From NCBI GenBank assembly GCA_030627285.1, contig DAOUSJ010000004.1, positions 1-46,016 of the forward strand: a stretch of 46,016 bases of DNA, in the 5' to 3' direction. Shown piece after piece: positions 1 through 46,016 of the stretch. The DNA comes from Methylococcaceae bacterium. GTDB lineage: Bacteria; Pseudomonadota; Gammaproteobacteria; Methylococcales; Methylomonadaceae. How positions within the stretch are numbered: position 1 is the first letter of the stretch; each line of letters begins with the position of its first letter. Below the pieces are notes generated by a model. It was given only the letters and a program-made list of their open reading frames with translations. It did no database searches and had not been told where the DNA came from. The position numbers and the translations under genes were made by a program.

Positions 1-429
1 GTTGAAGCACAACTAAAAACTTTCTTGATGACCAATATAACTCCACAAACTATTAAATTAAATCGAGGCTTATGGAGAGTCCTAGAACAACATGCAATTA
101 ATAATTTTACTAAATTAAATCAAACAATTTGGGTTACAACAGGGCCAATATTCACTGGTTCTAAAGAATATTTAAAAACTTCTACTCGCGTAGAAATTCC
201 AGATGCTTTTTATAAAATTTTTGCAATTCAATCGTCAGCAAATACGCCAAAACTACTAGCATACATAATTCCACAAACTGCTGCTAAGCCAGATAAATTG
301 GAAGATTTTATAGTTAAGGTAGATACAATTGAAAAATTAACAGGCTTAGATTTTTTTCATGAACTAGAAGACAATCTAGAAAATCAATTAGAAGCAACTA
401 TAGAAACTAACAATTGGGAAATTAAATAA
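1..429 (+). CDS. DNA/RNA non-specific endonuclease (NUC1/EndoG-like), C-terminal part
   Basis: This is the 3' end of a gene whose start lies left of the window: the frame is open from base 1 with residues before the first ATG (base 28) that fit the family. The product resembles the C-terminal half of secreted or periplasmic sugar-non-specific nucleases that cut DNA and RNA using a beta-beta-alpha-metal fold. The stretch TFLMTNITPQ followed by NRGLWRVLE matches the family pattern in which a segment like 'TFLLSNMSPQ' precedes the metal-binding Asn and 'NRGxWxxLE'. WVTTGPIF and the late FFHELED segment are also typical. The catalytic DRGH motif would lie upstream, outside the window, so activity cannot be judged. 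The next gene starts 114 bases downstream. Fairly sure of the family, unsure of the biological role (nutrient scavenging or competition). Confidence 0.75.
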   Translation, partial: VEAQLKTFLMTNITPQTIKLNRGLWRVLEQHAINNFTKLNQTIWVTTGPIFTGSKEYLKTSTRVEIPDAFYKIFAIQSSANTPKLLAYIIPQTAAKPDKLEDFIVKVDTIEKLTGLDFFHELEDNLENQLEATIETNNWEIK

Positions 430-543
430 ATCTATATTGAATTCTAACTCTCAATTTCATAAAAAAACCACATTTAATTAGTTTCTACATGTTAAAATAC
501 TACTACAAATTAAATTAATTTCAATTACTTACAATAATTATTT

Positions 544-1923
544 ATGAAAATACATCTTGAATCTGAACGTTACCCATTAGCGTTTTTAGTCGCCTTATTC
601 GATTTAAGTTTAGTTTTCTTAAGTGCTTTTGCAGCATATTACTTACAAACAGGTCATTTTAGTCCACAACTAAATCACGAAGTAATTATTTTATTAACCG
701 CCTTAATGATTATTAGTTGCTCATCTTTTAGTAATCTTTATCTATCTTGGCATGGACAAAGGTTAAAACATCAATTATTCAAAATAATATCTGTTTGGGT
801 GTTTGTATTTTTATGCCTATTTAATTTGTTATTTCTTAGCGAACAATATGAGTTTTTTTCTAGAAATTGGCTGGTATTATGGTTTGTAATTGGAATTAAT
901 TTAAATTGTATATATAAAATCATCTTATTTTTAATCTTTAAAAAACTCCGGCAAAGTGGCAAAAACCTTAGACATGTACTTATATTGGGACAAACTAAAT
1001 TAACTACAGACATCGTAAATCGTAGTATAGAATATCCTGAATATGGTTTTAAAATCAAACAAATGAATATAAATTCAGCTGATTTTATTGAAACTGAATA
1101 TTTGCAAAAAGTTCTCAACACTGTAGAAAATAACACGTACCAAGAATTATGGATTTGTCTACCTTTTTCTGAAGCTGCAAATATAAAAAAATTACTTTAT
1201 CATTTACGCAATTCAACTTTAGAAATTCGTTTATTCCCTAGTATAGAAGAATTAAGTTTACTCAATTACGATGTTACCCATTTAATGGGGTTTCACTCTA
1301 TCAACCTAAGTTGTTCCTCAATTGTAAATTTAAATGCTACAGTTAAATCCTGCCAAGATGTATTTATCACTTGCATAATCTTATGCATAATTAGTATTCC
1401 ATGTTTAATAATTTCTATCTTAATTAAGATAACTTCACCAGGTCCAGTATTATTCAAACAACTGCGGCATGGATTGAATAAAAAAGAATTCACTATTTAT
1501 AAATTTCGTTCCATGAATGTGCATACCGAATCCAAAGGTAAAACTACTCAAGCCACTAAAAATGATGTGAGAATTACCAAATTAGGGGCCTTTTTACGCA
1601 AAACCAGCCTTGATGAATTGCCACAATTTATTAACGTATTACAGGGAAAAATGTCCATAGTTGGACCTAGACCACATGCATTAGCACATAACGAATATTA
1701 CCAGTATTCAATTAAGTCTTACATGTGGCGACATAAAGTAAAACCAGGCATCACTGGCTGGGCGCAAATCAACGGACATAGAGGAGAAACTGATACTTTA
1801 GAAAAAATGCAAGCCCGAGTTGAACACGATCTTTGGTATATTGAAAATTGGTCATTAATTTTAGATTTAAAAATTATTTTCCTGACTATACTTAAGGGTT
1901 TTATAAATAAAAATGCTTATTAA
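544..1923 (+). CDS. Undecaprenyl-phosphate sugar phosphotransferase (WcaJ/EpsB type)
   Basis: This 459-residue polyprenyl glycosylphosphotransferase transfers a hexose-1-phosphate, probably glucose-1-phosphate, from a UDP-sugar to undecaprenyl phosphate at the inner membrane, the first step of exopolysaccharide or capsule assembly. The N-terminal third carries about four hydrophobic helices, followed by a soluble nucleotide-binding-like region and another hydrophobic segment near residues 270-297. The C-terminal catalytic domain shows KFRSM (about 320-324), DELPQ (about 357) and VGPRPHA (about 373), then KPGITGWAQINGHRGET. The 'PRPHA...HN' form is typical of WcaJ-like rather than galactose-specific enzymes. 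No clear Shine-Dalgarno site precedes the ATG. No other polysaccharide gene is nearby in the window, so it may be a stand-alone gene or the end of a cluster to the left. Confidence 0.9.
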   Translation: MKIHLESERYPLAFLVALFDLSLVFLSAFAAYYLQTGHFSPQLNHEVIILLTALMIISCSSFSNLYLSWHGQRLKHQLFKIISVWVFVFLCLFNLLFLSEQYEFFSRNWLVLWFVIGINLNCIYKIILFLIFKKLRQSGKNLRHVLILGQTKLTTDIVNRSIEYPEYGFKIKQMNINSADFIETEYLQKVLNTVENNTYQELWICLPFSEAANIKKLLYHLRNSTLEIRLFPSIEELSLLNYDVTHLMGFHSINLSCSSIVNLNATVKSCQDVFITCIILCIISIPCLIISILIKITSPGPVLFKQLRHGLNKKEFTIYKFRSMNVHTESKGKTTQATKNDVRITKLGAFLRKTSLDELPQFINVLQGKMSIVGPRPHALAHNEYYQYSIKSYMWRHKVKPGITGWAQINGHRGETDTLEKMQARVEHDLWYIENWSLILDLKIIFLTILKGFINKNAY

Positions 1924-2010
1924 GTGTCTATTAATTAACTTTTCGAATAAATTGCAGTACACTTTCCAACTACATTAATCGTTAACAAGCACAAAATTGA
2001 GGAATAAAAT

Positions 2011-2586
2011 ATGACTGTTTCATTAAAAAAAGGTGGCAATGTAAACTTGAGCAAAGAAGCTCCAGGATTAACTCATATCAGAATTGGCTTAGGTTGGGAC
2101 TCAAGAGCCACTGATGGCACTGATTTTGATTTAGATGCTGTGGGTTTCTTGTTAAAAGCTGATGGTAAAATTAGTACAGACACTGATTTTATTTTTTACA
2201 ATAACTTAACCTCTGGTTGTGGATCTGTAACTCACGAAGGTGATAATACCACTGGTGATGGCGCAGGTGATGACGAATCAGTAAAAATTGACTTAAATGA
2301 TGTTCCAGCTGTAATTGAAAAAATAGTTTTAGCTGTAACGATTCATGATGCAGATAATCGCAATCAAAATTTCGGACAAGTTAGTAACGCCTTTATTCGA
2401 GTTTTAAACCATGTCAATGATGTTGAAATCGCACGCTATGATTTATCTGAAGATGCAAGCGTAGAAACTGCCATGATTTTTGGTGAAGTTTATCGTAATG
2501 GCTCAGATTGGAAATTTAGAGCGATTGGCCAAGGTTTTGCTGGTGGCTTAGGTCCTTTAGCTAACAATTACGGCGTATCTATTTAA
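2011..2586 (+). CDS. TerD-family calcium-binding stress protein (copy 1)
   Basis: This 191-residue protein is a complete TerD domain, the family linked to tellurite resistance, phage inhibition and general stress, and known to bind calcium. It begins [18 protein letters not shown], shows the acidic calcium-site segments DFDLDAV (about 49-55) and [12 protein letters not shown], and ends in the typical [21 protein letters not shown] tail. A good ribosome-binding site (GAGGA) precedes the ATG. None of the usual partners (TerA, TerB, TerC, TerZ) is in the window. A second TerD gene lies 2.7 kb away on the opposite strand, on the far side of gap-pyk. The role here is not known: isolated TerD paralogues may act in envelope or metal stress without conferring tellurite resistance. 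Confidence 0.9.
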
Positions 2587-2709
2587 TTAAACCTGCATAA
2601 ATAAACGCACAATTATTTTTTTTGCTACAATTAAGGGCTTTATGAGCATTTTTAAAACGCTTATTTATTAAAATAGTACCTTTCACAAAACCACTCTGGA
2701 GAAAATTAC

Positions 2710-3723
2710 ATGGCAATTAAAGTTGCAATTAATGGTTACGGTCGTATCGGACGCAACATCGTTCGCGCATTATATGAAGCAGGTCGTACTGATGAAATTG
2801 AAATTGTAGCCATCAATGATTTAGGTGCGCCTGAAACCAATGCACATTTAACCAAATATGACACTGTGCATGGTAGATTTGCCGGTGAAATTTCTGTTGA
2901 TGGCGATTATATGATCGTCAATGGTGACAAAATCAAAGTCCTTTCTGAAAGAGACCCTTCAAAATTACCTTGGGCTGAATTAGGTATTGATGTAGTGCAT
3001 GAGTGTACTGGTTTTTTTGCTAGCAAAGCAAAAGCATCGGCTCATCTTGAAGCTGGCGCGAAAAAAGTAATTATTTCTGCACCAGGTGGTGCAGATGTTG
3101 ATGCAACTATTGTTTATGGTGTTAATGACAAAACCTTAAAAGCATCCGATACCGTTATTTCTAATGCCTCATGTACCACTAACTGTTTAGCTCCTTTAGT
3201 TAAACCTTTAATTGATGCAATTGGTGTTGAACATGGCTTAATGACAACGATTCATTCTTACACGAATGACCAAGTATTAACTGACGTTTATCATCCTGAT
3301 TTACGTCGTGCGCGTTCTGCTACTCAATCAATGATTCCTGCAAAAACAGGCGCAGCGGCGGCAGTAGGTTTAGTTTTACCTGAAATGGCGGGTAAATTAG
3401 ATGGTTTCGCTATGCGTGTTCCAACTATTAATGTTTCTGTAGTGGATTTATGTTTTCAAGCTTCAAGAAATACAACTAAAGAAGAAATTGACCAAGTATT
3501 AACAGCAGCTTCTGAAACTTCTTTAAAAGGTATTTTAGAAATTAATAATGATCCTTTAGTTTCTATGGATTTTAACCATAACCCAGCATCTTCTATTTAC
3601 GAATCTGCTTTAACTAAAGTAACTTCAGGCAATTTTGTTAAAGTATTATCTTGGTATGATAATGAATGGGGTTTTTCTAACCGCATGTTAGACACCACAG
3701 TTGCATTAATCAATGCTAAATAA
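2710..3723 (+). CDS. gap: Glyceraldehyde-3-phosphate dehydrogenase, type I
   Basis: This enzyme oxidises glyceraldehyde-3-phosphate to 1,3-bisphosphoglycerate with NAD+ in cytoplasmic glycolysis. The 337-residue length is normal. The nucleotide-binding motif [10 protein letters not shown] is at the N-terminus, and Asp37 in the sequence AINDLG suggests preference for NAD over NADP. The catalytic cysteine is Cys155 in [12 protein letters not shown], and the C-terminus carries [14 protein letters not shown] clear GGAG site precedes the start. Only 11 bases separate it from pyruvate kinase, so the two are probably co-transcribed. In many relatives phosphoglycerate kinase sits between these two genes, and here it does not. 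Confidence 0.97.
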
Positions 3724-3734
3724 TTAGGCTTATA

Positions 3735-5183
3735 ATGATGGCATTACGCAGAACTAAAATTCTTGCCACCTTAGGCCCTGCAACGGATAAACCTGGAGTA
3801 TTAGAAGGTTTATTTGAAGCTGGTGTTGATGTGGTTCGCATGAATTTTTCACACGGCATTGCTCAAGATCACATTGATAGAGCCAATGCGATCCGAAAAT
3901 TAAGTGAAAAAACTGGCAGACGTGTTGGAATTTTGGCAGATTTACAAGGTCCAAAAATTCGAATTGCTCGCTTCATTGAAGGCAAAGTTTCTCTAGATGA
4001 AGGACAAAAATTTGCTTTAGATCTTAATTTAGACCTTCATGATGGCGACAACACTCAAGTAGGCATTACTTACAAACCATTAGCACAAGAAGTTGTGCCT
4101 GGAAGTAGATTATTGCTTGATGATGGTCGCATTGTCTTAGATGTAGTTGAAGTTGATGCAGACTTACGAATTAATTGTGTAGTCATAGTTGGAGGAGGTT
4201 TATCCAATAATAAAGGTATTAATCTTTTAGGTGGAGGCTTATCAGCTGCTGCCTTAACTGAAAAAGATAAAACCGATATTAAAACTATTGCAAAAATTGA
4301 TGTAGATTTTGTTGCTGTATCATTTCCACGTACAGCCGCAGATTTAAATGAAGCTAGAGCATTATTATTAGCTGAAGGTTGTCATGCAGGCATTGTATCT
4401 AAAGTTGAACGTGCTGAAGCCATTGAAGCTATGGATGAAATTATTCTAGCCTCTGATGTAGTTATGGTAGCTCGTGGAGATTTAGGTGTAGAAATAGGAG
4501 ATGCTAATTTACCTGCAGTGCAGAAAAAATTAATTCAACGTTCCAGAGCTTTAAACCGTGCAGTAATTACGGCGACGCAGATGATGGAATCAATGATTGA
4601 TAATCCTATTCCTACCCGTGCTGAAGTTTTTGATGTTGCTAATGCAGTTTTAGATGGTACAGATGCAATTATGTTATCTGCTGAAACAGCTTCAGGAAAA
4701 TACCCTATAAAAGCTGTCGAAGCAATGGCAAGAGTATGTATAGAAACTGAAAAACAACCTACAATTAGAACTTCTGGACATAGAGTTGAATGCCAATTTG
4801 AACATGTAGATGAAGGCATTGCCATGTCAGCTATGTATTTAGCTAATCATACTAAAATTAATGGCATAGCATCCTTAACTGAATCTGGCTCTACACCTTT
4901 GTGGATGTCACGAATTAGCTCAGCGATTCCTATTTTTGCTTTTAGTAGCCAAGAAAGAACCTTAGGTAAAATTACAATTTATCGAGGCGTATTTCCAATT
5001 TACTTTACCCATGCAGATCAAGATCATGCAGAAGTAAATCGTGGTATCTTGGAAAAATTAAAGCAATATGGACAAGCTCAAAATGGCGACCGTTTTATTA
5101 TCACTAAAGGTGATTTAACTGGTAAAGAAGGTGGAACTAATGCTTTAAAGGTTGTCACTCTAGGGCAAGGATTAACCCCATAA
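3735..5183 (+). CDS. pyk: Pyruvate kinase
   Basis: This enzyme transfers phosphate from phosphoenolpyruvate to ADP, the last step of glycolysis. The 482-residue protein starts with [12 protein letters not shown] and shows [19 protein letters not shown], the catalytic-region [16 protein letters not shown], the metal-binding [10 protein letters not shown] and [10 protein letters not shown], and the [10 protein letters not shown] signature, in the normal order. Two ATGs are adjacent at the start, and either could be used. It follows gap by 11 bases, indicating an operon, and is followed by a strong hairpin terminator. Length and order are those of the longer proteobacterial type. I see nothing missing. 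Confidence 0.96.
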
Positions 5184-5200
5184 TAGTTTAAAAATTAATA

Positions 5201-5236
5201 AAACCCTGATAGTGTTACTTAGAGCTATCAGGTTTT
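5201..5236. terminator. Bidirectional rho-independent terminator between pyk and terD copy 2
   Basis: A perfect 8-base stem (CCTGATAG at 5205-5212, CTATCAGG at 5225-5232) with a 12-base loop is flanked by an A-run on the left and a T-run on the right, so it can end both the gap-pyk transcript and the convergent terD transcript. Confidence 0.85.
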
Positions 5237-5250
5237 TGTTATCAAATATT

Positions 5251-5832
5251 TTATACATTTACCCCATAACGCTTACATACTGCAAATAAGCCTCCGGCAA
5301 ATCCCTGACCCACGGCCGAAAATCTCCACTCACCATTTTTTAAATAAATTTCACCAAAAATCATCGCAGTTTCAATCGAATAATCTTCAGTTAAATCAAA
5401 ACGCACAATTTCGGTATTATTTTCATCATTAACTACCCGAATAAAAGCATTTTCTATTTGCCCAAAATTCTGTCCTTTAGTGTCAGCATCATGAATAGTT
5501 ACAACTAAAGCTATTTTTTCCACGTCAGGACTCTGAGATAAACCCTCTAGATCAATTTTTACTACCTCATCATCACCAGCGCCACCGCCAGTTAAATTGT
5601 CACCCATATGCTCTACAGCACCTTTGGCTCCAGTTAAATTATTGTAAAAAATAAAATCCTCATCAGTTCTAACACTTTCTCCAGCTTTCAAAATAAATGC
5701 TGATGCGTCTAAATCATAAGTAGAACCATCTGTAGCTCTCTCATCCCAACCCAAACCTACTTGAATTTTTTTTAAATTTGGAGCTTCCTTAGATAAAGAA
5801 ATTCTACCGCCTTTGCTTAAAGATACACCCAT
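5251..5832 (-). CDS. TerD-family calcium-binding stress protein (copy 2)
   Basis: This second TerD protein has 193 residues when started at the ATG at 5832, which is placed 6 bases after a GAGG site and gives the family-typical MGVSLSKGG start. The frame extends 8 codons further upstream, but that start has less support. It carries the acidic TYDLDASAF and GAGGDDEVVKIDL-type calcium-site segments and the [10 protein letters not shown] ending. It is similar to the copy at 2011-2586 along its whole length, but is clearly an old, diverged duplicate rather than a recent one. It is transcribed divergently from the rph-rdgB pair and converges on pyk. Its exact role is unknown. Confidence 0.9.
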   Translation of the reverse strand: MGVSLSKGGRISLSKEAPNLKKIQVGLGWDERATDGSTYDLDASAFILKAGESVRTDEDFIFYNNLTGAKGAVEHMGDNLTGGGAGDDEVVKIDLEGLSQSPDVEKIALVVTIHDADTKGQNFGQIENAFIRVVNDENNTEIVRFDLTEDYSIETAMIFGEIYLKNGEWRFSAVGQGFAGGLFAVCKRYGVNV

Positions 5833-5977
5833 GACCCACCTCGTTACATGTTTCAAAAAAAGTAATTTTAACGTGTTAAGACAATAAGATTAAGCTTAAT
5901 ATTTTAAGAGTAGTAAAAATTATTATCCTACAATAAAACCAGTTATACTGGTGAGTTATATTTTCAATGGAAAACCT

Positions 5978-6703
5978 ATGAGACCAAGCGGACGCGACAA
6001 TAACCAATTACGTGAAATTAATTTTATTTGTCAATTTACTAAACATGCTGAGGGTTCAGTATTAGTTGAATGTGGAGACACTAGAGTTCTATGCACCGCA
6101 AGTATAGAGGCTAGAGTTCCTAGATTTTTAAAAGGCAAAAAAAAAGGTGGTTGGCTTACAGCTGAATATGGCATGTTGCCACGTTCAACTCATGAACGCA
6201 TGGGACGTGAAGCTAGTAGAGGCAAACAAGGTGGCAGAACCTTAGAAATTCAACGTTTAATTGGTCGATCCCTTAGAGCATCCATTGATTTAAAAGCACT
6301 TGGAGAACATACTATAACCATAGATTGCGATGTTTTACAGGCAGATGGCGGTACACGCACAGCAGCTATTAATGGTGGCTTCATAGCCCTATCACTGGCA
6401 ATAAACACTATGTTAGAAAAGAAACAAATCAAAAAAAATCCTATCCATGGACAAGTAGCAGCTATTTCAGTTGGAATTTACCAAGGTGAAGCAGTACTTG
6501 ATTTAGATTATAAAGAAGATAGTAACGCTGAAACTGATATGAATGTAGTTATGAATGATGCCGGCGCATATATAGAATTACAAGGAACAGCTGAAGGACA
6601 TGCATTTAGAAAAACTGAATTAGATAGCATGTTAGATTTAGCGGCAACTGGAATCCAACAAATTTTACAGCAACAACAATTAGCATTGTCCACCAATAAA
6701 TAA
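5978..6703 (+). CDS. rph: Ribonuclease PH
   Basis: This phosphate-dependent 3'-5' exoribonuclease trims tRNA 3' ends. I chose the ATG at 5978 because it gives [12 protein letters not shown], the normal family N-terminus, and 241 residues, close to the usual 238. An in-frame GTG at 5951 would add 9 residues. Motifs include [29 protein letters not shown], the phosphate-site [17 protein letters not shown] and [16 protein letters not shown]. It forms a tight pair with rdgB, starting one base after the rph stop, an arrangement common in gammaproteobacteria. Confidence 0.94.
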
Positions 6704-6704
6704 T

Positions 6705-7307
6705 ATGCAAAAATTAGTTTTAGCTAGTGGTAATCAAGGTAAAGCTCGTGAAATTCAAGCATTACTTAATTCGTATGAGGTTATCACTCAAGATCAGTTT
6801 AATATTCCAGATGTAGTTGAAACTGGTACTACATTCGTCGAAAATGCTATATTAAAAGCTAGAAATGCTGCCAATTATGTTAATTTACCTACATTAGCTG
6901 ATGATTCAGGCTTAATCATAGACGCATTAAATGGCGATCCAGGAATTATTTCAGCACGCTATGCTGGAATACAAGCTAATGATTTAGATAATCTCAATAA
7001 AGTAATCCAAAATATACAACAAATATCTACAGAAAAAATTACTGCTAGATTTGTCTGCGTAATAGTTTACTTAAGACATAAAAAAGACCCGTCACCAATA
7101 ATTGCTGAAGGTATTTGGGAAGGGAAAATTATTCCTACACCTAAAGGCACAAACGGTTTTGGTTATGACCCAATTTTTTGGCTAGATGAATATCAATGCA
7201 CATCTGCTGAATTAACTCCAAAACTTAAGAATCAAATCAGTCATCGTAGTAAAGCACTAAATAAATTACAAACCTTAATCAAAAATCAGGGCGCTCTAAA
7301 AATATGA
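6705..7307 (+). CDS. rdgB: XTP/dITP pyrophosphatase (RdgB/HAM1)
   Basis: This enzyme hydrolyses non-canonical purine nucleotides (dITP, XTP) to monophosphates, keeping them out of DNA and RNA. The 200-residue protein has the family N-terminus LVLASGNQGKAREIQALL, the substrate and metal site DDSGLIIDALNGDPGIISARYAG, GFGYDPIFW, and the C-terminal SHRSKAL. Its ATG follows the rph stop codon by one base, so it is almost certainly translationally coupled to rph. Domain order and length are normal. Confidence 0.95.
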   Translation: MQKLVLASGNQGKAREIQALLNSYEVITQDQFNIPDVVETGTTFVENAILKARNAANYVNLPTLADDSGLIIDALNGDPGIISARYAGIQANDLDNLNKVIQNIQQISTEKITARFVCVIVYLRHKKDPSPIIAEGIWEGKIIPTPKGTNGFGYDPIFWLDEYQCTSAELTPKLKNQISHRSKALNKLQTLIKNQGALKI

Positions 7308-7335
7308 ACACCCTAATAATATTAAAGGCTAATTT

Positions 7336-7737
7336 TTAAAGATAACCTTTTAAAGCAACAAAAGCAGGAGCAGCAACATCTAAATGTTTTTTAGCTTCTG
7401 CTAAATTACCTTTTTTAGCAGCTTTACGAGCTTTCTTTAAATGCTTATTAGCTTTTTGACGATGTCTATCAACTAAATCATTAGCATTAATTTCTTTATT
7501 CAATTTACTAGCATCACGAATAATGTCAGCAATTTCACTAGACATATGCGATCCTTCTTGAATTGCTTGAACTGCTTCTGCTATTTTTGCAGAAACATTA
7601 TCAATCGCACCTGCAGGAGTAAAAACAACTCTTCCATCTTCATCAATAACACCTTCAGCAGCATTAGCAACAGAAGAAATACCTACAGAAGAAACAGCAA
7701 CTAAAAGACCTAGCGTAATTTTTTTTAAAAGTTTCAT
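7336..7737 (-). CDS. Small secreted helical protein of unknown function
   Basis: I do not recognise this 133-residue protein. Residues 1-26 form a classic signal peptide (KLLKK, hydrophobic core, VANA-A), so it is probably periplasmic. The mature part is about 107 residues, predicted mostly helical, with a Lys- and Ala-rich second half (KANKHLKKARKAAKKGNLAE) of helix-turn-helix repeat character. Four histidines are spread along it. This recalls small periplasmic metal-binding helical bundles such as SmbP, but histidines are too few to claim that. A GAGGG site sits 10 bases before the ATG. It converges on rdgB with 28 bases between the stops. Confidence 0.75.
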   Translation of the reverse strand: MKLLKKITLGLLVAVSSVGISSVANAAEGVIDEDGRVVFTPAGAIDNVSAKIAEAVQAIQEGSHMSSEIADIIRDASKLNKEINANDLVDRHRQKANKHLKKARKAAKKGNLAEAKKHLDVAAPAFVALKGYL

Positions 7738-7871
7738 TAATTACAAACCCTCATATTATTTAATATTATTATAAATACATAGACTTTAACTACATACCGG
7801 CGAATATTTTAACATAAAAAAAATAGGGATTTGAGCTTTCAATTCCATACAAAATATAAAAATGCCTAAAT

Positions 7872-8696
7872 TTATACTTTTGACAGCAAAAAATCCAACC
7901 ATGTAGTAGGTAAAATACGTTTTAAAAACCCAAATATGTACGTAGGAACAGTAACATAATATCGAGGCTTAGGAGATTTAGTATGAATTATTTTGAGAAC
8001 TTTTTTTGCTACTGCAGAGGCAGGCAATGTAAAAGGAGCAACAGAATCTTGCAGCTGCAACCTAGATTCAAGAATATCATAAGATGATTTATGAATACTT
8101 TGTGCAGGTAAAATATATTTTTTATACATCAAAAAAGCATTTTTTCTAAAAGAACTTTCAATAGGTCCAGGCTCTACTAAGGAAAAATAGATATTTGTAC
8201 CAATAAATTCCAAACGTAAAGTATCTACTAGACCTTCTAAAGCAAATTTGCTAGAATTATATGCACCACGATATTTCATAGCAACAAACCCTAGAACAGA
8301 GCTATTATAAATAATTTTACCGTGACCCTGATTACGCATTAGAGGTAAAATAAGATTAGTTAATTCATGTGTACCAAAAAAATTGGTTTCAAATTGATTT
8401 CTTAAAGCATCTCTACTAAGATCTTCTACTGCACCAGGTTGACCAAAAGCTGCATTATTGAATAAAACATCAATTTTGCCCTGAGTTAAATCAACAAAAT
8501 CAGCTACTGCTAAACGAATGCTATTACTAGAAGACAAATCCAGTTGCAAAGCTTCAAATCCTGCTTTTCGCAAAGCAATTACATCTGACATGTTTCTTGC
8601 AGAAGTAATAACCCTAAAATTTTTGGAAGCTAAAAATTTAGCAGTTGCAAAGCCGATACCTGAGGAGCAACCAGTGATAAATATAATTAAATTCAT
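7872..8696 (-). CDS. Short-chain dehydrogenase/reductase
   Basis: This 274-residue NAD(P)-dependent oxidoreductase belongs to the classical SDR family. The Rossmann motif TGCSSGIG is near residue 8, the NNAAF stretch (NNAG-type) follows, and the catalytic Ser and YNSSK (Tyr-x-x-x-Lys) are present. The VEPGPIESSF segment is typical of the retinol-dehydrogenase-like subgroup. A C-terminal hydrophobic stretch (YIFGFLKRILPTTWLDFLL) may associate with the membrane. The substrate cannot be deduced, and neighbours give no pathway clue. Upstream lies the DnaA-box-rich gap. Confidence 0.88.
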   Translation of the reverse strand: MNLIIFITGCSSGIGFATAKFLASKNFRVITSARNMSDVIALRKAGFEALQLDLSSSNSIRLAVADFVDLTQGKIDVLFNNAAFGQPGAVEDLSRDALRNQFETNFFGTHELTNLILPLMRNQGHGKIIYNSSVLGFVAMKYRGAYNSSKFALEGLVDTLRLEFIGTNIYFSLVEPGPIESSFRKNAFLMYKKYILPAQSIHKSSYDILESRLQLQDSVAPFTLPASAVAKKVLKIIHTKSPKPRYYVTVPTYIFGFLKRILPTTWLDFLLSKV

Positions 8697-8701
8697 GAGC
8701 T

Positions 8702-8980
8702 TACAATCTTACAGCAAAAAATAAAATAATGTCAATATTTAATTTAAAGATTATTAAAATATATTATTTTATTATTAGCAAATGCATTTTCTGTGGATAA
8801 CCCTCTTTTTTCATTTAAATTCAATAATATAGCCTGTGGATAAACCTGTGGATAACCCTGTGTATAACTTATTTTGAAAATTCTTTAAAAAACATTAGAA
8901 ATCGAATATTTAACAGGCAATGACTGCCGTTTTTAGATATACTTGTTATTTATTTCAATTTAAACAAATTAATTAATAAA
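8702..8980. other. Candidate replication origin or DnaA-controlled region
   Basis: This non-coding gap between divergent genes contains four perfect matches to the DnaA box (TTATNCACA), all read on the minus strand: TGTGGATAA at 8792-8800, 8835-8843 and 8847-8855, and TGTGTATAA at 8859-8867. The last three start exactly 12 bases apart. To the left is a very AT-rich block (about 8740-8790) of the kind that unwinds at origins, and to the right another AT-rich stretch. Known bacterial origins combine exactly these elements. Alternatives are a DnaA-titration site or DnaA control of the moxR promoter. No dnaA, dnaN or mnmG is in the window, so the origin call is an inference. Confidence 0.55.
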
Positions 8981-9943
8981 ATGTCAGAGTCTTTTACCGC
9001 TATAAGTAAATTAAAATTGTTTATTAAAAATAATATTATTGGTCAAGATGAATTTATAGAAAAAATAATGATAGCATTATTAGCAGATGGTCATTTACTA
9101 GTAGAAGGAGCTCCAGGATTAGCAAAAACCAAAGCTATAAATATACTCAGTAAGGGTATTGAAGCAAACTTTCATAGAGTTCAATTTACCCCTGATTTAT
9201 TACCAGCAGATTTAACTGGATCTGAAATTTATAGACCACAACAAAATACCTTTGAATTTCAAGCAGGACCTTTATTTCATAATTTAGTGTTAGCAGATGA
9301 AATTAATCGTTCTCCTGCTAAAGTACAGGCTGCATTATTAGAAGCAATGGCAGAAAGACAAATAACAGTTGGGGCTAATACTTATAAATTACCAGGATTA
9401 TTCATGGTAATGGCAACTCAAAATCCTATTGAGCAAGAAGGAACATATCCTTTACCTGAAGCTCAATTAGATAGATTTTTATTACATATAAAAGTTGATT
9501 ATCCAAAACCTAATGATGAAAAATTAATTTTACATTTAGCTAGAAGAGAAGCTTTAAAAACAGAGATTGATTTAATAAAACCAATTTCACAAAAAATAAT
9601 TTTTCATGCAAGAAAAGAAGTTTTAAATATTCATATGAGTGAGAATTTAGAAGAATATTTATTACAAATAATTTTAGCCACTAGAAATCCAGAAATTTAC
9701 GATAAACAATTAGCAGGTTGGATTCAGTATGGAGCAAGCCCTAGAGCAACAATAGCTTTAGATCGTTGCAGTCGTGCTAAAGCTTGGCTAGAACAAAGAG
9801 ATTTTGTAAGTCCAGATGATATTCAAAATATAGCTTTAGATGTATTAAGGCATAGAATTATTTTATCCTATGAAGCTGAAGCTGAAGGAATTACCCCAGA
9901 TTATTTTATTCAGCAATTAATAGCAAAAATTGCAGTACCATAA
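8981..9943 (+). CDS. MoxR-family AAA+ ATPase
   Basis: This 320-residue cytoplasmic ATPase is thought to act as a chaperone that remodels or activates von Willebrand-type partner proteins, here very probably the two encoded downstream. Walker A is GAPGLAKT (43-50), Walker B LVLADE (102-107) followed by INRSPAKVQAALLEAMAE, and the sensor region has MATQNPIEQEGTYPLPEAQLDRFL. No clear Shine-Dalgarno site precedes the ATG. It opens a five-gene operon with gaps or overlaps of fewer than 20 bases, and its promoter must lie in or beside the DnaA-box region. Similar clusters in relatives are linked to envelope integrity and stress survival. Confidence 0.93.
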   Translation: MSESFTAISKLKLFIKNNIIGQDEFIEKIMIALLADGHLLVEGAPGLAKTKAINILSKGIEANFHRVQFTPDLLPADLTGSEIYRPQQNTFEFQAGPLFHNLVLADEINRSPAKVQAALLEAMAERQITVGANTYKLPGLFMVMATQNPIEQEGTYPLPEAQLDRFLLHIKVDYPKPNDEKLILHLARREALKTEIDLIKPISQKIIFHARKEVLNIHMSENLEEYLLQIILATRNPEIYDKQLAGWIQYGASPRATIALDRCSRAKAWLEQRDFVSPDDIQNIALDVLRHRIILSYEAEAEGITPDYFIQQLIAKIAVP

Positions 9944-9960
9944 ATTTTGGATCAAATTTT

Positions 9961-10833
9961 ATGAATGATAAAGTTACAATCAATATTTCACAATTAATTC
10001 AATTAGCAAATAAAGCTAAGCAATTAAAATTATATCAATCTAAAATTAATAAAAAAATTGGGGAGCATTATTCAAAATTTCAAGGTCAAGGCATTGAATT
10101 TGATCAAGTAAGAATATATCAAGATAGTGATGATATTCGCAGTATTGATTGGAAAGTCACTGCTAAAACAGGAAAAACTCATACTAAAGTTTTTCGTGAA
10201 GAACGTGAAAGACCCGTATTTATTGCTTTTGATAATCGACAAACTATGCAATTTGCTACTAGAGGGGTATTTAAATCTGTACAAGCAGCAAAATTAGCAG
10301 CTTTAATAGCTTGGGCTGCACAACAACATGGTGATTGTTTAGGTGGGCAAATATTTTCTGAATTTCAATGTAATGAATTAAAACCTCAAAAAGGCAAACA
10401 TGCAGTACTAAAATTTTTAAATGCTATTTCTAATTCAGTTATAGCAAAAAATAAATCTCCAATATCATTAGTACAAATATTTATTCGCTTAAATTATCAT
10501 GCAAAACCAGGAAGTTTAATTTATATAATAAGTGATTTTAGAGGCTTTAACTTAGAATGTGAAAAGCATTTGTTAAAACTTAATCGACATTGCAACATAA
10601 TTTTAATTTTTGTATATGATGATTTAGAAAAATTTTTACCCAAACAAGGAAAATACAAATTTACCTATCAAGGGCAATCAATTACAATTGATAGTAGTGA
10701 TAATAAGCTCTTATCTGCCCATCAAGAGCAATTTAATTCTAAATTAGTACATTTGGAAGAGTTAGCTAGAAAAAGCTCTATAAGTTTAATTGAATGCAAT
10801 ACAAATGAAGATCCTATGGAAATATTACGCTGA
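9961..10833 (+). CDS. DUF58 domain protein
   Basis: This 290-residue protein belongs to the DUF58 family that always accompanies MoxR ATPases. It shows the family core YQDSDDIRSIDWKVTAKTGK, then FREERERPVFIAFDN, which resembles the first strand of a von Willebrand A fold but with a degenerate metal site. It starts 17 bases after moxR stops and overlaps the next gene by one base (its last base, 10833, is the first base of the next ATG), so the genes are translationally linked. Its molecular role is not established; it is taken as an adaptor in the MoxR/VWA complex. Confidence 0.9.
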   Translation: MNDKVTINISQLIQLANKAKQLKLYQSKINKKIGEHYSKFQGQGIEFDQVRIYQDSDDIRSIDWKVTAKTGKTHTKVFREERERPVFIAFDNRQTMQFATRGVFKSVQAAKLAALIAWAAQQHGDCLGGQIFSEFQCNELKPQKGKHAVLKFLNAISNSVIAKNKSPISLVQIFIRLNYHAKPGSLIYIISDFRGFNLECEKHLLKLNRHCNIILIFVYDDLEKFLPKQGKYKFTYQGQSITIDSSDNKLLSAHQEQFNSKLVHLEELARKSSISLIECNTNEDPMEILR

Positions 10834-11309
10834 TGCCACCACAAATTCCAAATCTACCTTTACGAGATATACATATTCCCAATGCAATTAATCATTTTCC
10901 ACCTGCAATTGGTTGGTGGATATTAATTTTTGCAACTCCAATTGTTTTGTTTGCTATATATTGGCTAATAAAATTTATCACTCGTAAAACCCCAATAAAA
11001 CTTGCTAAACAACAATTACAGCTCATTAGTACAAATAATCAATCAGATTTAGAAAAAATAATTGAAATTTCAATTTTGATTAGACGTACTGCTATAAGTG
11101 TACATTCACGGACTAAATGTGCCAGTTTAGCTGGAATAAAATGGTTGGAATTTTTAGATCAAAGTATGCATGATACTGAATTTACCCAAGGTATTGGTAA
11201 ATGTTTAGAATTTATCAATTATCAAAAAACTCCTCCAAAAAATATCAATGTAATTGAATTAATTCAACTAACTCAACGTTGGATTACAGCCCAAAAGAAA
11301 TACTTATGA
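10833..11309 (+). CDS. DUF4381 family membrane protein
   Basis: This 158-residue protein matches the DUF4381 family: it opens with a proline-rich segment (PNLPLRDIHIPNAINHFPP), then has one membrane helix (about residues 25-50, GWWILIFATPIVLFAIYWLI), then a cytoplasmic helical tail. It is normally found between the DUF58 and VWA genes of MoxR operons, as here. It overlaps both neighbours (one base upstream, an ATGA overlap downstream). Function is unknown beyond membership of this membrane complex. Confidence 0.88.
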   Translation: MPPQIPNLPLRDIHIPNAINHFPPAIGWWILIFATPIVLFAIYWLIKFITRKTPIKLAKQQLQLISTNNQSDLEKIIEISILIRRTAISVHSRTKCASLAGIKWLEFLDQSMHDTEFTQGIGKCLEFINYQKTPPKNINVIELIQLTQRWITAQKKYL

Positions 11310-12301
11310 TTCATTTTCAGTGGACATGGATATTTTTATTATTACCATTGCCTGTTTTAATCCGTATTTTTTTAAAACCTAAAACCAATGTAATAACTTC
11401 AGCATTAAAAGTACCATTTTTAGAAGATTTTGCTAACTATGAAACTAAACCAATTGCGATTACTCAAAAAAATTCATGGGTATTTTGGTTAGCAATATTA
11501 GCTTGGATATTTTTAATAACTGCCAGTGCGCGTCCACAATGGTTAGGAGATCCAATAGAACAAGCAATTAGTGGTAGAGATTTAATGTTGGCAGTAGATT
11601 TATCTGGCAGTATGTCAGAAGAAGATTTTGAAATAAATAATCAAAGAATAAACCGTTTAACTGCTACTAAAATCGTTGCTACAGACTTTATTCGTCGTCG
11701 AGTAGGTGATAGGCTAGGATTAATAGTTTTTGGAACTACAGCCTATGTTCAAGTACCGTTAACCTTTGATCGTGAAACTGTAATTAAATTATTAAATGAA
11801 GATTTTATTGGAATTACAGATGATAAACCACAAACTTCAATTGGAGATGCAATAGGTTTAGCAGTTAAACGTTTAGAAACTCAAGAAAATAGTAAGGTAT
11901 TGATATTATTAACTGATGGTGCTAATACAGCTGGAGAAGTTAAACCTTTAAAAGCGGCTGAATTAGCTGCCAGTAAGAATTTAAAAATTTATACAATTGG
12001 TATTGGAGCAGATGAAGTTTTAGTGCGAAGTTTATTTGGTACTCGCAAAATTAATCCTTCTAAAGATTTGGATGAAAAAACTTTAACTGCAATTGCAAAA
12101 ACTACTGGTGGTAAATATTTTAGAGCGCGAAATACAGAGGAATTAAATAAAATTTATCAACATTTGGATGAATTAGAACCTGTGGAAAAAGATAAACGCT
12201 ATTTTCGCCCTCGCAAAGCATTATATTTTTACCCACTATCAATAGCATTAATGTTAGCAACAATAATTATTTTATTTAAGATGTATAAACATGATCTCTG
12301 A
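11306..12301 (+). CDS. VWA-domain membrane protein, BatA-like
   Basis: This protein has 331 residues from the ATG at 11306, which overlaps the previous stop as ATGA; an in-frame upstream start at 11279 is unlikely. It has two N-terminal membrane helices (about 5-22 and 57-75), a von Willebrand A domain with an intact metal-binding site (DLSGS at 98-102), then a C-terminal membrane helix. The domain faces the periplasm or cytoplasm depending on helix count, and the family is generally placed in the inner membrane. It overlaps the next gene by 11 bases. BatA-type proteins act with MoxR and BatB in envelope stress or aerotolerance. Confidence 0.92.
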   Translation: MIHFQWTWIFLLLPLPVLIRIFLKPKTNVITSALKVPFLEDFANYETKPIAITQKNSWVFWLAILAWIFLITASARPQWLGDPIEQAISGRDLMLAVDLSGSMSEEDFEINNQRINRLTATKIVATDFIRRRVGDRLGLIVFGTTAYVQVPLTFDRETVIKLLNEDFIGITDDKPQTSIGDAIGLAVKRLETQENSKVLILLTDGANTAGEVKPLKAAELAASKNLKIYTIGIGADEVLVRSLFGTRKINPSKDLDEKTLTAIAKTTGGKYFRARNTEELNKIYQHLDELEPVEKDKRYFRPRKALYFYPLSIALMLATIIILFKMYKHDL

Positions 12302-14057
12302 TTTTCATTTCATTAGACCTGAGTTTTTATTAGCATTCATACCACTTGGGATTATAATATTGTTTTGGATTAAACATCATGCAAAATTCAATTGGAATCA
12401 AATTTGTGATGCGGAACTATTACCATTTTTAATAGAAGAATCAACTGCAAATAATAGTCGTTGGGGAGTTGTTAGTGGTGTAATTGCTAGTTTTTTAACA
12501 ATATTGGCTTTAGCTGGTCCAACTTGGGAACGTCTGCCAACTCCAGTATTTAGAAATGATACAGGCTTAGTAATAATTTTAGATTTATCTAAATCTATGC
12601 TGGCTGAAGATTTAACTCCTAGTCGTTTGATTCGAGCGCATTATAAAATTACTGATATTTTAAAACAGCGTAAAGATGGGCAAACAGCTTTGATTGTGTA
12701 TGCAGGCGATGCATTTACTGCTACTCCGCTTACTGAAGATACTAACACTATTCTTAATCAACTTAATGTATTAAAGCCTAATATTATGCCATTATCAGGT
12801 AGTAATTTAAGTGCAGCAATTCAACAAGCAGTAGATTTATTTAAACATTCAAGTTTACATACAGGGCATATATTATTAGTTACTGATGGAGTAGATTTAG
12901 ATTCACATTTGAAATCTGTATCAGCTTTAGAGTCATATAAATTATCTGTTCTAGCAGTAGGAACTTCAACTGGCGCGCCAATTAAATTATCCCAAGGAAA
13001 TTTTTTAAAAGATAGGGCTGGAAATATTATTATTCCTAAATTGGAGATTCATAATTTACAAATAGTAGCTCAAACTGGTAATGGAATTTTACAAACTATA
13101 ACCAGTGATAATAGCGACATAAAAACTATATTAAAATTCGTAGATCACAGTCCTACAGATTCTGTGGCTAATGAAAAAAATAATTTATTATTAGATCAAT
13201 GGGATGATAAAGGCGCGTGGTTAATAGTGTTAATATTGCCTTTGGTGTTATTTAATTTTAAACGTGGATTATTAATTTGGGTTTTTATTGTACTAATTCC
13301 AATTCCAAAAAATAGTTACGCTTTAGAGTGGAATGATTTATGGCAAACTCAAGATCAGCAAGCACAACAAGAATTTGAAAATCAAGCTTATAAAAAGGCT
13401 GCAGAGAAGTTTGAAGATCTAAATTGGAAAGCCGCTGCGCAATATAAAGCTGGTGAATATGTTCAAGCTGTAGAAACATTACAAACTACAGATACAGCGG
13501 ATGGGTTGTATAACAAAGCTAATGCTTTAGCAAAAAGTGGTCAATTAGATGCTGCCTTAGAAGCTTATCAACAGGCATTAAAATTAAATCCAAATGATCC
13601 AAATGATCCAAATGATGCAGATATTAAGCATAATTATAATTTAGTTGAGGAAGCTTTAAAGAAGCAGCAACAAGAAAAAGAACAACAATCCAAGGATGGT
13701 GAGAAAAGTAAGGATAATAAAGATCAGCAAGATTCAGATAAAAATTCAAAATCTGATGAGAATAAAGAGTCACAATCAGAAGCAGATAATAAGTCAGATG
13801 ATAGTGATCAAGTTGAACAATCCAAAGATAGTAATAATCCAGAAGATTTAGAGCCTAAAGAATCTGAATCAAAAGATAATAAATCAGATGAAGAAGCTAA
13901 GAAAAATGAACCACAAAAAACTCAAGCAGAATTGAAAGATCAAGAAAGTAAGCAGGCTGATGCGCAATGGTTGAATAGAATTGTGGATGATCCATCGGCA
14001 TTGTTAAAAAGAAAATTTCAGGATGAATATAATAAACGTAGAACGCGACAACAATGA
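12291..14057 (+). CDS. Fused VWA and TPR membrane protein, BatB-BatC-like
   Basis: This 588-residue protein joins two functions often encoded separately. Residues 1-60 hold two membrane helices. A von Willebrand A domain follows, with DLSKS as metal site (about 98-102). Another hydrophobic segment lies near 310-340 (GAWLIVLILPLVLFNFKRG and onward). Then come TPR repeats (about 360-460, including LYNKANALAKSGQLDAALEAY), a long Lys/Asp/Glu/Ser-rich low-complexity region, and the typical end DDPSALLKRKF. A 9-base sequence (CCAAATGAT) occurs three times in tandem at 13590-13616, encoding Pro-Asn-Asp repeats just after a TPR helix. The gene ends two bases before the convergent AsmA-like gene, with no room for a terminator. 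Confidence 0.9.
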   Translation: MISDFHFIRPEFLLAFIPLGIIILFWIKHHAKFNWNQICDAELLPFLIEESTANNSRWGVVSGVIASFLTILALAGPTWERLPTPVFRNDTGLVIILDLSKSMLAEDLTPSRLIRAHYKITDILKQRKDGQTALIVYAGDAFTATPLTEDTNTILNQLNVLKPNIMPLSGSNLSAAIQQAVDLFKHSSLHTGHILLVTDGVDLDSHLKSVSALESYKLSVLAVGTSTGAPIKLSQGNFLKDRAGNIIIPKLEIHNLQIVAQTGNGILQTITSDNSDIKTILKFVDHSPTDSVANEKNNLLLDQWDDKGAWLIVLILPLVLFNFKRGLLIWVFIVLIPIPKNSYALEWNDLWQTQDQQAQQEFENQAYKKAAEKFEDLNWKAAAQYKAGEYVQAVETLQTTDTADGLYNKANALAKSGQLDAALEAYQQALKLNPNDPNDPNDADIKHNYNLVEEALKKQQQEKEQQSKDGEKSKDNKDQQDSDKNSKSDENKESQSEADNKSDDSDQVEQSKDSNNPEDLEPKESESKDNKSDEEAKKNEPQKTQAELKDQESKQADAQWLNRIVDDPSALLKRKFQDEYNKRRTRQQ

Positions 14058-14059
14058 AT

Positions 14060-15370
14060 TTAATTGGCTAATTCAATGACTAAATTTTTTATATTACCTT
14101 GATTAGATTTAATTTTATTAATACTTATAATTCCAGTGACAGGAAATGTTTTTAAGAGATTTAATGGTAATAAAGTTGCTTGTTCTAGCAGTGTTTGAAT
14201 GGGATCTATGCTTTTTGGAGTTTTAGATTGTGCAATTAAATAGTGTTCCAAGTTAATTTTATCTAATTTGAGATTGAAATTGATTTTAGGTTGATTAAAA
14301 TTACGTAATTTAAGCTTGCCAGTTAAAGTGCTATGATCTAGTTTAGATTGTAAGTTGCTAATACTTATTTGTTCTGAATTTGCAAATACATTCATTTTTA
14401 TTGAAAAGTTCTTAAAAGCATTGCGGCTAGTTTTAGGTAATTTAATATTCCAATCACGGATCATCTTGGCAAGATTAAATTTATGAATAATTATTGAAGC
14501 GTTAATTTCAGATTTATTTAAGGCAATATTTAATTTACCAGATAAATTTATTGGCGTATGTTCAATTACTAATGATGAAAAATTAATTGTTGCAAGCTTA
14601 TAATTATAATTAATATCGGCAAATAATTTGCTAGACATTTCTTTAGGTAATAATGGGGTTTGAGTCTCAAGATTAATTTTAGTTTGTTGAAATTTAATTA
14701 AGCTTTCTTTTAGATTTATATTTAAGTTGCTGAAAATTTTACTTTTTAGAGATATTTCAGGAGATTTATTATTAACCGCAAAATTAATTTTGATCGGAAT
14801 ATTTTGTTGCAACTTAAAATTTTTAGCTTGAATATTTAGGTTATTAATTGAAAAATCTTGAGATTGAAGCTTATTTTGCAAATTAATTTCAGCGTTCTTT
14901 ATATGCAAATTTGCACATGTAAATATAGGTAAATTTGTGTTAGAGTTTGAATTTGTAGTAAATATGGATATTAAATCTTGCCAATTATTAGCTTGAGATT
15001 CAGTAATTAAATTTAATTTAAAGCCTTGAATTGTAAGGCTATTTACTATAATTTGTTGTGTAAGTAATGGAAATAATTGCAGACTTAAATCAATATTAAT
15101 AATTTCCATAAATACTGAATTTTGGCTTTGGAAATTTTTTGGGTTTGAAATTTGGATTTTTCCAGTGGATAATTGTAATCTAGGAAAAATTGATAATTTA
15201 AGTTCTCCTAAAATATGTACATCTCTTTGTATTTTAGTTGAAATTAACTTAGCAATTTCTAGTTTAAAAGTATTTACATCTATAGTACCAATTGTAAATA
15301 CTATGGTAGTTGCTAGTATCACTATAGTGGTAATTAAGATTGATAGAATAATTTTAATATCTTGCAACAT
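14060..15370 (-). CDS. AsmA family protein, short form
   Basis: This 436-residue protein resembles the inner-membrane-anchored AsmA family, whose long members help lipid traffic to the outer membrane. It has one N-terminal membrane helix (about residues 7-28), then VNTFKLEIAKLISTKIQRD and the typical first repeat with LKLSIFPRLQLSTGKIQISNP. The rest is alternating beta-strand sequence. It is shorter than E. coli AsmA (617 residues), so the groove would be shorter; many relatives are of this size. The gene is strongly AT-rich. It converges on the MoxR operon with two bases between stops. Confidence 0.8.
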   Translation of the reverse strand: MLQDIKIILSILITTIVILATTIVFTIGTIDVNTFKLEIAKLISTKIQRDVHILGELKLSIFPRLQLSTGKIQISNPKNFQSQNSVFMEIINIDLSLQLFPLLTQQIIVNSLTIQGFKLNLITESQANNWQDLISIFTTNSNSNTNLPIFTCANLHIKNAEINLQNKLQSQDFSINNLNIQAKNFKLQQNIPIKINFAVNNKSPEISLKSKIFSNLNINLKESLIKFQQTKINLETQTPLLPKEMSSKLFADINYNYKLATINFSSLVIEHTPINLSGKLNIALNKSEINASIIIHKFNLAKMIRDWNIKLPKTSRNAFKNFSIKMNVFANSEQISISNLQSKLDHSTLTGKLKLRNFNQPKINFNLKLDKINLEHYLIAQSKTPKSIDPIQTLLEQATLLPLNLLKTFPVTGIISINKIKSNQGNIKNLVIELAN

Positions 15371-15469
15371 ATGATGCGGATATAGAGTTTTTTAGATTCT
15401 AAACTAAAATATAACTTGTGATTAAAATTTTTTAAAGCGGATTTTAATCAGTTAATTAGGGAATGGAAA

Positions 15470-15712
15470 ATGTTTATTGTAGCGAAGATTACAGGAATTG
15501 TAGTATTAATGTGGTTTTATTTTACTGCCAAACAATACAAGCAACCTAAATTGAAATGGACAATTGTGGGATTACTAGGTTATTGGTTATCTTGGGTAAT
15601 TGTGTTTTTGATAATAGGCGATATTTTTAGTGCCACTGGTGTGGGTTTAGGGGTTGCTTATTTAACTCGCAAAAAATTAATCAGTAATTTTGAAAAAACT
15701 ATCATTGCTTAA
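15470..15712 (+). CDS. Small inner-membrane protein, unknown function
   Basis: This 80-residue protein has two or three hydrophobic helices: one at residues 3-19 (VAKITGIVVLMWFYFTA), a basic linker (KQYKQPKLKW), then a pair separated around GDIFSATG. It ends with a basic tail. I do not recognise a family. A purine-rich stretch (AGGGAATGGAAA) precedes the ATG, and a strong terminator follows directly, which supports it as a real gene. It is transcribed divergently from the AsmA-like gene and converges on the peroxiredoxin. Confidence 0.65.
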   Translation: MFIVAKITGIVVLMWFYFTAKQYKQPKLKWTIVGLLGYWLSWVIVFLIIGDIFSATGVGLGVAYLTRKKLISNFEKTIIA

Positions 15713-15742
15713 AAAAGCGCATTCTTTGACAATACGCTTTTT
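15712..15742. terminator. Bidirectional rho-independent terminator
   Basis: AAAAAGCG at 15712-15719 pairs perfectly with CGCTTTTT at 15735-15742. An inner ATT/AAT pairing extends the stem. The A and T tracts on either side serve both the small membrane protein gene and the convergent peroxiredoxin gene. Confidence 0.85.
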
Positions 15743-15762
15743 GTAATATATTTTAACGCAGA

Positions 15763-16368
15763 CTATAGTTTATCTGCGTTTTCATTTAGATATTTAGCTA
15801 CACCTTCTGGGCTAGCATCCATGCCTACATCACCTTTAGTCCAACCAGCTGGACAAACTTCGCCATTTTCTTCAAAAAATTGTAGTGCATCAACCATGCG
15901 TAACATATCATCTATATTACGACCTAATGGTAAGTCATTTACTACTTGATGGCGTACAATACCATTTTTATCAATTAAAAAACTACCGCGATATGCAACT
16001 GCTGGAGACTCTGCTTCAACATCATAATCTTTACAAATAGTGTGTGCAATATCTGCTGCCATAGTGTAACTAACAGCTCCAATTCCACCTTTATTAATTG
16101 GAGTATTACGCCAAGCGTTATGAGTGAAATGTGAATCAATTGATACTGCAATTACTTCAACACCACGAGCTTTGAATTCATTCATACGATGATCTAAAGC
16201 AATTAGTTCGCTAGGACAAACAAAAGTGAAATCTAAAGGATAAAAAACAACTACGGCGTATTTGTCCTGCGTTGCCGTAGAAAAACTGAATGAATCAACA
16301 ATTTCACCATCACCTAGTACTGCAGGCACAGTAAAGTCAGGTGCTTTTTTGCCAACTAATACACTCAT
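15763..16368 (-). CDS. Typical 2-Cys peroxiredoxin (AhpC/Prx1 type)
   Basis: This 201-residue enzyme reduces hydrogen peroxide and organic peroxides in the cytoplasm. The peroxidatic cysteine is Cys51 in FYPLDFTFVCPSE, and the resolving cysteine is Cys172 in GEVCPAGW, as in typical 2-Cys dimers. The GGIG segment (NKGGIGAVSYTM) is close to the GGLG motif of over-oxidation-sensitive forms, but the C-terminal Tyr-Phe motif is absent, so it is expected to be robust. No dedicated reductase (AhpF) is nearby, so thioredoxin is the likely partner. It is divergent from the AP2-like gene and shares a 264-base upstream region with it. Confidence 0.95.
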   Translation of the reverse strand: MSVLVGKKAPDFTVPAVLGDGEIVDSFSFSTATQDKYAVVVFYPLDFTFVCPSELIALDHRMNEFKARGVEVIAVSIDSHFTHNAWRNTPINKGGIGAVSYTMAADIAHTICKDYDVEAESPAVAYRGSFLIDKNGIVRHQVVNDLPLGRNIDDMLRMVDALQFFEENGEVCPAGWTKGDVGMDASPEGVAKYLNENADKL

Positions 16369-16512
16369 TTTAAATCTCCAAAATTCTTATTAAACAAAAG
16401 GTTATACAGCTTTTTTGTTACAAGCTATATAAGTGTGAATAATATTCTACACTAAATTGGTAGGGAATTAATTAGAAAATTAAAAATTTAACTTGCTTTT
16501 TTTGTCAGTTGC

Positions 16513-16554
16513 TATAATAATTTGTAACTATAAGCTTACAAAATAGCTTACAAA
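16513..16554 (+). promoter_or_regulatory. Promoter -10 element with operator-like palindrome and third half-site
   Basis: A perfect TATAAT lies at 16513-16518. Directly after it, TTTGTAA (16521-16527) and TTACAAA (16536-16542) form an exact inverted repeat with an 8-base centre, and a second TTACAAA follows at 16548-16554. The wider units AGCTTACAAA repeat directly at a 12-base spacing (16533 and 16545). Position over the expected transcription start suggests a repressor site. It is upstream of the AP2-like gene (start 16633), so self-regulation is possible but not shown. No convincing -35 hexamer is visible. Confidence 0.5.
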
Positions 16555-16632
16555 GTAGTTCTGCTTGGCAGGGCAGTGGTTGAAGTTAATCTACAAACAA
16601 CCTAATTGGATTATATTATTTTGGTGGACATC

Positions 16633-17142
16633 ATGGCAAAACATAAACATATTACCGAACCAGATACATTTGGCTTTCAAGTGCGTATTGTAAGACGTGG
16701 TAAAGAAACTAGCCGATATTTTTCACATAAATTATGGGGTGGAAAGAACAAATCTATTTTAGCTGCAATAGCTTGGCGTGATCAAATGTTAGTAGTGTTA
16801 AAGGGTAGTAGAACTAGGTTTTTAAAACCTCCTAAAAATAAGACTACTACAGGGGTTACTGGAGTTTCTAGAACTATTAAATATGACCATCGTAAAGATA
16901 AAAGTTATTTATGTTACACGGTTTTTTGGGTTAAAGAGCGCAAGTCTAAAAATAAAACTTTCCAAGTTGGGAATGTAGAAAGTATCACTGCTGATGATGA
17001 ATTGCATGCTTTTCGTACAGCACGTTTATTCAGACATTGTTATGAACATTCTATTGATAATGATATTCCATTTTATGATGATAAATTTGCTGGTTGGAAA
17101 AAAACTAGATTGTATGAAAATGTAAATTTAAACGCGGCTTAA
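16633..17142 (+). CDS. AP2-like DNA-binding domain protein
   Basis: This 169-residue protein resembles bacterial AP2-type DNA-binding proteins. The ATG at 16633 follows a GGTGGA site; the longer frame from 16606 lacks one. I see two similar beta-beta-beta-alpha units: residues 13-52 (FGFQVRIVRRGKETSRYF, then GG, then a helix ending WRDQML) and residues 73-140 (TGVTGVSRTIKYDHRKDKSY, YTVFWVKERKSKNKTF, then a helix HAFRTARLFRHCYEH). The segment TGVTGVSR matches the 'GVSR' opening of AP2 domains. There is no HNH nuclease or integrase domain, so it is probably a regulator or nucleoid protein. It is highly basic. Family assignment is moderately sure; target unknown. Confidence 0.6.
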   Translation: MAKHKHITEPDTFGFQVRIVRRGKETSRYFSHKLWGGKNKSILAAIAWRDQMLVVLKGSRTRFLKPPKNKTTTGVTGVSRTIKYDHRKDKSYLCYTVFWVKERKSKNKTFQVGNVESITADDELHAFRTARLFRHCYEHSIDNDIPFYDDKFAGWKKTRLYENVNLNAA

Positions 17143-17265
17143 TAATATTTTAGGATTATTTGTTAACTAATTTTTATATCGCATAAATAACAAAAAAGTA
17201 ATTTCCATTCCATTTATATGGTATTTTGTATCGTTAGAGGAAATTATAATAAATGAGGTATGAAA

Positions 17266-18939
17266 ATGTTTTGTAATCATTGTCAAGAAACCACTAAAAA
17301 TACAGCTTGTGTTGATGTAGGTATTTGTGGAAAGACTGAAGAAATTTCGGTTTTACATGATATGTTAATTCATGCTCTCAAGGGTGTCGGCTATTATGCC
17401 TTTAAAGCTCAAGCTGTAAATGTTAGGGATGAAAAAGTAGGTTTATTTACTGCACAAACCTTATTTTCTTTGGTTACAAATGTTAATTTTGATGCAGAAT
17501 TTTTTGTAAAACAAATTAAAGCTGCTATTGATGTACGGAATAATATTCGGCAACAATTTTTAGATGCTTACAAGCAACAGCATGGCTATGGATTTTCTGG
17601 TGAATTACCAGATGCTGCAAGTTGGGAATATAGCTCTGCATCTCAAGCTGAATTTATTGCTAAAGGCACAATTGTTAGTGTGATTTCAAATCCAGAATTG
17701 GATCGGGATATACATTCTTTACGGGAATTATTAATTTATGGTTTAAAAGGTCTAGCAGCTTATACCGAACATGGTTATATGTTGGATGCCTCTAATCCTG
17801 AATTATTAGATTTTATTCATGAAGCTTTAGCATTTACAGTTAGTGGCAATAATTCTTTAGACGAACATTTAGGCATGGTAATGCGTTGTGGAGATGCTGG
17901 CGTGAAAGCTATGGCATTTTTAGATCAAGCGAATACCCAACGTTTTGGAATTCCAGAGCCTACAGAAGTAAATTTAGGTGTAAGAAACAATCCCGCTATT
18001 TTAATTTCTGGGCATGATTTACGCGATTTAGAAGATTTATTAGTTCAAACTCAAGATACTGGCGTAGATGTATATACGCATAGTGAAATGTTACCTGCAC
18101 ATGCTTATCCATTATTTAAAAAATATGCTAATTTAGTTGGCAATTATGGTGGTGCTTGGTGGCAGCAACGTCAACAATTTAGTAGTTTTAATGGTGCGAT
18201 TATAGTAACAACTAATTGTATTCAAGATCCTAAGCATACTTATAAAGATAGAATTTTCACAACTGGCATGGTTGGTTGGGAAAATGTACCGCATATTGCA
18301 GAACGTGAATTTGGTGGACGCAAAGATTTTAGTGCAGTTATTAACAAAGCTAAAACTTGTTTGCCACCTACGGAAATAGAAACTGGCAAAATTACAGTTG
18401 GATTTGCTCATAATGCAATTTTAAATGTTGCAGATAAAGTTATAGCCGCAGTTAAAAATGGTGATATTAAACGTTTTGTGGTGATGGCAGGTTGTGATGG
18501 TAGGCAACATGAACGTAAATATTATTCTGAAGTTGCAGCTGCTTTACCACAAGATAATGTAATTCTCACCGCTGGATGTGCAAAATATCGTTATAACAAA
18601 TTAGATTTGGGTGAAATTGCAGGAATTCCTAGAGTTTTAGATGCAGGTCAATGTAATGATTCGTATTCTTTAGTTGTGGTTGCGATGCAATTAGCTAAGG
18701 CTTTTGGAGTTGAACATGTAAATGATTTGCCGATTTCCTATGATATTGCTTGGTATGAGCAAAAAGCTGTAATTGTGTTATTGTCATTATTATCCTTAAA
18801 TATTAAAAAAATTCGTTTAGGACCTACATTACCAGCATTTTTATCGCCAAATGTAGTAGATGTATTAGTGAAAAACTTTGAATTAAAACCAATTGCTAGT
18901 GTAGATGAAGATGTAGAAGCTATGTTAGTTGGAGCATAA
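17266..18939 (+). CDS. hcp: Hybrid cluster protein (hydroxylamine/NO reductase type)
   Basis: This iron-sulfur protein of 557 residues reduces hydroxylamine in vitro and acts as a high-affinity nitric oxide reductase or S-nitrosylase in relatives. The ATG at 17266 lies 7 bases after a GAGG site, better than the in-frame ATG at 17260. The N-terminal cluster ligands are Cys3, Cys6, Cys15 and Cys21, a C-x2-C-x8-C-x5-C spacing, which is the form of strict anaerobes (class I) and not the C-x2-C-x11-C-x6-C of E. coli. Hybrid-cluster ligand regions VVMAGCDGRQHERKYY, ILTAGCAKYRYN and DAGQCNDSYS are intact. The partner reductase gene hcr is not adjacent. Confidence 0.95.
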   Translation: MFCNHCQETTKNTACVDVGICGKTEEISVLHDMLIHALKGVGYYAFKAQAVNVRDEKVGLFTAQTLFSLVTNVNFDAEFFVKQIKAAIDVRNNIRQQFLDAYKQQHGYGFSGELPDAASWEYSSASQAEFIAKGTIVSVISNPELDRDIHSLRELLIYGLKGLAAYTEHGYMLDASNPELLDFIHEALAFTVSGNNSLDEHLGMVMRCGDAGVKAMAFLDQANTQRFGIPEPTEVNLGVRNNPAILISGHDLRDLEDLLVQTQDTGVDVYTHSEMLPAHAYPLFKKYANLVGNYGGAWWQQRQQFSSFNGAIIVTTNCIQDPKHTYKDRIFTTGMVGWENVPHIAEREFGGRKDFSAVINKAKTCLPPTEIETGKITVGFAHNAILNVADKVIAAVKNGDIKRFVVMAGCDGRQHERKYYSEVAAALPQDNVILTAGCAKYRYNKLDLGEIAGIPRVLDAGQCNDSYSLVVVAMQLAKAFGVEHVNDLPISYDIAWYEQKAVIVLLSLLSLNIKKIRLGPTLPAFLSPNVVDVLVKNFELKPIASVDEDVEAMLVGA

Positions 18940-19048
18940 AACAATATATGCTAATTGGAAAATTTTTTGTACTTGGTTTTCATGGCTTTGAAATAAAGTT
19001 GTCAAACATGATGTGATAGAATTTAAATCTTAAATTTAAACCCAGATT

Positions 19049-20347
19049 GTGTTTGTGACTGTATTATTTCCGCTACCTAAAAATTATTCGCAGCGTTTTG
19101 AACTTCATAATGAGGTTCATGCGCGCGCTTCAATTGTATTGCAATTACCAATTCGAAGTACGCATTTAGCTTTATTGCTTACAACTGAAGAAAAACAACA
19201 AGAACGGCAACATTTAGATGATTTGTGTACTAGATTTGGGGTTACTAAGCCTAATCGGGATGCAGATCATTTCACAGCAATATTTGATTCCTTTCAATTA
19301 CGCTGGGAGCAGCACGCTGAGTTTAGCAGTTATACTTTTTATATTCAAGGAGTATTGGATAATCCATTTTCTAAACCAGCTTTAGAACAAGTCCCAGTAG
19401 ATTGGTTAAAAGATTTACCTGGTAAATTAATGGTAGCTGCGCATGCATCTTGTTTATCTTCAGAAACAGATAAACCTAATTTAGAAACTATTGCGACTTA
19501 TTTTGAGAATAATCCAATAGTTGGAGCTGAAGTTTCTGGTGGAGCTGCACATACATTTACCGATTTTAGAATTCATGTGGATGGATTTAGTCGCTTTTTG
19601 ATTGTAAATCATAGCTTAAAAAAACAACAAGCAGGGCGATTATTACAGCGGTTATTTGAAATTGAAGTTTATCGAGTGATGGCATTATTAGCTTTTCCGA
19701 TTGCTAGGTTATTACAACCAGAATTGAATGCGGCGGATAAAAGATTATTGGCAATTACTTCCTCGATGTCACAAATGAGTGGTGATGACAATCAATTATT
19801 GAATGCACTTACAGATTTGGCTGCAGAAGTAGAGAATCATATTTCTACACACCATTTTCGTTTTGGAGCTGCTAATGCTTATTATCATTTGGTGGAACAA
19901 AGAATTGAAGATTTGCGTGAAGTGCGGGTGCAAGGGATTCAAACTATTGGCGAATTTATGAAACGCCGTTTAGAACCTGCAATTAATACTTGTCAAACTA
20001 CTTCAACTCGGTTTAATTTACTTTCAAAACGGATAAATAATGCTGGGCAATTATTGCGTACCAGAGTGGAAATGAGTATTGAACAACAAAATCAAGTGCT
20101 ATTAACTTCAATGGATTTACGCGCTAAAATGCAATTACGCATGCAAGAAACTGTAGAGGGAGTTTCTATAGTCGCAATCACTACATATGTAGTGGGTTTA
20201 ATTGGTTATGTTGTGCAGGCATTGAAAAAAATTGGCTTGGATTTGGATGCCGATATTGTTGCTGGAATTTCAGTGCCAGTGGTATTGCTGCTAGTAGCAT
20301 TAGGTGTGCGTAGAGTACATAAACATATTCAAAATCAATCGTATTAG
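19049..20347 (+). CDS. DUF3422 family membrane-anchored protein
   Basis: This 432-residue protein matches DUF3422: it opens with FPLPKNYSQRFELHNEVHARAS, includes QLRWEQHAEFSSYTFY and SGGAAHTFTDFRIHVDGFSRFL, has a long helical middle region (with VEQRIEDLREVRVQGIQTIGEFMKRRL-like coiled-coil segments), and ends with two membrane helices (about 370-390 and 405-422). The start is a GTG at 19049, with another GTG two codons later; no strong ribosome-binding site is seen. The family's function is unknown. It is 109 bases after hcp, probably separate from it. Confidence 0.88.
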   Translation: MFVTVLFPLPKNYSQRFELHNEVHARASIVLQLPIRSTHLALLLTTEEKQQERQHLDDLCTRFGVTKPNRDADHFTAIFDSFQLRWEQHAEFSSYTFYIQGVLDNPFSKPALEQVPVDWLKDLPGKLMVAAHASCLSSETDKPNLETIATYFENNPIVGAEVSGGAAHTFTDFRIHVDGFSRFLIVNHSLKKQQAGRLLQRLFEIEVYRVMALLAFPIARLLQPELNAADKRLLAITSSMSQMSGDDNQLLNALTDLAAEVENHISTHHFRFGAANAYYHLVEQRIEDLREVRVQGIQTIGEFMKRRLEPAINTCQTTSTRFNLLSKRINNAGQLLRTRVEMSIEQQNQVLLTSMDLRAKMQLRMQETVEGVSIVAITTYVVGLIGYVVQALKKIGLDLDADIVAGISVPVVLLLVALGVRRVHKHIQNQSY

Positions 20348-20364
20348 TTAGCGCATATTATACA

Positions 20365-20385
20365 AACTTAAATTATTTTTAAGTT
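20365..20385 (+). terminator. Weak AT-rich terminator after DUF3422 gene
   Basis: AACTTAAA (20365-20372) pairs exactly with TTTAAGTT (20378-20385) around a 5-base loop, followed by CTATTTTTG. The stem has only two G-C pairs, so it would be weak. Confidence 0.4.
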
Positions 20386-20395
20386 CTATTTTTGT

Positions 20396-20401
20396 TATAA
20401 T
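20396..20401 (+). promoter_or_regulatory. Possible -10 element of gyrA promoter
   Basis: A perfect TATAAT lies 112 bases before the gyrA start. No good -35 hexamer is visible. Two inverted repeats lie in the presumed leader: CACTTA/TAAGTG (20425-20441) and ATGGAATAG/CTATTTCAT (20470-20490, one G-T pair). Confidence 0.35.
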
Positions 20402-20513
20402 ACAAGGTTTATTAAAGCTTTTTGCACTTACATTTTAAGTGTGTTGATTGGCCTTAATTCACACCAATAATGGAATAGTATCTATTTCATGTTCATTATG
20501 CAAATACTAACTT

Positions 20514-23114
20514 ATGTCAGACTTCGCTAAAGAAATTATTTCCGTTAATCTCGAAGACGAGATGAAGCAATCTTACCTTGATTACGCGATGAGTGTCATT
20601 ATAGGGCGTGCATTGCCAGATGTACGAGATGGTTTGAAACCTGTGCATAGACGAGTTCTATATGCGATGAGTGAATTGAATAATGACTGGAATAAACCAT
20701 ATAAAAAATCTGCCAGAATTGTAGGTTCGGTTATTGGACAATATCATCCGCATGGTGATACTGCTGTATATGACACTATGGTTAGAATGGCGCAACCATT
20801 TTCTATGCGACATATGTTAGTTGACGGACAAGGCAACTTTGGTAGTGTCGATGGAGATTCACCAGCGGCTATGCGTTACACTGAAGTGCGGATGTCTAAA
20901 ATAGCACATGAAATTTTGGCAGATTTGGATAAGGATACAGTAGATTTTGCATTTAATTATGATGAATCTGAAACTGAGCCTACGGTGATGCCAACTAAGA
21001 TTCCTACGTTATTAATTAATGGTTCATCTGGTATTGCCGTAGGCATGGCAACTAATATTCCACCACATAATTTAGATGAAATTATTAGTGGTTGTTTGGG
21101 GCTAATTAATAATCCTGATTTGAGTATAGTTGAATTAATGCAATATATTCCAGGCCCTGATTTTCCTACTGCAGCATTTATAAATGGCGTAGAAGGCATT
21201 TATGATGCTTATAGCACTGGACGTGGAAAAGTACATTTACGTGCAAAAACTCATTTTGAAACCTTTGGCACTAATGATGGTCGTGAAGCTATTATTGTGA
21301 CTGAATTACCTTATCAAGTGAATAAAGCCAGATTATTGGAAAAAATTGGTGAGATGCACAAGGATGGTAAATTAACTGGAATTTCAGCGTTACGTGATGA
21401 GTCAGATAAAGACGGCATGCGGATGGTGATTGAGTTAAAACGTGGTGAAGTTGCAGATGTGATTCTGAATAATTTATATAAGCAAACGCAATTACAAACT
21501 GTGTTTGGCATGAATATGGTGGCAATTTTAAATGGTCGTCCATATTGCATGAATCTTAAAGAAATTTTACAAGCATTTATTAATCATCGCCGTGAGGTTG
21601 TAACCCGTAGAACTGTATATTTATTACGTAAAGCTCGGGAAAGAGCGCATGTTTTAGAAGGTTTGGGGGTGGCGTTAGCAAATATTGATGTAATGATAGG
21701 TTTAATCAAAGGTGCTACTAGTCCTGCAAATGCACGTGAGGGTTTATTAGTAAAAAATTGGCAAACTGGTGTTGTTGGAGAATTATTAGAAACTGCTGAT
21801 TTTTCTATTTCTCGCCCAGAAGATTTAGGTGCTGAATTTGGAATGCAAGGTGATTTATATAAATTATCACCTAACCAATCTCAAGCAATTTTAGAGTTAC
21901 GTTTGCACAGATTAACTGGTTTAGAACAAGACAAAATTATTACTGAATTCAAGCAGTTATTGACAATGTGTGCGAAATATTTATTTATTATTGGTAATGA
22001 TGAACGTTTGATGGAAATAATTCGTGAAGAATTAGAGCTGATTCAAACACAGTATTCAGATGTACGTAGAACTGAAATTTTAGCAGAGCGATTGAATCTA
22101 AGTGTGGAGGATTTAATTACTGAAGAAGATCGTGTAGTTACTATGTCGCATGAAGGCTATGTTAAATCACAGCCATTAACTGATTATAAAGCTCAACGAC
22201 GTGGCGGGCGTGGCAAAATGGCGGCTGCAACTAAAGAAAAAGATTTTGTAGAAAAACTTATTATTGCAAATACGCATGATACGGTGTTGTGTTTTTCTTC
22301 CACAGGTAAGGTATATGGGGTGAAAGTTTACTCTTTACCAGTTGCTAGTAGAACTTCGCGTGGTAAACCATTTGTGAATGTATTGCCTTTAGAGCCAAAT
22401 GAACAAATTAGTGCCATGCTTACAGTACGTGAATTTAGTGCGGATAAATTTGTGTTTATGGCGACTGCAAATGGTACGGTTAAGAAAACTGCGTTGAGTG
22501 AATTTGCTAGGCAACCTGTGAATGGAAAAATTGCGTTGGATTTACGTGATGGTAACAGTTTGGTTGGAGTTGCAATTACGGATGGCGCACAAAAAGTGTT
22601 TTTATTTAGTAGTAATGGCAAGGTGATTTGTTTTTCTGAAACTGATGTGCGTTCTATGGGTAGAACTGCTGCTGGTGTACGTGGAATCAAACTACAAGCT
22701 GAACAAAAAGTTATTTCATTGATTATTGGTGATGAAGGTACAGTTTTAAATATTACTGAAAATGGTTTTGGTAAACGTACTTTGATTGAAAAATACAATT
22801 GTCAAAAACGTGGTGGTCAAGGTGTAATTGCGATTCAAACTTCTGAACGTAATGGTGCTGTGGTTGGGGCGGTATTAGTAAATGATAATGATGAAATTAT
22901 GTTAATTACTGATGGCGGAACTTTGGTAAGAACTCATGTTGCTGAAATTTCAGTGGTGGGCAGAAATTCTCAAGGTGTTACGGTTATTAAACCTGATAAT
23001 GGTGAAAAAGTAGTAGGCGTGGATAAAATTGCTGGGTTACCAGAGGAAGATGAATTAGGCTTAGAAACAGTAGAAGAAACAGTGGAAGTAATAGAAGCAG
23101 CAATAGAAGAGTAA
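20514..23114 (+). CDS. gyrA: DNA gyrase subunit A
   Basis: This is the DNA-cutting and rejoining subunit of gyrase, which adds negative supercoils with GyrB. The 866-residue length is close to E. coli's 875. The active-site tyrosine is Tyr122 in AMRYTEVRM. The quinolone-determining region reads [15 protein letters not shown] with Thr83 and Asp87; Thr at 83 is the natural residue in several gammaproteobacteria, so it does not by itself indicate resistance. The GyrA box is present as QRRGGRG, marking true gyrase rather than topoisomerase IV. The C-terminal beta-pinwheel repeats and an acidic tail ([14 protein letters not shown]) follow. No Shine-Dalgarno site is evident before the ATG. Confidence 0.97.
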
Positions 23115-23782
23115 ATAATTTTATCTGAATGAATGCATGGTTTTTTGCTTAACCATGCTTCAAAGTGTATAAATATTGGGTGTTGTGCTAAAACTAAAAA
23201 TTAATTGTCATAAAATTAACTCTATGTTTCTGCATTTACAATTGCAAGTTCAATGGTATTTAATAGCATAAATAAAAGAACTGCTTTTCACAGAATGCGA
23301 CACCATATCGTTCACACGGTAGAAGTTTCAACGTTAGCCCCTTTGAATGTAGTAATTTTTATACAAGTTTCTACGGAGGGGATGACTCCTAAAAGGTAAA
23401 TATGCTATTATTTTTTATGAAGTAAGTGATGGCATATATTTACCATAAATAACCATTAAATACTATTATTTAATTGAATTAATATAATACCTGATAAGCA
23501 CGCCAATTAATTACACTTGCACTTGCACTAATTTATCTGAACATTTGGAAGACATGATGTCATTAGTGATTTTCTTAAGCAAAAGCGGTAACAGGAAGCG
23601 AGAAATGCCAATGTCGCAAAGCACGTTCACAACGTAATCATATAGGGTGTTGTTATCATGCTTGGTTATCTTTAAAGATTTATGCAACTAAAGTAAAAAC
23701 AACTCAACTAATAAAATTTTCCAATGTTTTATTATGTTATGTAGATTCATGAGCCTCACCTTACTTTAGGAGTTTATTGTTA
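23115..23782. other. 668-base non-coding gap between gyrA and purD with two GC-richer islands
   Basis: No convincing gene lies here. A hairpin follows gyrA. Island 1 (about 23281-23400, about 40% G+C by hand count) contains a 34-codon plus-strand frame at 23295-23399 without a ribosome-binding site. Island 2 (about 23511-23690) contains a minus-strand open frame of 58 codons ending at 23511, beginning after a stop at 23688-23690, with no ATG near its left end and codon choice less AT-biased than neighbours. The islands share a loosely similar motif ending in CGTTCACA (23309-23316 and 23623-23630). They could be remnants of a decayed gene or mobile element, or a structured RNA. I cannot decide. 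Confidence 0.4.
23135..23158 (+). terminator. Hairpin after gyrA
   Basis: GCATGGTT (23135-23142) and AACCATGC (23151-23158) form a perfect 8-base stem with an 8-base loop, 21 bases after the gyrA stop. Only two T residues follow, so it may stabilise the 3' end rather than terminate efficiently. Confidence 0.5.
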
Positions 23783-25057
23783 TTATTTTAGAGCTTTAAA
23801 ACCTATGTCAGTGCGATAATAAACATCTTTCCAACTTATATTTTGAACTAGATTATATGCTTGTTGTTGGGCTTGTGCAATATTTTCTCCTAAAGCACAA
23901 GCACATAAAACTCGTCCGCCAGCAGTAACAATATTTCCATTAGATTCTTGAGTTCCAGCATGAAAAACTTTGGTATTTTCTATACTTGCAGTATTTAAAC
24001 CTGCAATAATATCTCCAGAGGAATATTTTTCAGGATAGCCTCCAGCTGCTAAAACCACTCCTACAGCGCATCTTGAATCCCATTCACTTTTAACTTGGTC
24101 AAGTTTTTTATCTATTGCAGCTAAACATAATTCTACCAAATCACTTTGTAAACGCATCATGATTGGTTGTGTTTCAGGATCACCAAAACGGCAATTGTAT
24201 TCTAAAACTTTTATCTCACCAGTATTGCTAATCATTAAGCCAGCATATAAAAAACCTGTGTATGAATTTCCTTCAGCTTGCATACCTTTTAAAGTTGGAT
24301 AAATAATTTCATCCATTACTTGTTGATGAATTTTAGCTGTAACAATTGGTGCCGGTGAATATGCGCCCATGCCGCCAGTATTAGGACCTAAATCACCATT
24401 ATCTCTAGCTTTATGATCTTGAGAAGTTGCCATTGCTAAAGCATTAGTACCATCTGCCATCACAATAAAACTAGCTTCTTCACCAACTAAAAATTCTTCA
24501 ATTACTACTCTATGTCCAGCTTCACCAAAACCATTACCTAATAACATGGATTCAATTGCAGTGATTGCTTGTGCTTCAGTGTCAGCAATAATCACACCCT
24601 TTCCAGCCGCTAAACCATCAGCTTTAATAACAATAGGCACTGTTTGAGATTTAACATAAGCTATAGCATCTATAGTGTTAGTAAAACTTGCATATTTTGC
24701 AGTAGGAATATTATGTCTAGCCATAAAATCTTTGCAAAATTGTTTAGAGCCTTCCAATTGAGCGGCAGCTTGAGAAGGGCCAAAACATTTTAAACCAACT
24801 GCTTGAAATTGATCTACAATTCCAGCTACTAAAGGCACTTCAGGGCCAATAATAGTTAAAGCAATATTTTTTTGCTGTGCAAATTGTATTAATGCAGAAA
24901 TATCATTTACTTCAATAGCAACATTTTCAATTAATGCTTCTAAACTAGTGCCTGCATTTCCAGGAGCGACAAATACTTGTTTAACTTTGGATGATTGTGC
25001 AACTTTCCAAGCCAATGCATGTTCACGTCCGCCACTACCAACAATAAGAATATTCAT
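23783..25057 (-). CDS. purD: Phosphoribosylamine-glycine ligase
   Basis: This ATP-grasp enzyme joins glycine to phosphoribosylamine in purine synthesis. The 424-residue protein starts MNILIVGSGGREHALAWKV and shows PGNAGT, GPEVPLVAGIVDQF, FGPSQAAAQLEGSK, GLAAGKGVIIAD, GGMGAYSPAPI and EYNCRFGDPETQ, all in normal order. It is the last gene of a long minus-strand run, 23 bases downstream of the Roco gene, and purH, its usual partner, is not in the window. The long gap beyond its 3' end contains no strong terminator for this strand. Confidence 0.97.
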   Translation of the reverse strand: MNILIVGSGGREHALAWKVAQSSKVKQVFVAPGNAGTSLEALIENVAIEVNDISALIQFAQQKNIALTIIGPEVPLVAGIVDQFQAVGLKCFGPSQAAAQLEGSKQFCKDFMARHNIPTAKYASFTNTIDAIAYVKSQTVPIVIKADGLAAGKGVIIADTEAQAITAIESMLLGNGFGEAGHRVVIEEFLVGEEASFIVMADGTNALAMATSQDHKARDNGDLGPNTGGMGAYSPAPIVTAKIHQQVMDEIIYPTLKGMQAEGNSYTGFLYAGLMISNTGEIKVLEYNCRFGDPETQPIMMRLQSDLVELCLAAIDKKLDQVKSEWDSRCAVGVVLAAGGYPEKYSSGDIIAGLNTASIENTKVFHAGTQESNGNIVTAGGRVLCACALGENIAQAQQQAYNLVQNISWKDVYYRTDIGFKALK

Positions 25058-25080
25058 ATATGTAAATTTTATTAAAATAA

Positions 25081-27393
25081 TTAAGGATTAATTTGATATA
25101 ACATATCACGCAAATAGGTAAAATAAGCGCGATTTTTTTCACCTAAGGTTTTAATGGAAATTAAATTAGCCGCATAATTAGCAGTAATTATAGCGCAACT
25201 ATTAAACTCTGAATTTTCTAGTTTAATTTGATTTGCATAGCAAAACGCTGGCATTATTTCTGTGTATAAAGCAATAATTAATCTTGACATGATTAATGGA
25301 GTTAAATAATTAAATTGAATTTCAATTTTTAAGGCATTGCTATCATCAAACGGAATTTCATTTGTAGAGTTTTGTAATAAAGAAGGGATTAAAAAATTAT
25401 CATCATTAATTTGATAGGCTAACGATAATTGCAGCATTATTTTAATAATACAATTTATATCTTCTATGGCATTATCACTTAGGATATTTTTTATTTCATT
25501 TAATGAGATTTTTCCATTTTGTTCAGTTGCACTATTATTAAATAATTTAGATAAAGATTTGGTTATCCAAGTAGGGTTGCAAATAATTGCATGTTCTTTT
25601 TGTTTGTTTGCTGGTGAAATATAAACAATATCCCCAAAATAAATTAATAAATTAATAAACTGAAGTTGTGCTTTAGAATCTGTAATTCCATGTTCATTAC
25701 ATAGAGAAATGCCATCTAAATAATTAATAAATAATTTTTTTTCTAAAGCGGATTTTAATAAAATTTCATCAGCAGAAACCTGTAAGTTGACGCTAGGTAT
25801 TTTTTTTAAAACTTTGTATAGCGCTAACTTAAAATCTTCAATGCCAGTTTTTTGTAAACAAGAAACTGAATAATAACCTATAATATTTGGAAATCTATTG
25901 TTTAAGAATTTATAATCAAGAGTATGTTGTTTTAATGAATCAGATTTATTTAATATAATAAAGATTGGTAATTTAGGATTAATATTTTCAATTCTTATCA
26001 ACCATTGTATAGCTTGTGAATTTTGATCCAAAACTAACAAATAAACACTTCTAGGCAAAAAAAAAGTTTGATTTAATGTTTGTAAAGTATGTTTTCCACT
26101 AAAATCCCAACAATTTAATTTAATGTCTTCATGCTGCCAATGATGAATACTAATACCATTAGTATTAACTTCTTTAGAATTAAATTGTTCGCCTATTAAA
26201 GCTTTAATGAAAGAAGTTTTTCCAACTCCTTGATCGCCAATAATATGAATTTTCAAATGTTTTATACTGGATTTTTTTTGCTGCGTTAATTGTTTATAAT
26301 AATCTTCAATAACTAAATTACCCCGTTGAATAATATCAATAGGCGGAGATTTAAGTGGATTTTCAATTACACTAATACCTTCGCCACCATTATTTAATTT
26401 TATGGGTAAATTTAATTCTAGCAACCATTTAGGTAGGTCTTGAATTTTATTTTTGCTTAAATAAAGATGGGTTAAATATTTACACCCAATTAGAGCATTA
26501 ATATCTGTAATTTGATTGTTTCTTAAATTTAACTGTACTAGTTTTTTGGATTTTTCTAATGCTTGAATATTATTAATAGAATTTGATTCTAAATATAAAT
26601 GAGTTAAATTATTTAATAATTTAAGTGCTTTAATGTCTTGGACTTTATTAACCCTTAAATCTAGTATTTTTAGATTAATTAAATTATTAATTGGACTTAA
26701 ATTATAAATTTCATTAAAGCTTGCATGAAAATTTTCTAAACAAGTTAAATGGTTTAGAGCTGTAATATCTGTAACTTTATTATTATTGATGAATAAAGTA
26801 GATAGCTTTAAGAGGCTATTGATTTCTTGTAAAGATATTAGTTGATTGAATCTTAAGTCTAATTCATTAATGTTTGTAAGCTTATCAATGCCAATTAAAT
26901 TAATTAATTTATTATCACTTAAATTAAGTTTTTGTAGAGCAAATAGCTTAGATAAAAAAATTAAGTCACTGATTTTATTGGAGCTTAAGTTTAAGGTGGT
27001 TAAGTTGATGATTTTTTCAAAGACTCTAATATCTACAATATCATTAGCTTGCAAATTTAATTCTTGTAATTGGAGTAAATTTTTTAACGGGTGAATGTCT
27101 GTAATAGCATTTTTTTGCAGATTTAATGCTTGTAATAAGGAGCATGTTTTTAATGCAGATATACTGGTAATTTGATTGGAAGATAAGTTTAATTTAATTA
27201 ATTGTTTAAATGGCTTAATAAAACTTAAAGTATTTAATTTACAGTTATGCAAATTCAAACCAATAACTTCTTGATTGTCATTTAATGCATAACTACAACG
27301 AGAGCTTACATTCATTATCACTTCTAGCTTTACCAATTTAAAAGTAATATTGAGTAATTGTTCTAAAGATTGAATAGGTTTTATTTCTGACAT
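25081..27393 (-). CDS. Roco-family GTPase with leucine-rich repeats (LRR-Roc-COR)
   Basis: This 770-residue cytoplasmic protein has the full Roco layout. Residues about 40-326 are 13 consecutive leucine-rich repeats of exactly 22 residues (L-x-x-L-N-L-x-x-N-x-I-x-D-I pattern). A linker (ENPLKSPPIDII) leads to a Ras-like Roc domain with P-loop GDQGVGKT (385-392), switch II DFSGK (429-433) and base-recognition NKSD (481-484). The rest (about 490-770) is a COR dimerisation domain with the PTWITKSLSKL segment. No kinase domain follows. Roco proteins are nucleotide-controlled dimers related to human LRRK2; bacterial roles are largely unknown. It lies between cysZ (30 bases) and purD (23 bases) on one strand, so it is probably part of the same transcript. 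Confidence 0.88.
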   Translation of the reverse strand: MSEIKPIQSLEQLLNITFKLVKLEVIMNVSSRCSYALNDNQEVIGLNLHNCKLNTLSFIKPFKQLIKLNLSSNQITSISALKTCSLLQALNLQKNAITDIHPLKNLLQLQELNLQANDIVDIRVFEKIINLTTLNLSSNKISDLIFLSKLFALQKLNLSDNKLINLIGIDKLTNINELDLRFNQLISLQEINSLLKLSTLFINNNKVTDITALNHLTCLENFHASFNEIYNLSPINNLINLKILDLRVNKVQDIKALKLLNNLTHLYLESNSINNIQALEKSKKLVQLNLRNNQITDINALIGCKYLTHLYLSKNKIQDLPKWLLELNLPIKLNNGGEGISVIENPLKSPPIDIIQRGNLVIEDYYKQLTQQKKSSIKHLKIHIIGDQGVGKTSFIKALIGEQFNSKEVNTNGISIHHWQHEDIKLNCWDFSGKHTLQTLNQTFFLPRSVYLLVLDQNSQAIQWLIRIENINPKLPIFIILNKSDSLKQHTLDYKFLNNRFPNIIGYYSVSCLQKTGIEDFKLALYKVLKKIPSVNLQVSADEILLKSALEKKLFINYLDGISLCNEHGITDSKAQLQFINLLIYFGDIVYISPANKQKEHAIICNPTWITKSLSKLFNNSATEQNGKISLNEIKNILSDNAIEDINCIIKIMLQLSLAYQINDDNFLIPSLLQNSTNEIPFDDSNALKIEIQFNYLTPLIMSRLIIALYTEIMPAFCYANQIKLENSEFNSCAIITANYAANLISIKTLGEKNRAYFTYLRDMLYQINP

Positions 27394-27423
27394 TTATTTA
27401 TCAAAGCTGATTATTTTTATATT

Positions 27424-28161
27424 TTAAGTGGTTTCACTGATCCCATGTGTATAAACTGTAGCCGCAATTACTGCAGCTGGAGAAAGAAATATATTTAATC
27501 CTGGTAAAGTTAAACCTAGCATGGTTAATCCACCTATTGTTAAGGCTCCAAAACGGACACTTTTAATAAGTTTTTTTTGTTCTGAAAACACTAGTCCTTG
27601 ATTTTCTAAAGGATAAGTTAAAAATTCTAGACTTACGCCCCAAGATCCAAATATTAACCATGCTATAGGTGCTAAAATATTTATTCCAGGAATAATAGAT
27701 AAAATCACTAGTGGAATAATCCATTTCAATAAATAAATAATTCTATTAAATTCGCTAGCCATAGACTTGCTCCAAGGAATTTCAGGAATATTTAATGCAG
27801 CTTGATGTTCTGGTTTGGTAATTAGATATAAAGTTTTTTCGGCTAATTTACTGTAAAAAGGAGCTGCAATAATATTAGCTAGAATAGTAAAACTGAAAAA
27901 CATTATGGTGAAACAACTTATAAAAAATAGTGGAATTAATAACCATGATAGCCATTGTAACCAAGCGGGAATTAATTCTGTGATTAAATCTAACATATAT
28001 AAGTAAGCAATTAAGAATGCACTTGTATATAAGAATAAATTAATTAGGATTGGAATCCATAGGAATTTACGTAACTCTTTATGCCCTAATAATTTAATTC
28101 CATTAAATAAACTTTGAATAACATATATAGGGTTATTGCCTTTGCTAGTAAAACTTAGCAT
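27424..28161 (-). CDS. CysZ-like sulfate transport membrane protein (EI24 family)
   Basis: This 245-residue inner-membrane protein resembles CysZ, which supports sulfate uptake for cysteine synthesis. It starts with SLFNGIKLLGHKELRKFLWIPILINLFLY, typical of the family, and contains about four to six hydrophobic helices, an internal amphipathic stretch with FYSKLAEKTLYL and the region LIFGSWGVSLEFLTYPLENQGL. Its ATG overlaps the mtnA stop by 7 bases, implying coupled translation. No other sulfate-assimilation gene is near. The family is sure; sulfate as substrate is by analogy. Confidence 0.82.
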   Translation of the reverse strand: MLSFTSKGNNPIYVIQSLFNGIKLLGHKELRKFLWIPILINLFLYTSAFLIAYLYMLDLITELIPAWLQWLSWLLIPLFFISCFTIMFFSFTILANIIAAPFYSKLAEKTLYLITKPEHQAALNIPEIPWSKSMASEFNRIIYLLKWIIPLVILSIIPGINILAPIAWLIFGSWGVSLEFLTYPLENQGLVFSEQKKLIKSVRFGALTIGGLTMLGLTLPGLNIFLSPAAVIAATVYTHGISETT

Positions 28162-29186
28162 TGTAAAGTTTTCATATTGTTAGAGTTGGGATTAAAAACC
28201 ACGCCTTTTTCGGTTACAATTGCAGTAATTAAATTTGCTGGGGTTAGGTCAAATACTGGGTTCCAAGCATTTATTAACTTATTTTTGGTATAACATGCTG
28301 GCAGTAGTTCTTGTGCAGTTCTATGTTCTATTGGAATTTTGCTACCAGTGTTTAAATTCCAATCAATTGTAGAAGTTGGGGCTGCAACCATGAATTTTAT
28401 TTGATGAAATTTAGCTAAAATAGCGAGTGAATAAGTGCCTATTTTATTGGCTACATCGCCATTAGCTGCAATTCTATCTGCACCTACAATTATCCAGTCA
28501 ATTGCTTGAGTACGCATTAATTCTGCCGCGCTGGAATCAGAAATTAAGGTGCTAGAAATGTTATCTTGTGCAAGTTCCCAAACTGTTAAACGCGCTCCTT
28601 GTAACCATGGGCGAGTTTCAGCTGCATAAATAGTTTTTAAACCACGTTGTACAGAACTTCTAATTACTCCTAAAGCAGTGCCATAACCACCGGTGGCTAA
28701 AGCTCCAGCATTGCAATGTGTTAATACGCCTATACTTTCACCGATTACATTTGCACCTAATTCACCAATAGTTTGGTTGGCTACAATGTCATCTGCATGA
28801 ATTTTTTTGGCTAAGGCAGTAATTTTTGCTATTGGGTTGTCTTTGATTTGCTCTAAAGCTTGTTGCATTAATTTTAAAGCCCAAGTTAAATTTACTGCTG
28901 TGGGTCTGGATGCATTGAGTTCTTGAATTTCTAAATTTACTTGTTGCAGCCAATTTTCATTGGTGCTTGAATAATATTGTTGTACTGATAATGCCACTGC
29001 ATAAGCTGCGCTAATTCCAATTGCTGGTGCGCCCCGTACACACATATTTTTAATCGCCTTAGCAACTTCAGGAGCTTGGGTGTAACTGCGATAATTTACT
29101 GTGTTTGGAAGTTCGCGTTGGTCTAATAATAGTAATTTATTATCTTCCCATTTTATTGCTGCTACAGCGGTATTATTTAAATTCAT
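28155..29186 (-). CDS. mtnA: S-methyl-5-thioribose-1-phosphate isomerase
   Basis: This enzyme converts methylthioribose-1-phosphate to methylthioribulose-1-phosphate in methionine salvage. The 343-residue protein has VRGAPAIGISAAYAVAL near the N-terminus, the catalytic cysteine in LTHCNAGALATGGYGTALGV, and the catalytic aspartate in VGADRIAANGDVANKIGTY, which separate true MtnA from the related eIF2B subunits. Other salvage genes (mtnB, mtnC, mtnD, mtnP) are not in the window. It begins 17 bases after pilE and overlaps cysZ, so it may be read through from the pilin operon. Methionine and cysteine sulfur metabolism may explain its pairing with cysZ. Confidence 0.95.
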   Translation of the reverse strand: MNLNNTAVAAIKWEDNKLLLLDQRELPNTVNYRSYTQAPEVAKAIKNMCVRGAPAIGISAAYAVALSVQQYYSSTNENWLQQVNLEIQELNASRPTAVNLTWALKLMQQALEQIKDNPIAKITALAKKIHADDIVANQTIGELGANVIGESIGVLTHCNAGALATGGYGTALGVIRSSVQRGLKTIYAAETRPWLQGARLTVWELAQDNISSTLISDSSAAELMRTQAIDWIIVGADRIAANGDVANKIGTYSLAILAKFHQIKFMVAAPTSTIDWNLNTGSKIPIEHRTAQELLPACYTKNKLINAWNPVFDLTPANLITAIVTEKGVVFNPNSNNMKTLQC

Positions 29187-29203
29187 GATGATTAATTATT
29201 TGG

Positions 29204-29680
29204 TTACCAACAAGTTTCAATTGTGAGATCATTTTTTAAGCCAATTAAATCTTTTTTGCCAGTCTGATCTAAAGAAAAAATTCCGCAATCATCACCTAAT
29301 TGATCGTTAATAGGTCTGGCAATAATAAGATAGGTGTTATTGGTGGCATTAGAAATTTTTAATTCATAATGCGCAGAATTTACATCAGCGCCATCTATAG
29401 GACTAAATTGGGGAAAAACATGTGGCAAACCAGTATCAGTTGGTGAAGATTGACTGCCAGCTGCATTTTTATAACTGCCTGAGCTAGTAAAGTGTCGTTC
29501 CATAGCATTGGCAAAACTTATTAATGCGCCGGTAGCATCTGCACGTCGAGTTTTTATAATTGAATTTTGGTAGCTGGGAAAGGCAATAGTGGTCAAAACG
29601 CCAATGATTGCAATAACTATCATTAATTCTACTAAGGTAAATCCTGCTTGTGAATGCAATTTGTTTGTGTTGGTAAGCAT
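29204..29680 (-). CDS. pilE: Type IV pilin-like minor pilin PilE
   Basis: This 158-residue prepilin has a short basic leader ending in Gly, then the class III signal GFTLVELMIVIAIIGVLTTIAFP, where the pre-pilin peptidase cuts before Phe. The sequence after it (SYQNSIIKTRRADATGALISFANAMERHF) is characteristic of PilE minor pilins. Two cysteines near the end (DDCGIFSL and IETCW) can form the usual C-terminal disulfide loop. Its place at the end of the fimT-pilV-pilW-pilX-pilY1 series matches Pseudomonas and Xanthomonas clusters. It primes or decorates the pilus tip with PilY1. Confidence 0.9.
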   Translation of the reverse strand: MLTNTNKLHSQAGFTLVELMIVIAIIGVLTTIAFPSYQNSIIKTRRADATGALISFANAMERHFTSSGSYKNAAGSQSSPTDTGLPHVFPQFSPIDGADVNSAHYELKISNATNNTYLIIARPINDQLGDDCGIFSLDQTGKKDLIGLKNDLTIETCW

Positions 29681-29693
29681 AATATTAAAATTC

Positions 29694-32600
29694 CTATTGT
29701 CTCAATTCTTGCCAAGATAGTCTTCCAACTTTATCATCGGATAATTTTGAAATTTTACGAGATTCAAGTACAGATCCATCATCAGTTCCTGATGTGTATT
29801 GGGTGTTATCCAAAAAGCTGGATGATGATGGTAAGCCGGATTTAAATAATTCACCTGTGGGTGAATATTGTACGGTTACAGTTTCACCATTTTCATCGGT
29901 AAAGGTTACAGTAATTAAATCATTGGAATCTACAATTCCATCACCATTTAAATCAAATATAGGTTCAGATGCGGGCCCACCATTAAGTTGGTCTACAGAT
30001 ATTAAAATACCAGTGCCACCTGATTTACATGATCTGGAATCTGGAATCCAGGTATTAAAGAAAAGATTTTTTCCGCGAAGATCTGGATCTACAATTACAC
30101 GTTCACCTTTATTTTCGGTGAAATTAATAAACCAACCTTTGGCATCGGCTTCGTAATCAACATCATGGTCAGTCAAAACTTGAAATTGGTCGCCGACATC
30201 AGTGCCGTTATTTAATAATGGTCCAGATATAAAAGTTTGTTCTACTAAATTTCCAGGCGTAATTGCAGGTATACCTTTATCCCAAACTCCATAAAAAGAT
30301 TGCATTGATTGGTCACTAATATCCCCAGAAACTAAATATTGTCCGGTGCCAAAGAAAACTAATACATCTGCACCTATGCCTAATTCTAATGGATGTTTAG
30401 TTAAAATTGGACGACTAGTAATTGGTTGGGGTTTGCCTTTATAACTGGCTTTAAATAATGGTGAGGGTTTGCCAACTTTGTTGTAAGCTACTTTCCATTG
30501 AGTAGGGGCTCTAGCACTGACATCAAATGCCCATAAATTGCCTTTTAAATCACCAGCGTAAACTCTGTCAACTACACCATCACCATTAATATCAGCTGCT
30601 TGTGGGGTAGATAAACCATTACAATTACTTTTTACGTTTAAACAGTTTCTATCTACAATCGAACCTACACCAGTGTTGATTTTGAAGTAATCTTTACCTA
30701 GTGTCCATTTGCCGTCTAAACCACCGTCAATAAAAACTATAAATAAGGATGCCCTACCATTGCCACTGCTGTTATAACCATTGCCAAAAATTGCAGCCCA
30801 GCGACCATTATTCATTAGTGCAATGGCGGGCTTACTAAAGGTAAAGCCTAGATCTGCATCGTCGGTATTTGAGAATTCCCATAAGACTAATTGTTCAGCA
30901 TGGGCAGTAGTTTCAGTAAATAAATCTGGATCAGTAATATCTAAGGCAAATAAACCTCTGCTACCACCACGCCCACCGCCAATTAATATAGTGTGCCAGT
31001 CTTTACTATTGCCATCTGAATTACTATCAATACCATCTTTTTTATCTATATAAATATCTGAAATTGCTAGTTGCATATCTACATAAAATCTATGCGTGTA
31101 ATCTGGATCAGTTAAATAATGCAAACCTGAAGTGGTAGATTTAAAATCAAAAATTTGAAAAGGGACATAGGCTAATACTTCTTCACCGGTATTGGCATCG
31201 AATCCATGTAACATGCCATCATTTGAACCAGCATAAATTACTGCTTGGCGGTCTTTAGTAACACCTGTTTTAAAATCAGCATAAGTGTTTACGCCTTTAG
31301 TGCTTGGAAATGGAGATTTACGTGGCCAAGATAATTTTGGTGCGCCTACAAATACTGGGTCAGAGTGAATTATATCACCCAACAATTTTTCTCGCGCTCG
31401 AAAACGATACTTACCACCTCTACCTTTTTCATGTTTACGACTGCCGCGAATAAATTCTAATCTGGCTATCATTTCTTCTAGGCTGGAACGTTTACCATTA
31501 GGTTCAATTAAGAAATCTGATTTTTGCACCCCGGCTATATCATTCCAACGTAATGGTACTCCACGGTGTTTAGAAATGTTATAGGTAAAGATATTTCTAG
31601 TTTTAACTGGGTTTGGAAGTGCATCTAATTTAGCTGCAGCTGACCATTCAGGTTGACTTGCTACTTCGCCAGTTTCTGGATCTAATGTAAAAGCTAATAA
31701 ATCGCCACTCCATTTATTATTACTACTATTAAATAGTGCTTGATAGACAAAACTATTGCCAGTTAAAGTGGTAGTATTAAATGCTGCCGAAGATGCACTG
31801 CCTAAGCGATCACCAATATTAGCAAAGGCTTCTTCTAAACCTCTAGAAACTTTTTCTGGACTATCAGCAGAAATAAATCTACCTTTAGAATTAAAGGCAG
31901 CATGCCATAGGTCATCAATTTTAGCTGGGTAGCTTGTAAAAGGGTCGCCCCAAGAAGAACTTTGCTCAACTAAGGCTGGATTTGGGTTGAAATCACCATC
32001 AGTATCTCTTAATTTGCCTGATACTCCAAAGGCTACAGTGTAAGTAACCATATGTTGATGCGTAGCACTATCAAAAGTATTCTTTCTAACTTTATTGTCT
32101 AATGGACTTAAATCTTTCATGTAATAGTGTTTGGCAATATCAGCTACAGTAACTGATTTACGATCACCATCAGCATCACCAATAGAAGCGGTTGGTTGAT
32201 CACTTTTACTCCAATAACCGTCGGTCATTAATACGGTAAAATTTTGTTGACATTCTTCGGTAATTGGGTCTGCTCTTTTAATGCCATCTATAGTGTCATT
32301 GTCCAAATATTTTCCTGCACGTTCTAAGCCGGAAAGTAAAGGTGTATTGCCACGTCCCCATTGCATTTTAAAAAATCCAGCTAATAAGTCAGTATTATGC
32401 TGTATAGATGCACCTTCAGCTGGAATTTCAATAAAGTTGGTAATAGTTTCTTGATAGGGAAATTTTATGCTGTTATTAATAAAATTTAAACCGTAGCGAT
32501 ATTCAGAATTATTAGAAACTACGTTTGCAATTGCACCTTTGGCTACAAAAGATCTTTTACGTGCGTATTGATACCAATTAGCAATATTTTGTTTGGTTTC

Positions 32601-33437
32601 AGAAATAGTTTTATCAGCTAATTCAGGGTGAGATTTAGAGCCAGATAATGTTTTAGCTGTTCCAATTTTTTCAATTGCACCATCATAAGTTATATGTTCT
32701 ACGATAATTGAAGAACCTTTAATTGTATAGCGAGTATGTTCGTCCCACCAATCTACTAAATCATTAGTTCCTTCAGTTTTATTAATAGTTAATCCTAAAG
32801 GACGTTTACCACTAAATCCATGTGTATCTTGCCAAACATGATATACAAAACCATCTAAATTTCTGAGTTCAGCATAACCTTTACTGCCAGAAATTGGATT
32901 GCTTCTAGCAGCAGTAAAACTAGCTCTATTCATACCACTACCATCACCACGTTCCCAAGGCGCATAAGTTGTAGTTGGATTATAGTAAATAATATTTAAA
33001 GCTGAGGCTTTAACGCGCCAGTCAATATTTTCTGTGGCTATGCAAAGTTCTATTGAGGTTCCAAACATGTAAGCACCTGTTTCTTCACATTGAGAGCTAT
33101 TTAAATAAATATTGTCCTGTTCATTATAAAAAATATATTCAAATTCTTTCCAATCATTGACATTTGAGAAATCGTGTAACAAACCATTGTCTAATAGTCT
33201 ACTTTCGGAACATTTATCTACACCATTATTATAATCACATACATGCCAATGCGGTTTGGTTAGAATTTCCCAGTCCATAGAACCAGAGTCATCAATTTCT
33301 AAAAAAACATTGGGCGCAGCGTCATTAGTAGTGAATAAAGGCGAATCACTTAACTTTCCTGGTGAAGCTGTAACTGGAGTAGTAAATAAAGCTAGAAAAC
33401 CTAGTTTAAACACCCACGCCATTTTATTAATAGCCAT
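29694..33437 (-). CDS. pilY1: Type IV pilus tip adhesin/assembly factor PilY1
   Basis: This 1247-residue secreted protein sits at the tip of the pilus and supports its assembly, adhesion and surface sensing. A signal peptide ends near Ala24. A von Willebrand A-like region starts with DDSGSMDW (49-56). The C-terminal half is a beta-propeller with calcium loop DINGDGVVDRVYAGDLKGNLWAFD near residue 950, the site known to control pilus retraction in Pseudomonas. A second EF-hand-like loop, DLNGDGIVDSNDL (1162-1174), lies beyond the propeller near the C-terminus. It sits between pilX and pilE, 13 bases from pilE. N-terminal region diverges strongly, as usual in this family. Confidence 0.95.
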   Translation of the reverse strand: MAINKMAWVFKLGFLALFTTPVTASPGKLSDSPLFTTNDAAPNVFLEIDDSGSMDWEILTKPHWHVCDYNNGVDKCSESRLLDNGLLHDFSNVNDWKEFEYIFYNEQDNIYLNSSQCEETGAYMFGTSIELCIATENIDWRVKASALNIIYYNPTTTYAPWERGDGSGMNRASFTAARSNPISGSKGYAELRNLDGFVYHVWQDTHGFSGKRPLGLTINKTEGTNDLVDWWDEHTRYTIKGSSIIVEHITYDGAIEKIGTAKTLSGSKSHPELADKTISETKQNIANWYQYARKRSFVAKGAIANVVSNNSEYRYGLNFINNSIKFPYQETITNFIEIPAEGASIQHNTDLLAGFFKMQWGRGNTPLLSGLERAGKYLDNDTIDGIKRADPITEECQQNFTVLMTDGYWSKSDQPTASIGDADGDRKSVTVADIAKHYYMKDLSPLDNKVRKNTFDSATHQHMVTYTVAFGVSGKLRDTDGDFNPNPALVEQSSSWGDPFTSYPAKIDDLWHAAFNSKGRFISADSPEKVSRGLEEAFANIGDRLGSASSAAFNTTTLTGNSFVYQALFNSSNNKWSGDLLAFTLDPETGEVASQPEWSAAAKLDALPNPVKTRNIFTYNISKHRGVPLRWNDIAGVQKSDFLIEPNGKRSSLEEMIARLEFIRGSRKHEKGRGGKYRFRAREKLLGDIIHSDPVFVGAPKLSWPRKSPFPSTKGVNTYADFKTGVTKDRQAVIYAGSNDGMLHGFDANTGEEVLAYVPFQIFDFKSTTSGLHYLTDPDYTHRFYVDMQLAISDIYIDKKDGIDSNSDGNSKDWHTILIGGGRGGSRGLFALDITDPDLFTETTAHAEQLVLWEFSNTDDADLGFTFSKPAIALMNNGRWAAIFGNGYNSSGNGRASLFIVFIDGGLDGKWTLGKDYFKINTGVGSIVDRNCLNVKSNCNGLSTPQAADINGDGVVDRVYAGDLKGNLWAFDVSARAPTQWKVAYNKVGKPSPLFKASYKGKPQPITSRPILTKHPLELGIGADVLVFFGTGQYLVSGDISDQSMQSFYGVWDKGIPAITPGNLVEQTFISGPLLNNGTDVGDQFQVLTDHDVDYEADAKGWFINFTENKGERVIVDPDLRGKNLFFNTWIPDSRSCKSGGTGILISVDQLNGGPASEPIFDLNGDGIVDSNDLITVTFTDENGETVTVQYSPTGELFKSGLPSSSSFLDNTQYTSGTDDGSVLESRKISKLSDDKVGRLSWQELRQ

Positions 33438-33479
33438 GTTATGATCCTACCAAATTTGGAGTAAATAAATGCAACATAA

Positions 33480-34004
33480 TTAAAAGCGTTTGCCGTAATG
33501 TGATCTTAAATAAACTTGACTACTATCTTGCTTACCTGTGCCTTTTGCAGTTACAGTAAAATAATACACATCTTCATTATTGAAGTCGTCGTTATAGCCA
33601 CCTACATTGACTCCAGAGCCAGAGTTACCAATACTTTTACGAATGTATTTAATAAAATAGCGCGGCTTGCTAGTTATTGAATCTACTGAAAAATCATATT
33701 CTCGGGAATTATTCGCAGTCCAAGTGTTAGCATCTGCAATATCAGGATAGGTATCTGTATCACTTAATAAGCCATTATTACCATCAAATGCATCCGCTGA
33801 AGTAATTACTTCTATTTCCAATTCTCCACCACGTAAGCCTACTTCAGTAGTTTGAAAAGATACGTTTTGGTCTTTATAGTTGCTAGCCATTTTTTCTTCT
33901 AGACTAGTTACTTGAGTGCCTGTGACTCCAATTAAAGTTAGTAATAATAATATCATCATGCTGGCTATTAACACAGCTCCAGATTGTTGCCTAAATTTAT
34001 ACAT
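33480..34004 (-). CDS. pilX: Minor pilin assembly protein PilX
   Basis: This 174-residue protein opens with QQSGAVLIASMMILLLLTLIGVTGTQVTSLEEKMASN, the PilX N-terminal pattern: a hydrophobic helix without the strict Gly-Phe-Thr motif of other pilins, then the conserved T-S-L-E-E-K-M. The rest is a variable globular head. It lies between pilW (14 bases) and pilY1 (42 bases) and forms part of the minor-pilin priming complex at the inner membrane. Confidence 0.9.
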   Translation of the reverse strand: MYKFRQQSGAVLIASMMILLLLTLIGVTGTQVTSLEEKMASNYKDQNVSFQTTEVGLRGGELEIEVITSADAFDGNNGLLSDTDTYPDIADANTWTANNSREYDFSVDSITSKPRYFIKYIRKSIGNSGSGVNVGGYNDDFNNEDVYYFTVTAKGTGKQDSSQVYLRSHYGKRF

Positions 34005-34018
34005 TTTAAGCTCCTTAA

Positions 34019-35053
34019 TTATCGTAAGCGATTACGAATAGCTATAGTAGATGAAAATACTCTACGAATTTTTCTATCTTTGGGCGTATATTCTTTACCA
34101 TTGTAAGTATATGGAAAATATCCAGCCGCTAAATTATCATTTAATGATGCTACCAATAAATTTACCCGAATACTAACTACCTTACTCATATCCAAGCCAC
34201 TTATGTTTGAGGTAGTATAATAATCAGCAGTAAAATCATTATTAATGTCAGCACCATATAAAATTTGCATATCTTCAATGCCTTCTACTAAAGCTTGTTT
34301 CACACCATTAACAGTTCTAAAAAATGCAGGTTGATTATTGGATTCATCTATTGAATAAGTTACATAATTAACTTTATATAATTGTGAGTTTTTTGGAAAT
34401 AATTTTCTAAAACTTCCAGTACTATTTCCAGGGCTGCGCGCACTAGTTTTAGCATCTGCGGAATTTTTTATATGTCCAACAAAACCATTTGTACTAGTAG
34501 AATTATTGGTAATTTGGAATAAATTACCCTTTGAGCAATCACTTAAAACTACCACATCACCATTTTTAAAATCACTACCATCATCAATTTGAATATTTTG
34601 AATTTTATTGGTTGGTTGCTTAACTACAAAACTTTCTGAAGGTTCAACTCCTCTTAAAGTTATAGTATCAGAGCCATCCCAAACACCATTATCATTGCGG
34701 TCATGATTTGCATTATTATGCACACCATTATCATTATTAGTGCCAGTAATGCCTTTAATATCTGCATTCGGAAAATTTCCAAACACATCACTAGCGTTTA
34801 AAATGGATTTAATATCAGTAGATCTTTTTGGACAGCCCCAATAGTCGGAATTTCTGATACTGCGACTAATAAAATCCATGGCAAAACGTCCATTTTCTTG
34901 CATTCTGGACATATTCTCTTGCATTAAATAACTTTGTTGACTGCTTTGAAAAATTTGCATGACCCCACTCATAAGAATTAATCCTAGAACTAAGGCAATC
35001 ATTAATTCTATAAGTGTAAATCCAGCTTGTAATCTTGTTGGTGAATGTTTCAT
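34019..35053 (-). CDS. pilW: Minor pilin PilW
   Basis: This 344-residue prepilin-like protein has the class III signal GFTLIELMIALVLGLILMSGVMQIFQSSQQSY, followed by MQENGRFAMDFISRSIR, both typical of PilW. The long C-terminal head is divergent and Asn/Asp-rich. It overlaps the end of pilV by four bases (ATGA), so translation is coupled. It works with PilV, PilX, FimT and PilE to start pilus assembly and display PilY1. Confidence 0.92.
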   Translation of the reverse strand: MKHSPTRLQAGFTLIELMIALVLGLILMSGVMQIFQSSQQSYLMQENMSRMQENGRFAMDFISRSIRNSDYWGCPKRSTDIKSILNASDVFGNFPNADIKGITGTNNDNGVHNNANHDRNDNGVWDGSDTITLRGVEPSESFVVKQPTNKIQNIQIDDGSDFKNGDVVVLSDCSKGNLFQITNNSTSTNGFVGHIKNSADAKTSARSPGNSTGSFRKLFPKNSQLYKVNYVTYSIDESNNQPAFFRTVNGVKQALVEGIEDMQILYGADINNDFTADYYTTSNISGLDMSKVVSIRVNLLVASLNDNLAAGYFPYTYNGKEYTPKDRKIRRVFSSTIAIRNRLR

Positions 35054-35532
35054 AGAATAAAACTCATTTCAAAACTGGGGTCAGTTTCATCAATAGCATC
35101 ATCACGATTATCATCCCAAGTTATGGTAACTGTGAATACACCTGCATTTGAAGCACTTATACGACCTAAACCACTAGGTAAAATAGTATTTACATCTTGA
35201 TGCCACGAAAATAAATCTTGGTGCGCCATGTCTGTAGGTGAGCAAGCACTAACCTTGGCATAAAGTAGACATTTGCTTTTTTTAATTGCATCTTCAGGTA
35301 AAATTACAGAGTAGGTGCTGTTATTAAATAATTTTGCCTCTACTTCATTGGCGCGAATTTTATCTGCTATATTAGCTGAGAATTGTGTTGCTTGGGTACG
35401 ATGATAGGCACTGAAATTATTTCGTAATCCAGTCATTTGTAAGCCTGCCAGACCTAATAAACCAATTCCTAAAATCATCATAGCAACTAAGACTTCAATT
35501 AAAGTGAAACCTTTATTTAGCTGGTGTTTCAT
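35050..35532 (-). CDS. pilV: Minor pilin PilV
   Basis: I start this 160-residue prepilin at the ATG at 35532, giving MKHQLNKGFTLIEVLVAMMILGIGLLGLAGLQ, the standard PilV N-terminus; a TTG at 35547 in the same frame is less likely. A GAGG lies 9 bases upstream, inside fimT. It overlaps the fimT end by 20 bases and pilW by four. After the leader helix come the family's RNNFSAYHRTQATQFSANIADKIRAN stretch. Two cysteines occur in the head (KSKCLLYAKVSACS). Confidence 0.9.
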   Translation of the reverse strand: MKHQLNKGFTLIEVLVAMMILGIGLLGLAGLQMTGLRNNFSAYHRTQATQFSANIADKIRANEVEAKLFNNSTYSVILPEDAIKKSKCLLYAKVSACSPTDMAHQDLFSWHQDVNTILPSGLGRISASNAGVFTVTITWDDNRDDAIDETDPSFEMSFIL

Positions 35533-36133
35533 CTTCTTCTGCCTCAACTAAAGTAAATGGTGATTTAACGCATGAAGTAAGCTCGTCTCCAGCAGAATTT
35601 TCTGGAATACCATTTTGATCGGTATCTAATCCAACTCTACTTCTACCAACTACATTAACAATTATTAAACGAGATGTATAAGCTTCAGGTAAATCATTTT
35701 TATCATTGTTATCACATAACACAAAACTACCGTTAGGACTAATGCCAGATGCACGATAAGTAATTCTATTAACAAACCTAGTTGTGCCTCTTAAGGTTAA
35801 ATTATTTCTTAAAGCTTCGTGATCTCGTAAAATAGTATCTGACCCATCTTTACTGCCATTGCCATTAATATCAGTAAAAACTAGCCAGCCATCCTCCCAA
35901 AAATTACCTTTTTTACGAATCGTGACTGCTTGATTTCTTTTGATAGCCTCACTTCTAGCAAAATTTAAAGTGCTAATAAATTCATTGGCATTAGTGGTTA
36001 AGCGACTATTACGAATAGTAATATTAAAACTAGGCAACCCAATTGAAATAACTATGGCAGCAATTCCAATAGTTACCAATAATTCAACCAGTGTAAAACC
36101 AGAATTAGATTGCAACCCTGTTCGATAATTCAT
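35513..36133 (-). CDS. fimT: Minor pilin FimT/GspH family
   Basis: This 206-residue prepilin has the signal GFTLVELLVTIGIAAIVISIGLPSF followed by NEFISTLNFARSEAIKRNQAVTI, the hallmark of FimT/GspH proteins. FimT in some species binds DNA for natural transformation. The C-terminus ends in an acidic tail (EAEEDETPAK), unusual for a DNA-binding version, and overlaps the pilV start. It is the first gene of the pilin operon; 79 bases separate it from yggX upstream, where a TTGACT sequence (36200-36205, minus strand) could be a -35 element but lacks a good -10. Confidence 0.9.
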   Translation of the reverse strand: MNYRTGLQSNSGFTLVELLVTIGIAAIVISIGLPSFNITIRNSRLTTNANEFISTLNFARSEAIKRNQAVTIRKKGNFWEDGWLVFTDINGNGSKDGSDTILRDHEALRNNLTLRGTTRFVNRITYRASGISPNGSFVLCDNNDKNDLPEAYTSRLIIVNVVGRSRVGLDTDQNGIPENSAGDELTSCVKSPFTLVEAEEDETPAK

Positions 36134-36212
36134 TATATTTAATCCTAAAGCTTAGATTAAAACTCATCTTTGTATGATAGAAGCAAATTACCATACTAAA
36201 GTCAAGGTATTG

Positions 36213-36485
36213 TTAATTTTTAGGTGCTATATAACCTTCAGGAATTTTAAAATCGTTAGAAAATAAAAATTTTTCTCGTTCAGAAGCTAGGAATTGTTTG
36301 GCTTTAGGATCAAAACTAGCTAAACGATGCTCGTTAATTAACAGGGTTTGCATTGCAACCCATTCCTGCCAAGCCGATTTCGAGATATTTTCAAAAATAT
36401 GTAATCCAATTGCACCTGGAAAAGGTGGACTATCTAAACCTTCAGCCTCAACTCCCAATTTTGCACATTTAATTATATTAGACAT
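36213..36485 (-). CDS. yggX: Fe(2+)-trafficking protein YggX family
   Basis: This 90-residue protein protects iron-sulfur clusters from oxidation and helps their repair. Its single cysteine Cys7 (IIKCAKLG) and the sequence PFPGAIGLHIFENISKSAWQEW with MQTLLINEHRL match YggX closely. Relatives usually lie next to mutY; here it follows a Cache-domain membrane protein by 29 bases. The presence of this family supports a gammaproteobacterial or betaproteobacterial origin. Confidence 0.92.
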   Translation of the reverse strand: MSNIIKCAKLGVEAEGLDSPPFPGAIGLHIFENISKSAWQEWVAMQTLLINEHRLASFDPKAKQFLASEREKFLFSNDFKIPEGYIAPKN

Positions 36486-36514
36486 TTTTTTGCTCCATGA
36501 TATTTGAATTTTAT

Positions 36515-37486
36515 TCAGTTGTTATTCTTGTTTTGGTCTTTATTTTCAATTAATACAGCTTCAGATTTACTACCTAAATAACTATACACTCCTAAACTTA
36601 ATAACAACATTGCTGCCGCTAAAATAATCCATACTGCACTAATAATATGTTCTTCTTCACCATGTAAAGCTGATTTAAATACCATTAACAATGCTTCAAT
36701 AGATACAGCAATAATAATAGCAGCAATAAAACGTGTTATGGTTCTGCGAGTAGAACTATGCCGCAAAATATCCTTATATAACAAGACTTCTTCTTCTAAA
36801 GTGGTTTTTCCCAAATCAAAAATTGCTAATGCTAAGGTTAGATAAATTACCATTCCAAATGGAATATCAATCTCTTGTTTATGTGAAAATATGGATTGTA
36901 GAATTTTTACACATTCAACACTAGCAGCATATATTAATAAAAAAGATACTATAAATAAGCCAATCACAATTAATGAATATACAGCTTTGAAATAAGGTTC
37001 AAAATGGACTCTACGACTTTCACCAGTAAAAAACATTAAAGTAGAATTAAGGTCTATATCTAAGACTATATAGCCTCTTAAGTTACCATTGTCATGATAA
37101 ATTTTGGTACTAGCTGACAAACATAATTCCCTGCCTACGCTAGACAAATATGGTTCTGTAACCACAGGATCATTATTTTTCATTGCAGATAAAAAATATG
37201 GGCGTTTGCTACGATTTATACCTTTGCCAGTTATTGTTGAATGTTTAAATTTAGGGCTGGAAATATTATCACAAATTTGTTTACCATTTTCATCCAATAA
37301 GTACAAAATGTTAACGAATGGATAGTAATGACACAAAGACTTTAATAAAGCAGTTAACTCTGTTGGTGATTGTTCAAACATTTTTTCATTAGCAAAACAA
37401 CCTAATATAGATGCAAGTAGATTATGGATTGACTCATGATGTTCTTTGTATTTTTCAATAACATTAATATGACTCATTTTAGACAT
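36515..37486 (-). CDS. PDC/Cache sensor-like membrane protein of unknown output
   Basis: This 323-residue protein combines a ligand-sensing PDC/Cache-like domain with membrane helices. Residues about 55-165 contain the Cache pattern: VNILYLLDENGKQI, RSKRPYFLSAMKNNDPVVTEPYLSS, LCLSASTKI and GYIVLDIDL. About four hydrophobic helices follow (roughly 185-205, 222-240, 262-282, 290-312). There is no histidine kinase, GGDEF or methyl-accepting part and no signal or membrane helix before the sensor region. A GGA sequence 6 bases upstream supports the ATG at 37486. It precedes yggX by 29 bases. Function is unknown. Confidence 0.72.
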   Translation of the reverse strand: MSKMSHINVIEKYKEHHESIHNLLASILGCFANEKMFEQSPTELTALLKSLCHYYPFVNILYLLDENGKQICDNISSPKFKHSTITGKGINRSKRPYFLSAMKNNDPVVTEPYLSSVGRELCLSASTKIYHDNGNLRGYIVLDIDLNSTLMFFTGESRRVHFEPYFKAVYSLIVIGLFIVSFLLIYAASVECVKILQSIFSHKQEIDIPFGMVIYLTLALAIFDLGKTTLEEEVLLYKDILRHSSTRRTITRFIAAIIIAVSIEALLMVFKSALHGEEEHIISAVWIILAAAMLLLSLGVYSYLGSKSEAVLIENKDQNKNNN

Positions 37487-37652
37487 ATGACTTCCTTAAT
37501 TGCGTTTTGAAATCTGCAAAATAAAATTTTAACTTAAAGTTCTTGGAATATCTAAGCAATAAATTTGCCATTGTAAGCTATATTGTACTGACCATGAAAT
37601 TTGTTAAAATGGTGATTACTTTAAATGTATTTTTCCCAAAAAATAAGTACTT

Positions 37653-38309
37653 ATGTTCAATTGGAATAACTGTGACACAATCTTGTTAGATATGGATGGA
37701 ACTTTATTAGATCTTAATTTTGACAACCATTTTTGGTTAGAATTTGTGCCGTTACAGTATGCAAAACAAAATAATCTAACTATTTTAGAAGCTAAAACTC
37801 AGTTATTGCCGCAATTCAAACAAATGGAAGGTAAGCTTGAATGGTATTGTTTAGATTATTGGACTGCTACTTTGCAATTAGATATTGTGGCGTTAAAACA
37901 AGAAATTTCAAGTCTAATAGCAGTTTTACCGCATGTAATTGAATTTTTAACTGCCTTAAAAAAGACTTCAAAACAAATAATTTTAGTTACTAATGCGCAT
38001 CCGAATAGTTTAAATCTAAAAATGGAACAAACTTGTTTACAACAATTTTTTGACAAGATTATTTCTGCACATCAATTTGGAATGGCAAAAGAGCAAGCAG
38101 GATTTTGGCAAATTTTACAACAACAACAAGGGTTTAATAAAAAGCGCACTCTATTAGTAGATGATAATTTATCTGTGTTAGATTCAGCGGATGAATTTGG
38201 AATTCAATATTTAATTAATATTTTAAATCCAGATAGCAAAAAGCCAGCTAAAACTCATCAAAGATATTTAGCGATTCAAGATTTCAGTACTTTAATGACA
38301 GGCTTATAA
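37653..38309 (+). CDS. HAD-family nucleotidase, YrfG-like (GMP/IMP)
   Basis: This 218-residue HAD hydrolase shows the nucleophile motif LLDMDGTLLDL with Asp13 and Asp15, motif II VTNAHP, a lysine region (LNLKM), and the motif IV LVDDNLSVLDSA. The segment FDNHFWLEFVPLQYAKQN after motif I is characteristic of YrfG, which dephosphorylates GMP and IMP. The length fits. It stands alone, divergent from the Cache protein and 108 bases before the envelope locus. Confidence 0.87.
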   Translation: MFNWNNCDTILLDMDGTLLDLNFDNHFWLEFVPLQYAKQNNLTILEAKTQLLPQFKQMEGKLEWYCLDYWTATLQLDIVALKQEISSLIAVLPHVIEFLTALKKTSKQIILVTNAHPNSLNLKMEQTCLQQFFDKIISAHQFGMAKEQAGFWQILQQQQGFNKKRTLLVDDNLSVLDSADEFGIQYLINILNPDSKKPAKTHQRYLAIQDFSTLMTGL

Positions 38310-38417
38310 ATCCATATTTTAAAGTTTATACCCTGCAAATCAAACCACTAGTTATTTTAGCATTGAGTGTTAAAATAAACTCATGACCGCCCATTATAGA
38401 AACATAAAGAGACCGCC

Positions 38418-41042
38418 ATGCGAAACTTGAAAACGCTGATACCTATTATTATCGGTGCCACAATTGTTATCGCAATTATTTTATATGTTGCATTTTCCTT
38501 CATATTTATCGACTTGTTTGTTGATTTATGGTGGTTTAGTGCCTTAAAATTTGAAGCTTATTTTTGGCTTAAATTACTTTATCGTTTCTTTTTATCTGGC
38601 GGTGTAACCTTAGTATTTTTTATACTATTCTTTTTTCATTTTTGGATAGCATCGCGTTATTTAGGTTTAAATACCCCCGATGATATTTTATTAAATGTAG
38701 ATAAAAGACAAAGGTTTCAAAGGTTTGCTGATGTATTTATGAGCGGATCGGTAAAAATATATACGCCATTATCGTTAGTTCTAGCAATTATGATTGCAAT
38801 CCCATTTTATGAGCAATGGGAAACCGCATTATTATTTTTCTTTGGCAATACGGCAGGCATTACAGAACCTATATATGGGAATGATATTAGTTTTTACTTA
38901 TTTTCATACCCGTTATATATTTTGGTGCAACAAGAATTATTACTTACTTCGGTAATTCTATTTTTCACCGTAGGGATTTTATATTGGTTAGAACATATTT
39001 TTGTCCCTAACCAAAATACCGAATATCCATTGGGAGCAAAAATTCATCTAGCGATCCTTTTAAGTTTTATTGTCTTATTTGTAGAATGGGGGTTTTTTCT
39101 AGATAGGTTTGCATTGTTGTATGTATATGAGCATGAACCAGTATTCTTTGGGCCTGGATTTATTGAATTACGTTATGATTTGCCTTTAATTTGGGTAACT
39201 ATTGTTGCCTTTTTAGCAATTGCAATAACCAGTTGTGTATTTATATTTTCAGAAAAACATCGGGCTAAATCACCAATAATTCTATCACTAATAATATTCT
39301 TAACGGTATTAGGCTTACAAAAAGTTGAATTCATACCCAATCTTATTGAGCAAGTTATTGTTGAACCAAATCCAGTAAAAGCTGAAAAAGATTTCATGCT
39401 GAATAATATTGAAGCGACTTTAAATGCATATGCTTTAAATAAGGTCAATACAGTAGATTTTAATGTCAAAGTAGATGCTACAGAAGATATTAGTAATTGG
39501 GCATCACAACAACATTTTGAAAATATTCCAGTTTGGGATCGAGAACATTTAACAGATGGCTATATGCAATTACAGGGAATTCGACCTTATTATAAATTTC
39601 CTGGAGTAGATGAAGATCGTTATTTTTTACATGGGCATACAAAACAAGTTAATTTAGCGGCTAGAGAAATTAATATTAGTAAGTTACCTATAGCAGCGCA
39701 AAATTGGGAAAACACCCATTTAAGATATACGCATGGTTATGGGGCTGTAGTTACACCCGCAGCTCAAGATGCAGCCAAACCAATTATTTGGTATTTGCGT
39801 GATTTAAATTTACATTCAACTGCTGGGTTTGAAATTAAACATCCAGATATTTATTTTGGACAAGAAAATTATAAATATGCAATAGTACCAAATGAATTAT
39901 CAGCTGAAGGTTTATCAGATTCAGATAAAGATAATTCCTATGAAGGCGGGGCAGGGGTAGCAATACCATCTTATTTTAGAAAATTATTATTCGCATTTTA
40001 CTTTAATGATGAAAAAATATTTTTCTCATCTAATATTTCCCAGAATAGTAAAGTTTTATTAAAGCGTAATATTGTCGAGCGAATTAAAACCTTAACACCA
40101 TTTTTGCATTTAGATAAAGACCCGTATTTAGTCATTACTAAAGACAGATTTTTTTGGATTCAAGATGCTTATACTATGTCTAATAAATATCCATTATCTA
40201 AGCCAGCTTCTAGGGAGTTTTTGAATAGCGAACATGATTTTAATTATATTCGGAACTCTGTAAAAGTAACTGTAGATGCTTATAACGGTGAAGTGAATTA
40301 CTATATATCTGATCCAAAAGATCCAATTATTCAGGCATATAATAATGCTTATCCAGGGGTATTTAAGAAACTAGAAGAGATGCCGGAATCATTACGCAGT
40401 CATTTGCGTTATCCTAGGGATTTGTTTTATTTGCAAATGCGCATGTATGCAAAATATCATCAGAAAACCCCAGAATTATTTTATGAACAAGCAGAAACAT
40501 GGTCATTGGCGCAAATAAATGATAAGCCAGTCTTGCCATATTTTATCACTATGGATTTTGGGCATTGTAATGATAAAGAAGAATTTGTCATGATTAGTCC
40601 GATGACACCAGTGCGACGAGATAATTTAAGTATGGTTGGAATTGCAGGAACTTTGGATAAAAAAGATTGTGGCTTGGCATATAAACCTGAAATTACAGTT
40701 CTTAAATTTCCTAAAGATATTCAGGTAAATGGGCCAGCACAAATTGATGCTTTAATAGATCAGAATCCAGAAATTTCCGAACAATTCACGCTTTGGGATC
40801 AACATGGTTCTACAGTTAAACGTGGACGCATGATTATTTTACCAATGGGTAATTCCATGTTATATGTGCAACCTATTTATATGATTGCAACCAAAACCAA
40901 AATTCCAGAATTAACGCGGGTGATTGTTTCTGTAGGTAACCAAGTGGTAATGGATAAAACTTTACGTTCAGCTTTTAGACGCTTACAAGCAATTTTTATT
41001 CAACATAAAAATGAATCTAATGGTACTGGTACTGCAAATTAA
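38418..41042 (+). CDS. UPF0182 family large membrane protein
   Basis: This 874-residue protein matches UPF0182 (COG1615). It has about seven membrane helices in the first 310 residues, starting with a hydrophobic segment at 8-32, then a large extracytoplasmic domain. Recognisable family pieces are IPVWDREHLTDGYMQLQGIRPYYKFPGVDEDRY, YTHGYGAVVTPAAQ, LRYPRDLFYLQMRMYAKYH, and the end QPIYMIATKTKIPELTRVIVSVGNQVVMDKTL. Function is unknown in all species. The family is common in actinobacteria and cyanobacteria and patchy in gammaproteobacteria. It heads a three-gene locus, 37 bases before the lipoprotein gene. Confidence 0.92.
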   Translation: MRNLKTLIPIIIGATIVIAIILYVAFSFIFIDLFVDLWWFSALKFEAYFWLKLLYRFFLSGGVTLVFFILFFFHFWIASRYLGLNTPDDILLNVDKRQRFQRFADVFMSGSVKIYTPLSLVLAIMIAIPFYEQWETALLFFFGNTAGITEPIYGNDISFYLFSYPLYILVQQELLLTSVILFFTVGILYWLEHIFVPNQNTEYPLGAKIHLAILLSFIVLFVEWGFFLDRFALLYVYEHEPVFFGPGFIELRYDLPLIWVTIVAFLAIAITSCVFIFSEKHRAKSPIILSLIIFLTVLGLQKVEFIPNLIEQVIVEPNPVKAEKDFMLNNIEATLNAYALNKVNTVDFNVKVDATEDISNWASQQHFENIPVWDREHLTDGYMQLQGIRPYYKFPGVDEDRYFLHGHTKQVNLAAREINISKLPIAAQNWENTHLRYTHGYGAVVTPAAQDAAKPIIWYLRDLNLHSTAGFEIKHPDIYFGQENYKYAIVPNELSAEGLSDSDKDNSYEGGAGVAIPSYFRKLLFAFYFNDEKIFFSSNISQNSKVLLKRNIVERIKTLTPFLHLDKDPYLVITKDRFFWIQDAYTMSNKYPLSKPASREFLNSEHDFNYIRNSVKVTVDAYNGEVNYYISDPKDPIIQAYNNAYPGVFKKLEEMPESLRSHLRYPRDLFYLQMRMYAKYHQKTPELFYEQAETWSLAQINDKPVLPYFITMDFGHCNDKEEFVMISPMTPVRRDNLSMVGIAGTLDKKDCGLAYKPEITVLKFPKDIQVNGPAQIDALIDQNPEISEQFTLWDQHGSTVKRGRMIILPMGNSMLYVQPIYMIATKTKIPELTRVIVSVGNQVVMDKTLRSAFRRLQAIFIQHKNESNGTGTAN

Positions 41043-41079
41043 TCTACGGAATCAGAATATTATTTTAGAGGTAATGAAT

Positions 41080-41547
41080 ATGCGAATTTTTATTTTTCTG
41101 AGTTTTTTAATTTTAACAGCTTGTAGTTCAACTGGCGGTGGTTTTGCTGGTTTGCAACCATTAGCACCTGAAATTAAATTAAAAAATTTTAAATTACTGA
41201 AAATGGGCTTTAATAAACAAAGCTATAGACTAAAATTAAAAATTACAAATCCTAATTCTTTTCCATTGCCAATTAATGGTTTGGATTATAAGTTATTAAT
41301 TAATAAGCAGTTATTTACTCAAGGAAAATCTACTCAAGCGGTTACAATTCCAGCATTAGGTAGCGACATTATAGAACTTGATGTGAGCAGTAATTTAATG
41401 GATGTTATTGAAGGCTGGAGTCAATGGTTTTCACTCGCAAAACGCAGTTTAGATTATAAGATTACTGGTAATGTTGGAGTTTCTAGTTTTGCCATTCCGA
41501 TACCATTTCAATATGCTGATAGCGTGGATTTATCCTTGATTAAATAG
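41080..41547 (+). CDS. LEA14-like (WHy domain) lipoprotein
   Basis: This protein has 155 residues from the ATG at 41080, which follows GAGG by 8 bases; upstream in-frame starts would bury the signal. The lipobox LTAC places the lipid-attached cysteine at residue 15, so the mature protein is a lipoprotein. The body LKNFKLLKMGFNKQSYRLKLKITNPNSFPLPINGLDYKLLIN matches the WHy/LEA14 fold of stress-linked proteins (the 'NPN' motif and alternating beta-strands). It sits between the UPF0182 gene (37 bases) and the large membrane protein gene (43 bases). Confidence 0.85.
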   Translation: MRIFIFLSFLILTACSSTGGGFAGLQPLAPEIKLKNFKLLKMGFNKQSYRLKLKITNPNSFPLPINGLDYKLLINKQLFTQGKSTQAVTIPALGSDIIELDVSSNLMDVIEGWSQWFSLAKRSLDYKITGNVGVSSFAIPIPFQYADSVDLSLIK

Positions 41548-41590
41548 CTTGATGCAGATTATGTAAACTTTAACCCGAGGAATAAAAATC

Positions 41591-44500
41591 ATGTTAAGTA
41601 AATTTTACCAAATTTTTTTATTTCTCAGTTTAAGCATAATTGCTGAAGCGCAACCGTTAAAATTAGAGCAAATACCTCCAGATTTACAAGCTTGGATTCC
41701 ATGGGTATTAGCAGATCAAATTGATTATGATTGTCCGTTAATCTCAGTCAATAGACATAAACAATGTGCTTGGGCTAGTGGTTTGCAGTTGGATTTAACT
41801 GCTACTAAAGGTCAATTCAAGAGTCAATGGCAATTGTATGCTCGTAGTTGGATTACTTTACCTGGAGATCAACGCCATTGGCCTTTAGAGGTTACTGCAA
41901 ATAATCAAGCTGTAAAAATAATGCAACGCCGTGGTCAGCCACAAGTGCAACTTGAAGCTGGTAAATATGAAATTCAAGGCAAGTTTTTATGGAATCAATT
42001 ACCCGAACAATTAAAAATTCCTGCGGCTACGGGGTTGATTCAATTACAGTTACAAAATAAATTAATTCCATATCCAGAAATTAAACATGAATCTTTGTGG
42101 TTAAAAAAGACTAATCTGGATTCCAAAAAGCTGGCTGATAAACAAAACAACTTAGAAATTCAAGTTTTTAGGCAGATTAAAGATACTATTCCATTACAAT
42201 TAACTACCCAAATTAAGCTTAAAATTTCTGGTCAAGCGCGGGTTATTACATTATCACAAGCATTATTAAAAGATTTTATTCCCATTAGTTTGCATAGTGG
42301 TTTGCCAGCAAAAATAAATTCCGCTGGTGAATTGGTAGTACAAGTTCGAGCTGGTGTATGGCAAATTAGTTTGCAAGCACGTCATCCGCAAGCAGTATCA
42401 CAACTAGGTTTACCAGTTAATTCCAAAAATTGGCCGGCAACTGAATTATGGGTTTTTGCAGCACAACCTAGACAAAGATTAGTTGAAATTGAACAGCTTC
42501 CAGCTATTGACCCTAGTCAAACTCAAATTCCAAAAGAATGGCAACATTTACCTGCATATAAAATTCAAGCTGGACAAAGTATGCGCTTTAAAACTATTCA
42601 ACGTGGTGATCCTAAGCCAGAACCAAATAATTTAACTTTACATAGGGATATTTGGTTGGATTTTGCTGGTGCTGGTTATACGGTGCAGGATAGTATTACT
42701 GGTACTATGTCAAATGGTTGGCGTTTGAATGCACTGCCTGAAACTCAACTTGGACAGGTGCAATTGAATGGTAAGAGTCAATTGATTACCCAGCTTCAAC
42801 AAGGAACTCAAGGTGTAGAAGTTAGACAGGGTAAAATTAATTTAATTGCTGACAGTAGAATTACGCAGAATATTAAACAAATCAGCGCAATTGGTTGGCA
42901 AGAAAATTTTTCTAAGGTTTCTTCAAATTTACATTTACCCGCAGGTTGGAAATTATTAGCCGTCACTGGGGTAGATAATGTTCCGCAAAGTTGGCTCTCA
43001 GCTTGGACTTTATTAGATTTATTCATGGTGTTAATTATTGCAGTTGCCATCAGCAAATTGTGGTCATGGGCATGGGGTGGATTTGGATTAATAACCTTAA
43101 TTTTATGTTGGCATGAAGTAGATGCGCCGCAATATTTATGGTTATTATGTTTGTCTGCACATGCTTTAATTCAGGTATTACCTACAGGTAGATTTTTACG
43201 AGTAATAAAAACCTATCGGTACCTATGTTGGTTAGCTTTAGTCTTGGTGGTAATCCCGTTTGTAATTGCGCAAATTCGGGTGGGAATGTATCCGCAATTA
43301 GAAAAACCTTGGCAAAATATTAATTCTAGCGAAACCATGCTTTATGATGATGCGCCGGTTATTAAAAATAAACAGTTAGCAACAAAACCAGTACGTTCAT
43401 TAGAACAACAGCTTAAGCCTGAAACAGATTCAATTGCCAGTGAATATAAAAAATCTGCCCGTAAAGCAAGACGTAAGTATGCAACTTATACACCAGCTCA
43501 GCAAGCAACAAATTTCAATCGTATGGATCCAAATGCGCAAGTACAAACTGGCTTGGGAATCCCGCAATGGCAATGGAATCAGATAAATTTATCTTGGAAT
43601 GGAGCGGTGGATTCAACCCAAATAGTAAATTTATGGTTGTTAACTCCTAGGCAAAACATGGCTTTGAATATAATTCGAGTATTCTTGATAACTGGTTTAA
43701 GTTTGTTACTGTTTGGGATTTTTAATAAGATGAATTTGCGTGGATTGTTAAATTTCAAAACGTGCTGGTTAGTGGCGTTGCCAATATTATTTAGTGTGCC
43801 ATCGCAGCCAACTTATGCGGCGTTTCCTAGTGATAAAATTTTACAGGAATTGAAAACTAAATTATTACAAGCTCCTGAATGCTTGCCTGAATGTGCGCAA
43901 ATTGCTACTATGGACTTAACTATTGACGCTGAAACATTAAAGATTGATTTAACCGTGGATGCACAAATAGATACAGCAGTGCCATTACCAGCGGATTATA
44001 AACATTGGTTTCCACAGCAAGTTAGTCTGAACCAACAACCAGCTGCGGCAATGATGCGTGATCCACAAGGACAGTTATGGTTAAGTTTAGCTGCTGGAAA
44101 ACATAAAATAACTTTATTGGGTTCAGTTCCAGTGAATAATAAATTTACTTTGCCATTGCCGTTAAAACCACATTATGTAACGCTGCAAGCTAATGCTTGG
44201 CAGGTTGCAGGAGTGAATGCAGGCGGCAATGTTGCTTCACAATTACATTTTCAACGTTTGCCAACTCAAACCCAAGTTGCCCAAAAAAAATTAGAACCGA
44301 ATGTATTTCCAGCTTTTATTCGCGTAGAAAAAACTTTAGCTATCGGTTTGGATTGGCGGATGCGGACTAAAATAATTAAAGTAATTTCCACTGATAGTCC
44401 GGTGTTATTAAGTGTGCCATTATTAAATGGTGAGTCAGTGATAACTCCAGATGTAGTAGTGCAACAAGGAAAAGTGCAAGTTAATATGTCGGCGCAAGCC

Positions 44501-45643
44501 ACGACGTATCAATGGGAATCAGTTTTAAAACCTAGTCCACAAATTATTTTAACTGCACCAAAAACACCGCATTGGACTGAAATTTGGCGATTAGATACAA
44601 GTCCAATCTGGCATGTGGAAACTACTGGAATTAATGTAATTCATCATCAAGACGCGCAAGGACATTGGTTACCTGAATGGCGACCTTGGGCAGGTGAAAC
44701 GGTAACTTTAAATATAACTCGTCCAGTAGCAGTAAAGGGTTCAACGCTGACAATTGAGAACAGTTTATTAAAATTAACTCCTAATACACGGATGCAAACA
44801 GCAGAATTAACCTTATCTATACGTAGTTCTAAGGCTATCCAACATCGAGTTACATTACCGGTAGGGGCAAAATTACATAGTGTAAAAATTGCTGGCAAAA
44901 CCCAAGCGATTCGGCAACAAGGTCAAGTTGTTAGTTTACCAATTAAACCAGGTAAGCAAATTCACATTTTAAATTGGCAGCAACAAACTAGTTTAAATAT
45001 GCTGTTGCAGAGTCCTGAAATTGATTTAGGATTGGAAAATGTTAATAGTAATTTACGCATTAAGATGCCTAAAAATCGCTGGATTTTATTTACTTATGGG
45101 CCTCCGTTTGGACCTGCAGTTTTATTTTGGGGCATGTTAATAGTAATTATTGGTATTGCTTTTGGATTAGGTCGAGTAAAAAATATGCCGCTGAATTCCC
45201 TGACTTGGTTTTTATTGTTACTCGGGTTGAGTCAATTAACATTAGTATCCGCATTAGTGGTAGTAGCGTGGTTTTTTGCTTTGCGCTATCGACAAACTCT
45301 AAATACAACTGTAGGTAATTTTAATTTAATCCAATTTGGCTTGGCATGTTTAAGTTTGGTAGCAGTAATTTTAATGTTTGCAGCAGTTAGACATGGTTTA
45401 TTGGGAACTCCACAAATGAATATTGTGGGTAATTTATCTAGTGCTTGGGAACTTAAATGGTATCAAGATCGGAATCAGACTCAATTACCCATAGCTACTG
45501 TGATTAGTGCGCCATTAATGTTGTATAGAATTTTGATGTTGTTATGGTCATTATGGTTGGCTACAGCATTATTAACTTGGCTTAAATGGGGTTGGGGATG
45601 CTTTGCAACTCAAGGTTTGTGGCGGAAAAAACTAGCTAAATGA
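41591..45643 (+). CDS. Large internally duplicated membrane protein, unknown family
   Basis: I do not recognise a family for this 1350-residue protein. A signal peptide spans residues 1-20. It appears to be two copies of one unit. Copy 1 runs about 45-480 with Cys48 and Cys59, LPGDQRHWPLEVTANNQAV and LEAGKYEIQG; copy 2 runs about 760-1160 with Cys764 and Cys768, LPADYKHWFPQQVSLNQQP and LAAGKHKITL. Each is beta-rich and followed by membrane helices (about 475-570 and 690-740; about 1170-1340). A GAGGAA site precedes the ATG. It ends the locus with UPF0182 and the lipoprotein, and may form an envelope complex with them. Confidence 0.7.
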   Translation: MLSKFYQIFLFLSLSIIAEAQPLKLEQIPPDLQAWIPWVLADQIDYDCPLISVNRHKQCAWASGLQLDLTATKGQFKSQWQLYARSWITLPGDQRHWPLEVTANNQAVKIMQRRGQPQVQLEAGKYEIQGKFLWNQLPEQLKIPAATGLIQLQLQNKLIPYPEIKHESLWLKKTNLDSKKLADKQNNLEIQVFRQIKDTIPLQLTTQIKLKISGQARVITLSQALLKDFIPISLHSGLPAKINSAGELVVQVRAGVWQISLQARHPQAVSQLGLPVNSKNWPATELWVFAAQPRQRLVEIEQLPAIDPSQTQIPKEWQHLPAYKIQAGQSMRFKTIQRGDPKPEPNNLTLHRDIWLDFAGAGYTVQDSITGTMSNGWRLNALPETQLGQVQLNGKSQLITQLQQGTQGVEVRQGKINLIADSRITQNIKQISAIGWQENFSKVSSNLHLPAGWKLLAVTGVDNVPQSWLSAWTLLDLFMVLIIAVAISKLWSWAWGGFGLITLILCWHEVDAPQYLWLLCLSAHALIQVLPTGRFLRVIKTYRYLCWLALVLVVIPFVIAQIRVGMYPQLEKPWQNINSSETMLYDDAPVIKNKQLATKPVRSLEQQLKPETDSIASEYKKSARKARRKYATYTPAQQATNFNRMDPNAQVQTGLGIPQWQWNQINLSWNGAVDSTQIVNLWLLTPRQNMALNIIRVFLITGLSLLLFGIFNKMNLRGLLNFKTCWLVALPILFSVPSQPTYAAFPSDKILQELKTKLLQAPECLPECAQIATMDLTIDAETLKIDLTVDAQIDTAVPLPADYKHWFPQQVSLNQQPAAAMMRDPQGQLWLSLAAGKHKITLLGSVPVNNKFTLPLPLKPHYVTLQANAWQVAGVNAGGNVASQLHFQRLPTQTQVAQKKLEPNVFPAFIRVEKTLAIGLDWRMRTKIIKVISTDSPVLLSVPLLNGESVITPDVVVQQGKVQVNMSAQATTYQWESVLKPSPQIILTAPKTPHWTEIWRLDTSPIWHVETTGINVIHHQDAQGHWLPEWRPWAGETVTLNITRPVAVKGSTLTIENSLLKLTPNTRMQTAELTLSIRSSKAIQHRVTLPVGAKLHSVKIAGKTQAIRQQGQVVSLPIKPGKQIHILNWQQQTSLNMLLQSPEIDLGLENVNSNLRIKMPKNRWILFTYGPPFGPAVLFWGMLIVIIGIAFGLGRVKNMPLNSLTWFLLLLGLSQLTLVSALVVVAWFFALRYRQTLNTTVGNFNLIQFGLACLSLVAVILMFAAVRHGLLGTPQMNIVGNLSSAWELKWYQDRNQTQLPIATVISAPLMLYRILMLLWSLWLATALLTWLKWGWGCFATQGLWRKKLAK

Positions 45644-45747
45644 TTAAATAATTTAAGCACAAAGGTTTTTTAGATGTTTTTTAACCAAGAAATAGTACAG
45701 TAGAAATTAATGTGGTTCATAAACAATGTAAAGGTAATTATTAAAGA

Positions 45748-46016
45748 ATGAGTGATTTTAAGTTTATAGATTTATTTGCAGGTATTGGCGGTTTTCATAT
45801 AGCTATGGAATCACTAGGAGGAGAATGTGTTTTTGCTTCAGAAATAGATCCTTTTGCTAGAAAAACATATGAGCATAACTTTAAAAAATCAAATCCCACC
45901 CTATTTAATGAGGGAATGTTTAATGATGATATAAGAAAAATAAATCCTATAGACTTACCTGATTTTGATGTTTTGTGTGCAGGCTTTCCATGTCAGCCTT
46001 TTAGTCAAGCGGGTCA
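45748..46016 (+). CDS. DNA cytosine-5 methyltransferase, N-terminal part
   Basis: The gene starts at the ATG at 45748 and runs off the right edge of the window after 89 codons. It carries the two first motifs of cytosine-5 methyltransferases: motif I DLFAGIGGFHIAME, which binds S-adenosylmethionine, and motif IV GFPCQPFSQAG with the catalytic cysteine. Spacing and order are normal for bacterial M.HhaI-type enzymes. It is probably a restriction-modification or solitary methyltransferase; the partner would be outside the window. A run of codons is intact with no stop. Confidence 0.9.
   Translation, partial: MSDFKFIDLFAGIGGFHIAMESLGGECVFASEIDPFARKTYEHNFKKSNPTLFNEGMFNDDIRKINPIDLPDFDVLCAGFPCQPFSQAG

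Follow-up and report, generated by a model that had tools for sequence, protein, structure and literature searches.

A gene-free gap between an SDR oxidoreductase gene and moxR in a Methylococcales bacterium holds four closely spaced DnaA boxes, which raises the question of whether it is the chromosomal replication origin (oriC) at an unusual location or a DnaA-titration or regulatory site. We analyzed the whole 46,016-bp stretch of DNA containing it (the window), which is contig C13 of an assembly (G000) of 117 contigs and 1.93 Mb that is 94% complete. The closest named relatives of its moxR were found in Methylomicrobium, Methylobacter, and "Methylococcaceae" MAGs. We hold with high confidence that the gap is the oriC of this bacterium, with a core organized as that of Escherichia coli oriC. 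Such an assignment would place the oriC of a methanotroph group where a search by the usual rules, next to dnaA or next to mnmG, would miss it; we found no paper on an oriC beside moxR in the open-licence literature.

The DnaA-box cluster and strand asymmetry upstream of moxR

The original prediction described four perfect DnaA boxes in one orientation, the last three starting 12 bp apart, in a gene-free gap next to an AT-rich block. The positions, the shared strand (all four boxes run head-to-tail), and the spacing were all confirmed, as were the lack of genes and the AT-rich block (Table 1). However, only three boxes are perfect copies of TGTGGATAA; the fourth, TGTGTATAA, carries one substitution. 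The sequence TGTGGATAA occurs 51 times in the 1.93-Mb assembly, and two or more copies fall within 100 bp only in this gap. The paired-box pattern TGTGNATAAC-N0-3-TGTGNATAA likewise has its single genome-wide occurrence there. The gap thus holds an intergenic DnaA-box cluster that is unique in the genome, one of the marks by which an oriC is recognized. The neighbors are, as had been noted, not the classic origin genes, and no mnmG was recognized among the genes of the window; if the gap is an origin, its location between SDR and moxR is an unusual one, as one branch of the prediction had it.

Table 1. Features of the moxR-upstream gap and its flanking genes (window coordinates)
Feature	Position	Strand	Remarks
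SDR oxidoreductase gene	7872..8696	-	Left-hand neighbor, conserved within the genus
Intergenic region with the very probable oriC	8697..8980	+	284 bp, gene-free; between the SDR gene (-) and moxR (+)
Predicted AT-rich duplex-unwinding element (DUE)	8721..8780	+	90-93% A+T; relatives AT-rich at the equivalent place (upAT 0.70-0.90)
DnaA-trio-like DUE end (TAT-TAT-TAG), TTATTATTAG	8769..8778	+	Separated from R1 by exactly 13 bp, the E. coli spacing
DnaA box R1	8792..8800	-	TGTGGATAA read on the + strand; R1 equivalent in relatives and E. coli
Degenerate IHF-like site, ATTCAATAATATA	8819..8831	+	Two mismatches to WATCAANNNNTTR; exactly 18 bp past R1
DnaA box 2, left array	8835..8843	-	TGTGGATAA; offset +43 from R1 also in G001, G003, and G005
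DnaA box 3, left array	8847..8855	-	TGTGGATAA; 12-bp pitch; offset +55 conserved
DnaA box 4	8859..8867	-	TGTGTATAA; 12-bp pitch
Putative right-arm remnant	8881..8918	+	Aligned counterpart, in congeners, is a set of three or four inverted TTATCCACA boxes
moxR, MoxR-type AAA+ ATPase (PF07726)	8981..9943	+	Conserved neighbor on the right

Gene orientation confounds the raw cumulative GC skew of the window, which had two minima of nearly the same depth, one at 2 kb and one at 9 kb. This was resolved with the per-gene GC skew at third codon positions (GC3 skew), expressed on the plus strand, which is independent of gene direction. The GC3 skew was negative in nine of the 10 genes left of 8696 and positive in 25 of the 26 right of 8981 (Fisher p = 1e-6), and a minus-to-plus change is the polarity of an origin. 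The best likelihood change point of the contig was the gap itself (8696-8981), at which the skew passes from -0.30 to +0.34 (dLL 85), a value reached by none of 5,000 gene-order permutations; the skew is read here within a contig that has only 8.7 kb of sequence to the left of the gap, the assembly being in 117 contigs. Across 16 further contig stretches of this genome, which total about 370 kb, the dLL was 29 or less, and most of them show one prevailing sign.

Two relatives extend this result. In G014, a near-complete genome with a 4.98-Mb contig, the minimum of the cumulative GC skew lies at 3406-3407 kb, within about 2 kb of the orthologous boxes (3407997-3408111), whereas dnaA, with its own box pair at 3396.4 kb, is 11 kb away. 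The per-gene GC3 change point of G014 misses the boxes, falling at 3388.7 kb, and only the raw cumulative skew has its minimum beside them, so that G014 is better evidence for the region than for the gap itself. In G001, a 40% sample of the genome placed the terminus near 2.42 Mb and its antipode near 0.93 Mb, with moxR at 0.909 Mb; since the part from 0 to 0.9 Mb is mixed and the noisy local skew resolves the site no better than to tens of kilobases, this fits the moxR location and supports it without proving it. The skew signature that the original prediction looked for at an origin was therefore found, as a minus-to-plus inversion at the gap in the GC3 skew of the window and as a raw cumulative minimum adjoining the orthologous boxes in G014.

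The DUE-R1-IHF core, its relocation, and the right arm

From left to right, the gap contains the AT-rich DUE, TTATTAG, 13 bp, R1, 18 bp, the IHF-like site, and the head-to-tail boxes. For comparison we took the E. coli oriC from a complete genome (NZ_AP018784; L262), where it lies beside mnmG and mioC and reads TTATTAG-N13-TGTGGATAA-N18-GATCAACAACCTG. The spacing of the core is identical in the window, the AT-rich DUE is on the same side, and both have a left half with head-to-tail DnaA boxes; the E. coli-type core TTATTAG-N13-R1-N18-IHF is thus present, with an IHF-like site that has two mismatches. As background, IHF matches with at most one mismatch occur at 0.2% of window positions. The genes for IHF alpha, IHF beta, and HU-beta are encoded in the genome. 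The BUS criterion of PMC8287927 asks for an AT-rich DUE next to a DnaA box and for trio-like repeats no more than 16 bp away from the box; the TAT-TAT-TAG end, 13 bp before R1, falls inside that distance. On the other hand, the two origins differ in their neighbors (mnmG and mioC in E. coli, SDR and moxR here) and in their array boxes, which are near consensus with a 12-bp pitch in the window but of low affinity in E. coli. Unlike E. coli oriC, the window also has no right half and no GATC site in the gap (8697-8980).

We searched the DUE-R1 pattern in 61 genomes and read out the matches with their flanks. At least nine other Methylococcales genomes were found to carry the module on the upstream side of moxR (G001, G003, G005, G010, G014, G018, G019, G050, and G056). 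In other genera of the family (G007, G013, G020, and G046; L279, L267, L274, and L281), the same DUE-R1-IHF module with DnaA boxes differs in its location, being beside dnaA, either in the dnaA-dnaN gap or upstream of dnaA. G019 has one module at moxR plus one at dnaA. Nearly all of the modules beside moxR or dnaA have an IHF match with no or one mismatch at exactly +18, the exceptions including G050 and L104, whose best match is at +19. Because at least 10 genomes, that of the window included, have the module upstream of moxR and others have it beside dnaA, oriC has changed place within the family, the same DUE-R1-IHF module being relocated. Since moxR and dnaA are only 10 to 13 kb apart in several genomes, a short-range shift of oriC is easy to imagine.

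The congeners G001, G003 (the GLR68 MAG), and G005 have the module at the same place between SDR and moxR, with the same R1 and the same offsets of +43 and +55. Unlike the window, they have a one-mismatch IHF site and a right arm with three or four boxes in inverted orientation, and the orthologous gap carries seven to 10 boxes in two opposed arms. This gap is also the densest box cluster of G001 (eight boxes per 250 bp versus three to four in the next best, in a 1.2-Mb sample), and the runner-up (908248-908320) also adjoins moxR, immediately downstream of it. Congeners thus have another group of boxes just 3′ of moxR (G001:C2:908279-908320, i.e., L067:1501-1542; G005:C17; and G002:C123), such that boxes flank moxR on both sides; in the window, moxR and the next gene are 18 bp apart, with no boxes between them.

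The window aligns through the right arm of the congeners at about equal length, but the boxes are gone: no inverted DnaA box with two or fewer mismatches was found in 8868-8980. As G046 and E. coli also have both halves, the alignment is most simply read as a right inverted arm that probably decayed in the window lineage. DUE unwinding and DnaB loading in E. coli depend strictly on the left DnaA-oligomerization region with its IHF site, and DnaB loading is increased by the right region (PMC10380432). According to the account given in PMC4451416 of Stepankiw et al. 2009, E. coli remains viable at slow growth when oriC has no right half. The deletions described there resemble the window in retaining only the left half and the DUE, but they are engineered, initiation is perturbed, and full DnaA is present. 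The window would offer a natural left-half-only origin that can be compared with these mutants.

The proposal that the gap is an oriC is thus supported by the boxes themselves, the GC3 inversion, the lack of a cluster on the dnaA side (see below), the orthology with congeners, the E. coli-identical DUE-R1-IHF spacing, and the presence of the IHF genes. From these features we infer that DnaA and IHF bind, and that unwinding and firing occur, at the moxR-upstream gap. DnaA would bind R1 and the head-to-tail array, while IHF, bound between R1 and the array, would bend the DNA. The DnaA oligomer would then melt the AT-rich DUE and load the helicase. What operates today would be the left-half origin that remained after the right inverted half decayed, similar to the E. 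coli right-half deletions.

The shortened dnaA of the assembly and the possible mode of initiation

The only dnaA of the assembly lies beside dnaN on contig C60 (L233:4402-5001) and encodes 199 amino acids, consisting of DnaA_N, the first 60 AAA+ positions, and the last 23 to 24 positions of the domain-IV profile. Of the 441 residues of the congener protein, only 1-162 and 399-441 have a match in it. In the congener alignment, about 705 bp are missing in frame from the interior of the gene, at ATTGG, a short shared sequence; the bulk of both the AAA+ domain and domain IV is thereby absent, and the remaining frame is open, with no stops. No second dnaA copy or other fragment was found in the 94%-complete assembly, and the size and match of a DnaA-like hit on C113 point to Hda. 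Among relatives whose sequence covers the locus completely, including G001 and G005, dnaA is intact; that of G003 is a fragment cut by a contig end.

We asked whether the assembly is shredded throughout, which would account for the gap in dnaA, but this was not supported: 122 of the 124 genes compared with relatives had no such gap, and dnaA was the sole simple internal deletion, the other case being a protein of about 1,300 amino acids in the relative that aligned in overlapping pieces. The ungapped genes speak against a generally broken assembly; the deletion may be real in the cells, or it may be an assembly or minority-variant artifact.

The dnaA region was rejected as the origin of this genome. 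The original prediction had named a box cluster beside dnaA as a possible rival site, and there was none: the rpmH-dnaA gap holds only one box with two mismatches, the dnaA-dnaN gap holds none, and the per-gene GC3 skew of C60 shows no clear switch at dnaA.

The shortened gene gives rise to the strongest rival explanation, which we regard as a real but minority possibility. It is compatible with the oriC identity of the gap and disputes only its present mode of action: the gap would be an ancestral oriC that is no longer normally used, DnaA having been lost, initiation having become DnaA independent, and the origin decaying in its right arm and IHF site. The gutted dnaA, the lack of a second copy beyond the Hda-like match, the singular status of the deletion among the 124 genes, and the decayed right arm fit this scenario, as does the small size of the genome (1.93 Mb, among congeners of 1.6 to 3.0 Mb), and symbionts without DnaA are known (PMC7198777). 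However, the strand asymmetry around the gap is strong and clean, so that the gap was the origin for a long time. R1 and the DUE are intact, as is most of the left array; the genes for IHF and the Hda-like protein are kept; and the dnaA frame is stop-free, with a deletion that may be artifactual.

If the deletion were true, it would capture an early stage of DnaA loss, which is otherwise known mainly from lineages in which the loss is complete, and the gap would be a recently abandoned or a DnaA-independent origin. It is conceivable, though we consider it less probable than its opposite, that the bacterium is giving up DnaA, with a decaying left-half origin at which replication starts without DnaA or with a mini-DnaA. 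Such a mini-DnaA would retain domain I, the end of domain III that carries Walker A, and the last part of domain IV.

Nonorigin readings and other genes of the window

Our preferred reading, an oriC upstream of moxR, was also weighed against functions other than that of an origin. The other branch of the original prediction, a datA-like DnaA-titration site or a DnaA-regulated moxR promoter, turned out to be very unlikely. The boxes do lie upstream of moxR. A DARS would have head-to-head DnaA boxes, whereas those of the gap are head-to-tail. The datA site of E. coli, it is true, likewise combines DnaA boxes with an IHF site (PMC10380432). However, the skew inverts exactly at the gap, DUE, R1, and IHF-like site are spaced as in E. 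coli oriC and amount to more than a set of boxes, and no other box cluster in the genome could serve as the origin. A role as a moxR promoter is further disfavored by several relatives that do not have the moxR-upstream module but have it beside dnaA, as an origin would. That the boxes are a chance cluster of functionless AT-rich nonamers can be practically dismissed, even in an AT-rich genome, as the original prediction had anticipated: in 60 first-order Markov simulations of the window, the number of TGTG[GT]ATAA copies per strand never exceeded one in any 76-bp stretch, against four in the window, and the conservation of the array and its spacing in congeners already refutes it.

Several other genes of the window deserve mention. 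Two similar proteins, encoded at 2011-2586 (+) and 5251-5856 (-), flank the gap/pyk genes, and the second is a match to Pfam TerD. An LRR-Roc-COR (Roco-type) GTPase is encoded at 25081-27393 (-). Farther along, at 29204-36133 (-), a run of pilin-like proteins with N-terminal prepilin motifs surrounds a 1,247-amino-acid protein; by eye, this looks like a type IV pilus minor-pilin/PilY1 cluster.
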